Part shown: in pieces, positions 1 to 55,612 of the stretch
How the letters are laid out: the number at the start of each line of letters is the position of its first letter
How positions within the stretch are numbered: the stretch's first letter is position 1
NCBI GenBank assembly: GCA_905480145.1
Contig: CAJQPA010000006.1
Coordinates: forward strand, 1-55,612
DNA length: 55,612 bases
Direction of reading: 5' to 3'
From: an uncultured Flavobacteriales bacterium
GTDB taxonomy: Bacteria > Bacteroidota > Bacteroidia > Flavobacteriales_D > Crocinitomicaceae
The notes under the pieces: model-generated
The model's database searches: none
What the model was told of the DNA's origin: nothing
Seen by the model: only the letters and a program-made list of their open reading frames with translations
Position numbers and translations under genes: made by a program

Positions 1-1715
1 TTCTGATTAACATTATTAGTTCTTTTGTTTATAAGCGTTTTGATACAACGAGCGATCAAAGGTATTCACTCTCTGAAGGAACTATTGAATACCTAGAAAA
101 CTCTGAAAACTTTAAAACGAGATTGAATCTAAAAATATATTTAGCCGGTAACTTACCTGCAGAATTAAAATATTTTAAAAATGCGATTGAGAACAAACTA
201 AATGAGTTTAAAGAAATTGCGGGAAATAAAATTGAATACCAATTCATTGATCCTAATGTAGGGACTGAGGGAGAGCAAAAAGAATTATTTGATCATATTT
301 TTGCTCAAGGGAAAGGAGTATTGCCTATGAATTTGGTTTACATGAAAGATGGTAGCCAGACACAAATGATGCTATGGCCAGGCGCGATAATTAATTATGG
401 AGGCTCGTCCGTCCAAAGTATTCAATTATTACCTGGATCTAAATCTGATCGTCCGTACCAGTTGAATACTATGTCCGATTTAATTCAAAACTCAATTAAC
501 AACTTAGAATACATGCTAATTAGTTCGTTGAGAAGGGCAACACTAGAGAAAAAACCGAATATTGCTTTTCTGCATGGCCATGGCGAATTAACTTTTCCTG
601 AAACGCAAAGAATAAGAGCACTGATGTCTCCGTATTTCTCTGTTGACGATATAACACTCAATGATTCTCTAAATGCATTGGACAAATTAACTGGACTAAT
701 CATCGCAAGACCCAGAAGCACCTTCAGTGATAAAGACCTATATCTAATTGATCAATTTGTCATGAAAGGCGGACGATTAATGTGTTTTATGGATCAACTT
801 TACTTCAATGAAGATACTTTAAAGACAAAGGGAGAAACTCACACGACCAGATACTCTTCATTACGCCTTGATAAAATGTTATTTGATTATGGCCTAAAAA
901 TTAATGACAACTTTGTCATGGATGCACATTCAGCTCCAACGCAAGTTGAGTATTCTAAACAAAGTGTTATCCCTTGGTTTTACAATGTTTTAGCTACCCC
1001 AACGAAACATGCTATTGCTAGAAATGTTGAACCTGTTTTCCTTCCTTACACAAGCGAAATTCAATTCGTAGGAAACAATCCTGAGATTGCTTTGACACCT
1101 ATACTAACATCAAGTTCAAACTCTACTGCATCTGGCATGGCTCCACTTTTAAATCTTGGTATATATCAAAATTATGGCAAGAGTCCTGAATTAGTGCCTA
1201 ACCCTGAAAGTGAAACAAATAAAAAATGCTTGGCTGGATTAGCTGAAGGTATGTTTCAATCGCATTTTAGAAATAGAATCGTAGAGTCTTTTGTTAACAA
1301 TCCGGAAATACATTATTACGAAAAAAGTCAAAGTGAAGGAAAAGTGATGTTAATTGGAAATGGAAGATTCATCATGAATTCTTATGATTCAACTCCATCA
1401 AGAACGGGCAACAGCTATCAATATAGACCTAAAAATGTGAATGACTTACAATTTAGTCAGGAGCTTATAAATTTAAAAATCCCTCACTTTTTTGGAAATC
1501 AAGAATTTTTCCAGAACATGACAGACTATATGATGGGAGACAATTCTGTGCTTGACATACGTAGTCGTCAAATTGACATACACGAAATGGACAAGGACCG
1601 CGTGAAATCACATGCTGGAATGTATAGAATGTTAAATATTGGAATTCCAATTTTATCGATTCTTGTTCTTGCTATCCTGTTCATATATATGAGAAGGAGA
1701 AAATATACCCAATAA
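1..1715 (+). CDS. gldG: Gliding motility ABC transporter auxiliary protein GldG (5' end missing)
   Basis: The reading frame is open from base 3, before the first possible internal start (TTG at 123). The upstream codons give N-terminal family sequence (SFVYKRFD, then QRYSLSEGTIEYL), so the gene starts outside the window. GldG is the auxiliary/substrate-binding-like subunit of the GldA-GldF-GldG ABC complex, needed for gliding in some Bacteroidota. The bulk is an extracytoplasmic domain of the GldG/ABC_transp_aux type. The last ~28 residues hold one membrane span (IGIPILSILVLAILFIYM) followed by a basic RRRKY end, a C-terminal anchor. The next gene starts 5 bp downstream, so the two are probably co-transcribed. 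The family call is by recognition of sequence pattern, with good confidence. Confidence 0.92.
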   Translation, partial: LINIISSFVYKRFDTTSDQRYSLSEGTIEYLENSENFKTRLNLKIYLAGNLPAELKYFKNAIENKLNEFKEIAGNKIEYQFIDPNVGTEGEQKELFDHIFAQGKGVLPMNLVYMKDGSQTQMMLWPGAIINYGGSSVQSIQLLPGSKSDRPYQLNTMSDLIQNSINNLEYMLISSLRRATLEKKPNIAFLHGHGELTFPETQRIRALMSPYFSVDDITLNDSLNALDKLTGLIIARPRSTFSDKDLYLIDQFVMKGGRLMCFMDQLYFNEDTLKTKGETHTTRYSSLRLDKMLFDYGLKINDNFVMDAHSAPTQVEYSKQSVIPWFYNVLATPTKHAIARNVEPVFLPYTSEIQFVGNNPEIALTPILTSSSNSTASGMAPLLNLGIYQNYGKSPELVPNPESETNKKCLAGLAEGMFQSHFRNRIVESFVNNPEIHYYEKSQSEGKVMLIGNGRFIMNSYDSTPSRTGNSYQYRPKNVNDLQFSQELINLKIPHFFGNQEFFQNMTDYMMGDNSVLDIRSRQIDIHEMDKDRVKSHAGMYRMLNIGIPILSILVLAILFIYMRRRKYTQ

Positions 1716-1720
1716 TTACA

Positions 1721-2779
1721 ATGAAGAAATTAATCACACTTATAATTGCATTAACTATTTTAGCCGGACTAGGTTGGTACGTCCTAAAACTCAATAATAA
1801 TGCGGGAAAATCTGATACAAAACTTATCAATTTCGCTGTTAAAAACATAGAGAATGTTGACAAGGTTATTATCAATGACGCCATGGGAAATGAATTTGAA
1901 CTGCATAAAAACGATGGAGTTTGGACTGATAAAGACAAAGGATGTATACCTCAAGAAAGCGCTAATTTTGTTATTGACGCATTTAAAAACATTGAGTTCA
2001 GAGGGTATATAAGTGAAGCTGCTGTAGAAAACACTAAAAAAAGAATGGCAACTCAACACATCAAAGTTCAAATATTTGAGAATGGAGAATGGACTAAAAC
2101 TTGGTTCATTGGTCCTAATTCACAAGATCATCATGGACAAATAATGCTGCTCGATTCTAAAGAATACGGACAGAGTGATTCACCTGTAGAAATGAAAATA
2201 AAAGGTGTCCATGGTATTTTATCATCGCGCTTTTTTGCCGATGCCAGAAAGTGGATGTGTACTGATCTTTTTGCTTTGGAAATGGAAGAAATTTCTAAAG
2301 TGGATGTAAAAGTAAATGACCAACCAGAAAGAAGTTTTAGTGTTTCAAAAAAAGGAACAAACATTCATGTATACCAACAAGAAAAAGAATTAAGCACTGT
2401 AGATACGGCTATGGTTTTTCGATATCTTCACAATTACAAGAAAATTCATTTTGAAATGGCCAACTACAATTTAAATATTTTTCAAATTGACAGCCTAAAG
2501 AAAACAACGCCATTTGCGGAGATCTCTATTCTTAAATCGAATGGTAAAAAAACGGGAATCAAGTGTTACAGAATTAAGAAAAAAGTCGTCAGTAAAGAGG
2601 GCCAAGTTGAATACAGAGATAACAATGAAGATCGTTTTTGGGGAGAATTAGACAACGGTCAAATTGTAAAATGTCAATATTATGTTTTCAATCCGCTATT
2701 AATGGGTCACATTTACTTCCCAATGGACATTTCAATGTTGGATGACCCTAATCAAATAGCTATTACTAATAAGAAATAG
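1721..2779 (+). CDS. DUF4340-type membrane-anchored protein, partner of gldG
   Basis: This 352-residue protein has one N-terminal hydrophobic segment (ITLIIALTILAGLGWYVL, about residues 4-21) and then a soluble domain. The region NVDKVIINDAMGNEFELHKNDGVWTDK resembles the repeated 'V..I.I......W.....' units of DUF4340 proteins. Its biochemical role is unknown. DUF4340 proteins often sit beside gldG-like ABC auxiliary genes, and here the gap is only 5 bp, so I infer a shared operon and a link to the Gld ABC complex. No lipobox or catalytic motif is visible. It is probably held in the inner membrane with its domain outside the cytoplasm. Confidence 0.72.
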   Translation: MKKLITLIIALTILAGLGWYVLKLNNNAGKSDTKLINFAVKNIENVDKVIINDAMGNEFELHKNDGVWTDKDKGCIPQESANFVIDAFKNIEFRGYISEAAVENTKKRMATQHIKVQIFENGEWTKTWFIGPNSQDHHGQIMLLDSKEYGQSDSPVEMKIKGVHGILSSRFFADARKWMCTDLFALEMEEISKVDVKVNDQPERSFSVSKKGTNIHVYQQEKELSTVDTAMVFRYLHNYKKIHFEMANYNLNIFQIDSLKKTTPFAEISILKSNGKKTGIKCYRIKKKVVSKEGQVEYRDNNEDRFWGELDNGQIVKCQYYVFNPLLMGHIYFPMDISMLDDPNQIAITNKK

Positions 2780-2847
2780 CTAATAACTTGTTGATAACTC
2801 AAGGAAAAAAGGAACTTAAACAGAATACGTTTTTAGTATTGAATTAG

Positions 2848-2855
2848 TAGCTTTG
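2848..2855 (+). promoter_or_regulatory. -7 promoter box for dnaN
   Basis: TAGCTTTG fits the Bacteroidota -7 consensus TAnnTTTG and lies 23 nt before the dnaN ATG. No TTG is placed at the ideal -33 spacing, only a T-rich stretch. It suggests dnaN is transcribed separately from gldG. Confidence 0.55.
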
Positions 2856-2878
2856 ATTGTTATTAAACAACCTTAGAA

Positions 2879-3994
2879 ATGAATTTTGTAAAATCAAGTG
2901 CTTCTCTGTTAAAGCAACTTCAAAAAATCTCTGGCGTTCTCAGTACGAGTAACACTTTGCCTATTTTAGATAACTTCTTATTCGAAATTACAAGCGGTCA
3001 ATTGACGGTTTCAGCATCTGATTCTGAAACAACAATTAGCACAACAATGGATGTAGATTCTAAAGACGAAGGAAAAGTTTGTATTCCGGCAAAATTACTT
3101 TTAGAAGTATTGAAAAATCTTCCAGACCAGCCTTGTACATTTACTGTTGAGGAAGCTACATTAGCTATTGAAATTGCTTATGACAATGGTAAATCTAGTA
3201 TGGTTGGTTATAACGGTGATGACTATCCTAGAACTCCTGCTTTAGAAACTCCTAGTTCTATTCGCATTAATGGAAACATTCTAGCGAACGCAATAAATAA
3301 AACGTTATTTGCAACAGGTCAAGATGATTTGCGTCCAGTAATGAGTGGTGTCTTTTGTGAATTCTCTCCAGAGAACATTACATTCGTTGCAACTGATGCT
3401 CATAAATTAGTGCGTTACACGAGAACAGATTCGCAGGCTACTGGAAGTTCTTCTTTTATCCTTCCAAAGAAACCTTTGAATTTATTAAAAGCGACCATAA
3501 CTCATAAAGAAGAGGTTCAATTAGATTACAATGATTCAAATGCTGTGTTTACTTTTGGAGAAATTATTCTTACTTGCCGCTTAATTGATGGGAAATATCC
3601 TAACTATGAAGCTGTCATTCCAAAGGAGAATCCAAACGTATTAACAATTGATAGAGCACAATTTTTAAGTTCTGTTAAGCGTGTTTCAATTTTCGCCAAC
3701 AAAACAACTCATCAAATAAAGCTTAAGTTAGCTGGTTCTGAATTATCTCTTTCTGCAGAAGACATAGATTTTTCAAACAAGTCAAATGAAAGAATCACAT
3801 GTAATTACGCGGGTGAAGACATGGAAATTGGGTTCAATTCACGTTTCCTAATGGAGATGCTAAATAATTTAGAAACAACTGAGGTTCGTTTGGAAATGAG
3901 TGAGCCAAGTAGAGCTGGTTTATTAATGCCATCGGAATCAAACGAAAACGAAGATATTTTAATGCTTGTCATGCCAGTTATGCTGAACAGATAA
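2879..3994 (+). CDS. dnaN: DNA polymerase III beta subunit (sliding clamp)
   Basis: This 371-residue protein has the usual length of a bacterial beta clamp, the ring that tethers the replicative polymerase to DNA. Recognisable family segments include the N-terminal NFVKSSASLLKQLQKISGVLSTSNTLPILDN with the conserved TLPIL, FVATDAHKLVRY in the second domain, and the C-terminal LMPVMLNR, matching the usual M(P/L)..L end. All three clamp domains appear intact. It has its own -7 box upstream and a strong terminator hairpin downstream. The neighbour is gldG plus a DUF4340 gene, not dnaA, so this is not a classical dnaA-dnaN origin region. The start ATG is clear, with no nearby in-frame alternative. 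Confidence 0.98.
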   Translation: MNFVKSSASLLKQLQKISGVLSTSNTLPILDNFLFEITSGQLTVSASDSETTISTTMDVDSKDEGKVCIPAKLLLEVLKNLPDQPCTFTVEEATLAIEIAYDNGKSSMVGYNGDDYPRTPALETPSSIRINGNILANAINKTLFATGQDDLRPVMSGVFCEFSPENITFVATDAHKLVRYTRTDSQATGSSSFILPKKPLNLLKATITHKEEVQLDYNDSNAVFTFGEIILTCRLIDGKYPNYEAVIPKENPNVLTIDRAQFLSSVKRVSIFANKTTHQIKLKLAGSELSLSAEDIDFSNKSNERITCNYAGEDMEIGFNSRFLMEMLNNLETTEVRLEMSEPSRAGLLMPSESNENEDILMLVMPVMLNR

Positions 3995-4010
3995 GAATAT
4001 TTCACCCATT

Positions 4011-4044
4011 AAAAAAACCTTCATACTCATGAAGGTTTTTTTTT
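4011..4044. terminator. Bidirectional terminator between dnaN and the DUF5916 gene
   Basis: An 8-bp stem ACCTTCAT/ATGAAGGT with loop ACTC is flanked by an A run on the left and a T run on the right. The flanks extend the pairing and give a U tract in both directions, which suits the convergent gene pair. Confidence 0.85.
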
Positions 4045-4096
4045 GCAATATACACTGTATCATTATATAAGAACTCATCGGTATACTTAAATAAAT

Positions 4097-6547
4097 CTAC
4101 ATCTTTTTTCTTTTGAAATAAAGTGCATCAACAAACACAAGTAGCTTCAATGAAACACTATTGATTCGTGGTTCATTAAAAAGTGTACTAAAAGTTTCAA
4201 AATAAGATTGCTCTAGGATTGATTTAGAGCTAAATATATTGTTCTTGTAAACAACTCTCAACTCACACCCTGGATAAAACACCCAACGATAATTTGCATC
4301 AACGGTGAAGGCATTAAAGTTTGTATTGTGAACAGATTCTCCTGAAGAAGAAAGTGCTTGATAGTCTATTGGCCGTGTTATCCCATTGTTTTCTAAGGCT
4401 TGGAATTTATCATAACTCACCTGGGCCCAATAGTGCCTCATATCTAATTCAACTCCCATTCTTTTGGTAAAAAGAAACTCAGCCCCAATTGAATTCTCAA
4501 CATTAATCCTATCTCTAACTCCAAGTACTATTTCATCTAGAAAAATTGGATCTTGAGACCTTACATAGCCATAACTATTGTTGCTTACGTCTATATTTGA
4601 TTTTAATATTAAATTCATTCTATCCGAAAGATTGAACCTAGGACTTATCCATACATCGTATTCATTCTGCACTGCACTTATAAACTGTGTGAAATTTACC
4701 CCTCCATCCAGAGCAAATCGCTTGCTATAATCAGTTGATAAAAAATAGCCAATTGTCGTGCTTCCATTGTAGCGCACAATCTTTCCAAATTCTCTTGATT
4801 CAAAATGATCAACAATTCCAAATGGACGGACTCTTCCCGACAACTGCATATAAATTTGCTTTTTATGCAAACCACCTATACTCCAAGAGAATCCAGAGGA
4901 ATTGTATAATTGTGGTTTATATAACTCCTCGTAAAACCAAGAAATCTCAGCTTTTCTGCGGTAAAAATGTTTTGATTCTTTAAAATTATTCCAACTTCCA
5001 CTTAGCTGATACACACGAGAGTTGTTATTGTACAAGAAACCCAAATCATTGTGATCATAGGTATCACTTTCTTCCTCATAATTAATTCCAAATTGCCATT
5101 TACCATCTACTTTATTTAATTCTACTTCCGTCTTATGTCCAAATTCATTTTCCCCACCTTCAAAAATTGAAGATACATTTACATTGGATCGAAATTTATA
5201 TTTACCATTTGGAGAGAATAAGCTGACCTCACCCACCGTTACATTAGCATCACGATTTTCGCCTTCTCGGGTGACATTCGTATTGACAAATGATACAGAA
5301 CTATTATTTTTTAAGTTTTGAGACAATACAAACACATTATAATTGGTCAATGAATTAGTTCTAAACTTTCTTTTACCTCCGAGACTATCACTAACTGTGG
5401 CAAATGTTCTTCCCTCAACGGCATTAAACACACCAATACCCAAGCCTGACTTTGTTCTGCCTGACACCTTGGTGCCATTAACCAATTGAGATTGCACTGG
5501 ATTACTTAGTACATATTCACCAGCTCTCAAATCATCATAAACGTCATATTGATTGAATGGTGAAGCTCCTATTCTTCTAGAGTAAAACACACCTCCAATT
5601 TGAAATAAATCTGTTCCTTCAATAAAAAAAGGCCTATTCTCATTGAAACGAACTTCAAAAGGACCAAGGTTTAGCACTTGATTATCCGATCGTGTTTGCC
5701 CAAAATCGGGAATCAAAGTCATGTCCAATGTAAAAGCATCATTTAATCCATATTTTAAATCTAAACCTCCTGTAACTCTACTCTGCCATGTTTGCTCTCC
5801 AGAAATTTCATCGTATGAATTTTGTAAATAACCTGTTACATATGGAGTAAATGATAAACGTATCGGAGATTTAATATTTTTGATTCCACTAACATGCCCT
5901 GATTGCGTTAGGACACCAAATTTATTCGGATCTACTGGATTCCAATCAGATTGTTCTCGCAATCTTCTAACCTCCCTGGTAAAATTAACATGCCAATCTT
6001 GCACTTCTGTATTGGGAAATCGAATCGCTGAAAAGGGAATTTTGATCTCAACAGACCATCCATAATCTTGTCTTTTAGTTGCACTTTTCCAGACTGCATT
6101 CCAAGACTTATCGGAACCTTTCAGTGCAGCTAGAGCATCAAACTCAACTCCTGCCGCAGTTACTCCGAATACAAATGCCGAAGAGTTATTGCCATAGGGA
6201 TCAATTGAAACTCGAAACCAATCTCCATTTCCGGTTTCATCTCGCTGAGAAAGGTTGTATTTGACAGAATCTGGAGAACGATCAATCAATTGAGCTCCTA
6301 CATAAATCGCATTATCATCATAATAAACTTGAACTTTAGTCGGGAATTTAGATGGACCACCAAAAACGGGTGACCTTGCTGTGAAATCTCCCGTTATATT
6401 GGCGTCTTTCCATTGAGATTCATTTAATTCTCCATCGATTATGATGGGATTGTTACTCTTTTTAACATCAAGAACTCTCTGAGAAAAAACAACTTTATCG
6501 AAAAAAAAACTACATAATAGTAAAATAAGAAATCTAGTTTTAAGCAT
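4097..6547 (-). CDS. DUF5916 outer-membrane protein with CBM9-like N-terminal domain
   Basis: This 816-residue protein starts with a signal peptide (about residues 1-22, ending VVFSQ). Residues ~27-195 form a carbohydrate-binding-module-9-like domain: IIIDGELNESQWKDA, VYYDDNAIYVGAQLID, and later WSVEIKIPFSAIRF. The rest is beta-strand rich with FNENRPFFIEGTDLFQIGGVFYSRRIG, the hallmark of the DUF5916 outer-membrane barrel family, and ends in a short basic tail. Family function is not established; the N-terminal fold suggests ligand or glycan binding at the outer membrane. It is a monocistronic minus-strand gene with a -7 box 20 nt upstream and shares a terminator with dnaN. The family call is firm and the role is open. 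Confidence 0.88.
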   Translation of the reverse strand: MLKTRFLILLLCSFFFDKVVFSQRVLDVKKSNNPIIIDGELNESQWKDANITGDFTARSPVFGGPSKFPTKVQVYYDDNAIYVGAQLIDRSPDSVKYNLSQRDETGNGDWFRVSIDPYGNNSSAFVFGVTAAGVEFDALAALKGSDKSWNAVWKSATKRQDYGWSVEIKIPFSAIRFPNTEVQDWHVNFTREVRRLREQSDWNPVDPNKFGVLTQSGHVSGIKNIKSPIRLSFTPYVTGYLQNSYDEISGEQTWQSRVTGGLDLKYGLNDAFTLDMTLIPDFGQTRSDNQVLNLGPFEVRFNENRPFFIEGTDLFQIGGVFYSRRIGASPFNQYDVYDDLRAGEYVLSNPVQSQLVNGTKVSGRTKSGLGIGVFNAVEGRTFATVSDSLGGKRKFRTNSLTNYNVFVLSQNLKNNSSVSFVNTNVTREGENRDANVTVGEVSLFSPNGKYKFRSNVNVSSIFEGGENEFGHKTEVELNKVDGKWQFGINYEEESDTYDHNDLGFLYNNNSRVYQLSGSWNNFKESKHFYRRKAEISWFYEELYKPQLYNSSGFSWSIGGLHKKQIYMQLSGRVRPFGIVDHFESREFGKIVRYNGSTTIGYFLSTDYSKRFALDGGVNFTQFISAVQNEYDVWISPRFNLSDRMNLILKSNIDVSNNSYGYVRSQDPIFLDEIVLGVRDRINVENSIGAEFLFTKRMGVELDMRHYWAQVSYDKFQALENNGITRPIDYQALSSSGESVHNTNFNAFTVDANYRWVFYPGCELRVVYKNNIFSSKSILEQSYFETFSTLFNEPRINSVSLKLLVFVDALYFKRKKM

Positions 6548-6566
6548 AATTGGAGATGTAAGAATT

Positions 6567-6574
6567 CAAATTTA
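6567..6574 (-). promoter_or_regulatory. -7 promoter box for the DUF5916 gene
   Basis: On the minus strand this reads TAAATTTG (TAnnTTTG), about 20 nt before the ATG. A minus-strand TTG lies at 6591-6593, a spacing of 16 nt, slightly short of the usual 19-20. Confidence 0.5.
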
Positions 6575-6666
6575 ATGAATCATTCAACTTCAAAATGGTT
6601 TTTAAGATTTTTTATTATTTATACTTGAACAAATGATCTCGATTTATGATGAAATTTAAAGCGGTA

Positions 6667-9306
6667 TTAAAACCTTAATATCATCTTTAAATTAAATCTC
6701 CGTTGCGTCAAATAGTTTGGGATAGAATAATATCTCCCTTGCGTATCTTGCACCCATTGCTTGGAAAGAACATTGTTTACACCGAGCAAATTAAAGACTT
6801 CAAAAGAGAGTATCGCATCTGTGAAATTTTTATTCCAGAAATTCTTTTTCTCTTTCTTTTTGTACAAGAAGTCATATGACATTCCAATATCAACCCGGAA
6901 ATATGATTTTATCCTTAATGTGTCTTTATAATGATTAAAATCTGGTGGTCCATAAGGTAAACGTGAACCAAACAACAGTCCCATTTGCACACTTAAACTT
7001 TCATGACCTGGCATTCTATCTTGAATGAGGGCTGCAAAATTAATCAACTGATCGGTGGGACGTGGAATAAAACCAGGCTCCACTCGCACACTATCAGTTA
7101 CAACTTGGTCTTCAGAGTTTCCGAATACTATTTTATCTCCGCCAGCGTTGTAATAATCATAATAATAATCACTCAACAAATCTTCCTTCGTTGAAAGAAA
7201 ACCTATTTTAAAGAAAGATTCAATTCCCTCAATAAACTGTCCATGAATGTTCAAATCTAAACCATACGCATAAGCAACAGCATCATTATCCGCATAATAT
7301 CTAATCCGAACATTATCCACTTCATAAGGATTCACATCCCACATGTATTTATAATATGCCTCAGCGGTAAACTTAAATGGCACTTCCCTATCCCACATTC
7401 CAAAATAATAATCTGTTCCGAACACAACGTGAGCCGACTTTTGTGCTTTGACATCTAAGTTTAATTCACCCTTAGCTGTTCTAAATTCTCTATAAAATGG
7501 TGGTTGATAATAGAGTCCTGATGCCAAATGAATATTTGTATTTCGCCTTACAATTTTACCATTCTTAACCATATAACTTCTTGGATAATACTTTAAAGAT
7601 GCTCTAGGTGTTGCGTAAAACTCTTGATTAGAAGAGGTGTATCCTGTTCTAGCTCCTAAAGATAATGCCCACCGAGATGGAGATTCATTAACCGTATCTG
7701 TATAAGATCGTGTCTCGTATTCGTGCTTTCCAATTTTATGTCTTTTCGTTAATCGAAGAACCGTATCTCTTTTATTATTTGACCAGATAGAATTAAGCTG
7801 AGCATATCCTGTATAACGTTGCGCTTCCAAACTCAAATTCGACTTAACCGACTCAAACAAAGACACCTCAGGAGCCAAACTTTCAGAAACAGAATAACCA
7901 GCAGAATCAATCAATTTCCATTCACTCAACTCATCCTCGAAATAATCCATTTGAAAATTAACTCCCCATTTCAAATTGTGACTCGCAAACTTTGTTCTTT
8001 CGTTGTTCTTATAGCCTTTGAATAATTCATTTGAACCATCATGATAGATATTAACGATTGTCGCATTCAATTCATTTCTAGCATGATTTAAAAACCCACC
8101 AACACCTAACACAGCTATGGAATCACCAAACTCTTCTTTAGATGGATCAGTCTCTAATTCATTGATATAATATTCTCCCAAAATATCAAAAGACTCTCTC
8201 TCTATCGTGTTAAAAACGGTTGCGTAAAAATCTAAGTTTGTCTTTTTATTCGGTTTGTACTTTAAAGAAGTACCACCTGTCATTGATGTGAATTGTGTCT
8301 GTTCTTGGCCTTCAAAATAAATTACAAAGGAGTATGCTTCGTTGTAGGTTCCAAAATCAGTTTTAGAAGTCTGTGGGGTGAACTGATAATTATTCGAAGA
8401 AAAATGGCCTAATAATGACCATGTTAATTTTTCATTAATCGCGTAATTAGTCACTAACTGAGCATCCCAAAAAACTGGATTGTAGGCACCTTTTGTTGGT
8501 AAAGAATTTAAAAGGTAGCCATTGGAGCGAAATCGTGCGCCAACCAGAAAATTAAATCGTGCGGTTGGAGCATGTTCTACATGAGCTTCAACTCCCAAAA
8601 GAGATAACATGGCAGAACCTCTTAATGAATCTGGTGTCTTATAAGTAATATCTAGAACAGAACTTAATTTATCACCATACCGAGCATCAAAACCACCTCC
8701 AGAAAACTGAATCGACTCAACCAAAGCGGTATGAAGAAAACTCATCCCTTCCTGCTGTCCAGATCTTGTAAGGAAAGGGCGATAGATGTTAAACCCATTT
8801 ACATACACCAAATTTTCATCGTATGAACCACCACGAACATTATAATTGCTGGTCAATTCATTGTTTGAAGAAGCTGACGTTGTATAGACAAGTCCTTTTT
8901 CTATGGACTGAATGGGTAATTTTTGCCAATCTATTGTAGGTAATTTATCCAAAACAAAAGGTTCATCCCTATTCCCTCCTGCAACAACACCATCTACTTG
9001 CTGAAATTTAAACTGGATTGGCTTTACACGAACGTGCGCCTTATTTATACTAACATTTTCCTGAACTACTAGACCAGCAATTCGATAAAGTAATATTACA
9101 TCTGCCTCTTTTTCAAAAAACAATTCATATTCTCCAAATTTGTTGGTGTTCACTGAGCTTGGATTCGCAGTTGCGGAGTATACGCTTACCATTTCCAGCG
9201 CCTTCCCAGTTTTATCTTCACAAATACCAGTTACCCTATAATTTTGGGCAACCAACATGACGTTGATTTGAATGAAAACAAGAAGTAAGAGTAATTTACG
9301 CATCAT
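6667..9306 (-). CDS. TonB-dependent receptor with carboxypeptidase-like N-terminal domain
   Basis: An outer-membrane TonB-dependent receptor of about 879 residues. After the signal peptide (MRKLLLLLVFIQINVMLVAQ) comes a carboxypeptidase-regulatory-like beta domain (YRVTGICEDKTGKALEMVSVYS). A plug domain follows (NYNVRGGSYDENLVYVNGF, then GGFDARYGDKLSSVLDI), and then a 22-strand-type barrel ending in RRFNLKMILRF with the terminal aromatic residue typical of barrels. The substrate is unknown and there is no adjacent SusD gene, so it is not a classical polysaccharide locus. I chose the tandem ATGs at 9306/9303, not the upstream ATG at 9324, because the -7 box 9308-9315 lies between them. Downstream of bshC on the same strand, but probably transcribed on its own. 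Confidence 0.92.
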   Translation of the reverse strand: MMRKLLLLLVFIQINVMLVAQNYRVTGICEDKTGKALEMVSVYSATANPSSVNTNKFGEYELFFEKEADVILLYRIAGLVVQENVSINKAHVRVKPIQFKFQQVDGVVAGGNRDEPFVLDKLPTIDWQKLPIQSIEKGLVYTTSASSNNELTSNYNVRGGSYDENLVYVNGFNIYRPFLTRSGQQEGMSFLHTALVESIQFSGGGFDARYGDKLSSVLDITYKTPDSLRGSAMLSLLGVEAHVEHAPTARFNFLVGARFRSNGYLLNSLPTKGAYNPVFWDAQLVTNYAINEKLTWSLLGHFSSNNYQFTPQTSKTDFGTYNEAYSFVIYFEGQEQTQFTSMTGGTSLKYKPNKKTNLDFYATVFNTIERESFDILGEYYINELETDPSKEEFGDSIAVLGVGGFLNHARNELNATIVNIYHDGSNELFKGYKNNERTKFASHNLKWGVNFQMDYFEDELSEWKLIDSAGYSVSESLAPEVSLFESVKSNLSLEAQRYTGYAQLNSIWSNNKRDTVLRLTKRHKIGKHEYETRSYTDTVNESPSRWALSLGARTGYTSSNQEFYATPRASLKYYPRSYMVKNGKIVRRNTNIHLASGLYYQPPFYREFRTAKGELNLDVKAQKSAHVVFGTDYYFGMWDREVPFKFTAEAYYKYMWDVNPYEVDNVRIRYYADNDAVAYAYGLDLNIHGQFIEGIESFFKIGFLSTKEDLLSDYYYDYYNAGGDKIVFGNSEDQVVTDSVRVEPGFIPRPTDQLINFAALIQDRMPGHESLSVQMGLLFGSRLPYGPPDFNHYKDTLRIKSYFRVDIGMSYDFLYKKKEKKNFWNKNFTDAILSFEVFNLLGVNNVLSKQWVQDTQGRYYSIPNYLTQRRFNLKMILRF

Positions 9307-9307
9307 A

Positions 9308-9315
9308 CAAAAGTA
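9308..9315 (-). promoter_or_regulatory. -7 box immediately before the TonB receptor start
   Basis: The minus strand reads TACTTTTG, one base before the tandem ATG ATG. Transcription would begin at or inside the first ATG, implying a leaderless message started at the second ATG (9303). No TTG is at the ideal -33 distance. Confidence 0.55.
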
Positions 9316-9352
9316 GCTTAACAAACGCTAAAAAGTCACAGATATTTCAATT

Positions 9353-10939
9353 CTATTCTTTAATAATGATGAGATCTTTTTCTGCTGAGTCAATACAATT
9401 GTATAGCATATTTAAGGCGCTTTTATAATCTCCATCAGGGCAAAATGAAAAGAAGTTCACATTTCTTTCTTGTAAACCTCCATTAGGGAATAATTTATCA
9501 ATCACCTGATCGATTGTTTTTAAAGATGACTCATGTTTTGATTTTGAAGTTTTAATGAGTTTTGCTTTCAATGATTCCATTTGTTTGATCAAACGTGAAT
9601 CTTCTGCTGAAGCATAACCTTTCATTGACGGTTCTATTGAAGTAACCAAACGATTAATCTCATCAGAAAGCGATTTTTGCAACTGATCAATTGCCTCAAA
9701 ATCTAGTTTGCCTTCAGAATTATTTTTCACAAAACCTTTCTTCAATGCGTCTTTGGTCTCAAACAGGTCGTCTATTTCTAGATTAATTTTCGTCATTTTC
9801 TTACTTGTAGCACCATCGATCCACAACACAGAATTACGAATCCCAATCATCGGATAGGTGCATTTAACAGCATCAAACACGCCCTTTAATTGTAACCAAT
9901 AAGACAATTCGCCTGCACCGCCAACGTATGCCAAATTTGGTAAAATCATTTCTTGGTACAGAGGTCGCAGAATAACATTCGGTGAAAACCGTTCTGGATT
10001 TTTATCTAATTCAGCCAACATTTCTTCTTCCGAAAAAGATGGCATTCCGTCAATTGTATAAACTCCGTTTTCCTTAATTATTCGTTTTCTAAAGCCATCC
10101 AAAATATAGAATAGATTAATCTCTCTCGGGTTTACTTGAATTTTCGATCCATCTATAATTAACTGCTTATTCGTTTCTTCAACAGCATTGAAAGAAAAAG
10201 ATTCAAGAAGTTCCTTTTTGATAGTAGGAGCGAACATTTTTTTCAGTTTGGTATTATCGGCATCAATTATAATCAATCCATATTTTTTAAATAATTCATG
10301 CACCAAATTTCTAGTCGCATCTGCTAAATTCTCTCCATGATAAGTTTCAATTAATGAATTAATATCTGCGTCTGGATGGTTTGAGAACATTGCTTTAATC
10401 TCTTCTCGCACTTGACCAAGTCCCTGCAGCTTAAATCTTCCAACTGGACCATTCTGTTCTGAATACCAAGTAAACGGCTTACCAAAAAGATTCATCGTTT
10501 GAATTTCTTCAAAATCATGATCCTCTGTCGCCATCCAATATATTGGAACGAAATTTTGAGATGGAAATTCTTTTTTCAATTTTTCAGACAATTTAATAAC
10601 ATGCAAAATCTTTAAAATGAAATAAAGTGGCCCAGTGAACAAAGAAAGTTGATGTCCCGTGGTTACTGTAAACGTATTCTCACGCTTCAGCAATTCAATA
10701 TTTTCTTGAACTTTCCCCGTATTCTTTACTTGTGAATATTGATCGCTTAGCACTTGAACTAATTCTTCTCGCTGCGAATATAAATATGATTTTTTTTTCT
10801 CTTCTATTTGACTTTTGAAGCTTTCTAACTCATAGGATTTATTGATATATTTTGAGAATTTTTCTTGGCTATAAACAAGGTTCAAGTGTTGTTGTCCAAC
10901 CTGATTTATTTTCTCTCTATTCACCTTAAATTTTTCCAT
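9353..10939 (-). CDS. bshC: Bacillithiol biosynthesis cysteine-adding enzyme BshC
   Basis: This 528-residue protein matches BshC, which adds cysteine to glucosaminyl-malate in the last step of bacillithiol synthesis, the low-molecular-weight thiol of many Bacteroidota. Recognisable parts are TVTTGHQLSLFTGPLYFILKI (~residues 95-115), VPIYWMATEDHDFEEI, GRFKLQGLG, and LPNLAYVGGAGELSYWLQLKGVFD. Toward the C-terminus is a lysine-rich coiled-coil region (SLKAKLIKTSKSKHES), then LQERNVNFFSF. Length is usual for the family. bshA and bshB are not in the window, so the pathway genes are dispersed. The gene stands divergently from the cyclophilin gene. It acts in the cytoplasm. Confidence 0.95.
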   Translation of the reverse strand: MEKFKVNREKINQVGQQHLNLVYSQEKFSKYINKSYELESFKSQIEEKKKSYLYSQREELVQVLSDQYSQVKNTGKVQENIELLKRENTFTVTTGHQLSLFTGPLYFILKILHVIKLSEKLKKEFPSQNFVPIYWMATEDHDFEEIQTMNLFGKPFTWYSEQNGPVGRFKLQGLGQVREEIKAMFSNHPDADINSLIETYHGENLADATRNLVHELFKKYGLIIIDADNTKLKKMFAPTIKKELLESFSFNAVEETNKQLIIDGSKIQVNPREINLFYILDGFRKRIIKENGVYTIDGMPSFSEEEMLAELDKNPERFSPNVILRPLYQEMILPNLAYVGGAGELSYWLQLKGVFDAVKCTYPMIGIRNSVLWIDGATSKKMTKINLEIDDLFETKDALKKGFVKNNSEGKLDFEAIDQLQKSLSDEINRLVTSIEPSMKGYASAEDSRLIKQMESLKAKLIKTSKSKHESSLKTIDQVIDKLFPNGGLQERNVNFFSFCPDGDYKSALNMLYNCIDSAEKDLIIIKE

Positions 10940-10996
10940 CCTATCTCAATAATTAAAATTATTCGCTCAAAAATAGAAATAATAAAACTCAGAGCA

Positions 10997-11004
10997 TATC
11001 TTTG
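10997..11004 (+). promoter_or_regulatory. -7 promoter box for the cyclophilin gene
   Basis: TATCTTTG is an exact TAnnTTTG match 17 nt before the ATG at 11022. No clear -33 TTG. Confidence 0.55.
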
Positions 11005-11021
11005 CAAGAAATTAGAATATT

Positions 11022-11474
11022 ATGAATGCAATAATCAAAACAAATAAAGGTGATATGAAAGTTGAGCTTTATGCCAACGAAACACCTAATACAGTAGCTA
11101 ACTTTGTGAAATTAGCAAACGATGGTTTTTACAAAGACCTAAAATGGCACCGTGTTCTTCCTGACTTTGTAATTCAAGGTGGATGTCCAAATTCAAAAGA
11201 TGGTGCAAGTGGAATGGCAGGTACTGGAGGCCCAGGATATCAAATTGATTGTGAAACTTCTGCAGACAAGCAGCATCACGAGAGAGGAGTTCTTTCCATG
11301 GCACATGCTGGTAGAAACACAGGAGGATCACAGTTCTTCGTTTGTCACTCAAGAACAAACACGGCTCACCTAGATGGAGGTCATACGTGTTTTGGAAAGG
11401 TGATTGAAGGTGTTGACACCGTTGATAAAATCAAAGAAGGAGACAGTATTTTAAATATTGAGATTTTAGATTAA
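11022..11474 (+). CDS. Cyclophilin-type peptidyl-prolyl cis-trans isomerase
   Basis: A 150-residue single-domain cyclophilin that catalyses proline isomerisation during protein folding. It has no signal peptide, so it is probably cytoplasmic. Seen are the active-site arginine segment WHRVLPDFVIQGG (~residues 42-54) and the conserved RNTGGSQFFVCHSRTNTAHLDGGHTCFGKVIEG. The tryptophan that often precedes LDG in cyclosporin-sensitive cyclophilins is histidine here, as in many bacterial PpiB-type proteins. It has its own -7 box and a strong terminator, so it appears monocistronic. An ATG-like start further upstream would lie before the promoter and was not chosen. Confidence 0.97.
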   Translation: MNAIIKTNKGDMKVELYANETPNTVANFVKLANDGFYKDLKWHRVLPDFVIQGGCPNSKDGASGMAGTGGPGYQIDCETSADKQHHERGVLSMAHAGRNTGGSQFFVCHSRTNTAHLDGGHTCFGKVIEGVDTVDKIKEGDSILNIEILD

Positions 11475-11487
11475 TCTAATTCTCACG

Positions 11488-11523
11488 AAAAAAAGAGTTG
11501 AACTTTGTTCAGCTCTTTTTTTT
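11488..11523 (+). terminator. Rho-independent terminator after the cyclophilin gene
   Basis: A 9-bp stem GAGTTGAAC/GTTCAGCTC (one G-T pair), loop TTT, preceded by an A run and followed by an 8-T tract. Confidence 0.88.
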
Positions 11524-11582
11524 GTTCAAAAACTTTTCTAAACGAATTTGATTATCTTGACATCACATAAAAACCAATCATA

Positions 11583-13751
11583 ATGAACCAATTTCTAATC
11601 GCTCTATTTTGCATTTTTGCCTCTGTATCTATTGCGCAAAGTTCTGATGCAAGCGTGAATTTTAAAATCACAAATTATGAATCCAGTGACCAAATACTAA
11701 AGTTAGAAAAACTCGAAATTGGTGTTGAATTACCTGAAAATATAGAAAGAAAAGTTTCAAACTTTGTGTCTAACCAACCTTTGGATAAAATAAATCCTTA
11801 TTTGGAATGGGAGCTAAAAGTAACTGCAGAATTTATGCATAAAAACAGAGACAGTTCTATATTCGTTGATGGGTTCTATTCTCAGAAGTACAGTACACAC
11901 ATGGTCAAAAACCTGCCAACACCAGCAAATAACACTTCATACTCGAGGGAAGAATATGCGAGTTTGGGGGGATACACAAAAATACCATCCGATTTCAATT
12001 TTTATGTGAGATTTGCCCCCCCAGAAACAGGTGAATGGAAATGTAAAATAATTGTTCAAACTGAAAATAGAAAATATGAGTCAAGCTTTAGCGCTTTTTC
12101 TGTTGTGGATAGTGACAACATTGGCTATTTAAAAATTGGTAAAAATAAACGCTTTTTTGAACTCGGCGATTCTTCATTTTATCCAATTGGTGGAAATGCT
12201 CCATGGCCGGCAACAAGAACAATTGACGACCCTGAATTCGCTCCATTAAGTCAATATAACGGTGTGCCATTCCCTGAAGACTATCGCACAACGTATTGCC
12301 TTCCAAGAGTCTATGAAAAATACAAGAATGCCTTAACGAACATAGCCGAAGGTGGGTCAAATTCATTTCGTATGATCATGTACCCGGCTTCTACAGACAT
12401 AGAATGGGAAGAGCTTGGTAATTATACTGCTCGTTTGCATATGGCTCAAGAACTCGACGAAATCGTCGAACACGCCAAAGAAAAAAAACTAATCATTGAT
12501 TGGAATACCCAAATTCATTATTCTTTTCAATATTCTGATATAGCTTACTTTAAACAATGGACATGGGATAAAAAAATAAACGGAAAACCCTTTTGTTATC
12601 AAAAACAAAACGACTCAGAGCATCCCATTGATTTCTTTAGAAATCCAGAATCTATAAAATATTTTCAGCAAAAATTAAGATATATTTTGGCACGTTGGGG
12701 GTATTCAACAAATATTGGGATTTTTGAATTGATGTCGGAAATAAATAATGTTGCCGAGTCTCCATTTGAATACAATGCAGAACAGCGAAAAGCAATGGAC
12801 ACAACGTTCACCGAGTGGTTAAAAATTATGGGGGAATTTGTAAAATCTCATTATAACGGACGAATTCATTTATTGACTTCAAGTTATGCTGGATATAAAA
12901 CAAAAGAAAATGATGTGTTTTCAGAAAAATCAATGGACTTAATGAGTTCAAACATTTACGACTTTCAAACTCCTTCATTTGGAAAGTTTTGGGTTGATTT
13001 TGTCTCGAAAAAACAATTGAACGATAATTATATGGGGGCTTATTCAATAAATCGTGGCGTAAAAAAAGATAGAAATCCTAAACCTTTAATTTATTCTGAA
13101 ACTGGCGTACTAGAGTCAAATGAAATGTGCGATTTCATACCAATTGAAATGGATCGCTTATTATGGCAATCCATGTTTTCAGGAGTTGCAGCTGCCTACG
13201 ACTGGGAGTATTGGAGTAGAAAAGATCTTTCAGCAAATAGAAATGCTGCCAACTTCATTAATCAATATCAATTGGATAAAAGGGAATGGCATCCAGGAGC
13301 TATGAAAGCAATACGGACTAAAGAACATCCATCTTGGGTGTACCGGCCTAAATTTGCCAAAAGAATGGAAGGAGCGAATAAAAAGGCAGATTTGACATAT
13401 CTTAGATCTGGAGATAGAAACGAAGCAATCGGTGTTATTACCAATACAACCTATAACATATATTCTGTTTCGGATTGTGCTGATGAACTTTATGAGAAAA
13501 AGAATCTTGAATTAAATTGGCCACTCGTAAATTCTGAAATTGAAAAAGTTGAGACAACAGGTAAAAAAAGTGAGAACCTTAAAATTAAACACTTGAAAAA
13601 TGGAAAGTATATGATCGAATATTTCTTGCCAAATGACTTAACCAATGCCATTAATACCTCAACAGGTTATGGGCCGAATATTAAAATAAAACACCTTTTG
13701 GGTGATACACAAAAGGATTATATTGTGATTATTAAAGTCAAAAAACTGTAA
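11583..13751 (+). CDS. Exported glycoside-hydrolase-like protein (DUF5060-like N-terminus plus TIM-barrel-like domain)
   Basis: A 722-residue protein with a signal peptide (NQFLIALFCIFASVSIAQ). The N-terminal ~180 residues are beta rich and resemble a DUF5060-type domain (FYVRFAPPETGEWKCKI). Then follow segments typical of a clan-A (beta/alpha)8 glycoside hydrolase: FYPIGGNAPWPATR, SNSFRMIMYPAS, a likely acid/base glutamate in ELMSEINN (~residue 386) and a likely nucleophile in IYSETGV (~residue 505). The substrate cannot be named. There is no T9SS sorting domain at the C-terminus (ends KDYIVIIKVKKL), so it is periplasmic or surface-held by other means. No polysaccharide-utilisation neighbours (SusC/D pair) are present. 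A possible -7 box TATCTTGA lies just upstream. Confidence 0.72.
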   Translation: MNQFLIALFCIFASVSIAQSSDASVNFKITNYESSDQILKLEKLEIGVELPENIERKVSNFVSNQPLDKINPYLEWELKVTAEFMHKNRDSSIFVDGFYSQKYSTHMVKNLPTPANNTSYSREEYASLGGYTKIPSDFNFYVRFAPPETGEWKCKIIVQTENRKYESSFSAFSVVDSDNIGYLKIGKNKRFFELGDSSFYPIGGNAPWPATRTIDDPEFAPLSQYNGVPFPEDYRTTYCLPRVYEKYKNALTNIAEGGSNSFRMIMYPASTDIEWEELGNYTARLHMAQELDEIVEHAKEKKLIIDWNTQIHYSFQYSDIAYFKQWTWDKKINGKPFCYQKQNDSEHPIDFFRNPESIKYFQQKLRYILARWGYSTNIGIFELMSEINNVAESPFEYNAEQRKAMDTTFTEWLKIMGEFVKSHYNGRIHLLTSSYAGYKTKENDVFSEKSMDLMSSNIYDFQTPSFGKFWVDFVSKKQLNDNYMGAYSINRGVKKDRNPKPLIYSETGVLESNEMCDFIPIEMDRLLWQSMFSGVAAAYDWEYWSRKDLSANRNAANFINQYQLDKREWHPGAMKAIRTKEHPSWVYRPKFAKRMEGANKKADLTYLRSGDRNEAIGVITNTTYNIYSVSDCADELYEKKNLELNWPLVNSEIEKVETTGKKSENLKIKHLKNGKYMIEYFLPNDLTNAINTSTGYGPNIKIKHLLGDTQKDYIVIIKVKKL

Positions 13752-13754
13752 ATA

Positions 13755-13788
13755 GAAATGCCTTCTTAATAAATTAAGAAGGCATTTC
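13755..13788. terminator. Perfect 15-bp hairpin between convergent genes
   Basis: Arms 13755-13769 and 13774-13788 are perfect inverted repeats (GAAATGCCTTCTTAA) with a 4-nt loop. There is no long U tract on the plus strand, but the position between convergent genes makes a shared terminator or mRNA end the best reading. Confidence 0.65.
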
Positions 13789-13808
13789 ATACTTATAAAA
13801 ATTTATTT

Positions 13809-14126
13809 CTAAAGTCCTTTAGCATATTCAGCGTGCTGATCTGCTAAATCTGGGCAAGTACTCTCCATTGACTTTTGCATTTGCTCATCAGACATATCCA
13901 CTCTTGCTTCAAGAACGGCATCTAAAGCACATAAACTGTAATCTAATTCAGACATATCTAAATCGAATCCTGAATCATCTGCTGGAGCTGCTGCAGCCTC
14001 CGCATCTTTCTCAGCCATGCAATCGCAAATAACTTGTGCGGCTTTGTTATACTCTTCTGCTCCTGGACCTCCGCATGAAGCTAAGGCTAAAGCGATAACT
14101 CCAACCGCTAAAAATTTCTTACTCAT
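13809..14126 (-). CDS. Small cysteine-containing acidic lipoprotein, unknown function
   Basis: A 105-residue protein with a lipoprotein signal peptide and lipobox LASC (Cys18), so it is a predicted membrane-attached lipoprotein. The mature part carries four further cysteines (VICDCMAEK, YSLCALD, ESTCPDL), which could form disulphides outside the cytoplasm, and a run of alanine and acidic residues in the middle. I recognise no named family. It stands alone between two convergent/divergent neighbours; a minus-strand TAGTTTTA 26 nt upstream (14152-14159) may be its -7 box. No function can be assigned. Confidence 0.75.
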   Translation of the reverse strand: MSKKFLAVGVIALALASCGGPGAEEYNKAAQVICDCMAEKDAEAAAAPADDSGFDLDMSELDYSLCALDAVLEARVDMSDEQMQKSMESTCPDLADQHAEYAKGL

Positions 14127-14257
14127 AATAATTTGGTTTATTGATTTAGCATAAAACTACTAAAAAAAAACAGCATTATAAATTCGAGAGGTTATACAAC
14201 AAACAAGTCTTTTATTAACAATCTCTCAAAAGCATTTTTTTTTCAACCTCAAAAAAT

Positions 14258-14265
14258 TAACTTTG
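14258..14265 (+). promoter_or_regulatory. -7 box 5 nt before the dnaX start
   Basis: TAACTTTG (TAnnTTTG) ends 5 nt before the ATG at 14271, predicting a transcript with no or almost no leader. A T-rich stretch, not TTG, lies at the -33 position. Confidence 0.6.
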
Positions 14266-14270
14266 TTCTA

Positions 14271-15386
14271 ATGAGTGATTTTGTTGTATCAGCTAGAAAG
14301 TATAGACCTCAAACCTTTGACACGGTTGTTGGGCAAAAGTCGATTACGACTACTCTAAAGAATGCAATTAAAAACGATCATTTGGCCCAAGCATTTCTAT
14401 TTGCAGGTTCTAGAGGAGTTGGTAAAACAACTACCGCAAGAATACTTGCCAAAACAATTAATTGTTTTGATAGAACGGAATCAATTGAAGCTTGTGACAA
14501 ATGTGAATCTTGTGAATCGTTCAATTCGGGAAGCTCTCTGAATGTATTTGAATTGGATGCGGCCTCAAACAACTCAGTTGAAGATATCCGAAGTCTTATT
14601 GATCAGGTTCGTGTTGGACCTCAATTAGGAACACATAAAGTCTACATTATCGATGAGGTCCATATGTTATCTTCAAATGCTTTCAATGCTTTCTTAAAAA
14701 CACTAGAAGAGCCACCAAAACATGCGATATTCATTCTGGCAACTACAGAAAAACATAAAATAATTCCTACCATTCTTTCTAGGTGTCAAATCTTTAATTT
14801 CAATAGAATTAAGGTGTCAGACATTTCGAATCATTTGGCCTATATAGCCAAAGAAGAGAATGTTGAGGCAGAATCTAACGCTTTGCATGTAATTGCTCAA
14901 AAGGCAGATGGAGCTCTTCGTGATGCACTCTCGATATATGATCAAATTGTTACATTTTCAGGAAACAGCATCACGTATGCTGGAGTTATTGAAAATTTAA
15001 ACATTCTTGATTACGATTACTATTTTCGAATTATAGATGCTACTCAACAAGAAGACATTCCGAAATCTTTGCTATTACTCAATGATGTAATGACCAAAGG
15101 GTTTGACGGACATAGTTTCTTAGTAGGATTGTCAGATCATTATCGGAATTTATTGGTTTGTAAAGATGCTCGAACATCAAGTCTTCTTGAAGTCAGTGAT
15201 GAAGTTGAGAAAAAGTTTATTGAACAATCCAAAGCAATTGATGCGAATCAAATCATTAGAGCTCTTGGTGTTTTGAGCCAAGCGGATGTCAATTATAAAC
15301 AATCGAAAAATCAACGACTGCTGGTTGAAATGGCTTTAATGCAATTGTGTTCCATCAAACAGGAGCTCGAAAAAAAAAAAGCCTAA
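14271..15386 (+). CDS. dnaX: DNA polymerase III gamma (short DnaX product, zero frame)
   Basis: The zero-frame product is 371 residues: AAA+ clamp-loader domains I-III of DnaX. It shows Walker A GSRGVGKTT (~residues 43-51), a zinc site (CDKCESC with an upstream Cys), Walker B IIDEVHML, and sensor/arginine-finger segment TILSRCQIF. It stops at TAA 15384-15386 directly after an 11-A run. The frame one base back stays open to 15997 and encodes a normal tau C-terminus, so the complete gene spans both. A gamma-like protein ending right after domain III is what the E. coli short form looks like (~430 aa there). Here the short form is the zero-frame product and tau needs a -1 shift. A miscounted homopolymer is the alternative. 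Confidence 0.93.
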   Translation: MSDFVVSARKYRPQTFDTVVGQKSITTTLKNAIKNDHLAQAFLFAGSRGVGKTTTARILAKTINCFDRTESIEACDKCESCESFNSGSSLNVFELDAASNNSVEDIRSLIDQVRVGPQLGTHKVYIIDEVHMLSSNAFNAFLKTLEEPPKHAIFILATTEKHKIIPTILSRCQIFNFNRIKVSDISNHLAYIAKEENVEAESNALHVIAQKADGALRDALSIYDQIVTFSGNSITYAGVIENLNILDYDYYFRIIDATQQEDIPKSLLLLNDVMTKGFDGHSFLVGLSDHYRNLLVCKDARTSSLLEVSDEVEKKFIEQSKAIDANQIIRALGVLSQADVNYKQSKNQRLLVEMALMQLCSIKQELEKKKA

Positions 15387-15398
15387 CGGATCCCGTTA
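15361..15398 (+). promoter_or_regulatory. dnaX: Putative dnaX -1 frameshift / slippage signal
   Basis: Three elements occur in order: an SD-like AGGAG (15361-15365), an 11-A run (15370-15380) that reads as E-K-K-K in the zero frame, and a perfect 6-bp hairpin TAACGG/CCGTTA (15384-15389 and 15393-15398, loop ATC) that contains the zero-frame stop. A tandem slip on A AAA AAA moves reading into the frame that starts AGC at 15380. The hairpin starts 3-6 nt after the heptamer, depending on which heptamer slips. The same arrangement of SD, slippery A run and stem-loop is known for E. coli dnaX. An A run this long could also cause RNA polymerase slippage, as in Thermus dnaX. Confidence 0.75.
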
Positions 15399-15997
15399 AA
15401 ATTATTCCTTTCTTAAATCAAAATTTACGCGACAAAGCTCAAAAAGCGGTTTCAAAACCTGCCACTAAAGTACCAGTCCAAAAAGCGTATGAAAAGCCAG
15501 AAGCGAAAGTATTAAAAGCGCCTTCAGGTCAACTCAAGACTTCTCATGTTTCGATTAAAAAAATGATGGAGAAAAAAGAAGAGATTGAAGGCAATGAAAA
15601 GATTGATTTAAATAACATGCCTCGTAATGATTATCATTATGACGAATTAATTCAATGTTGGAAAAGTTTTGCTTTCACCATGAAAAAAGAAGGAAAAGGA
15701 ACTTTTTACAATGCCCTCATTAAACGAGATCCAAAGTTAAAATCTGGTGATACATACATTCTTGAGCTGGACAATCAAATTCAAATTGATTACATCCAAC
15801 CTATTCTCATGGACTTACTGAGTCATATCAGAAAGCGTCTAAAGAACTACGAGATTAAAGTTGAAATGGTTTTATCTGAAAACCCTCAGGAGGAAGTTAA
15901 ATTTCAAACTGGGAATGATAAATTTAAAGCTTTGGCTAGGAAAAATCCAAATTTGCATTCGTTGAAGAATCTTCTCAATTTGGACATTGAATTTTAA
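15380..15997 (+). CDS. dnaX: Tau-specific C-terminal region of DnaX (reached by -1 frameshift)
   Basis: This 205-residue extension begins SLTDPVKIIPF after the A run and has no start of its own in a suitable place; the GTG at 15347 overlaps the upstream domain in another frame. It contains a lysine- and proline-rich linker (KAVSKPATKVPVQKAYEKPEAK), then a folded-looking tail (YHYDELIQCWKSFAFTMKKEGKGTFYNALIKRDPKL) ending in KNPNLHSLKNLLNLDIEF. This is the pattern of tau C-termini in Bacteroidota, which bind polymerase and helicase. Joined to the zero-frame part it gives a 575-residue DnaX, a normal tau length for the phylum. Confidence 0.88.
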   Translation, partial: SLTDPVKIIPFLNQNLRDKAQKAVSKPATKVPVQKAYEKPEAKVLKAPSGQLKTSHVSIKKMMEKKEEIEGNEKIDLNNMPRNDYHYDELIQCWKSFAFTMKKEGKGTFYNALIKRDPKLKSGDTYILELDNQIQIDYIQPILMDLLSHIRKRLKNYEIKVEMVLSENPQEEVKFQTGNDKFKALARKNPNLHSLKNLLNLDIEF

Positions 15998-16026
15998 ACT
16001 TTCGATTCAGCCATAAATATTTAATT

Positions 16027-18105
16027 CTACAACTTTATTCGCAATTGTAAGGTCAAATCTGTTTTGGTGTTTCCTTTTATTTCTTCTGCTCCAGAACCTA
16101 TGTTTTGCCTATTGGCAAATATGCTAACACCATAGCGGAACCAAACATCAAATCTTCTTAAGAAGGTATAACGAACCATTGCGTATGCTCTACTTCCTCG
16201 ATAATAATATGCAGGCACCGAAAAGACATATAAGGCATTGTTTTCATAAGTGTATATTCTAGTATCATAACTGTCCGTATCAAATAAAGCGTAACGCATA
16301 GAAAGACTCAAGGGAAAGGATTTGGGCTTGAAAATAACATCTTGTGTTAAGATTATTCCATCTTGGTCTTCTTGGCTATTCCTGTTAATAGTAACGTACT
16401 CTAACCTACTTTTTAACTTAATGCTTTCTGATACTTTATAAGATAAGTTAATGCGATAATTTCTTTGCAAGATGTCCTCCAATTCAGTGATTGTGCCATC
16501 TGAGTAACGACTGTTTTTTTGTTTGCTCTGCTCTCTAAACCGAACATAAATTTCAAAATCTCGGCTCGGTCTATAACTTTGCTGAATCATATATTCATGA
16601 CCTAAAGATGGCCCATCTACCTGAAATTTCATCCAAGGAAATTTAAACACATCGATATACGCATTTGTTGTAACGGCTCTAGACCAGTTAACTTTCACAC
16701 CACTGTAAAGTCCTTTTTCGTTTTGAGTTCGGCTTCCTTCTGCAAAACCTGCATTGTAGAATGTTTGGTAATCTTTTGCATAGTTTCTATACACCAAACT
16801 CATTGAAACTCTTCTATCTAAAGAAAACAATACTCCATGAACATTTGCGAACCCTCCTGAATAAGAAGATTGCGCAACTTCTCCAAAGAAATTAAAATTT
16901 CGGAATACCCAATTGTAATCTGCACTCAAGCCTATGTTGCTCTTACCTCTAAAGTCAAACTGATTGTATGGTGTTGTATCTTTTGCAAACGCTTTATCAT
17001 AACCAAGATATACAGCCGCTATACCTACATGGAAATTTCTAAGCTTATATCTTAAATTTGAACCAAAAATGATTTCATTCAAGGTATGCTTCTTGCCTAT
17101 TTCAGAATTGGTTCTATGCAATCCATTGAGGTTAATGCTCGAGACAAACTCTTGTTCTTCAATTAAAGAATCTGCCAAAATAGCTCCATCAACTCCTTTG
17201 TACGAGCCAAATGTTGTCAGTGAAAAATTCTTGTATCCTAAATCAAAAGCTGCTCCACGTAAAAACCGTACTTCATCTACAGATGTATATGCTTTTAAAG
17301 GATTCGCTGATTTTTTTACATTCGTAACATCAGCACTCTTTCCAAAAGAATATCCAGACCAAAAATTTAACCCTTGACCAATTTGCACTTGGTAATCTCC
17401 AAGAGCCACAGATTTTAAATACTTCCCTCCTTTATAAAAGGCATGTGCTGAATAGAAATCAAATCCATTTTTTTGTTGTCCTTTGAAAAACTCTTCTCCC
17501 GGATCTTTTTCTGCCGTAACCCCAATACTCAAATTCGTTCTATAACTAAATCTTAGTCTTGTGTAGTAGCGATTTGCATCACCATGATAATATGAGTTGC
17601 TATTCTCTTTGATAGAATCGGCTACATCTTCATATCCTGCTTTATTCTCTCCGATTGCTTGAACACGGAAATAAGCTTCGAATTTACCATTTTTGAAGGC
17701 TTCTTTTATTCCAACATGTAATTGATCTAGCTTATCATCAACACGCACAAAGGGTAAAACCATATAAATGGTATTCATATCCCAATACGGCAATCCTTGT
17801 AACTCATATATAGAAATGAATTTCCCAAATAATTTTCGGTGCAAGAGTAAATCATTGATTTGTAATTCAGTCAACAAACCTAAATCTTGAAGAGACTCAC
17901 TTGTAGCAGAATTTAAGTTCATTGGATTGTCAAAGAAGAAATTCAACTGCTCAACGAGTTCTGTTAAGTCAATATTCTCTGCCTCCAGCTGTTCCGATAT
18001 AAACTCAATTCTTTGCTGAACAATATCCGTTTTCTCTTGCCCAAAACTCAGACTCGTCAGGAATAGAAAGCATACTCCAATAATATGTTTGAAACCTATT
18101 CTCAT
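16027..18105 (-). CDS. Helix-hairpin-helix outer-membrane beta-barrel-like protein
   Basis: A 692-residue exported protein with a signal peptide (IGVCFLFLTSLSFGQ). Residues ~25-60 are helical, followed by a ComEA-like helix-hairpin-helix segment (NPMNLNSATSESLQDLGLLTELQINDLLLHRKLFG). The remaining ~570 residues are alternating, aromatic-rich beta strands (for example FEAYFRVQAIG, YYTRLRFSYRTNLSIGV, WFRYGVSIFA) ending TDLTLQLRIKL, as in an outer-membrane barrel. Such HhH-barrel proteins are a conserved but uncharacterised group in Bacteroidota. HhH motifs bind DNA non-specifically in ComEA, so a DNA-related surface role is conceivable but unproven. It is the third gene of an operon and overlaps the previous gene by 4 bp. 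Confidence 0.8.
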   Translation of the reverse strand: MRIGFKHIIGVCFLFLTSLSFGQEKTDIVQQRIEFISEQLEAENIDLTELVEQLNFFFDNPMNLNSATSESLQDLGLLTELQINDLLLHRKLFGKFISIYELQGLPYWDMNTIYMVLPFVRVDDKLDQLHVGIKEAFKNGKFEAYFRVQAIGENKAGYEDVADSIKENSNSYYHGDANRYYTRLRFSYRTNLSIGVTAEKDPGEEFFKGQQKNGFDFYSAHAFYKGGKYLKSVALGDYQVQIGQGLNFWSGYSFGKSADVTNVKKSANPLKAYTSVDEVRFLRGAAFDLGYKNFSLTTFGSYKGVDGAILADSLIEEQEFVSSINLNGLHRTNSEIGKKHTLNEIIFGSNLRYKLRNFHVGIAAVYLGYDKAFAKDTTPYNQFDFRGKSNIGLSADYNWVFRNFNFFGEVAQSSYSGGFANVHGVLFSLDRRVSMSLVYRNYAKDYQTFYNAGFAEGSRTQNEKGLYSGVKVNWSRAVTTNAYIDVFKFPWMKFQVDGPSLGHEYMIQQSYRPSRDFEIYVRFREQSKQKNSRYSDGTITELEDILQRNYRINLSYKVSESIKLKSRLEYVTINRNSQEDQDGIILTQDVIFKPKSFPLSLSMRYALFDTDSYDTRIYTYENNALYVFSVPAYYYRGSRAYAMVRYTFLRRFDVWFRYGVSIFANRQNIGSGAEEIKGNTKTDLTLQLRIKL

Positions 18106-18917
18106 TTTGATTTTGATCTAAACAAAAGTGAGAAATTTGGAGACCACCCTAAAACATGATTATAGGCACTTCCTACATTTAAATGAATTTGTTTGAAATG
18201 ATATCCGAACCCAAAAGTTACTTCTGTTGGAGAAGTTGCAAAACCTCCCCGAACAAAAAACCGGTCTAATAATTCATAATCAACCCCTACTTTAAAACGT
18301 AAGTCGTTGTCTAAATCTTTATCAAATTCTCCCGACAATATTAACTTCTTAGAAAAATGATAAGCACTCCCTAAACGAAGTGTTGTTGAAAATCGATCGT
18401 CTTGAAAATCTGATAATTTAGCTCTTCCTAAATTAAAGACACTAATTCCCAATTTCCATTTCTCGGTAATTTTTGCATAAATCCCAGCCTCAGCTGTTAA
18501 TGTATTCTTAGCTCCATAATTATTTGAAAGTTGCAGCCCTTGGTAGTTCAATTGAACACCAGCATATAGTTTTTCAGAGAGCTTCAAACTATATCCTGCG
18601 CCAGCCTTTACAGAACGATATTGAGAATACCCATAAAAATGTCCTCCAATAGAAATGACACCAACTTTTAACGGAATTGCCACCGCGAAAGCTTGATTCT
18701 GCATTTCTTTCAGTAAAAACCTGTTTTCGTATGAAATTGCCACAGAAAAATGATCAACGTCTGCCACTGCACCAGGATTATTGTGATAGGCCCAAACATC
18801 ATTAAATGCAACAGAAGCATTTGCCATTGACATAGATCGACTACCTGCCGGTGCATACCCTTGACCAAATGAATGGCTCAGAAACAAGCACAAAAAACTA
18901 ATTATAATAATTCTCAT
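18102..18917 (-). CDS. PorV/PorQ-like outer-membrane barrel protein
   Basis: A 271-residue exported protein with a signal peptide (IIIISFLCLFLSHSFGQ). The mature start GYAPAGSRSMSMANASVAFNDVWAYHNNPGAVA is the typical opening of the PorV/PorQ (FadL-like) family, and the rest is short amphipathic strands ending FSLLFRSK. In T9SS, PorQ and PorV are barrel components, but this may be a paralogue of unknown role; I cannot tell it is PorQ itself. It overlaps both neighbours by 4 bp (stop/start), so translation of the three genes is likely coupled. The operon order, lipoprotein-barrel-HhH barrel, suggests an envelope complex. Confidence 0.72.
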   Translation of the reverse strand: MRIIIISFLCLFLSHSFGQGYAPAGSRSMSMANASVAFNDVWAYHNNPGAVADVDHFSVAISYENRFLLKEMQNQAFAVAIPLKVGVISIGGHFYGYSQYRSVKAGAGYSLKLSEKLYAGVQLNYQGLQLSNNYGAKNTLTAEAGIYAKITEKWKLGISVFNLGRAKLSDFQDDRFSTTLRLGSAYHFSKKLILSGEFDKDLDNDLRFKVGVDYELLDRFFVRGGFATSPTEVTFGFGYHFKQIHLNVGSAYNHVLGWSPNFSLLFRSKSK

Positions 18918-19366
18918 TCTCTATTTATTAATCGTTTCCCTTCAGGGATAATATTTGTGTTAAAGTAATCTTCGCCTTCTGCGAAATACCAGGATTTCCC
19001 ATCATTATTTGACAATGCAAAAATCATTTCACGTGTATTCTCTTCTGACTGGCTGTTCTGAAAATCATATTTAACATGAATATTCATTCCTTTACTCACC
19101 ACCTCTTTTACATTACCATCCATTAAATAAACCTCCGCATTAATGCTAGAAAGGTCAAACCTTTTTTGAAAAGATGAATCGCTCTGGTTTTTATAAAAAG
19201 CAACTACTTCAGGCAGCGTGAAAGCCACATAAGAAAGCACTAACCCTTCATTTTTTGATTTGACAAAAGAAGTTTTTGCACTGTTCAAAGATGCCTCCTG
19301 AGATGCACTTAATGTACAGCTTTGGAAAAAAAGTAGTAGCAATCCAAAAACACAAAGGTTTTTCAT
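18914..19366 (-). CDS. Predicted lipoprotein, first gene of the envelope operon
   Basis: A 150-residue protein with a lipoprotein signal peptide (CVFGLLLLFFQSC, lipobox FQSC at Cys17). The mature part has FTLPEVVAFYKNQ and ends with a segment, MIFALSNNDGKSWYFAEGEDYFNTNIIPEGKRL, that resembles a compact NTF2-like or DUF4878-type fold, but I am not sure of the family. No catalytic motif is visible. It overlaps the barrel gene downstream by 4 bp. A minus-strand TATTTTCA sits 4 nt before the ATG. Confidence 0.72.
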   Translation of the reverse strand: MKNLCVFGLLLLFFQSCTLSASQEASLNSAKTSFVKSKNEGLVLSYVAFTLPEVVAFYKNQSDSSFQKRFDLSSINAEVYLMDGNVKEVVSKGMNIHVKYDFQNSQSEENTREMIFALSNNDGKSWYFAEGEDYFNTNIIPEGKRLINRE

Positions 19367-19370
19367 TTTA

Positions 19371-19378
19371 TGAAAATA
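19371..19378 (-). promoter_or_regulatory. Possible -7 box for the lipoprotein-barrel-HhH operon
   Basis: On the minus strand TATTTTCA, close to TAnnTTCG, ends 4 nt before the ATG at 19366. It suggests a very short or absent leader. No -33 TTG at standard spacing. Confidence 0.4.
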
Positions 19379-19496
19379 ATCAATTTTCCCAAGTTGATTG
19401 ATTTTCTAGAAGAAAAGATATCGATTATAGAGTATTTAGAACACAAAATTGAGTCACAATTAACACAAAAAAAAGTATACGAAACTAACGACCAAA

Positions 19497-19745
19497 TCAG
19501 AGTGAATAATCATCGATTAACTTTCCGAATTCCAATGCATTCGATGTTAAATACTCATCTTCTAAATTAAGCATGTCCTGAATTTTCAATATTTCCGGAT
19601 ATTTAGTTGCATTAAATTCATACAGAAAAGCTTTCGACCCCATTCGCTGAATCTCGATAAATTTTCGGTCTGAAAGAATTTTATAAAACACCTTTTCGTT
19701 AGAAAGTTTCCTGTATTGGGGAAAGTCAATATCTTTACTCATCAT
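19497..19745 (-). CDS. Small hypothetical protein, ~82 aa
   Basis: A soluble, mixed-charge protein starting MMSKDIDFPQYRKLSNEKVFYKIL and ending FGKLIDDYSL, without signal peptide or membrane span. I recognise no family. The frame extends 25 codons further upstream with a cysteine/phenylalanine-rich stretch that would overlap the divergent TPR gene, so the tandem ATG at 19745/19742 is the better start. A minus-strand TACTTTTA 5 nt upstream supports it. About 130 bp without a gene separate it from the downstream lipoprotein operon; nothing else is seen there. Confidence 0.6.
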   Translation of the reverse strand: MMSKDIDFPQYRKLSNEKVFYKILSDRKFIEIQRMGSKAFLYEFNATKYPEILKIQDMLNLEDEYLTSNALEFGKLIDDYSL

Positions 19746-19763
19746 AATGCTAAAAGTAAAATA

Positions 19764-20363
19764 ATGTTTGCGAACAAGACACACGAAAAAGCAGAAAAAG
19801 AAAGAGCAGCAGGAAATCAAGAAAAAGCGATTGAATTATATTCAAAAGCCTTGATAGAATCTCCGACTGATTGTAACTTACTTTCTGACCGAGGGGTAGC
19901 TTATCTTCATTTAATGAACAAAGAACTTTGTTTGAAGGATTTAGACCTAGCTGTTGAGTTACAACCTGATTATGCTTTCAGATATGCTTGCAGGGCTTAT
20001 GCGAAAAGAAGGTTTGGTGATCTAGATGGGGCCGTGAATGATTATGAAAAGGCGGTTAATTTGGATCCCGAAGATTCAATTGCTCATAATAATTTGGGGT
20101 TGATTTTGGAAGAAAGAGGTTATCAGAAGAAAGCTGAAGAGCGTTTCGCAAGAGCCGACAAACTGACCAAACTAGAAAATAATTTACTTGATGTTATAGA
20201 CGACCTTGAAGATAAACCTCAAGGTGAAATTGTTGCGCCTGAAATAATAAAAGAAGAACCACAGATGCCAACAAAGGCTGAAGAGTTTAAAAAAGTTTTT
20301 ACATCTAAGAATCAATTCAAAGAGTTCATTAAGTTTATAAAAAATGGATTTAAGATTAAATAA
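19764..20363 (+). CDS. Tetratricopeptide repeat protein
   Basis: A ~199-residue protein with about three TPR units in residues 3-125: NKTHEKAEKERAAGNQEKAIELYSKALIESPTD, then LDLAVELQPDYAFRYACRAYAKRRFGDLDGAVNDYEKAVNLDPED, then SIAHNNLGLILEERGYQKKAEERF. A lysine/glutamate-rich tail of about 60 residues follows, ending FKEFIKFIKNGFKIK. It has no signal peptide, so it is presumably cytoplasmic and a protein-interaction adaptor; its partner is unknown. The ATG at 19764 is chosen because it begins right at the first TPR helix and clears the divergent gene by 18 bp; an alternative at 19716 would overlap that gene. Confidence 0.82.
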   Translation: MFANKTHEKAEKERAAGNQEKAIELYSKALIESPTDCNLLSDRGVAYLHLMNKELCLKDLDLAVELQPDYAFRYACRAYAKRRFGDLDGAVNDYEKAVNLDPEDSIAHNNLGLILEERGYQKKAEERFARADKLTKLENNLLDVIDDLEDKPQGEIVAPEIIKEEPQMPTKAEEFKKVFTSKNQFKEFIKFIKNGFKIK

Positions 20364-20370
20364 GTAGCCA

Positions 20371-20389
20371 ATTGATTGATTGATTGATT
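20371..20389 (+). repeat. Tetranucleotide tandem repeat in the TPR-nth spacer
   Basis: ATTG is repeated 4.75 times in the 40-bp gap between the TPR gene and nth, 15 nt before the nth start. Short and possibly chance in an AT-rich spacer, but its copy number would change the spacing ahead of nth. Confidence 0.7.
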
Positions 20390-20403
20390 AAAGAAACAAG
20401 AGA

Positions 20404-21048
20404 ATGACAAAAAAAGAAAAGGCTATTTATATCGTTGAGGAATTAGAAAAGCTATATCCTGAAACACCAATTCCTTTAGACCATACTGATTCTTACACTC
20501 TACTTATTGCCGTGTTACTTTCAGCCCAATGCACAGATAAACGTGTTAATTTAATTACCCCAGCTCTATTTCAACTAGCCAACAATCCATTTGACATGAT
20601 CAAATTGAGCGTAGCTGAGATTCGGGAAATAATAAAACCCTGCGGATTATCGCCGCGGAAATCTCAAGCAATCTTCACACTTTCTGAAATGTTGATTGAT
20701 AAATATGGTGGGGAGGTTCCTCAATCTTTTGAACAGCTAGAAGAATTACCTGGTGTTGGACACAAAACGGCATCCGTTGTAATGGCTCAAGCTTTTGGAG
20801 TTGCAGCTTTTCCAGTTGACACACATATTCATCGTTTACTTATTCGATGGGGTATTACAAAAGGAACGAATGTGGTTCAAACTGAAAAGGATGCAAAAAA
20901 AATATTCCCTGAAAACTTATGGAACAAACTTCATCTTCAGATCATTTTCTACGGTCGAGAATATTCCCCATCGCGATCACCTAAATCCGATGTTGACTTT
21001 ATCACCATGAAAATTGGAACGGCCAAAGCTATTCGTGAATTGAAATAA
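20404..21048 (+). CDS. nth: Endonuclease III-type DNA glycosylase/AP lyase lacking the Fe-S cluster
   Basis: A 214-residue HhH-GPD base-excision-repair enzyme that removes oxidised pyrimidines and cleaves at abasic sites. The helix-hairpin-helix LPGVGHKTASVV with catalytic Lys121 and the catalytic aspartate in VDTHIHR (Asp139) match the E. coli positions 120 and 138 almost exactly. The C-terminus (FYGREYSPSRSPKSDVDF) lacks the C-X6-C-X2-C-X5-C pattern that holds the 4Fe-4S cluster in E. coli Nth. Cluster-less versions seem common in Bacteroidota, so this is probably a functional lineage feature and not decay. It follows the TPR gene by 40 bp. Confidence 0.95.
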   Translation: MTKKEKAIYIVEELEKLYPETPIPLDHTDSYTLLIAVLLSAQCTDKRVNLITPALFQLANNPFDMIKLSVAEIREIIKPCGLSPRKSQAIFTLSEMLIDKYGGEVPQSFEQLEELPGVGHKTASVVMAQAFGVAAFPVDTHIHRLLIRWGITKGTNVVQTEKDAKKIFPENLWNKLHLQIIFYGREYSPSRSPKSDVDFITMKIGTAKAIRELK

Positions 21049-21144
21049 CGAACTGTAAAGTATTCGCAACTGCGGCTTATCATCTTTTTCTCTCGGAATT
21101 GAACGAAGAATTCTTATCTTGTTATCCACAAAAACAAACCAACT

Positions 21145-23175
21145 ATGAATATTAAATTATCTCATTGCGCAATTTTAAGCGCAGGATTATTTTTTGCATC
21201 ATGCACTGAAACGCAAACTGAACAAAATAATGATACCAATTCTCCAGAAACAAGCGAACAAAATGGCATCGTGGATCGCTTTGCTGACATTGAAGTCTTG
21301 CGATATGAAATAAATGATTTTGACAAATTAAGTTTGGACCAAAAGAAGTTGGTTTATTATATGTCTCAAGCTGGATTAGCGGGCAGGGATATCATTTATG
21401 ACCAAAACAACCCTTTCAACATTGAAATTAGATCAGCGATTGAGGAAATTGTTGGCTCATTTGAAGGAGACAAAGAATCTGATGATTGGGCTGATTTTAT
21501 GACTTACGCGAAGCAAATTTGGTTCGCCAATGGAATTCATCACCATTATGGAATGGATAAAATAATGCCTTCATTTTCCAAAGAATATTTTAATGAGCTT
21601 GTTAACTCAACTAACGCAACAATAAGTGAAAAAGCGATTGACGTAATTTTTAGCAATGAGCTAGAAATGAAACGTAAAGTTAAAGATGCGAATGTAGACA
21701 TGATCGTTGCTTCTGCGAATGGATTTTATGGTGAAGGGGTCACACTAGAAATGGTTGAAGATTTTTATGCTTCAAGAATTGACAAAACAGAAAAACATGG
21801 AATTGAACATGGTCTGAACTCAACTATGATGGTCAAGGACGGAGTTCTTTCTGAAGAAATATGGAAGTCCGGTGGTAAATATGGAGCAGCGATTGACCAG
21901 ATTATAGGCTGGCTGGAGAAAGCAGTAACCGTTGCTGAAAATGATGCTCAAAAGGCTGCATTAGAAAAATTAATTGAATATTATCAAACCGGAGATTTAA
22001 AAACTTGGGATGACTATGCTGTTCTTTGGGTGAAATCGACAGAAGGAGACATAGATTGGATCAACGGATTTATCGAAACCTACGGAGATGCAATTGGTAA
22101 GAGAGCTTCGTATGAAAGTATCGTCCAGATTACAGATTTTGAAGCTTCGGAACAAATGCAAGTTGTTACACAAAATGTACAGTGGTTTGAGGACAATGCT
22201 CCATTAATGGAAGAACATAAGAAACCAGATGTAAAAGGAGTATCTTATAAAGTTGTTCAAGTTGCTAGTGAATCTGGAGACGCTTCTCCTTCAACTCCGA
22301 TTGGTGTAAACCTTCCAAACAACGAATGGATTAGAGAGGAAATCGGTTCAAAATCAGTGAGCTTAGGAAATATTATTGCTGCATACAACAATGCATCTGG
22401 GGAAGGAATGCTAGCAGAATTTGCGCATGATCAAGAGGAGATTGATCGCGCTAAAAAGCATAGCAAACTAGCAGGAAAACTACATACTGCGCTTCATGAA
22501 GTGGTAGGCCATGCATCTGGTAAAATCAACGATGGAGTTGGACAGCCTGCTGAAACTTTAAAAAATAATGCAAGCACACTTGAAGAAGCGAGAGCTGATT
22601 TGGTGGGGCTTTATTATATACTTGACACTAAATTAATTGATCTTGGCTTGATCCCTTCATTAGAAGTTGGTAGAGCTGAATATGATGGCTATATCCGTAA
22701 TGGAATGCTAACACAATTACAACGATTAGAAGTTGGGAAAGATGTTGAGGAAGAACATATGCAAAACAGACAACTTGTTGCTTCATGGGTCATTGAAAAA
22801 GGAGCCGCTGAAAATGTGATTGAAAAAATAATTCGCGATGATAAAATCTTTTATAACATTACAGACTATGATAAATTGAGAGTTCTTTTTGGTGAATTAT
22901 TGATGGAAATTCAGCGAATCAAATCTGAGGGTGATTATGAAGCTGGAAAGAATTTAGTTGATAATTATGGCGTCAAGGTAAACCAAGAAGTGCACAAGCA
23001 AGTTCTAGCTCGTGTGGCGCCATTAAACATTGCACCATACAGAGGGTTTGTAAATCCAATTTTTGCATTAATCATGGATGATAACGGTGAAATCACTGAT
23101 GTAAAAGTAGAGAACAAGCAATCTTTCGTAGAACAAATGATGTTTTATGCAAAAGAATATAGCACATTAAAATAA
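21145..23175 (+). CDS. M49-family dipeptidyl peptidase III-like lipoprotein
   Basis: A 676-residue zinc peptidase. The N-terminus is a lipoprotein signal (AILSAGLFFASC, Cys ~20) followed by an acidic Thr/Asn-rich linker, so the enzyme is probably anchored in the envelope, unlike the cytosolic eukaryotic DPP III. The zinc site HEVVGH (residues 451-456) and EEARAD (480-485) match the M49 motifs HEXXGH and EEXRA(D/E), with two histidines and Glu481 as ligands. DPP III releases dipeptides from short peptides. Full length for the family. A TATCTTGT box lies at 21115-21122. AMP nucleosidase follows after 19 bp. Confidence 0.92.
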   Translation: MNIKLSHCAILSAGLFFASCTETQTEQNNDTNSPETSEQNGIVDRFADIEVLRYEINDFDKLSLDQKKLVYYMSQAGLAGRDIIYDQNNPFNIEIRSAIEEIVGSFEGDKESDDWADFMTYAKQIWFANGIHHHYGMDKIMPSFSKEYFNELVNSTNATISEKAIDVIFSNELEMKRKVKDANVDMIVASANGFYGEGVTLEMVEDFYASRIDKTEKHGIEHGLNSTMMVKDGVLSEEIWKSGGKYGAAIDQIIGWLEKAVTVAENDAQKAALEKLIEYYQTGDLKTWDDYAVLWVKSTEGDIDWINGFIETYGDAIGKRASYESIVQITDFEASEQMQVVTQNVQWFEDNAPLMEEHKKPDVKGVSYKVVQVASESGDASPSTPIGVNLPNNEWIREEIGSKSVSLGNIIAAYNNASGEGMLAEFAHDQEEIDRAKKHSKLAGKLHTALHEVVGHASGKINDGVGQPAETLKNNASTLEEARADLVGLYYILDTKLIDLGLIPSLEVGRAEYDGYIRNGMLTQLQRLEVGKDVEEEHMQNRQLVASWVIEKGAAENVIEKIIRDDKIFYNITDYDKLRVLFGELLMEIQRIKSEGDYEAGKNLVDNYGVKVNQEVHKQVLARVAPLNIAPYRGFVNPIFALIMDDNGEITDVKVENKQSFVEQMMFYAKEYSTLK

Positions 23176-23183
23176 AGCCGGAA

Positions 23184-23190
23184 AGAGGAG
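23184..23190 (+). promoter_or_regulatory. Strong Shine-Dalgarno sequence before AMP nucleosidase
   Basis: AGAGGAG lies 4 nt before the ATG at 23195. A near-consensus SD is unusual here, since most starts in the window lack one, as is normal in Bacteroidota. Confidence 0.6.
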
Positions 23191-23194
23191 AAAT

Positions 23195-23968
23195 ATGAAA
23201 ACGAAACAAGAAATAGTAGAGAACTGGTTACCGAGATATACGGGAGAAAAATTAGAAAATTTCGGCGAGTATATTTTAGTTTGTAATTTCAAACATTACG
23301 TAAACTTCTTTGCTGAAGTTCACAATGTAGAGGTAATTGGAAGAGATAAACCAATGCAGTGCGCAACGGCAGAAGGAATAACAATTATTAATTTTGGAAT
23401 GGGAAGCGCTTCCGCCGCAACTTGCATGGACCTCCTATCTTCTATCAATCCTAAAGCGGTGCTGTTTTTGGGGAAATGTGGTGGTCTAAAAAGAAAGAAT
23501 GAAGTCGGTGATTTTATTCTGCCTATTGCTGCGATTAGAGGAGAAGGAACAAGTAACGACTACTTTCCACCTGAAGTTCCTGCCTTACCTTCGTTTGCTT
23601 TACAAAAAGCTATTTCAACTACAATTCGTGATTTTAATTTGGATTACTGGACGGGAACATGCTATACAACAAACCGAAGAGTTTGGGAACATGATGAAGA
23701 ATTCAAAGATTACTTGAGTAAAATTCGTGCAATGGCAATTGACATGGAGACCGCTACAATTTTCACTGTTGGTTTTGCAAATGAAATTCCAACTGGGGCG
23801 CTTTTATTAGTTTCAGATCAACCAATGGTTGCCGAAGGAGTTAAAACGAGCTCAAGCGATTCAAAAGTCACAACACAATTTGTTGATTCACATATTAAGA
23901 TTGGTATTGAATCTCTAAAACAATTGAAGAATAAAGGAAATACAGTTAAGCACTTAAGGTTCGGTTAA
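23195..23968 (+). CDS. AMP nucleosidase
   Basis: A 257-residue cytoplasmic enzyme of the nucleoside phosphorylase fold that splits AMP into adenine and ribose 5-phosphate. Diagnostic segments are INFGMGSASAATCMDLL (~residues 67-83), AVLFLGKCGGLKRKNEVGDFILPIAAIRGEGTSNDYFPPEVPALPS, and the active-site methionine/glutamate stretch MAIDMETATIFTVGFAN. It corresponds to the short Bacteroidota form (about 258 aa), much shorter than E. coli Amn (484 aa). It shares the strand with the peptidase gene upstream and a CPBP protease gene 12 bp downstream, and is likely co-transcribed with them. Confidence 0.93.
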   Translation: MKTKQEIVENWLPRYTGEKLENFGEYILVCNFKHYVNFFAEVHNVEVIGRDKPMQCATAEGITIINFGMGSASAATCMDLLSSINPKAVLFLGKCGGLKRKNEVGDFILPIAAIRGEGTSNDYFPPEVPALPSFALQKAISTTIRDFNLDYWTGTCYTTNRRVWEHDEEFKDYLSKIRAMAIDMETATIFTVGFANEIPTGALLLVSDQPMVAEGVKTSSSDSKVTTQFVDSHIKIGIESLKQLKNKGNTVKHLRFG

Positions 23969-23980
23969 AAACGATACAAT

Positions 23981-24550
23981 TTGGTCTCTAAAAAGTCTAT
24001 TTATTTAATGGGGTTCATTACACTTTTGGTGTTTCCAATCCCAACATTCTTGGACTATTATTTCTTTAGAGAGCAATCCTTAATCTCGATTTTTGAGCTC
24101 GACCATATACAACTTCTCCCAATTGTGTTAGGATTGGGATTAGGTGTTGCCTATGCCTGGATAGCTTTATTGTTAATGCAAGCACCGGTTTTTGAAAAAC
24201 TTCCGAATAGAATAGAACAATTAGTGCGTCGGATGAATTTAAACATATTTGATTGTATCTTCCTATCAATATGCGCGAGTGTAGGTGAAGAACTATTGTT
24301 TAGATCAGGTGTTCAGTATTATATAGGCCCAATAATTACCTCGATTATTTTTGTAGCAATACATGGATATTTAACCCCTTGGAACTGGAGAATGTCACTT
24401 TATGGGTTAATTGTATTGCCTTTTATTCTTTTAATATCATTTGGACTGTCAAGTTATGGAATATGGTATTGCATTGCCGCCCACTTTAGTTATGACCTTG
24501 TTTTATTTTTAGTTATTTCTAAAAAAAACAATCCTATTGAAAGATTCTGA
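23981..24550 (+). CDS. CPBP-family intramembrane metalloprotease
   Basis: A membrane protein of ~180-189 residues with about five or six hydrophobic spans. It carries the CPBP (Abi/Rce1-like) motifs in order: EELLFR (EExxxR), FVAIH (FxxxH), and HFSYD (HxxxD). These residues form the presumed catalytic site inside the membrane; the substrate is unknown. The start is uncertain: TTG at 23981 gives VSKKSIYLMGF, a typical cytoplasmic lysine-rich lead, while the first ATG is at 24008. The 3' end overlaps the convergent LRR gene by 17 bp, leaving no room for a terminator. Confidence 0.78.
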   Translation: MVSKKSIYLMGFITLLVFPIPTFLDYYFFREQSLISIFELDHIQLLPIVLGLGLGVAYAWIALLLMQAPVFEKLPNRIEQLVRRMNLNIFDCIFLSICASVGEELLFRSGVQYYIGPIITSIIFVAIHGYLTPWNWRMSLYGLIVLPFILLISFGLSSYGIWYCIAAHFSYDLVLFLVISKKNNPIERF

Positions 24551-25262
24551 GCCTATTGGTTTTGTGGACCAATAAACAATTCGGAACCAATGTTGTTTGA
24601 TCTATCTGCAACACCTCAAGATAACGCAAGCCACATAGTTCTTCTGGAAGATCCAACAATACTCCCGCATTAGAAATGTAAAGTTCTCTAAGCTTCCTCA
24701 AATTAGAAAAAGAGTCGGGAAGTTTTCTTAAGTTATTCTGATTCAAATAAACAAACTGAAGATTTTCACAATCTTCAATCTGCTCTGGCAAGCTTATCAA
24801 AGAATTAAAATTGAGCTTTAGTACCACCAACTTTTTCAACTTACCGATAGAGCTGGGAAGGATTTTTAATTGATTCTGACTTAACAACAATTGCTCTAAA
24901 CTGCTCATTTCACCTATTGAAATTGGTAGGGTGTCAATCAAGTTATACGACACAGATAAAATTTTTAGCTTTTTCAACTGTCCAATTGATTCTGGTAATT
25001 TAGTGAGTTTGTTCCTTCCGAGGTATAATTTCTCAAGGTTTTCTAATTGTCCTATTTCTTCCGGAACAATTGTCAAGTCGTTTCCAAAAAGTTTGAGCAC
25101 CTTAATCGATTTGTTTTCAAAAATTTCTGGAGGTATTTCAGTTAATCCCCTTCTTGAAAGGTTAATTACTGTGCCAGCCATCTGGGTCTCCAAAGGTTTC
25201 AAATTATTACACCCAACAAACAATAAGGTAACCATTAAAAAAGAATAAATTGAGATCTTCAT
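24534..25262 (-). CDS. Leucine-rich repeat lipoprotein
   Basis: A 242-residue protein with a lipoprotein signal peptide (FLMVTLLFVGC, Cys ~18) and about eight LRR units of 23 residues, for example LEKLYLGRNKLTKLPESIGQL and LVVLKLNFNSLISLPEQIEDC. The LxxLPxxIGxL form is the bacterial/plant intracellular type also called PIRL-like. LRR arcs bind proteins; the partner is unknown. The region after the last repeat is short and ends HKTNRLRIFQ. It overlaps the convergent CPBP gene by 17 bp. Probably envelope-exposed by its lipid anchor. Confidence 0.88.
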   Translation of the reverse strand: MKISIYSFLMVTLLFVGCNNLKPLETQMAGTVINLSRRGLTEIPPEIFENKSIKVLKLFGNDLTIVPEEIGQLENLEKLYLGRNKLTKLPESIGQLKKLKILSVSYNLIDTLPISIGEMSSLEQLLLSQNQLKILPSSIGKLKKLVVLKLNFNSLISLPEQIEDCENLQFVYLNQNNLRKLPDSFSNLRKLRELYISNAGVLLDLPEELCGLRYLEVLQIDQTTLVPNCLLVHKTNRLRIFQ

Positions 25263-25309
25263 ACTCTTCTAAATTATTGCTTTAAAGTTAAAAAGAGCAA
25301 CTAATAATG

Positions 25310-25317
25310 TATTTTCG
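25310..25317 (+). promoter_or_regulatory. -7 promoter box for the Spy-like protein gene
   Basis: TATTTTCG matches TAnnTTCG, a common Bacteroidota variant, and leaves a leader of about 50 nt before the ATG at 25370. Confidence 0.5.
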
Positions 25318-25369
25318 CATCTATAAGGTACAACTGGCATAATTAATGCCCTAATTAAAAAAAAAGATT

Positions 25370-25750
25370 ATGAGAATTATAAAAATATTGGTATTCGGTG
25401 CATTGTTTCTATCCACCAACATAGCAAAGGCACAGAAAGAAACAAACGCTAAACCAACTGTCAAAAAGATTGAGTCAATTAATTTAAAAGTAGAAGGACC
25501 AGAAGCAAGCGCAAGGATTCAAACAGAGCAAATGACAAAAATGTTGGACTTGACAGAATCTCAAGTTACGAGTGTTTCTGAACTCAACTTGAAAGTTCAA
25601 AAAAAGATAGAGGCTATTGACGTTAGTAAAATGACAGAAGAAAAAAAGCGGGAATTTATTGAAGGGAATTTAAATGATCGAATGAGTGTACTCAGGAGAT
25701 TGTTAACGAAAAGCCAATTTGAAGAATATTCAGCTTCCCAAAAAAAGTAA
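25370..25750 (+). CDS. Small exported helical protein, Spy/CpxP-like
   Basis: A 126-residue protein with a signal peptide (IIKILVFGALFLSTNIAKAQ) and an all-helical, charged mature part. The segment MTKMLDLTESQVTSVSELNLKVQKKIEAI contains the L(D)LTxxQ pattern seen in Spy/CpxP-like periplasmic proteins and in the Bacteroidota DUF4890 group, and the end RLLTKSQFEEYSASQKK repeats the same T..Q idea (LTKSQFEEY). A chaperone-like or stress-sensing role in the periplasm is a guess from this resemblance. The gene has its own promoter and terminator. Confidence 0.65.
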   Translation: MRIIKILVFGALFLSTNIAKAQKETNAKPTVKKIESINLKVEGPEASARIQTEQMTKMLDLTESQVTSVSELNLKVQKKIEAIDVSKMTEEKKREFIEGNLNDRMSVLRRLLTKSQFEEYSASQKK

Positions 25751-25763
25751 TTTTCTTTGATTT

Positions 25764-25801
25764 AAAAAAGGCCCTTTCATTAGTTTGAAAGGGTCTTTTT
25801 T
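25764..25801. terminator. Bidirectional terminator between Spy-like gene and msrB
   Basis: A 16-bp stem whose core is GGCCCTTTCA/TGAAAGGGTC (one G-T pair), flanked by A6 on one side and T6 on the other, with a short loop. It serves both convergent genes. Confidence 0.88.
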
Positions 25802-25827
25802 ATTTTAAATTAACTTTTAAATTCTAT

Positions 25828-26334
25828 TCATTTCTCGACAAAATTGAGAGATGCGGAATTAATACAATACCTCAATCCTGTTGGTTTTGGTCCATCATTA
25901 AATAAATGTCCAAGATGCGCATCGCAAGTAGAGCAAACAACTTCAGTTCTTCGCATACCAAAAGACACATCGCTTACTTCATCTACATTACTTTTAGAAA
26001 ATGACTTATAAAAACTTGGCCAACCGGTTCCTGATTTGAATTTAGTATCACTCAAAAAAAGTGGCGTTTCACAGCAAACACAAGTGTAAGTGCCACTTTT
26101 TTTATTATCCCAATAATCTCCTGTAAATGCTCGCTCCGTTCCTTTTTCACGAGTTACTCTATATTGTTCAGGTGTCAATATTTTTTTCCATTCTTGATTT
26201 GATTTTCTAACTTTTGTAGAATCTTGATAGGTTCTCAAAACATCTGGTTTAGTATCAGATTTCGCTTCACTGAATGAAGTCGTGCAACTAATAACAAGTA
26301 CCAGAAAACTCAATAAAACAACTGCTTTTCTCAT
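25828..26334 (-). CDS. msrB: Peptide-methionine (R)-S-oxide reductase, lipoprotein form
   Basis: A 168-residue MsrB that reduces methionine-R-sulfoxide in proteins. It begins with a lipoprotein signal ([11 protein letters not shown], Cys17), so it works outside the cytoplasm. The two zinc CxxC sites are present (CVCC in [12 protein letters not shown] and CSTC in [12 protein letters not shown]), as are GTGWPSFYK and the catalytic cysteine in [11 protein letters not shown]. The first ~50 residues between the anchor and the domain form a linker ([21 protein letters not shown]). No MsrA domain is fused. It is divergent from the MFS transporter gene with ~50 bp between starts. Confidence 0.96.
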
Positions 26335-26372
26335 ATTATTTTTTTTTGTTACTGTTTAGACGTAAATAGATG

Positions 26373-26380
26373 TACTTTTA
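26373..26380 (+). promoter_or_regulatory. Possible -7 box for the MFS transporter gene
   Basis: TACTTTTA ends 4 nt before the ATG at 26385 and overlaps the alternative ATG at 26370, which argues for the later start. Confidence 0.4.
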
Positions 26381-26384
26381 CGAC

Positions 26385-27548
26385 ATGAATTTGAAATATA
26401 CTCGAAATTTTTGGTTGATTTGTCTGAGTTTACTCTTTTTCATGATTAGTTTTAATTTAATTCTTCCAGAATTAAATGAATACATTTCAAATATGGGGGG
26501 TGAAAATCAAAAAGGTTTAATCATCTTTTTATTTTCAGTTTCAGCGCTTATTTCAAGACCATTTTCAGGGAAATTAGCTGACACGATCGGCAGGAAAAAG
26601 GTAATGTACATAGGTATCGTTATTTCCGTAATTGCTTCATTGATTTACCCAATAACAGGTTTCGTTTTCTATTTTTTGCTTTTACGGTTTATGCATGGAT
26701 TCGGAGCAGGATTCTTGCCGACTGGCGCTACCGCGCTTGTTACCGATGTGCTCCCCGTTGAAAAAAGAGGAGTGGGAATGGGTATTTGGGGAGTGTTTAT
26801 TTCATTAGGATTTGGAATTGGCCAATTCTTATCTTCTCCGATGGTAGAGATGGTTGGTTTAACAGGACTGTTTTTTTTAGCGGCAATAGCAGCAGTATTA
26901 GCTGCTATTTTAATTTCATTTGTGGATGAAACTTTACCCAATCCTATTCCCTTCAAATGGAGTCTGTTAAAAATAAACCGTAACGACATCTTCGAGCCAA
27001 CGGTCAGACCAGCAGCCATTGCTATGTTTTTATCCGTTACATCTTCAGGAATGATCTTCGTGCTAAGTCCTGATCTATCGGAATTTTTTGGTCTCGAAAA
27101 CAAAGGTTGGTTTTTCGGCTTTTATGTTTCATCAACTATCTTTGTTCGTTTCTTTTTAAGCGGATTATCAGATAAAATTGGCAGAAGAAAAACTCTGGTT
27201 ATCGGCATGTCCATACTACTCATTAGTGTTTTAATGTTAATGAGTTCGACAGAATGGAAAATGTTCACTACAGCTGCCATTGTATTCGGAATAGCTACAG
27301 GTATAACAAGTCCAACTCTATTTGCATGGACGGCCGATCTTTCTCCAACTTCACGCCGAGGAGTAGGTGCAGGAACTCTTTTCATTGCTCTAGAACTTGG
27401 AATAATGTTTGGCGCATCTAGCACATTGTTTACATACAACAATACCTTAGAATCAATTCCAGTTGTTTTATCTGTGGCAGCAATAAATCTTACTTTATGT
27501 ATTGTGTATTTAATTTGGCATATCAACAATAGAGAATCAGCTTATTAA
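26385..27548 (+). CDS. MFS transporter
   Basis: A 387-residue inner-membrane protein with about 12 hydrophobic segments. The loop-2 signature GKLADTIGRKKVM (~residues 62-74) and its repeat in the second half GLSDKIGRRKTLV define the major facilitator superfamily. Segments such as RFMHGFGAGFLPTGATALVTDVLPVEKRGVGMGIWG match drug/metabolite exporters of the YfcJ/AraJ-like type. The substrate cannot be named. I place the start at 26385 (MNLKYTRNFW) since the ATG at 26370 lies before the likely -7 box. It is divergent from msrB, which hints at, but does not show, shared oxidative-stress control. Confidence 0.9.
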   Translation: MNLKYTRNFWLICLSLLFFMISFNLILPELNEYISNMGGENQKGLIIFLFSVSALISRPFSGKLADTIGRKKVMYIGIVISVIASLIYPITGFVFYFLLLRFMHGFGAGFLPTGATALVTDVLPVEKRGVGMGIWGVFISLGFGIGQFLSSPMVEMVGLTGLFFLAAIAAVLAAILISFVDETLPNPIPFKWSLLKINRNDIFEPTVRPAAIAMFLSVTSSGMIFVLSPDLSEFFGLENKGWFFGFYVSSTIFVRFFLSGLSDKIGRRKTLVIGMSILLISVLMLMSSTEWKMFTTAAIVFGIATGITSPTLFAWTADLSPTSRRGVGAGTLFIALELGIMFGASSTLFTYNNTLESIPVVLSVAAINLTLCIVYLIWHINNRESAY

Positions 27549-27631
27549 CTTCAAATTACCAAGAAGATATAAGATATTCTCCTGTAGATTCATCAAATAT
27601 TTCCTATATTCGACACCTAATAATCAAGGTT

Positions 27632-27985
27632 TTGTCTAAAATTAGAGAAGAAGAATTAAAAAAATTATACTACTCCATTGGAGAAGTTGCTCAAATGTTT
27701 GATGTCAACACTTCATTGATTCGTTTTTGGGAAAAAGAATTTCCAGCAGTTAAGCCTAAAAAAAACAAAAAAGGGAATCGTCTTTTCACGCCAAAAGATA
27801 TCGTAAAAATTGACAAAATCTATACGCTTGTTAAGGTAAAAGGCTTTACACTAGACGGCGCAAACAAAGCTTTAAAAGACAAAACAACAGATTATAATTT
27901 GGAAGAATCAGAATCTTTTGATAAATCAGAATTAATCCAGAGGCTAGAGAGCATCAAACACAAACTTTTGAGGTCTCGCAGCTAG
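27632..27985 (+). CDS. MerR-family transcriptional regulator (TTG start)
   Basis: A 117-residue protein with a MerR-type winged helix at residues ~13-80: YYSIGEVAQMFDVNTSLIRFWEKEFPAVKPKKNKKGNRLFTPKDIVKI, then a short C-terminal helix without cysteines. This compact type is widespread in Bacteroidota; its target is not known from the sequence. No in-frame ATG exists before the DNA-binding domain, so the TTG at 27632 is the most likely start. A TATATTCG box lies upstream near 27607. Its stop codon shares the palindrome CTAG with the stop of the convergent gene. Confidence 0.85.
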   Translation: MSKIREEELKKLYYSIGEVAQMFDVNTSLIRFWEKEFPAVKPKKNKKGNRLFTPKDIVKIDKIYTLVKVKGFTLDGANKALKDKTTDYNLEESESFDKSELIQRLESIKHKLLRSRS

Positions 27986-29580
27986 TGGATAACGTAAATT
28001 GAATCCTGTATTTCAGGATGAGAATCAAGCCACTCTAAACGGGATGATTCGTTTAAATTCCACCAATAATTATTATACCTTTCAGGAGAAGTCGCAGTAT
28101 AGGCATTAATTGTTTTTAACCCCATTGACTGAGTCGCTAACATTGCATCAATTTGATAGACATATGCTGGAAAGTCATCCATTTCAGGCTCATAACTAAT
28201 GACAGAATTAGAAACAAGGGACTTTAATTTATTACTTAAACTTTGGACCCTAATTTGAGAACTCAACTTTTCAGTTCGATACGTTTTATGGGCATAATGT
28301 CCATTGTCCATAATCACCATAGCTACCAATGCTAAAAATAGAAGAAATGATTGCTTTTGAAATTTATTGAATAATGCTGCAACTACAATTGTTAAAGCAA
28401 CTGAAAAAAACAATAACTCAACATTAACTACTCGCGTTATGGAGCGCAATGAAGTGAAACCAGGCAATTTCCAAATAAGTTGATACAGTGAATATTCTCC
28501 AATCCTCACAAAAATCAAAATAGTAATAAGTCCTGTGAACAATAGCCTATTCAAATCAGAGTTTTGATAGAACCCTTTGAAATTGGGTTTAGAGTACTTG
28601 GATAATATCCAAACAAAAAACAATAATAAAGCTGCGATAACCGGAAGTCCTCCAACAAATATTTGATGATCCCATTGAGCAGCAATTCCGTTCCCTGTTG
28701 TTTTTAAAAATGACCACAACCAAGTGCCATCTTGACTGTAAAAAAAAGATCGTATCGTAGGAATACTTTGAAAAACGCTGTCATAATTTTGACTTCCAAC
28801 GGTTTTCGACCTTGCCACATAAGGCAGCATGAGTAACATCAAAAGAAAAATATTAACCATCAAACCTAAGAACACGGTACCTATCCATTTTATCGATTTT
28901 ATCTTAATTGCCAATACTGATCTATGCTTATAAAGACCTAATACTAAATAGATCGAAAAAGGAATACTTAAAAAGAAACCTAAATAAATTCCACAATAAA
29001 ATTGGTAGACTAGAAATAAAACTGCTAGAAATAAAAAAAGTGGCCGAAGACGCTCAAAAAAAAGAGACAACATCCAAAAAGCCAAAGGAATAGGGAAAGT
29101 AGGGAAAACTTGCGCATGTGTCATTTGAGACTGAAGCGCCATTGAAATCGAAAAAATCAAAGCACCTAATACAGCGGCATAAACATGTTTTATTTGTGCT
29201 TTTAAAAAAAGATAACAACACACATAACTTAAAAGAAACATGGCAATAAACCATAACTGAAAAGAAGTTTCTCTATCAAAATTTAACATTCTAAAAAAAG
29301 AATATACAGGTGCCGAACCAATTAAATTGTCAGAATAAGATATCACACTGGCCTCCGGGTACATAAATGGTGCTTCCCACAAAGCATCTTGATTACCAGA
29401 AAGAAACTGATGTCCGTGTTCTAATATATATGTATTAAAACGTGCATCCCCTTCATCACCTGGGAAATACTCCAAATTTACACCAGTAATATTCAGTGTA
29501 AACCACAACACGACAATAACACCGATAAGAAAGGCGGCAATATTCTGCATTTCGACAATTGTTACTTTCTTCACAATCAA
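27982..29580 (-). CDS. GT-C-like multi-spanning membrane protein
   Basis: A 532-residue membrane protein with about ten or more spans. After the first span comes an acidic loop FPGDEGDARFN, the type of acidic motif found in the first outer loop of GT-C glycosyltransferases and YfhO-like proteins. The C-terminal ~110 residues are soluble and probably face outside (SNKLKSLVSNSVISYEPEMDDFPAYVYQID). A sugar transferase using a polyprenyl-phosphate sugar is plausible but not shown. Its start overlaps the aroB stop by 4 bp, so the two are translationally coupled; this pairing need not be functional. The in-frame MQN at ~29550 is an alternative start. Confidence 0.68.
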   Translation of the reverse strand: MIVKKVTIVEMQNIAAFLIGVIVVLWFTLNITGVNLEYFPGDEGDARFNTYILEHGHQFLSGNQDALWEAPFMYPEASVISYSDNLIGSAPVYSFFRMLNFDRETSFQLWFIAMFLLSYVCCYLFLKAQIKHVYAAVLGALIFSISMALQSQMTHAQVFPTFPIPLAFWMLSLFFERLRPLFLFLAVLFLVYQFYCGIYLGFFLSIPFSIYLVLGLYKHRSVLAIKIKSIKWIGTVFLGLMVNIFLLMLLMLPYVARSKTVGSQNYDSVFQSIPTIRSFFYSQDGTWLWSFLKTTGNGIAAQWDHQIFVGGLPVIAALLLFFVWILSKYSKPNFKGFYQNSDLNRLLFTGLITILIFVRIGEYSLYQLIWKLPGFTSLRSITRVVNVELLFFSVALTIVVAALFNKFQKQSFLLFLALVAMVIMDNGHYAHKTYRTEKLSSQIRVQSLSNKLKSLVSNSVISYEPEMDDFPAYVYQIDAMLATQSMGLKTINAYTATSPERYNNYWWNLNESSRLEWLDSHPEIQDSIYVIH

Positions 29581-30653
29581 TTCAAATTAACCTGTAAATT
29601 TTTGAAGTGCATAAATGTTTCAATGAATCTCTCCTCTGGAATAACATTGTCAAAAGAGCACTTACCAATAGCGCTTAACAAGCAGCATTTAATGACACCC
29701 GAATCATTCTTCTTGTCATTGATAAGCATTTCAGTCATACTTTTAATGTCATCATCAGAAAATGTAGGAACTTTAAAATGTTTCAATATATTCGATTCAA
29801 TTTGCTTATAATCGCCTTCAGATAGTTTACCTTCTATTTTAGATAAAAATGCTTCCATGACCATGCCAATTGCCACTGCGTGACCATGCGACAAATTAAG
29901 TGTTTCCATATAATGACCTTCAATAACATGTCCGATTGTATGACCATAATTGAGAATCTTTCGCAAACCTTTCTCTAACGGATCATTTTTCACCACTTCA
30001 TTTTTAATTGAAAGCGATACCCCAAGAAATTCTACATCCAGTTCTTTATAGTTCTCTAATTGTTCAATAATTTCAAAAAACAAGTTTTTATTTGAAATTA
30101 ATCCATGTTTTAACATCTCAGCATAACCGCTTTTCATCTCTTCATCCGGAAGAGTTGTCAAAAATATTGGATCGATATAAACCGCTTTAGGATTAGAAAA
30201 TACTCCAATTTGATTTTTAAAATGCCCCAAATTAATTCCAGTTTTACCTCCTATTGAGGCATCTACCATTCCTAAAAGTGAAGTTGGAATATTAATAAAA
30301 TCACAACCCCGCTTGTAGCACGATGCAATAAATCCTCCCAAATCTGTAATCATTCCACCACCAAGGTTGATGACTAAATCATTCCTTGAAACGGTATAAT
30401 CTGTTAAGGCTTCCCAAACACTATAAGCGATTGACATTTGTTTATTTTCCTCACCTTCAGGAAGCAGAATCACTTCAGCATCAGATAATTCTTGAAAGGT
30501 CGTAATAAGATATGGAAGACAATGCTCATGTGTATTGTCGTCCACAATAATTACTTTCTTACGATTAACGTATGATTCAAGGAATTGAGAGAACGAAGAC
30601 TCTTCCAAACTCCCAATTTCCAATTTGTAATCTATTGCGTCTATATACTTCAT
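29577..30653 (-). CDS. aroB: 3-Dehydroquinate synthase
   Basis: A 358-residue enzyme converting DAHP to 3-dehydroquinate, the second step of the shikimate pathway, with NAD and a divalent metal. Visible signatures are the NAD/phosphate segment NLGGGMITDLGGFIASCYKRGCDFINIPTSLLGMVDASIGGKTGIN, the metal-ligand glutamate in YAEMLKHG, and the histidines in LNYGHTIGHVIEG and SHGHAVAIGM. Length and motif spacing are usual. It is divergent from proline dehydrogenase, an arrangement I associate with Flavobacteriales. It is followed, with a 4-bp overlap, by the membrane protein gene. Confidence 0.96.
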   Translation of the reverse strand: MKYIDAIDYKLEIGSLEESSFSQFLESYVNRKKVIIVDDNTHEHCLPYLITTFQELSDAEVILLPEGEENKQMSIAYSVWEALTDYTVSRNDLVINLGGGMITDLGGFIASCYKRGCDFINIPTSLLGMVDASIGGKTGINLGHFKNQIGVFSNPKAVYIDPIFLTTLPDEEMKSGYAEMLKHGLISNKNLFFEIIEQLENYKELDVEFLGVSLSIKNEVVKNDPLEKGLRKILNYGHTIGHVIEGHYMETLNLSHGHAVAIGMVMEAFLSKIEGKLSEGDYKQIESNILKHFKVPTFSDDDIKSMTEMLINDKKNDSGVIKCCLLSAIGKCSFDNVIPEERFIETFMHFKNLQVNLN

Positions 30654-30672
30654 GTTCTTGTTGAATCTGTAT

Positions 30673-30680
30673 CAAATGTA
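30673..30680 (-). promoter_or_regulatory. -7 promoter box for aroB
   Basis: The minus strand reads TACATTTG (TAnnTTTG) 19 nt before the aroB ATG. No TTG at the standard -33 spacing. Confidence 0.45.
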
Positions 30681-30731
30681 ATTAATTGCAAATAAAGTCC
30701 TTTCATTATCCTAGATATAATTAAAACAGTT

Positions 30732-30739
30732 TATTTTTA
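30732..30739 (+). promoter_or_regulatory. Possible -7 box directly before proline dehydrogenase
   Basis: TATTTTTA ends 4 nt before the ATG at 30744. If used, the message is leaderless. Only a partial match to TAnnTTTG. Confidence 0.35.
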
Positions 30740-30743
30740 CGTT

Positions 30744-31913
30744 ATGATTTCATTCGAAAACACTAAAGTGGCTTTTAAAAGTAAGTCATCTCCAGATCTT
30801 AGAAGAGCCTACTGGCTATTTAAAATGGTCTCGAGTAATAACATGGTGAAATTTGGAAAATGGGCAACGAATATTGCGCTAAAACTAAGGTTGCCGATTG
30901 ATGGAGTTATTCGCAAAACAATCTTCAAACAGTTTTGCGGTGGTATCTCAATCAAAGATTCTTTAGCTACTTCTGACGACCTAGCGAAACATAATGTACT
31001 CACAATATTAGACTATAGTATTGAAGGAAAAACACAAGAAGAAGATTTTGATGCTACAGTAAAAGAAATCATTAGCACTATTAAAGAAGCAGAAAAAAAC
31101 AAGAACATCCCTTTCGCCGTATTTAAAGTGACGGGAATTTGTCCTTTTAGCCTATTAGAGGCTTCTAATAATGGAACTGGCACGCTCACATCTGATCAAA
31201 AATTAGCGCATGAAAAACTGATTCAAAGAGTTGATTCAATTTGCGCATATGCGCACAAGGCTAATGTTCCAATTTTTATTGATGCGGAAGAATCGTGGAT
31301 TCAAGATGGCATTGATAGCATTTCAAGGGAGATGAGTTTAAAATACAATAAGAATAAAGCAATTGTTTTTAACACCCTACAATTATATCGTCACGACAGA
31401 TTGGAATTTCTAAAAACTGAAATTGAGTTTTCGCGGACCAACAACATCAAATTAGGTGTTAAAATAGTGCGCGGTGCATACATGGAGAAAGAGCGGTCTC
31501 GAGCTTCAGAAAAAGGATACCTATCTCCAATTCAACGAGATAAAGATGCGACTGATAAAGATTTCAATAAAGCGCTATCAGTTGTAATAAACAATATTGA
31601 TATCGTCTCTGTTTGCGCCGGTTCTCACAATGAAGAAAGCGCTTTGATTTTGACAAAGTTAATGGCAGATAAAGGATTACCTCCAAATGATGATCGAATT
31701 TTTTACGCTCAGTTATTAGGCATGAGCGACCATATTTCTTATAATTTGTCGGATCAAAATTATAATGTAGCTAAGTATGTTCCTTACGGTCCAGTTAGAG
31801 AGGTGCTGCCTTATTTAATTCGACGTGCCGAAGAGAATACATCAGTTGCAGGTCAAACAACACGCGAGCTTTCATTAATAATGAAAGAAAGAAAACGGAG
31901 AAAAAAAGTATAA
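30744..31913 (+). CDS. Proline dehydrogenase (single-domain)
   Basis: A 389-residue flavoenzyme that oxidises proline to pyrroline-5-carboxylate, passing electrons to the quinone pool at the inner membrane. Signatures are the FAD-barrel segments FAVFKVTGICPFSLLE, FIDAEESWIQDGID, KLGVKIVRGAYMEKERSRA, and the C-terminal substrate motif YLIRRAEENTSVAGQT. There is no fused P5C-dehydrogenase domain, so that second step is encoded elsewhere. The gene is divergent from aroB and ends with a lysine/arginine-rich tail (RKRRKKV). Confidence 0.95.
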   Translation: MISFENTKVAFKSKSSPDLRRAYWLFKMVSSNNMVKFGKWATNIALKLRLPIDGVIRKTIFKQFCGGISIKDSLATSDDLAKHNVLTILDYSIEGKTQEEDFDATVKEIISTIKEAEKNKNIPFAVFKVTGICPFSLLEASNNGTGTLTSDQKLAHEKLIQRVDSICAYAHKANVPIFIDAEESWIQDGIDSISREMSLKYNKNKAIVFNTLQLYRHDRLEFLKTEIEFSRTNNIKLGVKIVRGAYMEKERSRASEKGYLSPIQRDKDATDKDFNKALSVVINNIDIVSVCAGSHNEESALILTKLMADKGLPPNDDRIFYAQLLGMSDHISYNLSDQNYNVAKYVPYGPVREVLPYLIRRAEENTSVAGQTTRELSLIMKERKRRKKV

Positions 31914-32004
31914 TAATTAATTAGATAATACGAATCAACCTGAACATAAGTCTGTTACGTTTTCTAATACTCTCCATTATGTAGTAGAACTAAAACATCT
32001 TCTT

Positions 32005-32856
32005 ATGCTCTCCAAAAAAACAATTATCGCGTATAGTGTGATATTCAGTGGCTCTATATGTCACTGCCAATCAACAGATTCTGCAACTAAAAATCTCTCA
32101 AAAGCAACAACAAACATTAATAATTACTTCCGTCAATTTAGCGGTGGAATTAATGCTGTCTATCGCAATGATAAAAGTAAAGGTGGAATTGATATGGCAA
32201 TTCAAACCTATCATTATTACATGATCACAGGAAGACGAGAGAAATCCGATTCACTTCATAAAAAAATGGTTTTACAACAAACTCCGGTATCTAAACTTTA
32301 CAAAGGTTTTCATTTTTTTATTTTAAATAGAGCCGCCATCAACTTTGACTCCATACAGGCTATGACCGTAGATTATTTTACATCTCTAAAACCGTCTCCG
32401 CTGACATTGAGAATAAAAAAAGAGTTCTTTTTAACAAAGCAGCACAAACTATCTCCCTTAAATTACATTCCTGTTGTTTCAATATTACTTACTGGTGATG
32501 GTCGAACAGTTCCATACACCAACCTTCAATCTCACACAAAAGCGGGAGTAAGCGGTCATTTTTATTTGACTTTTTCAACCATTTTTAAACGATTAGAATA
32601 TGACATAAAAGGTAATCAAATTGATCATGGCACCGTTTACTTTAGACCATCTATTGGAGTTGCTTATGGAAATAAAGCACTCATGAAAACGATTCAAGTG
32701 AGGGAAGAAAAAATTCCCGTCATGTCCACAGAAGTCACACTTGGTTTTAAATCTGATAAGAACTCTGTTAAAGATTTTCGATTCTTGCTAGGCTACACAA
32801 TAAATGAAATCATCGGGTCTAAAATTCGAGCAGGTGTAGTATTATCCTCTTTATAA
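32005..32856 (+). CDS. Exported protein of unknown function
   Basis: A 283-residue protein with a probable signal peptide (KKTIIAYSVIFSGSICHC). The first half is helical and charged (NIGNY-type repeats absent); the second half has several amphipathic strands (HFYLTFSTIFKRLEYDI, VYFRPSIGVAYG, RFLLGYTINEIIGSKIRAGVVL) that could form part of an outer-membrane structure. I recognise no family and no catalytic motif. No obvious promoter was found, and it ends before a hairpin terminator at 32904-32929. Confidence 0.65.
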   Translation: MLSKKTIIAYSVIFSGSICHCQSTDSATKNLSKATTNINNYFRQFSGGINAVYRNDKSKGGIDMAIQTYHYYMITGRREKSDSLHKKMVLQQTPVSKLYKGFHFFILNRAAINFDSIQAMTVDYFTSLKPSPLTLRIKKEFFLTKQHKLSPLNYIPVVSILLTGDGRTVPYTNLQSHTKAGVSGHFYLTFSTIFKRLEYDIKGNQIDHGTVYFRPSIGVAYGNKALMKTIQVREEKIPVMSTEVTLGFKSDKNSVKDFRFLLGYTINEIIGSKIRAGVVLSSL

Positions 32857-32903
32857 ACAAGGCATAATCATTACAAAGTCTTTATAACTTATGACGAAAA
32901 GAA

Positions 32904-32929
32904 AACGGGAATCATGAATGATTCCCGTT
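32904..32929. terminator. Perfect 12-bp hairpin terminator between convergent genes
   Basis: Arms AACGGGAATCAT and ATGATTCCCGTT are perfectly complementary, separated by GA (so the real loop is about 4 nt). There is an A-rich flank on the left and ATTAATAA on the right. Confidence 0.72.
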
Positions 32930-32953
32930 ATTAATAAAACAAGATTTTTTATC

Positions 32954-33826
32954 TTAATTCGACTTCAAAATAGAAACACCAGAACCGAATACGTTAGATT
33001 CTCCATATGGAGATCCAATTCCATCCCATTTCTCCCATTTCTTTAACTCAATATAAGCCGGGTTACGTGAAATTTGAGTTGCTTCCAACTGAATAGCTTC
33101 TGCCTTAAACCTTGCAGATATGACTAAAGAAGAATCTCCTCTCGCTTTCTCAATTCTAGCGTTTGCTAAATACTCTTGCTCTTTTTGCTTTTCTTTAGCC
33201 GTTAAATTTCGTTGCTTCTGAGTTTCCTTCTCTGTAATTTGAAGCGCAATATTAGAAGGTAAATTTACATCTGCAATTTCAACGTATGCTAGCGAGATAA
33301 AGTTTTTACTGAAATCGTCTCTTAACAAATCTTCGATTTCTCCCTCTAACGCTTCTCTTTTTGAGCTATAAACTTGCTCATAAGTATAACGTCCAATAAC
33401 ATCCTTTATAGCTCCTTTTGATTTATCATTGATAAATTCAATATAATTTCGACCATGTTCCGTATGCAATCTTGGCGCAGCGCCTTTTTTAACTCCGTAA
33501 CGAACCGCAATATCAACTTCGATATTAGTACCGTTAATATCCATTACTGTTGAATTGTATTTTGCAGTATTTTGTCTAACACTGTAAGTAATCATCTCAT
33601 TCCAAGGAGCAATGAAGTAAGTCCCTTCATCCTTCGTATCCTCTTTTGGGTCAATTCCTCCGTTATAAGGTCTGTATACAAATCCTTGTTCTCCTGGTTC
33701 TACATCCTGCCAAGACATTAAAATAATTACTAAAACTATTAGAGATGACACTCCAATAAGGACATATCTACCAACCTTTTTCGGATCGATGTTAAAATCT
33801 GGCATCTGTTGTCTAAAATCACTCAT
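32954..33826 (-). CDS. Prohibitin/SPFH (band 7) family membrane protein
   Basis: A 290-residue protein with one N-terminal span (VLIGVSSLIVLVIILMSW, ~residues 24-41) and an SPFH/band-7 domain: GEQGFVYRPYNGGI, TYFIAPWNEMITYSVRQNTAKYNS, IEVDIAVRYGVKKG. A charged coiled-coil follows (QITEKETQKQRNLTAKEKQKEQEYLANARIEKARGD). Prohibitins form large rings at the membrane that affect membrane-protein quality control; the bacterial role is unclear. It overlaps the small membrane-protein gene by 8 bp and is surely co-transcribed with it. Confidence 0.9.
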   Translation of the reverse strand: MSDFRQQMPDFNIDPKKVGRYVLIGVSSLIVLVIILMSWQDVEPGEQGFVYRPYNGGIDPKEDTKDEGTYFIAPWNEMITYSVRQNTAKYNSTVMDINGTNIEVDIAVRYGVKKGAAPRLHTEHGRNYIEFINDKSKGAIKDVIGRYTYEQVYSSKREALEGEIEDLLRDDFSKNFISLAYVEIADVNLPSNIALQITEKETQKQRNLTAKEKQKEQEYLANARIEKARGDSSLVISARFKAEAIQLEATQISRNPAYIELKKWEKWDGIGSPYGESNVFGSGVSILKSN

Positions 33827-34016
33827 TTTTTCTCTTTTTATTATGTTTAATTAAATTTTTCACTACTAAATAGATGGTTAATACCACTAGGCCGAGTGCT
33901 AGAACTTTCATAAATGCAGGCAATTTAAATAGAAAGCGAAACGCAAAAAATAAAACTGCAACAATAATGAAAACTCCTAGAATAATTCGAAAAATGTATA
34001 GTGTTCTTTTATTCAT
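33819..34016 (-). CDS. Small two-span membrane protein upstream of the prohibitin gene
   Basis: A 65-residue protein made of two hydrophobic segments (FRIILGVFIIVAVLFFAFRFLF and VLALGLVVLTIYLVVKNLI) with a basic tail (KHNKKRKNE). It overlaps the prohibitin start by 8 bp. I recognise no family. The overlap suggests it may assist or anchor the SPFH complex. A minus-strand TATCTTTA (34034-34041) lies 17 nt before its ATG. Confidence 0.7.
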   Translation of the reverse strand: MNKRTLYIFRIILGVFIIVAVLFFAFRFLFKLPAFMKVLALGLVVLTIYLVVKNLIKHNKKRKNE

Positions 34017-34134
34017 CTTTTTAGATTATACCATAAAGATAACATGATTTCCAAACTGAAACTCATTTTTGTGATGAAAGGATTAGTAACGTGATTATTC
34101 GTTTTTTAACGTGATATCTAAACAGTTTACTCAA

Positions 34135-34164
34135 TTGTTATTTCACAACTTAACGTTATCTTTG
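34135..34164 (+). promoter_or_regulatory. Complete promoter for the exonuclease/GIY-YIG gene
   Basis: TTG (34135-34137), 19 nt, then TATCTTTG (34157-34164): a full match to the Bacteroidota promoter. It ends 3 nt before a GTG that begins the exonuclease domain, implying a leaderless message. Confidence 0.7.
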
Positions 34165-34167
34165 TTT

Positions 34168-35538
34168 GTGCATTACGCAATCTGCGATATCGAAACTACT
34201 GGTGGAAACCCAAAGAACTCAAAAATAACTGAGATCGCCATATATAAACACGATGGTGAAAAGGTTATTGATGAATATGACACGCTCGTTAATCCGGAAA
34301 TTCCGATTCCTCCTTTTATTGTCAACTTGACCGGTATCAATGATAGAATGGTGGAGAATTCTCCTCGCTTCTTCGAAATTGCAAAAGAAATAATTGAATT
34401 CACAAAAGACTGTGTTTTTGTAGCCCATAACGTTGGATTTGATTATGGTGTATTGCGCTCAGAATTTAGATCTCTTGGTTTTGATTTTCGTCGACCCCAC
34501 TTGTGTACCGTTCGATCATCAAGACATGTTCTTCCTGGACATGACTCCTACAGTCTTGGCAAACTTACACGTGCATTAGGAATAGATTTAATTGGTCGGC
34601 ACAGAGCTGGAGGTGATGCTCTTGCTACCGCAAAACTATTTGGCATAATCTACGAAAAAGATAAAGAAAATTTATTGTCATTTATCCAAGAAGAATTAAA
34701 TCCTAAGCGACTTCACCCGAACTTGGACATCGATTTCTTGGACGACATACCAAATAAAACAGGTGTATATAAATTTTACAACGACACAAATCAACTGATT
34801 TATATTGGAAAGAGTATTCACATAAAAAAAAGAATAGAACAACATTTGCGCAACTTAAAAACATCGAAGGGAGTTGAAATGCAAAAAGAGATTGCTCGAA
34901 TTGATTATGAATTGACAGGATCAGAATTAATTGCATTATTACTAGAATCTCAGTTGATTAAACAGTATACCCCAAAATATAATAGAGCACTTCGCAGAAA
35001 TAAGTCTCCCTATGGTTTGTTCTCATACATAGATGGCAATGATTATATAAGACTATATGTGGGGCAAACTGCTAAACTCTCTGAAATACCACTAGCGACA
35101 TTCTCCACAAAAAAGGAAGGGAATGGATTTATGTTGAGGATTGTTGATGAAAATAATCTCTGCCAGAAACTATGTGACCTTTACAAAACGAATTCCGCTT
35201 GTTTTCAATATGAGATCGGTGAATGCAAAGGCGCTTGTATTCAAAAAGAGTCTTCGACTTCTTATAACAGTAGGTGCCAGAAATTAATTGACACACTGAA
35301 TCTGAAAGAAGCCTCTTTCTATATAATCGGTAAAGGCCGTCAAAAAAATGAAAAAAGCTTGGTGCTGATCAAGAAAGGTACCCTGCAAGGATTCGGATAT
35401 GCTCCTTTTCACTTCAACCGAAAAAAACCAAAAGATTGGGAAGAGTTTATTTCCTTTTCAGGAGAAGATAGAGATGCAAGATCAATCGTTAGACTTTTTC
35501 TTAGAAAAAATAAAGGCATAGAAATAGCTTCACTTTAG
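34168..35538 (+). CDS. DnaQ-like exonuclease fused to GIY-YIG nuclease (Cho/UvrC-like)
   Basis: A 456-residue two-nuclease protein. Residues 1-~170 are a DEDDh 3'-5' exonuclease of the DNA polymerase III epsilon type: ICDIETTGG, VAHNVGFDYGVLRSEF, and HRAGGDALATAKLF. Residues ~195-275 are a GIY-YIG domain (KTGVYKFYNDTNQLIYIGKSIHIKKRIEQHL). The C-terminal part has a UvrC/Cho-like cysteine cluster (CQKLCDLY, then CFQYEIGECKGAC). This fusion is known in Bacteroidota and Actinobacteria and is presumed to act in DNA repair. I moved the start from the GTG at 34111 to the GTG at 34168, because the promoter lies between them and the exonuclease strand beta-1 begins there. Confidence 0.9.
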   Translation: MHYAICDIETTGGNPKNSKITEIAIYKHDGEKVIDEYDTLVNPEIPIPPFIVNLTGINDRMVENSPRFFEIAKEIIEFTKDCVFVAHNVGFDYGVLRSEFRSLGFDFRRPHLCTVRSSRHVLPGHDSYSLGKLTRALGIDLIGRHRAGGDALATAKLFGIIYEKDKENLLSFIQEELNPKRLHPNLDIDFLDDIPNKTGVYKFYNDTNQLIYIGKSIHIKKRIEQHLRNLKTSKGVEMQKEIARIDYELTGSELIALLLESQLIKQYTPKYNRALRRNKSPYGLFSYIDGNDYIRLYVGQTAKLSEIPLATFSTKKEGNGFMLRIVDENNLCQKLCDLYKTNSACFQYEIGECKGACIQKESSTSYNSRCQKLIDTLNLKEASFYIIGKGRQKNEKSLVLIKKGTLQGFGYAPFHFNRKKPKDWEEFISFSGEDRDARSIVRLFLRKNKGIEIASL

Positions 35539-35772
35539 ATACAATCAGAAAATCTCAATTGAAATACGGCGAAAGAATAATTAACATTCGCTTTCTACAA
35601 AACATTTAGCTCAGTTAAATACTGTATACTTCAGTCCTAGCCATCTTCATGAATCAAGAATTTTCACACATGAACATTATTTTTTCTTCGACTAGTTGAT
35701 GTTTTTTGTCGATTAATTTTATTTCACTATTTATTTGTTGTAGATTTAAAGAACACCTCAAAATCTAAAAAC

Positions 35773-37116
35773 ATGAAAAAAAGTTACAAATCACTTTCCC
35801 GAAATATTTTTTTTGTTGTTTTTTTATTCCCATTCGTTTCGAATGCAATTTCTTACACTTCCATAAATAATGGAGACTGGAATGATAGAGCAAATTGGTC
35901 AACAAATGGAGGCGTTACTGCTTGTAATTGCACACCAGGGAATATCTCAAATGGCAATAACATATATATAAAACATCATATTAATTTAACAGATAATATA
36001 ACAGTCAATGGCGCATCCGAACTTATTGTTCTTTACAGCAGTAGTTTATCAAGTCCAGTAAAGAGTATAACAGCTACGCACAATTCATATCTTCTTTTCT
36101 TAGGACCAATTCAATTAAACAAATTAATTAATGGAAAATCAAATGGCACCGCTGGATCCATAATTGACATCCATCATATTTTAGAAATAAATGGCCAAAT
36201 TGATATCTATGCAGGAGATGTCAATTTAATCGGCGGTTACTTAAATATGCTCGCTGGTAATTTTCTTGTTGCTGAGGAAGGAAACTTCAACACATCGAAT
36301 GGCGCAAAACTCGAATTATTTGTAGGTAACATTACTAATTTTGGAGATATATTCATCTGCGCAGATTGTTGCATAGAAACTCGAGGAAACTGGACGAATG
36401 AATCAACCGGAACAATAATGGGGTCTGGCTCAGCACTTACAAACATCGGTAACATGAAAAACTTCAATTCTTCAGAATCATTTTCGAGTGAAATAACTTG
36501 GTGCTCAGCAGGGACAGATTTTGGAATGCCCTCTACGGAGGACTGCTCTGCATCTACGCTAACTTGTGGGATTGTTCAATTACCTACTGAAATATCAAAT
36601 TTTGAAGGACAGAGTTATAGTGAATACAATGAAATAAATTGGACTACAGAAAGTGAAAACAATTGTGACTATTTCTCTGTACAGAAGTCCTTTGATGGTC
36701 TTAATTGGGCAGAAATCGATCGGCAAAATGGAGCAGGAAACTCTATAGAGAAACGATATTATTTTAGTATAGACTTTAACCTAAGGCATATGACATATTA
36801 TAGGTTAAAGCAAGTAGATCTTAATGGTGAGTTGAAAATGTCCAATCCAATAAGTATTGTAAGAAATGATAACGATGCAATAAACATTTACCCAAATCCA
36901 GCTATTGCTTCTGACGCACTATCTATTTCTGGAGCAGAAAAGGGCAGTACTGTATTGATTAGGAACAATAAAGGTCAAACTATTATGAACCTAATCGTTG
37001 ATGAAAATAAATTGGATAGGTTCGAATTATCGACAGCAGAATTAATCAAGGGGATATATTTTGTGGAAGTAATTAATCGTACTAAAGTAGATTATATAAA
37101 GCTAGTTATTCAATAA
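35773..37116 (+). CDS. T9SS-secreted protein of unknown function
   Basis: A 447-residue exported protein. The signal peptide is followed by a tryptophan motif (GDWNDRANWS) common at the start of Bacteroidota surface proteins and by beta-rich, Asn/Gly-rich sequence with repeating short hydrophobic turns (NLIGGYLNMLAGNFLVAEEG) suggestive of a beta-helix. Next comes the frequent Fn3-like spacer (INWTTESENNCDYFSVQKSFDGLNW, then YYRLKQVDLNGE). The end is a type A T9SS sorting domain: INIYPNPA, KGSTVLIRNNKGQ, LIKGIYFVEVINRTKVDYIKLVIQ. It should be exported through T9SS and displayed or released. Binding partner unknown. The 234-bp region upstream shows no clear promoter or RNA. Confidence 0.87.
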   Translation: MKKSYKSLSRNIFFVVFLFPFVSNAISYTSINNGDWNDRANWSTNGGVTACNCTPGNISNGNNIYIKHHINLTDNITVNGASELIVLYSSSLSSPVKSITATHNSYLLFLGPIQLNKLINGKSNGTAGSIIDIHHILEINGQIDIYAGDVNLIGGYLNMLAGNFLVAEEGNFNTSNGAKLELFVGNITNFGDIFICADCCIETRGNWTNESTGTIMGSGSALTNIGNMKNFNSSESFSSEITWCSAGTDFGMPSTEDCSASTLTCGIVQLPTEISNFEGQSYSEYNEINWTTESENNCDYFSVQKSFDGLNWAEIDRQNGAGNSIEKRYYFSIDFNLRHMTYYRLKQVDLNGELKMSNPISIVRNDNDAINIYPNPAIASDALSISGAEKGSTVLIRNNKGQTIMNLIVDENKLDRFELSTAELIKGIYFVEVINRTKVDYIKLVIQ

Positions 37117-37121
37117 ATCGT

Positions 37122-37184
37122 TTAGTCAGAGAATAAATATCCTCCAGCAAGAAACAACATTACCAAACCAACAAATACGATCAT
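37122..37184 (-). CDS. Possible 20-aa membrane microprotein
   Basis: ATG at 37184 opens a 20-residue frame MIVFVGLVMLFLAGGYLFSD, one perfect hydrophobic span with an acidic end, followed by TAA. The frame is open further upstream to about 37260 but has no ATG there. A minus-strand TATTTTTG ends 3 nt before the ATG, the same close spacing seen at dnaX. It lies downstream of the secDF terminator. It may be chance in AT-rich DNA. Confidence 0.25.
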   Translation of the reverse strand: MIVFVGLVMLFLAGGYLFSD

Positions 37185-37253
37185 AATCAAAAATATAGAA
37201 TTCCTCTTAATAGTATAACGAAGGAAACTGTGTTGTAGTTTGTTTATAAGAAC

Positions 37254-37294
37254 AAAAAAAAGCCTTTATCGTTTTCACGACAAAGGCTTTTTTT
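37254..37294. terminator. Strong bidirectional terminator for secDF and the T9SS cargo gene
   Basis: Stem AAAGCCTTT/AAAGGCTTT extended by TCG/CGA across one A-C mismatch, loop TTTTCA, flanked by an A run on the left and a T run on the right. Confidence 0.88.
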
Positions 37295-37308
37295 GGAATA
37301 GTTATATT

Positions 37309-40300
37309 CTAACCTACCATAGAGTCCCTTTCTGCTTTGGCAGCAGCAACTTCTTCAGCTCTTAAAATTGCCTTATCTTGATCTTCTTTTAATTTATTCT
37401 TAGAGAAGTCAATTAAAATTGGAGTTGCAATACACAATGAAGAATATGTACCTACAATTACACCAATCATTAATGCAAAGATAAATCCTTTAATAGCTGC
37501 TCCACCGAACAAGAATACAATTAACAATACGATAAACGTGGTCATCGACGTATTGATTGTTCTAGACAAAGTAGAGTTCAATGATTTGTTAATTTGCTCT
37601 TCTTCATTGACATTTTTGTGTAAAGTTAAATCTTCACGAATTCTATCGAAAACAACAACTGTATCATTAATCGAATAACCTATTACCGTTAATATTGCCG
37701 CTACGAAAGCCTGGTCAATATCCATGTTAAATGGAAGAATACCGTTGAATATTGCAAAGACACCTAACACAACAAGTACATCATGAATCATGGCAATAAT
37801 CGCTCCAGTAGAATACTGCCATCTACCAAATCGGATTAAGATGTACGCAAAGATAATTATCAAAGAAAGAATGATTGCCAACATAGAAGACGAAACTAGC
37901 TCATCAGAAACTTTTGTTGTAACACTTCTAGATTCTTGAATACTATAATCACCCAACTGAGGCTTGCATTTATCCAATCCACTTTTAAGTGCAGCTTTCA
38001 CTTGTTCATTTGAATTCTTTTCATTCGACAACAAGTAGTTTGTTGTGATTTCTAAGAAGAATGAATTCGTTTTAGTTTTAATTTCTACAGAAGCTTCCTT
38101 TCCATTGGTATCCGTAAATTCTTTTTTCAATGCATCCGCCACTAATTCTTTATGGCCTGTTGTCGTTTTCTCAAACTTAACTCCAAATGAACGTCCTCCT
38201 GAAAATTCAACACTTGGATTTAATCCTTTTCCAAACAATGCCAATAACGCTCCAGCCATTAATACTCCAGAGATCATGTAATACAACTTACGCTTACCAA
38301 CAAAATTGAAATTCAATCCTTTGAATGCTCCTTTCGTTAATTTCGTTTCGAAGTTGATTCCCTTTCCTGACTTCATCCACCATAGCATCAATAAACGCGT
38401 GATAACCAATGCAGCAAATACTGAAGTGAAAATACCGATGATTAAAGTTGTTGCAAAAGACTCAATTGGTCCAGTTCCAAACGACTTCAATACAACCGCT
38501 GTTAATAAAGTAGTAACATTCGCATCAATAATAGAAGATAATGCTTTTTTAAATCCAGTATCAATTGCAGACTTAACATCCTTTCCGTTTGCTTGCTCCT
38601 CACGAATACGCTCAAAGATTAGTACGTTGGCATCAACGGCCATACCAATAGTTAAAACGATACCAGCGATACCAGCTAAGGTCAATACAGCCCCAAAAGA
38701 TGCCAACGAACCAAAGATGAATAAGATGTTCGCAAACAACGCAACGTCAGCAATAATACCTGCCTTTCCGTAATAGAAAACCATATATACAAACACTAGC
38801 AATAATGCACATGCAAAAGAAATCAAACCTGCACGAGAATTCTCAGCTCCGATAGTAGGACCAACTCTAGTTTGCTCCTTAATAAGACATGGCGCTGGTA
38901 AAGATCCTCCATTTAACAAACCAGATAAATCTTGTGCTTCATTAATAGAAAAACTTCCTGAGATTTGTGTGTTACCTCCTGAAATTGGTCCATTCACATA
39001 TGGTGCAGAAAACACTAGATTATCCATTGTAATAGAAACAATACGATCTGTATTATCAGCAGTCATTTGTGCCCACTTATCAGAACCATCTGCAGACATT
39101 GTTAAGTCCACTGTAATTTTAGCATCTTCTTGATCAAATCCAGTTGAAGCATAAGTTACATCTGTACCACCTACTCTTGGGCGACCATTTGAAGGAACCT
39201 TAATTACATAAAGTAAATAGGCAGATTCATTTGTTTCATTATTGATTACTTGTAAATCTGCTGACCACATAAATCTAACATCATCAGAAAATACTGACTT
39301 AATATCTTCACGAGTCAATAATTTATCAACCTTCAACTTATCTTCTGAAGAACAACTAAAGTAGTATTCAGAAAAAGGAGATAAGTAACTCATTAATCCT
39401 GTTTTCTCTTCATCAAGATTCAAATCACTTAAGTCATCTAAAGCATCCAAACTTAAGTCTAAAGAATCTTCAGATTCCATTGCTATTGAGTCTTCTTCAA
39501 CAACTACTTCATTTAAATCTGTTTGAGAAAGAATATTTGCTTGCTCCCAGAACTGACCAATTTCAGAAAACTTATAATTTTCGAAGAACTGTAAGTTTGC
39601 TGTTGAAGATAACTTCTCTTCAACAGTAGCCTCATCTTGCACTCCTGGCAATTCAATGTATAATCTATTGTTTGCTGGATCTTTTTGAATGTTTGGTTGA
39701 GCAACACCGAATTGGTTAATTCTTCTCTCCATGATATCAGCCACACCGTCCATAGATGCCGCCTCTTTCACTTTTAAGAAATCAACAACATCTTGTGTTG
39801 AAGACTGTGTAGTTAATTCATCGTTATTTACAACATCAAATAATTTTACAAATTTTGAGTCTGAACTCAATTCGTTATGCTTTGCAACAAAAATATCAAT
39901 GAAACTTCCACCATTGGCATTATAATCAACAATAGCAGCGTCATAAATCTTAGTGAAAGATTGAGAACGTTCATTCCTAGCATAGTTCTTCACTAAATCT
40001 GGAATTGAAATCTCCATGGTAACACTCATACCACCAACTAAATCCAAACCGAAAGCTAAACTTCGCTTTTTAACTTCTTTAAATGTAGAACCAAATACTG
40101 GGTAAACTGGTGTTTCTGCCTTATCTTTTAAAATCTGATTAACATAAGCAGCTTTCGCTAACTCCTCAGACTCTGAATCGTTAAAATCTAATTCCGTTCC
40201 GTTTGGCAACGTACCTATCATTCCGGTTGACTTAGATGATTCTTTTAACTCTTCAACTTTTGTATCCGCAGCCTTATTCGCTTTTGCTTCTTCACTGTTA

Positions 40301-40383
40301 GAAATGAATGTGAATGACAATTGGTACACACAAATGGCAGTCAACAATATCGTCAAAAACCAAAAAAATCCTTTATTACGCAT
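37309..40383 (-). CDS. secDF: Protein translocase SecDF (fused SecD and SecF)
   Basis: A 1024-residue inner-membrane protein that uses proton flow to help pull proteins through SecYEG. The SecD half has the signature GLDLVGGMSVTMEI (~residue 115), a long periplasmic domain that includes an acidic Glu/Asp-rich loop (EEDSIAMESEDSLDLSLDALDDL), and the membrane block with LTIGMAVDANVLIFERIREE. The SecF half (from ~residue 690) has NPSVEFSGGRSFGVKFE, then VIGYSINDTVVVFDRIRE. The fusion is normal in Bacteroidota. It has a full promoter upstream and a strong terminator downstream, so it is monocistronic. Confidence 0.97.
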   Translation of the reverse strand: MRNKGFFWFLTILLTAICVYQLSFTFISNSEEAKANKAADTKVEELKESSKSTGMIGTLPNGTELDFNDSESEELAKAAYVNQILKDKAETPVYPVFGSTFKEVKKRSLAFGLDLVGGMSVTMEISIPDLVKNYARNERSQSFTKIYDAAIVDYNANGGSFIDIFVAKHNELSSDSKFVKLFDVVNNDELTTQSSTQDVVDFLKVKEAASMDGVADIMERRINQFGVAQPNIQKDPANNRLYIELPGVQDEATVEEKLSSTANLQFFENYKFSEIGQFWEQANILSQTDLNEVVVEEDSIAMESEDSLDLSLDALDDLSDLNLDEEKTGLMSYLSPFSEYYFSCSSEDKLKVDKLLTREDIKSVFSDDVRFMWSADLQVINNETNESAYLLYVIKVPSNGRPRVGGTDVTYASTGFDQEDAKITVDLTMSADGSDKWAQMTADNTDRIVSITMDNLVFSAPYVNGPISGGNTQISGSFSINEAQDLSGLLNGGSLPAPCLIKEQTRVGPTIGAENSRAGLISFACALLLVFVYMVFYYGKAGIIADVALFANILFIFGSLASFGAVLTLAGIAGIVLTIGMAVDANVLIFERIREEQANGKDVKSAIDTGFKKALSSIIDANVTTLLTAVVLKSFGTGPIESFATTLIIGIFTSVFAALVITRLLMLWWMKSGKGINFETKLTKGAFKGLNFNFVGKRKLYYMISGVLMAGALLALFGKGLNPSVEFSGGRSFGVKFEKTTTGHKELVADALKKEFTDTNGKEASVEIKTKTNSFFLEITTNYLLSNEKNSNEQVKAALKSGLDKCKPQLGDYSIQESRSVTTKVSDELVSSSMLAIILSLIIIFAYILIRFGRWQYSTGAIIAMIHDVLVVLGVFAIFNGILPFNMDIDQAFVAAILTVIGYSINDTVVVFDRIREDLTLHKNVNEEEQINKSLNSTLSRTINTSMTTFIVLLIVFLFGGAAIKGFIFALMIGVIVGTYSSLCIATPILIDFSKNKLKEDQDKAILRAEEVAAAKAERDSMVG

Positions 40384-40416
40384 TTTCGTAAGTTAGTTTA
40401 TTATTAATTAAGCTTG

Positions 40417-40447
40417 CAAATATAGATTATCCCTTTGTTAAAGTCAA
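40417..40447 (-). promoter_or_regulatory. Complete promoter for secDF
   Basis: On the minus strand TTG (40447-40445), 20 nt, then TATATTTG (40424-40417), 33 nt before the secDF ATG. This is a textbook Bacteroidota promoter spacing. Confidence 0.75.
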
Positions 40448-40570
40448 TTTTAATAGCGGGTATTTTAAGAAAAAGTCGCACTTCTATGGACAGCGTTATT
40501 AAGTCATGAAAGATGAGTTCATTATGAGATGTTTGTCTTATTGCGACAATACTTGATCACCAAGAATATA

Positions 40571-41686
40571 CTAAAGTGTTTCCGAAAACTCTATTACCTT
40601 CTTTGCAAAGTTTTCCCATGAGTTTTCTGACTTTCTAACCGCAATATTCTTTGAGAAAGTTTGCAGATTATCATCCGAAAATGATTTAAGAATAGCTCCT
40701 CTTATCTCCTCAACGTTTGACTCAACAACAAAACCTGTCTCGCCATTTTGAATCGTCTCTTTTAAGCCGCCAACATTTGTTGCGACAATCGGTAAATCAA
40801 AATGATGGGCTATGGCAGTGATACCACTTTGAGTAGCACTTTTATAAGGAAGAACACACAAATCAGCAGCCGAGAAATAGTTCGTTACCTCATCATCTGG
40901 AATGTATTTGTTATACAAATGCACTCTATTTTCAATGTTCGACTGGTCAATGATTGCTTGATAGGAATCGAAACTTCCGTAGATTTCTCCTGCCACAATC
41001 AACTCATATTCTTCCGGTAAATTAGCCAAAGCCTCTAACAATAAATCTAATCCTTTATAACTTCGGATGAATCCAAAAAACAAGATGTATTTTTTCTCTT
41101 TGCTCAAAGACAATTTCTCAAGAGCCTCATTCTTCTCCAACTTAGCACCAAAGTGATTATAAACCGGATGGTCGATTCTCAAATACTTTGCATCGGGCTG
41201 AATAGAAAGTAAATCTTTCAAAACAGCATCACTTAACACCACAAAACCTTCATTGTGCTTCAGAAAAGAACGATTGGCATAATTATCGAAAAACCGTTTT
41301 TCATGTGGAAGTACATTGTGAAGAATACTGATTCGCTTTGTCCCAGGAGCAAGACGTTTCTGCAATCCACCCGTTGATGGACCGAAAAATGTCATCCAAT
41401 ATTGACTAATAAAAAGGTCAGGATTTGATTTGTTTATTTTCTTCGCAGCAGATTGAAATGACAAGGGATTCACCGAATCTAAAATTCGTTCTGCAGGAAT
41501 TTCATCTGCATTATCTCCTTCTAATACGTATTGTGAAGAACCCGGAAACAACAACCCTGGATATTGTCTTGAAAAGGTAAAGGCCTTGAGTTCATGTTCT
41601 TGTTCTAGAGCGCGATAAAGCATTGCACTGAACTGAGCAATCCCTCCACGGTATGGATAAAAAACAGAAAATAAAGCAATTTTCAT
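40571..41686 (-). CDS. Glycosyltransferase family 4 protein
   Basis: A 371-residue GT-B-fold glycosyltransferase. The N-terminus has YPYRGGIAQFSAMLYRAL (acceptor-side glycine loop), then HNVLPHEKRFFD. The donor-side domain shows ILFFGFIRSYKGLDLLLEALANL, then LCVLPYKSATQSGITAIAHHFDLPIVATNVGGLKE, the EX7E-like donor-binding region in which the usual first glutamate is not obvious (TQSGITAIA). It transfers a sugar from a nucleotide-sugar donor in the cytoplasm, probably for a surface glycan. Substrates unknown. A minus-strand TAATTTCG (41702-41695) lies 8 nt before the ATG. It is near, but not fused to, the GT2/HAD gene set. Confidence 0.9.
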   Translation of the reverse strand: MKIALFSVFYPYRGGIAQFSAMLYRALEQEHELKAFTFSRQYPGLLFPGSSQYVLEGDNADEIPAERILDSVNPLSFQSAAKKINKSNPDLFISQYWMTFFGPSTGGLQKRLAPGTKRISILHNVLPHEKRFFDNYANRSFLKHNEGFVVLSDAVLKDLLSIQPDAKYLRIDHPVYNHFGAKLEKNEALEKLSLSKEKKYILFFGFIRSYKGLDLLLEALANLPEEYELIVAGEIYGSFDSYQAIIDQSNIENRVHLYNKYIPDDEVTNYFSAADLCVLPYKSATQSGITAIAHHFDLPIVATNVGGLKETIQNGETGFVVESNVEEIRGAILKSFSDDNLQTFSKNIAVRKSENSWENFAKKVIEFSETL

Positions 41687-41694
41687 AGTTCACA

Positions 41695-41702
41695 CGAAAT
41701 TA
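41695..41702 (-). promoter_or_regulatory. -7 box for the GT4 gene
   Basis: The minus strand reads TAATTTCG (TAnnTTCG), 8 nt before the ATG at 41686. Confidence 0.5.
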
Positions 41703-41736
41703 CTATTATTGATTAAATAGAAGGGAAATCTTTTGA

Positions 41737-42417
41737 TTATTCGAATCCATGACTAAGGTATGTTAGATAATACTCTTTACCGTCCTGAGGAATTGGTTGA
41801 AACTGATAATCATTTTCTTTTGAATGCTTGTAAATTAAACCAATACCTTTCGCATAAACTTCATATTTTCGAATGGTATCAATCCCATTTCCTTCATCCG
41901 CTTGCTCTACTATTAAAGTAGAATCAAATGTAGTTCCATTTAGAGGATATGACTGATGAACCTCATCATAATAACAATCCAAAACTTCATCTAAGTTGTA
42001 AGCATTCGCATCCCATTCTTTAGAAACTGTAGGTGCAAAAACCAATTTAACTCTTCGTTGATTTTCTTCTACTAATTCCGCTCTAATGCCATCGTACAAG
42101 CCATAATAGACATCTGTCAACACCCATGAATCGGAGGGTGAATTTCTAAAATAACGAATAAATTCTCGACCTTCCCTATCTTCATTATCAATATAAGGAT
42201 CACCCCAAACGGTCTTTAATTGGTAGCGCAAAGTATCGTGTTCAATAATCGCTTCTGTAGAATGCGTAATATCTAAAACGTCATAAATGACATAACGCCC
42301 TTGTTCATAACCAAAGTACTCATAATGATAATTTGGCGCTGCGGTTTTCTTACAGCTCATTAAGCCAATAAAGGCCAAGGAAAATAGTAGTATCGGATAT
42401 GTTTTGAGTAATCTCAT
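41737..42417 (-). CDS. Lipoprotein of unknown function
   Basis: A 226-residue lipoprotein: signal MRLLKTYPILLFSLAFIGLMSC with lipobox LMSC, then KKTAAPNYHYEYFGYEQGRYVIYDVLDITHSTEA. The regular GRYVIYDV..I and YELDTLRYQL-like strands and the later KIYKHSKENDYQFQP suggest a compact beta fold seen in other Bacteroidota lipoproteins of no known function. No catalytic motif is visible. I start it at 42417 and not at the upstream ATG (42441), because a TATCTTCG box lies at 42431-42438 between them. Confidence 0.75.
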   Translation of the reverse strand: MRLLKTYPILLFSLAFIGLMSCKKTAAPNYHYEYFGYEQGRYVIYDVLDITHSTEAIIEHDTLRYQLKTVWGDPYIDNEDREGREFIRYFRNSPSDSWVLTDVYYGLYDGIRAELVEENQRRVKLVFAPTVSKEWDANAYNLDEVLDCYYDEVHQSYPLNGTTFDSTLIVEQADEGNGIDTIRKYEVYAKGIGLIYKHSKENDYQFQPIPQDGKEYYLTYLSHGFE

Positions 42418-42430
42418 CTTTCTATATAAA

Positions 42431-42438
42431 CGAAGATA
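42431..42438 (-). promoter_or_regulatory. -7 box for the 226-aa lipoprotein gene
   Basis: The minus strand reads TATCTTCG (TAnnTTCG), 13 nt before the ATG at 42417. It excludes the upstream ATG at 42441 as a start. Confidence 0.55.
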
Positions 42439-42486
42439 CATATAATAAGTTGGGTCAACAACGGAAGAATTGAAATGAGATTCAAT

Positions 42487-43254
42487 TTATTTAAGATCTT
42501 TCCCATTTGGATCGATTCCTTTCTCTTCCATCTCAGCCAACTTCTTTGCTAAAGCTTCACCTTCGAGTTTTTTACCAAAATAAAAGTAAACACGGTTCAA
42601 TTCTTTACCGGTTTGATCGTACGTAAAACACCACCCATGACGACGCCCTTTGTAATAACGAATTGTGTTTCTTCTTCTACCACCAAAATGATAATCTACC
42701 CAGACTCCAACTTTTCTATTATCCTTATATTGCCCTTTAGATTTTACTTTTTGATTTTCGAAAAGTTCTTTTGTTGGACCATCCAATTTACCATTGACAT
42801 AATTGTAGACGTTCGAAGCTAATCTTGACTTATCATTCGGATCGAATGGAATATAAAAAACAACTTTTCTTCCATGAAGTTCCCCATTTTTATATGTTTC
42901 TGTACTACTCAGTCTTTTCTCTGGGGTGAAATTTATCCAAACACTGTCTTTTTTCATGTCACGGTATATACCGTAGCTCATTAACCTACTATTGTCATGA
43001 TAGAAAAATGCTTCTGATCGATTAGAGAATTCATCATGCGTTATGACAGCGCGAACATGCTTGTTTTTATAAAAATATTGAAATTTACCAACAGGCTTGT
43101 CGTCCTTAAATTGCCCTCTGTACATATAGACTTTCGACTTCTCATAAGTTTTGCCCCACTCTCCTTGTTTGCGACCTTGAGAATCTACTTGATTCATCTG
43201 TGCGAATGAAGATAGAGTCCAAACACTTAATATGATTACAAGGCTAAATTTCAT
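42487..43254 (-). CDS. YwqK/MORN-like repeat exported protein
   Basis: A 255-residue protein with a signal peptide (FSLVIILSVWTLSSFAQ). The mature part is built of YwqK-type repeats of about 22 residues: MYRGQFKDDKPVGKFQYFYKN, ETYKNGELHGRKVVFYIP, NVYNYVNGKLDGPTKELFEN, GQYKDNRKVGVWVDYHFGG and YYKGRRHGWCFTYDQTG. Such repeats are labelled as toxin-antitoxin YwqK antitoxin in automatic annotation, but no toxin gene is adjacent, so that name should not be trusted. A structural or binding role in the envelope is more likely. Its start overlaps the HAD gene end by 11 bp. Confidence 0.83.
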   Translation of the reverse strand: MKFSLVIILSVWTLSSFAQMNQVDSQGRKQGEWGKTYEKSKVYMYRGQFKDDKPVGKFQYFYKNKHVRAVITHDEFSNRSEAFFYHDNSRLMSYGIYRDMKKDSVWINFTPEKRLSSTETYKNGELHGRKVVFYIPFDPNDKSRLASNVYNYVNGKLDGPTKELFENQKVKSKGQYKDNRKVGVWVDYHFGGRRRNTIRYYKGRRHGWCFTYDQTGKELNRVYFYFGKKLEGEALAKKLAEMEEKGIDPNGKDLK

Positions 43255-43798
43255 TCTTAATCATTTTTGAAAATTCAATCAAGCTAGAAACTGTAATATC
43301 AGCATTAACTTCAATTGGTTCTATTGTTTTAATTCTTACCGTCTTCATTCCAAGATTCTTGCCAAACAAAATATCCGAATCTGTATCCCCTATCATTATT
43401 GATCGATTAAATTCAACTTCTGGATACTCCTTCTTTGCTAACTGCGCCATAACCGGTCCGGGCTTGCGCATATCGTCAGAGTCTCCTTTTAAGTTTGGCG
43501 CAAAAAAGCATTTCGTAATACTGCCACCCTCTCGATGAATTTGATCACACATATAAGCATGAATTTCAAGAAGGTTACGCTCAGACATTAAACCTTTTCC
43601 AACGCCTTGTTGATTAGTAACGACGAAAGCCAAATGCAAATAATTTGTAAGTGTATTTAAGCCTTCCAGCACACCCGGCAGGAATTCAAAATCTTGAATG
43701 GATGTAATGTACCCGTCGAAATTTCGTTTATTGATGACACCGTCCCGATCTAAGAAAAGTGACCATGTATGATCAATATCCCAGCTCTTAATCGACAT
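43244..43798 (-). CDS. HAD-IIIA phosphatase (GmhB-like)
   Basis: A 184-residue HAD hydrolase. The nucleophile motif FLDRDGVIN (~residues 15-23), the second motif VVTNQQGVGKG, the lysine in MRKPGPVM, and the acidic motif MIGDTDSDI are all present and match histidinol-phosphatase/GmhB-type enzymes, which dephosphorylate sugar bisphosphates such as heptose 1,7-bisphosphate. The zinc-binding C-x-H...C-x-C loop of E. coli GmhB is missing (CFFAPNLKGDSDDMRKP has no matching Cys-x-Cys), so the exact substrate is uncertain. It overlaps GT2 (11 bp) and the YwqK gene (11 bp), consistent with one operon for surface sugars. Confidence 0.87.
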   Translation of the reverse strand: MSIKSWDIDHTWSLFLDRDGVINKRNFDGYITSIQDFEFLPGVLEGLNTLTNYLHLAFVVTNQQGVGKGLMSERNLLEIHAYMCDQIHREGGSITKCFFAPNLKGDSDDMRKPGPVMAQLAKKEYPEVEFNRSIMIGDTDSDILFGKNLGMKTVRIKTIEPIEVNADITVSSLIEFSKMIKNEI

Positions 43799-44747
43799 CT
43801 ATTGTTTTTTCAACGAGGTAGACATTTCTTTGAGAAGAACTTCTCCCAATTAACTCTGCTAAAAACCCAGCTAGAAAAAACTGTGTTCCTAGAATCATTG
43901 CAACTAGTGCCACATAAAACTCTGTTCTATCTGCAATTTTTAACGCTTGTGTATCAACGAACAATTTCACTATTCCTAAGTAAAAAGCGATACCGAATCC
44001 GATGACAAACATTAAAAGACCAATAGCACCAAAAAAGTGCATTGGTTTCTTTGAGAATTTTCCAATGAAGGCAACAGACAATAAATCTAATGGTCCGTTT
44101 AAAAATCTATTTAAACCAAACTTTGTTGTTCCGTATTTTCTTGCTTGATGTTGAACTACTTTCTCTCCAATGTTAGGAAATCCCGCATATTTCGCCAATG
44201 GTGGAATATAGCGATGCATATCTCCGTATACTTCAATGCTCTTAACGACAACATTTTTATAAGCCTTCAAACCACAATTAAAATCATGAAGTGTGATTCC
44301 CGTAATCCTCCTAGCGGCCCAATTATATAACTTTGTGGGTATTGTCTTTGTAATTGGATCATATCTTTTTTTCTTCCACCCAGAAACTAAATCAAAATCA
44401 TCCTCCATGATCATCTTGTATAATTCTGGTATTTCTTCTGGAGAATCTTGCAAGTCAGCATCCATTGTGATTACGACATCACCTTGAACAGCTTCAAATC
44501 CTTTTTGTAAAGCTGCGGATTTACCGTAATTACGTTGAAACTTTATCCCTTTAACATGCTCATCCAGTTTTCGCAAATCTTCAACAACATCCCACGAACC
44601 GTCTTTACTGCCATCATCGATAAACATGACTTCATACGAGAACTTATGCTCTTTCATCACTTTAACAATCCACTTATGCAATTCCGGAAGTGATTCTGCT
44701 TCGTTATACAAAGGGACAACTATTGAAATATCGTATTTTAAATTCAA
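43788..44747 (-). CDS. Family 2 glycosyltransferase (DPM1/GtrB-like)
   Basis: A 319-residue enzyme with a GT-A domain at residues 1-~235 (ISIVVPLYNEAESLPELHKWI, MFIDDGSKDGSWD, GDVVITMDADLQDSPEEIPELY, with the DAD metal site) and two C-terminal membrane spans (FFGAIGLLMFVIGFGIAFYLGIVKLF and FYVALVAMILGTQFFLAGFLAELIGR). This layout is that of polyprenyl-phosphate sugar transferases, which charge a lipid carrier for later use by GT-C enzymes. Such a GT-C-like protein occurs elsewhere in the window (27982-29580), but a link is only a guess. First gene of the operon with HAD and YwqK genes. Confidence 0.92.
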   Translation of the reverse strand: MNLKYDISIVVPLYNEAESLPELHKWIVKVMKEHKFSYEVMFIDDGSKDGSWDVVEDLRKLDEHVKGIKFQRNYGKSAALQKGFEAVQGDVVITMDADLQDSPEEIPELYKMIMEDDFDLVSGWKKKRYDPITKTIPTKLYNWAARRITGITLHDFNCGLKAYKNVVVKSIEVYGDMHRYIPPLAKYAGFPNIGEKVVQHQARKYGTTKFGLNRFLNGPLDLLSVAFIGKFSKKPMHFFGAIGLLMFVIGFGIAFYLGIVKLFVDTQALKIADRTEFYVALVAMILGTQFFLAGFLAELIGRSSSQRNVYLVEKTIDVD

Positions 44748-44768
44748 GTTTCTGATTTATGTTTGACA

Positions 44769-44776
44769 CAAATATA
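44769..44776 (-). promoter_or_regulatory. -7 box for the GT2-HAD-YwqK operon
   Basis: The minus strand reads TATATTTG (TAnnTTTG), 21 nt before the GT2 ATG at 44747. Confidence 0.6.
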
Positions 44777-44830
44777 ATAATCGTTTAGACTAAAAATTGA
44801 TGCTGGTATATTAAAGAATATTAAGAAATG

Positions 44831-47170
44831 TTATTTCTGCATTATGATTTTAATCATTTCGTTCTGAACATAAAGAAAATAAACTCCATCTGATGTCTTT
44901 GACAAATCAATCGAGGAATCTGAAACCTTAAGCAATCCCTTTTTTATTAGATTTCCTTGAATGTCAAAGACTTCGTATTCAGAATCGTCTTCTAAACCTG
45001 TTACCTTTAAAAAGGAGCTACTTGGGTTTGGAAAAACTCGAATAAAATCTTTTGCATTTTCTTCAAGAGATAACTCATCAGCATTTACGATGAAAAAACG
45101 ATCAAGTCCAGCCTCAGTAATGTTATCTGAAACTTCAAAATCACTGGTTCTAAAGAAAAACTGCATCGTTGAGGAGGTGGGAACATAATCCTCAATCCGA
45201 ATGCTCTTTTCTACCCATTGAAAAAATGTAGCAGGATCTTTACCGACAATATCAATAACCGCTATCTCTGTACCATTTGACACTAAAATTTTCAAACTAT
45301 CCAAAGGTTCTGTGCCATGCTCGTTATAAAACCATCTTGAATAGTGAACATATGGATCAGTATATGAGGATAAATCCATCACTGGAGAACTCAAACTAAC
45401 GATACCTTTATCAATATCTCCAACATCAGGGTTCGTGTTTTCAGAATTCTCAGTAACATAAGCATATTCACCACAATCATTCTGAGCATCCATAGATGGA
45501 GCTGATCCAGTCGTAGTTCCAATTGGAATACCGCGCTCCCACAAGCCTGTTTCAGCCGTTCCAGTTGTTGACCAACCAAAATCAAATTTAAAATCATCGT
45601 AATAACCCGTTCTCAAATAAACTGTGATTGTGCCCGTTGCGTCATCTATACTGATTGTATCGCAAAACGTTACATGCCCCCAACTCCCTATGAAAATTTG
45701 ATAATCTTCTTGATAATAGAGTGTAAAAGCTTCTTCTCCGATTCCATTTGTAAGACCGTTATCTACCGTTAATGCGCTCTGCAATTCAATATCTGCTCCG
45801 ATAATTGGAGTATTTGTTCCTTCTTCCAAAACAATCACAGTCACACTAAATGGAGGAATTGGAATTAGTTGAACATCTTGATTTACGATGACACCTTCTA
45901 ACAAATCAACACTCACAGTTTGCGGATAATAGCCTACTTTAGAATAAGTCACTGAATAAGTACCACTCGCAATCGTACCTGTAGCATAGAAACCGATAGT
46001 GTTTGAATTGTTCAATACATTGTTCGAAGCAAAAGATACCTCGACACCTTCTAAAAAACTAGCGTTAGAAGCATCTGTTACTATTCCTTCTAAATAGCTT
46101 GCTTGTTTGTATTCAGGCGCAAGCACAAACAACCCTCCTGTTCTATCCGTCGCCACAATATTACCTGAAGCAAAAAATGGGTAAACACCCCAACAACCAT
46201 CGTAATCAGCATTTTGATCTGGATAAGTATCATAATTAGCCATTTCAATCATGTTGTATGGATACGTCACATCATGTACAACCACTCCATCAGAATAGTA
46301 ACTCGTGACTATATGATTCCCTAATACATGGGTGTTGTGAGGAATTACATAACCTACTTCAGGTGAACTTTTTATTCTATCCACTTCAATAATATTAGCT
46401 GGATCAGAAATATCAAAAGCTCCTAAATAACCTCCTGTCACCTCATCAGTTGTAAAAGCATATTGGCCATCATCAGTGGGCCATACATTATGGCAAAAGG
46501 TTGTAGGTGAGAATTGTGTGCCTAACAAAACTGGATTTGCATTATCTGTAACATCAACTATACTCATAGTACCCTCATAAATATGGCCTAAATACATCGT
46601 ATCATTTCTAACATAGCCATCATGCACATACCAATCATCATATACACCAACTTCTATAGGGTTCATTGGATCTGTGATAATATCTAGAATAATGACACCA
46701 CCCTCTCCTCTATTGGCTCCAAAAATATAAGCAAAACCATCTTCGTCAATGTAAAGATTATGAGAAGACTCCCATTCAAAACCTGCTGTTGTGTTAAAAA
46801 ATACGGTTGTTGTTAATGCATTTGAAGCTGGCAATGGAGATAAATCAATGATTAATAATCCGCCTTCAGCTTCTGTTGTAATATATGCATAGTCGCCAAA
46901 AGTTTTTAAATCTCTCCAAACTGAATTTGGTCCATCTACCCAAAAGACTTCATTTGGACTTGAAGGGTCTGTAACATCAACAACCCCTACTCCATCTTCT
47001 GCGCCAACTAAGGCATATTCATTTCCTAACTCATCAGTATAGCCCCAAACATCGTTTAATTTAGTATTATGCAATGTTTGATAGTCGACCCGTCCGACAG
47101 AATCAATGTTGAGCTGACTATAGCTAAAAATAGACAGTGAAAGGAATAAAAAGGATAGAATTAACTTCAT
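44831..47170 (-). CDS. Choice-of-anchor B family T9SS cargo protein
   Basis: A 779-residue secreted protein. After the signal peptide (KLILSFLFLSLSIFSYSQ) residues ~30-350 hold LVIVD-type repeats (LNDVWGYTDELGNEYALVGAEDGVGVVDVTDP, YAYITTEAEGGLLIIDLSP, MSIVDVTDNANPVLLG), the choice-of-anchor B domain. Next are one or two carboxypeptidase-regulatory-like beta domains (EGIVTDASNASFLEGVEVSF), an MAM/jelly-roll-like region (GYYDDFKFDFGWSTTG), and a C-terminal type A T9SS sorting domain (IRVFPNPSSSFLKVTG, DGVYFLYVQNEMIKIIMQK). Function unknown; the repeats form a propeller-like binding surface. Start moved to 47170 (MKLILSF) since the upstream ATG would disrupt the signal peptide. Confidence 0.88.
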   Translation of the reverse strand: MKLILSFLFLSLSIFSYSQLNIDSVGRVDYQTLHNTKLNDVWGYTDELGNEYALVGAEDGVGVVDVTDPSSPNEVFWVDGPNSVWRDLKTFGDYAYITTEAEGGLLIIDLSPLPASNALTTTVFFNTTAGFEWESSHNLYIDEDGFAYIFGANRGEGGVIILDIITDPMNPIEVGVYDDWYVHDGYVRNDTMYLGHIYEGTMSIVDVTDNANPVLLGTQFSPTTFCHNVWPTDDGQYAFTTDEVTGGYLGAFDISDPANIIEVDRIKSSPEVGYVIPHNTHVLGNHIVTSYYSDGVVVHDVTYPYNMIEMANYDTYPDQNADYDGCWGVYPFFASGNIVATDRTGGLFVLAPEYKQASYLEGIVTDASNASFLEGVEVSFASNNVLNNSNTIGFYATGTIASGTYSVTYSKVGYYPQTVSVDLLEGVIVNQDVQLIPIPPFSVTVIVLEEGTNTPIIGADIELQSALTVDNGLTNGIGEEAFTLYYQEDYQIFIGSWGHVTFCDTISIDDATGTITVYLRTGYYDDFKFDFGWSTTGTAETGLWERGIPIGTTTGSAPSMDAQNDCGEYAYVTENSENTNPDVGDIDKGIVSLSSPVMDLSSYTDPYVHYSRWFYNEHGTEPLDSLKILVSNGTEIAVIDIVGKDPATFFQWVEKSIRIEDYVPTSSTMQFFFRTSDFEVSDNITEAGLDRFFIVNADELSLEENAKDFIRVFPNPSSSFLKVTGLEDDSEYEVFDIQGNLIKKGLLKVSDSSIDLSKTSDGVYFLYVQNEMIKIIMQK

Positions 47171-47362
47171 AATTTTAGTTTTAAAGAAAGAAGATAGACG
47201 CAACAATAAACAAGATAATGATAATCAAGTATTGCCATATATCCACAAAGTAAGGGCTATATTTTTCCCATTTATCTTTGAACTTCATTTCTCAAAGATA
47301 TGGAATCATTTCTTACCCTGGACTTTTCGACCTTTTTGCTTTCAAAAATGGACTGAAATCAC

Positions 47363-47370
47363 TATCTTCG
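47363..47370 (+). promoter_or_regulatory. -7 box for the fused E1 gene
   Basis: TATCTTCG (TAnnTTCG), 19 nt before the ATG at 47390. Confidence 0.55.
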
Positions 47371-47389
47371 CACCTCTAAAAATCTCCTT

Positions 47390-49834
47390 ATGGCAAAAGA
47401 AACACTCACAGCGGAAAATACAAATGTTGATTTCGAATCTTTTAAGAATGAAGTTCTTGAAGACTTTAAACTAGCAAGCATTTCTCGTGAAACATCATTG
47501 ATGGGTCGTCGTGAGGTTCTTTCTGGGAAAGCCAAATTTGGAATTTTCGGAGACGGAAAGGAATTGGCTCAAATAGCACTTGCTAAACAATTTCAGAATG
47601 GAGATTTTAGATCGGGTTACTACCGAGATCAAACCTTAATGTTTGCGATTGATCAATTGAACGTTCAGCAATATTTCGCAGGGCTTTATGCTCATACAGA
47701 TTTGGTTCATGAACCTCAATCTGGTGGACGTCAAATGGGAGGACACTTCGCAACGCGTAACCTTGATGAGAATGGTGACTGGATTAACTTGATGGAACAA
47801 AAAAACAGTTCTGCCGATATTTCTCCAACTGCTGGACAGATGCCAAGACTTTTAGGATTGGCGCAGGCATCAAAGATTTATAGAGAAAATAAAGAATTAG
47901 CATCATTAGAAGAATTTAAAAAATTTACCAATGGAGGAAATGAAGTAGCCTTTGGGACAATTGGAGATGCTTCAACGTCAGAGGGACCATTCTGGGAAAC
48001 CATTAATGCCGCTGGTGTTCTTCAAGTACCTATGGTAATGTCTGTATGGGATGATGGTTATGGAATTTCTGTTCCAAGACATCATCAAACTACAAAAGAC
48101 AGTATTTCTGAGGCTTTGGCGGGGATGCAAAGAACGAAGGACAAGCCAGGCTATGAAATTTTCATAACAAAAGGTTGGGACTATACAGATCTTTGCAGAA
48201 CATATGAGAAAGCAGTTAAGTTGGCTCGTGAAGAACAGATTCCAGTGTTGGTTCACGTTAAAGAGGTGAATCAACCACAGGGACATTCTACAAGTGGATC
48301 ACATGAGCGCTACAAAGATGAGGAACGCATGCAATGGGAAATTGATTTCGATTGTATAGCCAAGTTCAAAACATGGATTCTTGATTTCAAGGCAGATGGC
48401 TTATCGATTGCCACAGAAGAAGAATTAGATGCAATACAAAAAGCAGCGAAGAAAGAGGTTTCTACTCAAAAAAGAGCTGCTTGGAATGCTTTTACCGATG
48501 ATATTAAGCAAGACCTTTCAGATTCAATCTCTTTAATTAAAGGAGTTGGTTCAGAAAGTTCAAATGGTGTGTTCATCAATAAAATCGCAGAAGATCTTGA
48601 GAAAGCAATGGAACCAACGCGCAAAGATATACTTGTTGCTGCGCGTAAGGCTTTAAGAATGGTCCGTACTGAAGAACTTTCTGCTAAAGGGACACTTTCT
48701 GCTTGGGTGCAAAACTCAATAAACACAAACTTTAACAGATACAGCTCTCATCTTCACTCTGAATCAGTGCATTCTGCTTTAAACGTTGAGCCGGTTGCTC
48801 CAACCTATGATGACAAGGAAGAAATGACGGATGGAAGAATAATTCTTCGTGAAAATTATGATAAAATATTAGAAAACTATCCTCAGGCATTAGTTTATGG
48901 AGAAGACGCTGGAAAAATTGGCGGCGTAAACCAAACGCTAGAGGGAATGCAAGAAAAGTTTGGTACTACACGAGTTGCTGATACCGGAATTAGAGAATGT
49001 ACAATCATTGGTCAAGGAATTGGAATGGCGATGAGAGGACTTCGTCCAATAGCAGAGATTCAGTATTTAGACTACCTACTTTATGCCGTTCAGGTAATGT
49101 CTGATGATTTAGCAACTGTTCAATACAGAACAAAAGGTGGACAAAAAGCACCGTTAATTATTAGTACAAGAGGCCACCGTTTAGAAGGTGTTTGGCATAG
49201 TGGTTCTCCCATGGGAATGATTATCAATGCCATCAGAGGAATTCACGTTTGCGTTCCAAGAAATATGACCAAAGCTTCTGGTTTCTACAACACTTTAATG
49301 GCAGCAGACGAGCCGGCATTGGTTATTGAACCATTAAACGGATACAGAACTAAAGAACGTCTACCAAATAACATCGGAGAATTCAGAGAGCCATTAGGTA
49401 TTCCTGAAATTACACAAGAAGGAACCGATTTAACGATTGTTTCTTACGGTTCTACTTTTAACTTGTGTTCGGAAGCAGCTAAGCAATTAGCAGAATTAAA
49501 TGTGAGTGTCGAATTAATTGATGTTCAAACATTATTACCGTTCGATATAAATCACATGATTGCTGACTCTCTGCAAAAAACAAGTCGCTTGATGATTGTT
49601 GACGAAGATGTAAGCAGTGGTGCAACAGGTTATATATTAGATCAAATTTTGGTAAAACAAGATGCATACTATTATTTAGATTCTGCTCCTGTAACTATGA
49701 GTTCTAAAGACCACAGACCTGCTTATGGTTCTGATGGAGACTACTTCTCTAAACCAAGCATTGATGACATTGTTGAGAAGGCATATTCAATCATGACAGA
49801 AGTTGACGAAGAGGAATATCCTAGGATATATTAA
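47390..49834 (+). CDS. 2-Oxoacid dehydrogenase E1, alpha-beta fusion (TPP-dependent)
   Basis: An 814-residue fusion of the alpha and beta subunits of a 2-oxoacid (branched-chain/2-oxoisovalerate-like) dehydrogenase E1. The alpha part (~30-430) has GGRQMGGHFATRN and the TPP region GDASTSEGPFWETINAAGVLQVPMVMSVWDDGYGIS; the metal-site asparagine of classical enzymes is in a modified form (WDDGYGIS), as is usual for this Bacteroidota fusion. The beta part (~475-800) has VYGEDAGKIGGVNQTLEGMQEKFG, TGIRECTIIGQGIGMAMRGLRPIAEIQ and MIVDEDVSSGATGYI. E2 and E3 genes are not in the window. It decarboxylates branched-chain 2-oxoacids to acyl groups used for fatty acid priming. Confidence 0.92.
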   Translation: MAKETLTAENTNVDFESFKNEVLEDFKLASISRETSLMGRREVLSGKAKFGIFGDGKELAQIALAKQFQNGDFRSGYYRDQTLMFAIDQLNVQQYFAGLYAHTDLVHEPQSGGRQMGGHFATRNLDENGDWINLMEQKNSSADISPTAGQMPRLLGLAQASKIYRENKELASLEEFKKFTNGGNEVAFGTIGDASTSEGPFWETINAAGVLQVPMVMSVWDDGYGISVPRHHQTTKDSISEALAGMQRTKDKPGYEIFITKGWDYTDLCRTYEKAVKLAREEQIPVLVHVKEVNQPQGHSTSGSHERYKDEERMQWEIDFDCIAKFKTWILDFKADGLSIATEEELDAIQKAAKKEVSTQKRAAWNAFTDDIKQDLSDSISLIKGVGSESSNGVFINKIAEDLEKAMEPTRKDILVAARKALRMVRTEELSAKGTLSAWVQNSINTNFNRYSSHLHSESVHSALNVEPVAPTYDDKEEMTDGRIILRENYDKILENYPQALVYGEDAGKIGGVNQTLEGMQEKFGTTRVADTGIRECTIIGQGIGMAMRGLRPIAEIQYLDYLLYAVQVMSDDLATVQYRTKGGQKAPLIISTRGHRLEGVWHSGSPMGMIINAIRGIHVCVPRNMTKASGFYNTLMAADEPALVIEPLNGYRTKERLPNNIGEFREPLGIPEITQEGTDLTIVSYGSTFNLCSEAAKQLAELNVSVELIDVQTLLPFDINHMIADSLQKTSRLMIVDEDVSSGATGYILDQILVKQDAYYYLDSAPVTMSSKDHRPAYGSDGDYFSKPSIDDIVEKAYSIMTEVDEEEYPRIY

Positions 49835-49883
49835 TAATTTGTAAGTTTTTCTTTTATTTAATTCTACTCATAGAAATCAAGCT

Positions 49884-50594
49884 TTATGATAGATTCGTCC
49901 AATGGAAGTCTTTTGTCAATTCGATGTAATCTTCAGAATAACTGCCGTTATGATTTCTAATGGTTAAGAATGACTGCTCTATTGTATTCACCTTGTTTTT
50001 ACTAAAACTCAGAACAACTCTATTGGCAATTTTATTGGGTTTACCTGCAATATCCTTGATAGTATTTACGAATAATCCAACGGCATTGGCCTCTCCTATC
50101 CATTTACCTTCATCTGACTTGGGAACAATCAACCAAAAATTTCCCAATGGAGAAAGCAAGAATTGCACTTTAGCAAAAAATGGTTTAACGGGTAAACTAA
50201 TCTCATGCTTTGCATTTGCCATGCGCTGGTCCTGATTTAATTTGGCACTAATATGATAAGGAGGATTAGAAAATATCAGGTCATACTTTTCATCCGACTG
50301 AAAATCTAAAAAATCAATGCATTCCGATTTCAATTGATTGGACCAAGAACTTTTAGAAAAATTAAACGCTGCCTCTCTAGAAGCTAGTTCATCAATCTCT
50401 AACGTTTGTATGGTTAATGATTTGTTTTGTTGCGCTAGCATTAAGGAAATAACACCTGTACCTGTTCCAACTTCTAATCCTTTAATTTTATCGGTAACAT
50501 CTATTGACGCACCAAGGACCATGGCATCTGTTCCAACTTTCATCGGAGCATCTGCTTGTTTCACATCGAAATATTTGAATTTAAAAACCGACAA
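49884..50594 (-). CDS. tRNA1(Val) adenine-N6 methyltransferase TrmN6-like
   Basis: A 236-residue SAM-dependent methyltransferase. Motif I is LEVGTGTGVISLMLAQQ (~residues 40-56) and motif IV is FSNPPYH, the (N/D)PPY type of adenine-N6 methyltransferases. The opening FKFKYFDVKQADAPMKVGTDAMVLGA is characteristic of TrmN6 (YfiC). The enzyme modifies A37 of tRNA-Val1 in E. coli. It starts 17 bp after rimM, on the same strand, and is most likely the last gene of the rpsP-rimM-trmN6 cluster. Cytoplasmic. Confidence 0.9.
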   Translation of the reverse strand: MSVFKFKYFDVKQADAPMKVGTDAMVLGASIDVTDKIKGLEVGTGTGVISLMLAQQNKSLTIQTLEIDELASREAAFNFSKSSWSNQLKSECIDFLDFQSDEKYDLIFSNPPYHISAKLNQDQRMANAKHEISLPVKPFFAKVQFLLSPLGNFWLIVPKSDEGKWIGEANAVGLFVNTIKDIAGKPNKIANRVVLSFSKNKVNTIEQSFLTIRNHNGSYSEDYIELTKDFHWTNLS

Positions 50595-50611
50595 GATCGT
50601 TGTTTTGAGAA

Positions 50612-51142
50612 TTAATTCCCGAGGTATAAATCAACCAAACCTTCTGGCGCACTGATGCGCAATTCTTTCTTGTTTCGATCCACCTTTGTAACCAACCCTT
50701 TCAACAATGGAATCAAAATTTCTTTCTCTCCTTTTAATACTTGTAAAAGAGGATTTGCTTTAAGGTCAATGACTTGATCAACAATTCCGATATCGCCATG
50801 CTTGTCATCCATCACGGTAAACCCAACTATTTCGTGATCATAAAAATTGACACCTTCTAATTCAGGTAAAATTTGAGAAGGAAGGTAAATGTCTTTTCTA
50901 AGAATGTCTTTTGCGGCATTCTCATCATTCACACCTTCAAACTTAACCGCAGCAAATCCTTTGGTCTTTAGTTTAAGTGTTTCTACAAAAAATGGTGTCA
51001 AATGATCATTGATATCTATGAACACTGCATCCAAAGAATTATAATCCTCCGGATTGCTTACATCCAAAAATAATGAAACCTCACCTTTAAATCCGTGAAG
51101 TTTTGCAACTCTCCCTAAATAAAAACAATCTTCTTTCTTCAT
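50612..51142 (-). CDS. rimM: Ribosome maturation factor RimM
   Basis: A 176-residue protein needed for 30S subunit (head) assembly, binding ribosomal protein S19. Its N-terminal RimM domain has YLGRVAKLHGFKGEVSLFLD (residues ~7-26), with the conserved G.KGE turn, and GFAAVKFEGVNDENAAK. The C-terminal PRC-barrel contains FYDHEIVGFTVMDD and ends KKELRISAPEGLVDLYL. Length is usual. It lies between rpsP and trmN6, as in many bacteria where rpsP, rimM and a tRNA methyltransferase are clustered, but a hairpin separates it from rpsP. Confidence 0.96.
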   Translation of the reverse strand: MKKEDCFYLGRVAKLHGFKGEVSLFLDVSNPEDYNSLDAVFIDINDHLTPFFVETLKLKTKGFAAVKFEGVNDENAAKDILRKDIYLPSQILPELEGVNFYDHEIVGFTVMDDKHGDIGIVDQVIDLKANPLLQVLKGEKEILIPLLKGLVTKVDRNKKELRISAPEGLVDLYLGN

Positions 51143-51156
51143 GTGTGTAAATTAAA

Positions 51157-51190
51157 AAAGCGTTTCATTGACAATGCAATGAAACGCTTT
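51157..51190 (-). terminator. Hairpin terminator or attenuator between rpsP and rimM
   Basis: A perfect 14-bp stem AAAGCGTTTCATTG/CAATGAAACGCTTT with a 6-nt loop. On the minus strand it is followed by a T run (A-rich 51154-51159 on plus), so it is oriented to end or attenuate the rpsP transcript before rimM. Confidence 0.8.
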
Positions 51191-51213
51191 AATATTATCA
51201 AATGATGCTTTGC

Positions 51214-51825
51214 TTACTCAGCAGTTGGCTCTTCGCTTGCTGGTGTTTCAGCAGCAGGAGCTTCCTCAGCAGCAGGAGCTTCAGCAACTGGTGCTTCTTC
51301 AACAACTGGTGCCTCTTCAACAGCAGGAGCTTCCTCAGCAACAACTTCTTCAACTACCTCCTCAACTGGAGTATTCTTCGCTTCAATTTCTTTTGCTCTA
51401 GCAGCAGACACTTCAGCTTCAGCTTTCAATGCATCAGCTTTCGCTTTAGTTGCATCTTTTTCTAAACCAGTAGTCTTCGACGCAATCTTACCATCTTTCT
51501 CTTCCATCCACTTTGCGAACTTTTCTTCAACTTGCGCTTCAGTTAAAGCTCCCTTTGCAACACCTTTGATAAGGTGGTTTTTGTAAAGAATTCCTTTATA
51601 AGACAATAATGCTCTTGCAGTATCCGTCATTTCAGCACCAACTTGTACCCAAGATAAAGTTCTCTCGAAGTTTACATCAATAGTAGCTGGATTTGTGTTT
51701 GGATTATAAGTTCCTAATTTTTCAATGAACTTACCATCTCTCGGTGCTCTAGTATCAGCAGCCACAATGTGGTAAAATGCTTTTCCTTTCTTACCGTGTC
51801 TTTGCAATCTAATTTTAGTTGCCAT
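51214..51825 (-). CDS. rpsP: 30S ribosomal protein S16 with long acidic C-terminal extension
   Basis: A 203-residue S16. Residues 1-~85 are the normal S16 core ([46 protein letters not shown]). S16 usually has ~80-90 residues, so more than half is extension: a lysine/alanine-rich helix, then an Ala/Glu/Pro tail of degenerate repeats ([30 protein letters not shown]). Long S16 tails are known in Bacteroidota; their role is not established. The tail is encoded by GC-richer repeats at about 51220-51360. A full -7 box is found at 51899-51906. Confidence 0.95.
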
Positions 51826-51898
51826 AATTTGTTACAGTTTGAGGTACTAAACCTCTATTTATAAAAATATTTAATTCTGCCTTCTCGAGACAGGTGCG

Positions 51899-51906
51899 CA
51901 AAGATA
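51899..51906 (-). promoter_or_regulatory. -7 promoter box for rpsP
   Basis: The minus strand reads TATCTTTG (TAnnTTTG), leaving a leader of about 70 nt before the rpsP ATG. The leader contains a weak 5-bp stem GAGGT/ACCTC at 51841-51855. Confidence 0.6.
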
Positions 51907-52011
51907 CAACATTCTTACTTAAGTATCTAAGGTTCTGATAAAAAAATGATTCTTTATTTTCTACGTTAGGTTTCAGATCATCAATACATACAACCGCCCA
52001 ACCAATAGGAT

Positions 52012-52042
52012 TTGTATTTTACAGGAATTAAAGCTATTTTCA
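52012..52042 (+). promoter_or_regulatory. Complete promoter for the FadL-SGNH-esterase set
   Basis: TTG (52012-52014), 20 nt, then TATTTTCA (52035-52042), near TAnnTTCG. It is 21 nt before the TTG start at 52064. The rest of the 238-bp divergent region (51826-52063) holds the rpsP promoter and nothing else seen. Confidence 0.6.
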
Positions 52043-52063
52043 CAACACAGAATTAAACGCTAA

Positions 52064-53299
52064 TTGACACAACACTTGACTAAAAAACTACTCTTATTTG
52101 CGGCACTATTTCCGCTATTATCTTTATCACAAGGCTACCAAGTGAACCTGCAAGGGCAAGTATCCCAAGCAATGGGCGGTGCAGGCTTAGCAATGACTGA
52201 AGATGGATCTTCTTTATTTTTCAATCCTGGGGCGAGCGCCTTCATCGAGAAAAATGAGGTCTCCTTAAATTTTACACCAACTTTCGCGAACGGTACTTTT
52301 CTAGAAGCGAAAACAAATAACTTAGCACATACGGTTTCTCCAATGGGGACTCCATTTTCGGCTTATGGTCTATTTCATTTAAAAGATAGTAGCAGCCTAA
52401 AGTTAGGAATGGCTGTTTATACACCTTTTGGTTCTACAGTAGAATGGGAAGATGGCTGGGAAGGACGATTTGCTTTAAAGCGATTACAATTAATGTCTAT
52501 CTTCTTTCAACCTACAGTCAGTTATAAAATTTCTGATAAAATTGGATTAGGCGTAGGGCTAATATATACTTACGGAAAAGTTAACTTACAAAAAGACTTG
52601 CCTCTTCAGTTTGAAGACGACGGTTCATATGGAACTGCAGAATTAGCTGGAACAAGTCATGGATTTGGATACAACGCTGGCATCTACTTTAATGCAACAG
52701 ACAAACTTAAATTCGCATTGACATATCGTTCGCGCATTGACATGAATGTAAAAAAAGGACAAGCAATATTTACAGTACCTGCTTCTTTAGAAGATAAATT
52801 TCCATCTGGCGAATTTAGTGCTTCCCTTCCACTTCCCTCTGTGGTTTCTTTGGGAACGGTCGTAAACCCAACGGACAAATTATTACTGGCCCTAGATATT
52901 AACTACACTAATTGGTCTGTCTACGATACTTTAGGATTTGATTACGCCGTGAACACTGAATCATTAGAAGACACTCGCTCACCTAGAATGTATGAAGCTG
53001 CATTTGCTTTTCGATTAGGAGCTCAATATGATGTTACCGATAAATTTAAAGCAAGAATCGGTGTCTCTTTTGCACAAACGCCTTCTCTTGATGATTACGT
53101 AACTCCTGAATCTCCGGATGCAGATAGAATCAGTTATACAATTGGTTTGGGCTATGCTATCACTAAAAAAATTAGTCTTGATGCTTCACTATTGTACACA
53201 CAATTAGAGCGCGAAGCGACGAATCAAGAGACACAACTGAGCGGAACATTTAAAACAATTGTGTTTGCTCCAGGTATTCAATTCAATTATACTTTTTAA
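52064..53299 (+). CDS. OmpP1/FadL-family outer-membrane channel (TTG start)
   Basis: A ~411-residue barrel protein of the FadL/TodX type, which moves hydrophobic molecules such as long-chain fatty acids across the outer membrane. After the signal peptide (LLLFAALFPLLSLSQG) comes QVNLQGQVSQAMGGAGLAMTEDGSSLFFNPGASAFIEK, the family's N-terminal hatch signature. Later AVYTPFGSTVEWEDGWEGRF and a barrel ending FAPGIQFNYTF with terminal Phe follow. No ATG lies before the signal peptide and a TAA precedes 52064, so translation starts at TTG 52064 or 52076. The next gene starts 2 bp after the stop. Confidence 0.92.
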   Translation: MTQHLTKKLLLFAALFPLLSLSQGYQVNLQGQVSQAMGGAGLAMTEDGSSLFFNPGASAFIEKNEVSLNFTPTFANGTFLEAKTNNLAHTVSPMGTPFSAYGLFHLKDSSSLKLGMAVYTPFGSTVEWEDGWEGRFALKRLQLMSIFFQPTVSYKISDKIGLGVGLIYTYGKVNLQKDLPLQFEDDGSYGTAELAGTSHGFGYNAGIYFNATDKLKFALTYRSRIDMNVKKGQAIFTVPASLEDKFPSGEFSASLPLPSVVSLGTVVNPTDKLLLALDINYTNWSVYDTLGFDYAVNTESLEDTRSPRMYEAAFAFRLGAQYDVTDKFKARIGVSFAQTPSLDDYVTPESPDADRISYTIGLGYAITKKISLDASLLYTQLEREATNQETQLSGTFKTIVFAPGIQFNYTF

Positions 53300-53301
53300 A
53301 G

Positions 53302-54609
53302 ATGAAACTTATGAAATTCACATACTTAGCACTTCTTTCAGGTATAGTTTTTATCTCGTGCAAACCAAAATTTGAGATGCCTGAAGAACATCTTGGAACT
53401 GTAAACGTGACCAACTACATCGCCCTCGGAGGTTCAAATACAGCTGGGTTTTCAGACGGCGCATTCAACCTTAAAGGACAAGAAAACAGTTACGCTCAAA
53501 TTTTATCCGAGCAATTTAATCGTATCGAAACTTCCACATTTAACCAATCCCTAGTAAGTGAAATGGGGATCAATTTGGATGGTAATTCAAAACTAATAGT
53601 TGGCTACAAAACTGACTGCAACGATGAAGAATCACTTTCTCCCGTTCGTTTTAATTCAACTGGAGATAATTCGATATTAAGTGCGAATGTTTCTAGCCTA
53701 GGTCTGTTCAATAACATGGCAATACCTGAAATGAGTGTGACCGACGTTAATACATTAAATTACAACAATCCTTTTTATCAGAGAATTGTCGCAGACGCTT
53801 CATCAACTTCGGTTCTTGATTTAGCTGTTGCCAACAACCCTACATTTTACACGACACAATTAGGTGAGGACGACATACTTGCCTTTGCAACTAGTGGAGC
53901 TACATCTGCTCCAACTCCAACAAATGGAGCTGCAGGCGTTGGCTTTGAAGGAAGTTTAGAGGAGGTCATTACATCAATGGTTGCCGCTGGTGCAAAAGGT
54001 GCTCTTCTGAACATCCCAAATGTTTTAAACCACCCCTATTTTACAACAATACCTTATAATGGCTTAGAAATAGATGCAGAGCAGGCAGAATCATTGAATA
54101 GTGTATTCAACCCTATTGGTCTTTCTTTTCAAGTAGGTACTAATGGATTTCTAATAGAAGATACATCTGAGCCTTTTGGTGTCAGAAAAATGCTTCCTGG
54201 TGAAAAAATCCTGCTAACAATTCCTTTGGATAGTGTAAAATGTTATGGTATGGGAATTACCAACTATATACCAGACAGATATAGCTTAACACTAGAAGAA
54301 ATAGAAGTAATCGAGCAAATGATAACAGAGTACAATCAAGTCATAGCATCTTTGGCGAATCAAAATGGAGTTGCACTCGTAGACCTTCACTCTTTATATA
54401 AGTCATTTCACAACGAAACTGTTTACAATGGAGTCAGCATGTCGTCGGATTTCATTTCGGGAGGAACTTTTTCATTGGATGGTTTAAATTTAAACCCAAT
54501 AGGTCAGGCAAAAATTGCGAATGCTATCATTGAAGAATTAAATACATTTTATAACGCTGCAATACCTTTTGCAGATGTCACTACATACCCTGGGATAATT
54601 TTCCCTTAA
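53302..54609 (+). CDS. SGNH/GDSL-like lipoprotein with an altered catalytic site
   Basis: A 435-residue lipoprotein (signal YLALLSGIVFISC, Cys20). The block-I serine is in ALGGSNTAG (Ser45), where the usual Asp of GDS is Gly. The glycine/asparagine blocks are hard to place in the middle. The block-V D-x-x-H is DGLN (Asp393 to Asn396), so the catalytic histidine is replaced by asparagine, while the surrounding TFSLDGLNLNPIGQAKIANAI fits the family. This suggests an inactive or altered esterase, or one using another residue. It starts 2 bp after the FadL-like gene, so the two are co-transcribed. It probably sits on the outer membrane beside the channel. Confidence 0.8.
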   Translation: MKLMKFTYLALLSGIVFISCKPKFEMPEEHLGTVNVTNYIALGGSNTAGFSDGAFNLKGQENSYAQILSEQFNRIETSTFNQSLVSEMGINLDGNSKLIVGYKTDCNDEESLSPVRFNSTGDNSILSANVSSLGLFNNMAIPEMSVTDVNTLNYNNPFYQRIVADASSTSVLDLAVANNPTFYTTQLGEDDILAFATSGATSAPTPTNGAAGVGFEGSLEEVITSMVAAGAKGALLNIPNVLNHPYFTTIPYNGLEIDAEQAESLNSVFNPIGLSFQVGTNGFLIEDTSEPFGVRKMLPGEKILLTIPLDSVKCYGMGITNYIPDRYSLTLEEIEVIEQMITEYNQVIASLANQNGVALVDLHSLYKSFHNETVYNGVSMSSDFISGGTFSLDGLNLNPIGQAKIANAIIEELNTFYNAAIPFADVTTYPGIIFP

Positions 54610-54640
54610 TCAATTAATAACACAAATAACAATTACAATT

Positions 54641-55612
54641 ATGAAAAAAATCTACTTATTAGCATTTACCGGACTATTTGCATCGCTCTCTTATGGGCAA
54701 TGCGATGGCGGAAGATATGCATCGGATGTGTTTACAGCGGTTGACCTCAACTCTGATGTTGTATATGGTTCTAATATTAGTAACTCAGGAGCAACAACTA
54801 CCTTGGACATGGACATCTATGAACCAAATGGAGATACAGAAACCGCACGTCCTTTAATAATATGGGCACATGGTGGAAGTTTTATTGGAGGCTCTAAAAC
54901 AGATGGAGACGTCGTAACACTTGCCGATAAATTTGTAAAAAAAGGATATGTTTTTGCTTCAATTAACTATCGTTTAGGGATTGACTTCCCTTTTACCCAG
55001 GCAAACGCAACGAAAGCAGTCGTCCGAGCAGTGCAAGACATGAAAGCCTCAATTCGCTTTTTCTACAAAGACAGAGTTACAACAGATACGTATAAAATTG
55101 ATACAACAAAAATTTATATTGGAGGAACTTCTGCTGGAGCACTTACGGCATTACACTTGGCATATTTAGACCAAGAATGTGAAATTTTAGAATTTTTAAG
55201 CGCTAGTGACTTAGCTGCATTAGGCGGTATTGAAGGAACTAGCGGCAACTCGGGTTATTCAACTGAAATCCATGGAGTAATAAGTTTAGCGGGAGCTCTT
55301 GCAAGCTACGGTTGGATGGAAGCAGGTGATGTTCCTTTATGTTCAACACATGGAACGGATGATGGAACGGTGCAATACAATAGAGGATTTGTAAGTGTAA
55401 TCGGATTTGATATCATGGAATTAGATGGTAGTAGAGTAATTAAAGAACATGCAGATGCCATTGGAGTTCAGAACAATTTTTATACGCACAACGGTGCAGG
55501 TCATGTTCCTCATGCCTCCTCTGCGGCTTATATGGATACAACTGTTAATTTCATACGAGATTTCTTGATAGACCAAATGGGATGCACAGACGCTGCATTG
55601 CAGCCAGCTAAT
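54641..55612 (+). CDS. Secreted alpha/beta-hydrolase esterase (3' end beyond the window)
   Basis: A frame of 324 codons that runs to the window edge without a stop, so the product is truncated here. It starts with a signal peptide (KKIYLLAFTGLFASLSYGQ). The mature part resembles carboxylesterase/lipase (BD-FAE-like) enzymes: oxyanion-hole HGGS (His77-Gly-Gly), nucleophile GGTSAG (Ser164), a likely acid Asp in HGTDDGTV (~residue 239) and the catalytic His in GAGHVPH (His288). A T9SS sorting domain may follow beyond the edge (the frame breaks off after TDAALQPAN). It lies 31 bp after the SGNH-like gene and probably belongs to the same operon. Confidence 0.88.
   Translation, partial: MKKIYLLAFTGLFASLSYGQCDGGRYASDVFTAVDLNSDVVYGSNISNSGATTTLDMDIYEPNGDTETARPLIIWAHGGSFIGGSKTDGDVVTLADKFVKKGYVFASINYRLGIDFPFTQANATKAVVRAVQDMKASIRFFYKDRVTTDTYKIDTTKIYIGGTSAGALTALHLAYLDQECEILEFLSASDLAALGGIEGTSGNSGYSTEIHGVISLAGALASYGWMEAGDVPLCSTHGTDDGTVQYNRGFVSVIGFDIMELDGSRVIKEHADAIGVQNNFYTHNGAGHVPHASSAAYMDTTVNFIRDFLIDQMGCTDAALQPAN

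Follow-up and report, generated by a model that had tools for sequence, protein, structure and literature searches.

The window analyzed here, a stretch of 55,612 nucleotides from an uncultured Flavobacteriales bacterium of the family Crocinitomicaceae, carries a dnaX gene in which the clamp-loader domains and the tau C-terminal part are in different reading frames that meet at a run of 11 A's. The source draft genome (2.44 Mb in 63 contigs, 90.3% complete) has a single match to the dnaX DNA. The features of the locus are as follows.

14271..15386, + strand: dnaX zero-frame ORF, 371 aa; gamma-like short product with clamp-loader domains I-III
15361..15365, + strand: SD-like AGGAG, of which the conserved part is the Glu codon GAG at 15363-15365
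15370..15380, + strand: A11 run, the putative slippage site; at least A10 in 110/110 run-bearing family genomes
15384..15386, + strand: zero-frame stop TAA, end of the short product; same codon in 31/32 genus genomes
15384..15398, + strand: 6-bp inverted repeat (TAACGG-ATC-CCGTTA, 3-nt loop), a weak hairpin and probably incidental
15397..15399, + strand: +1-frame stop, at which translation would terminate on transcripts that have gained two A's or lost one
15380..15997, + strand: -1-frame continuation, 205 aa, comprising a linker and the tau C-terminal domain; tau would be about 575 aa

Between 15369 and 15386 the zero frame reads GAA AAA AAA AAA GCC TAA, and the -1 frame stays open from the run onward until a TAA at 15995-15997, with 205 codons counted from the AGC at 15380. 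One extra A or a -1 shift adds these 205 codons, for about 575 aa in total, and both non-tau frames are closed soon after the run, the zero frame at 15384 and the +1 frame at 15397. The A11 is the longest run of A or T in the whole window. An earlier sequence-only reading of this DNA had placed the AGGAG, the A-run, the hairpin, and the stop correctly, as re-reading the sequence confirms. It had also taken the zero frame as a short form with clamp-loader domains I-III, in agreement with the Pfam and TIGR02397 matches to clamp-loader domains in the N-terminal part of DnaX, and had recognized a tau C-terminus in the 205 residues of the -1 frame, which match the tail of the full-length gamma/tau model PRK14971 (E 7e-21).

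Pfam has no match for the window's tau C-terminal part, and its DnaX_C model matches one of 45 members (E 0.076). A structure model of the C-terminal part has a mean pLDDT of 78.4; its matches to DnaA domain I (with a best E of 1.6e-3) and to DciA are weak, none of them reaching E 0.001. Searching PDB sequences with an alignment of the C-terminal part gave nothing meaningful. A common fold is shared by tau domain V, DnaA domain I, and DciA, and the predicted tau C-terminal domain weakly resembles the latter two.

Conservation of the A-run in the genus and family

The genus sample comprises 34 genomes, of which 32 reach the site, with G010 and G030 ending before it. In 31 of the 32, a run of A10-A11 is followed by the dnaX stop at an identical codon and tau lies in the -1 frame, in line with the sequence-only reading that polarity is swapped and that tau needs the shift; in the remaining genome, G004 (L184), the run is longer by one A and the tau frame is open. 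Among these 31, the -1 ORF of L007 runs off its contig, and those of L014 (70 aa) and L187 (90 aa) are broken, reflecting either assembly error or decay.

At the family level, 150 genomes were searched and 146 matched, and the junction was read in a subset spread over genera, leaving out L164, in which the contig ends before the site; 14 duplicates were dropped from the comparison as a whole. After de-duplication, the run is present in 113 of 129 genomes (A10 in 96, A11 in 15, and A12 and A13 in one each), and the other 16 are without a run of nine or more. Tau is in the -1 frame in 111 of the 113 run-bearing genomes and in the zero frame in two. A10 followed by 4 nt and A11 followed by 3 nt place the stop at an identical position, indicating that run length varies by substitution rather than by indel and that the frame is kept.

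These patterns bear on the simplest alternative, also raised in the sequence-only reading, that the homopolymer has been miscounted, the true run being 12 A's and dnaX a single frame. Homopolymers are error-prone, and in both L037 and L184 the run is longer by one A and the tau frame is unbroken. Nonetheless, the frame break recurs across many assemblies, in 111 of the 113 family genomes with a run, and the same stop is reached through substitution and not indel. As an account of the run-bearing family in general, assembly error is thus refuted, and we consider it extremely improbable for the window. From the sequence comparisons, the A-run seems to be a real, long-conserved slippage site for a short and a long protein.

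The -1 ORF might alternatively start independently, such that no fused tau is made; there is a -1-frame GTG at 15347, and a run-less sister clade (see below) seems to have taken that path. However, 58 of the 108 run-bearing family genomes with tau in -1 lack any ATG, GTG, or TTG in that frame between its preceding stop and a point 70 nt beyond the first base of the run, and the -1 ORF in the run-bearing family therefore depends on a shift. An ATG or GTG in the 40 nt that follow the first base of the run is present in only one of the 108, and in the other 50 genomes the start codons are mostly at one offset (-23, 44 cases), within zero-frame codons. Two separate proteins from the window's dnaX is an explanation to which we give very little credence.

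Sequence constraints at and around the run

If the shift were ribosomal, two tRNA-Lys would slip -1 on A_AAA_AAA, aided by AGGAG and the hairpin, with polarity swapped relative to E. coli. The window has all of the anatomical elements for such an event, and the family direction, almost always -1, would fit ribosomal shifting if taken alone. The run itself, however, is longer than such an event requires. Ten A's are invariant in all 110 run-bearing family genomes (A10-A13), synonymous positions included; the run's Glu codon is GAA in 101/101 (gene-body GAA frequency, 75%), and its Lys codons are AAA in 220/220 (gene-body AAA frequency, 78%). Because ten fixed A's exceed the seven of a -1 ribosomal heptamer, this constraint favors slippage by RNA polymerase. 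Moreover, the codon closing the A_AAA_AAN heptamer drifts (AAT in 38, AAG in 30, AAC in 25, and AAA in 17; n = 110). In the window, A_AAA_AAA is followed by GCC, and there is no A_AAA_AAG heptamer in the zero-frame phase; this heptamer is described as far more shift-prone in E. coli (Atkins 2016), and at 30/110 the family has no preference for it.

The source genome has at least nine runs of A10 or longer, of which the dnaX run is one. Of the other eight, those at G000:C28 12629 (L323, clearly) and G000:C9 54676 (L321, probably) lie within long sense ORFs, which counts against the slippage reading of the dnaX run, though these runs might also slip; the idea that the dnaX run is unique in the genome was set aside.

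Upstream of the run, 38 of 110 family genomes with a run (24 of 32 in the genus) carry AGGAG in full, and 98 of 110 carry its GAG core. At the Glu codon located two before the run, GAG is used in 98/107, compared with 25% in the gene body, making this column the third most biased of 229. This is a nucleotide-level signal that purely transcriptional slippage leaves unaccounted for, and a ribosomal contribution may therefore exist. The greatest bias among the 229 columns lies elsewhere, at codon ~129 of the window's DnaX (the Glu of DEVH, column -238 from the run), which is GAG in 97% of run-bearing family genomes (gene body, 25%).

All six pairs of the hairpin are present in 24/109 family genomes and 9/32 in the genus, and the outer four pairs in 63/109 and 29/32, respectively; versions with a slid partner account for two at most. 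The folding energy is -5.3 kcal/mol, compared with -4.7 kcal/mol for synonymous shuffles (mean z -0.28, n = 108), and Rfam has no RNA family at the site, with one chance match, HOTAIR_1, far below the gathering score. The outer pairs in the genus speak for a ribosomal stimulator, but with the six pairs so poorly kept in the family and an energy hardly below that of the shuffles, we reject the hairpin as the main conserved stimulator. Alignment of dnaX from relatives, which the sequence-only reading had proposed as a check, upholds its A-run and its stop, and of its hairpin no more than a weak 4-bp core.

Whether an SD-like element could act in these bacteria is a related concern, as Bacteroidia ribosomes are reported to sequester the anti-SD, yet prfB frameshifting is kept in many (McNutt 2021). 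A 16S match was obtained in 3 of 34 genus genomes, and the anti-SD core CCTCC is intact in L307 and L309, a point in favor of ribosomal shifting. The 16S-like match of L308 has a 3' end without the anti-SD core, and looks aberrant, being either divergent or chimeric. At all 10 prfB loci fetched from the genus, RF2 is encoded by a single open frame (363-374 aa), and a simple motif search found no exact prfB shift motif at the gene start in any of them, which counts against a ribosomal mechanism.

The run and the tau frame across the Bacteroidota

Outside of the family, 80 named relatives were fetched and 128 phylum genomes were searched, with the junction read in 88 of the latter (28 best-scoring loci and 60 picked to spread over families). 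After de-duplication, 125 of 161 Bacteroidota have A9-A13 at dnaX codons ~354-400, in all three phases. For the 290 distinct genomes read within and outside of the family, a run of A9 or longer is present at the junction in 238, and in dnaX codons 1-340 in one, so the junction run is not a matter of chance. Even the 65% GC genomes L293 and L295 have A10 at the junction, with no A-run longer than three in the first 345 codons. By these sequence counts, the window's site is part of a phylum-wide dnaX feature. For the 36 outside-family genomes scored as run-less, 25 have one long zero frame (532-641 aa), seven have no stop before the fetched sequence runs out, and four are short (L089, L101, L118, and L119); L089 has A9 in spite of its score, the scan ending 60 bases before the contig end.

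The tau frame is far from constant. Among the 125 run-bearing genomes outside of the family it is the zero frame in 87, the -1 frame in 36, and the +1 frame, the rarest polarity, in two (L240 and L103). We constructed a FastTree phylogeny of 225 DnaX N-termini, 173 of them with the run, in which the family's run-bearers with tau in -1 were sampled to ~40; the set retains a few duplicate genomes, which should add no frame changes. On this one tree the tau frame changes at least 25 times, or 14 times once 11 isolated tips are dropped. Two MAG records titled Chryseobacterium gleum (L047) and Chitinophaga pinensis (L049) have DnaX within the window's family on the tree, and their titles may be wrong or the bins mixed.

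Variation of shift direction among orthologues is given by Antonov et al. 2013 (PMC3711429) as a mark of transcriptional realignment, and since the direction for tau varies across the phylum, transcriptional realignment is favored by that criterion.

Stops in the third frame

A stop in the frame used by neither product matters only if transcript length varies, and enrichment of such stops therefore points to transcriptional slippage. A +1-frame stop lies within six codons of the run in 107/108 family genomes compared with 57.2 expected from synonymous shuffling, and third-frame stops outside of the family number 70/87 against 34.7 expected when tau is in the zero frame (named relatives, 40/48; phylum sample, 30/39) and 35/42 against 24.2 when tau is in -1 (13/16 and 22/26, respectively), the genomes being related and hence not independent tests. 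Both other frames stop within six codons in 52/65 cases at the junction, compared with 8% of 194 positions further down the tau ORF. Within the family, a +1 stop no more than four codons past the zero-frame stop is present in 104/108 run-bearing and 9/16 run-less genomes (Fisher p 4e-5 ignoring relatedness, with a small control and counting from the zero-frame stop).

Taken together, the fixed A10, the drifting heptamer end, the third-frame stops, the varying direction, and the weak hairpin favor RNA polymerase slippage, and the parallel with the E. coli ribosomal cassette that had been drawn from the sequence alone is, given the same five observations, not supported as it was stated. A ribosomal -1 frameshift as the sole mechanism we consider quite improbable, in spite of the conserved GAG. 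A dual mechanism, in which transcriptional slippage on the long run and ribosomal slippage via GAG/AGGAG jointly set the tau:gamma ratio, would accommodate both the run and its third-frame stops, as signs of transcription, and the conserved GAG, through possible SD pairing; but GAG may serve another purpose, the full AGGAG is in only about a third of the run-bearing family genomes, and we think this arrangement unlikely. The reading that we regard as probable, from the comparative patterns at this site, is that dnaX contains a programmed slippage site at which RNA polymerase slips on the A-run.

A sister clade without the run

The 16 run-less family genomes, from five genera (L134-L137, L150, L158-L162, L178, L185, L207, L208, L211, and L212), form one clade (FastTree support 99) that is sister to the rest of the family. 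Loss of the run is the simpler reading, because the nearest outgroups, L052, L092, and L103, have A10. Each of these genomes has one dnaX match, with a zero-frame stop still near codon 370-373 (355 in L185, by a scripted count) and a retained -1 ORF of 203-220 aa. When aligned by eye, 13 of the 16 have an ATC that begins four bases before the stop; L185, the first branch of the clade, has ATG at the residue position of the others' ATC, and L160 and L211 have ATG and GTG, respectively, one codon before the ATC position and overlapping the stop. GGAGG lies just upstream in L134, L136, and L150. For seven of the 16, inspection by eye shows the -1 frame opening no more than 10-13 nt ahead of the stop and nothing obviously slippery there. 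These alignments suggest that in the run-less clade dnaX may have become a pair of cistrons that overlap, the downstream one often starting at AUC. L134, L136, and L150 have A_AAA_AAG in phase, and a ribosomal shift is possible in these three.

Discussion

We propose that RNA polymerase stutters at the A-run of the window's dnaX, yielding mRNAs with differing A counts. Faithful A11 mRNA would be translated to the stop at 15384 and give a gamma-like subunit of 371 aa, mRNA with one extra or two missing A's would enter the -1 frame and give tau, and mRNA with two extra A's or one missing would meet the +1 stop at 15397 and again give a short product. An additional ribosomal -1 shift on the same A's is possible, perhaps aided by the upstream GAG. 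We infer the transcriptional nature of the slippage, its efficiency, and the roles of both products; we note that some AT-rich genomes may not slip at A9, as discussed in Baranov 2005.

The swapped polarity is not new, having already been described by Antonov et al. 2013 (PMC3711429), whose GeneTack dnaX cluster has 17 two-ORF dnaX genes from 12 genera. Nine of the 17 have A10, and three green sulfur bacteria have A9, A8, and A7; as in the window, the zero frame ends after domain III and tau is in -1 at about A10. According to that account, recoding is needed for tau and transcriptional realignment is proposed, a view repeated by Atkins 2016. Relative to those 17 genes, the layout is traced here through a family and a phylum, with frame reversals and a run-less clade. 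Among the matches listed in a search of part of the literature, judged by titles and abstract openings, there is no paper describing the run across the phylum, the reversals of tau frame, or the clade without a run.

Among other recoded genes, the dnaX of Thermus thermophilus undergoes transcriptional slippage (Larsen 2000, as described in Baranov 2005). Both it and the window have a homopolymer of at least nine A's, stops in both alternative frames, and two products, but in Thermus tau is in the zero frame, and in the window it is in -1, where the site may operate in the Thermus manner with a different polarity; the Thermus arrangement is the one found in 87 of the 125 run-bearing Bacteroidota outside of the family. 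The E. coli dnaX cassette also resembles the window, in having two products and an A-rich slip site flanked by an upstream SD-like element and a downstream stem-loop. It differs in that tau is in the zero frame and gamma arises by the shift, whereas the site described here has no conserved A_AAA_AAG, a poorly kept stem-loop, and a run longer than the heptamer requires. Shigella mxiE provides a parallel in that transcriptional slippage is needed for the long product, although there the run is of U's and the gene is unrelated (Baranov 2005).

A broader scenario is that slippage is so efficient that the tau frame is near-neutral and drifts through single-base indels, and that the sister clade lost the run and came to have a separate cistron for the tau tail, starting in most species at a conserved AUC. 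We offer this tentatively, as a possibility that we rather doubt; the frequent changes of tau frame do provide a natural test of whether slippage makes the reading frame nearly neutral. Were it true, the run-less bacteria would have a clamp loader with the tau tail as a separate subunit, and the clade raises the question of whether the tau tail can act as a separate protein.

What had been suspected as a sequencing error thus becomes a conserved recoding site in an essential replication gene, and most of the sampled Bacteroidota have a long A-run at the dnaX junction. If the run works as we infer, automated gene prediction may break DnaX in two or annotate it wrongly in many genomes.
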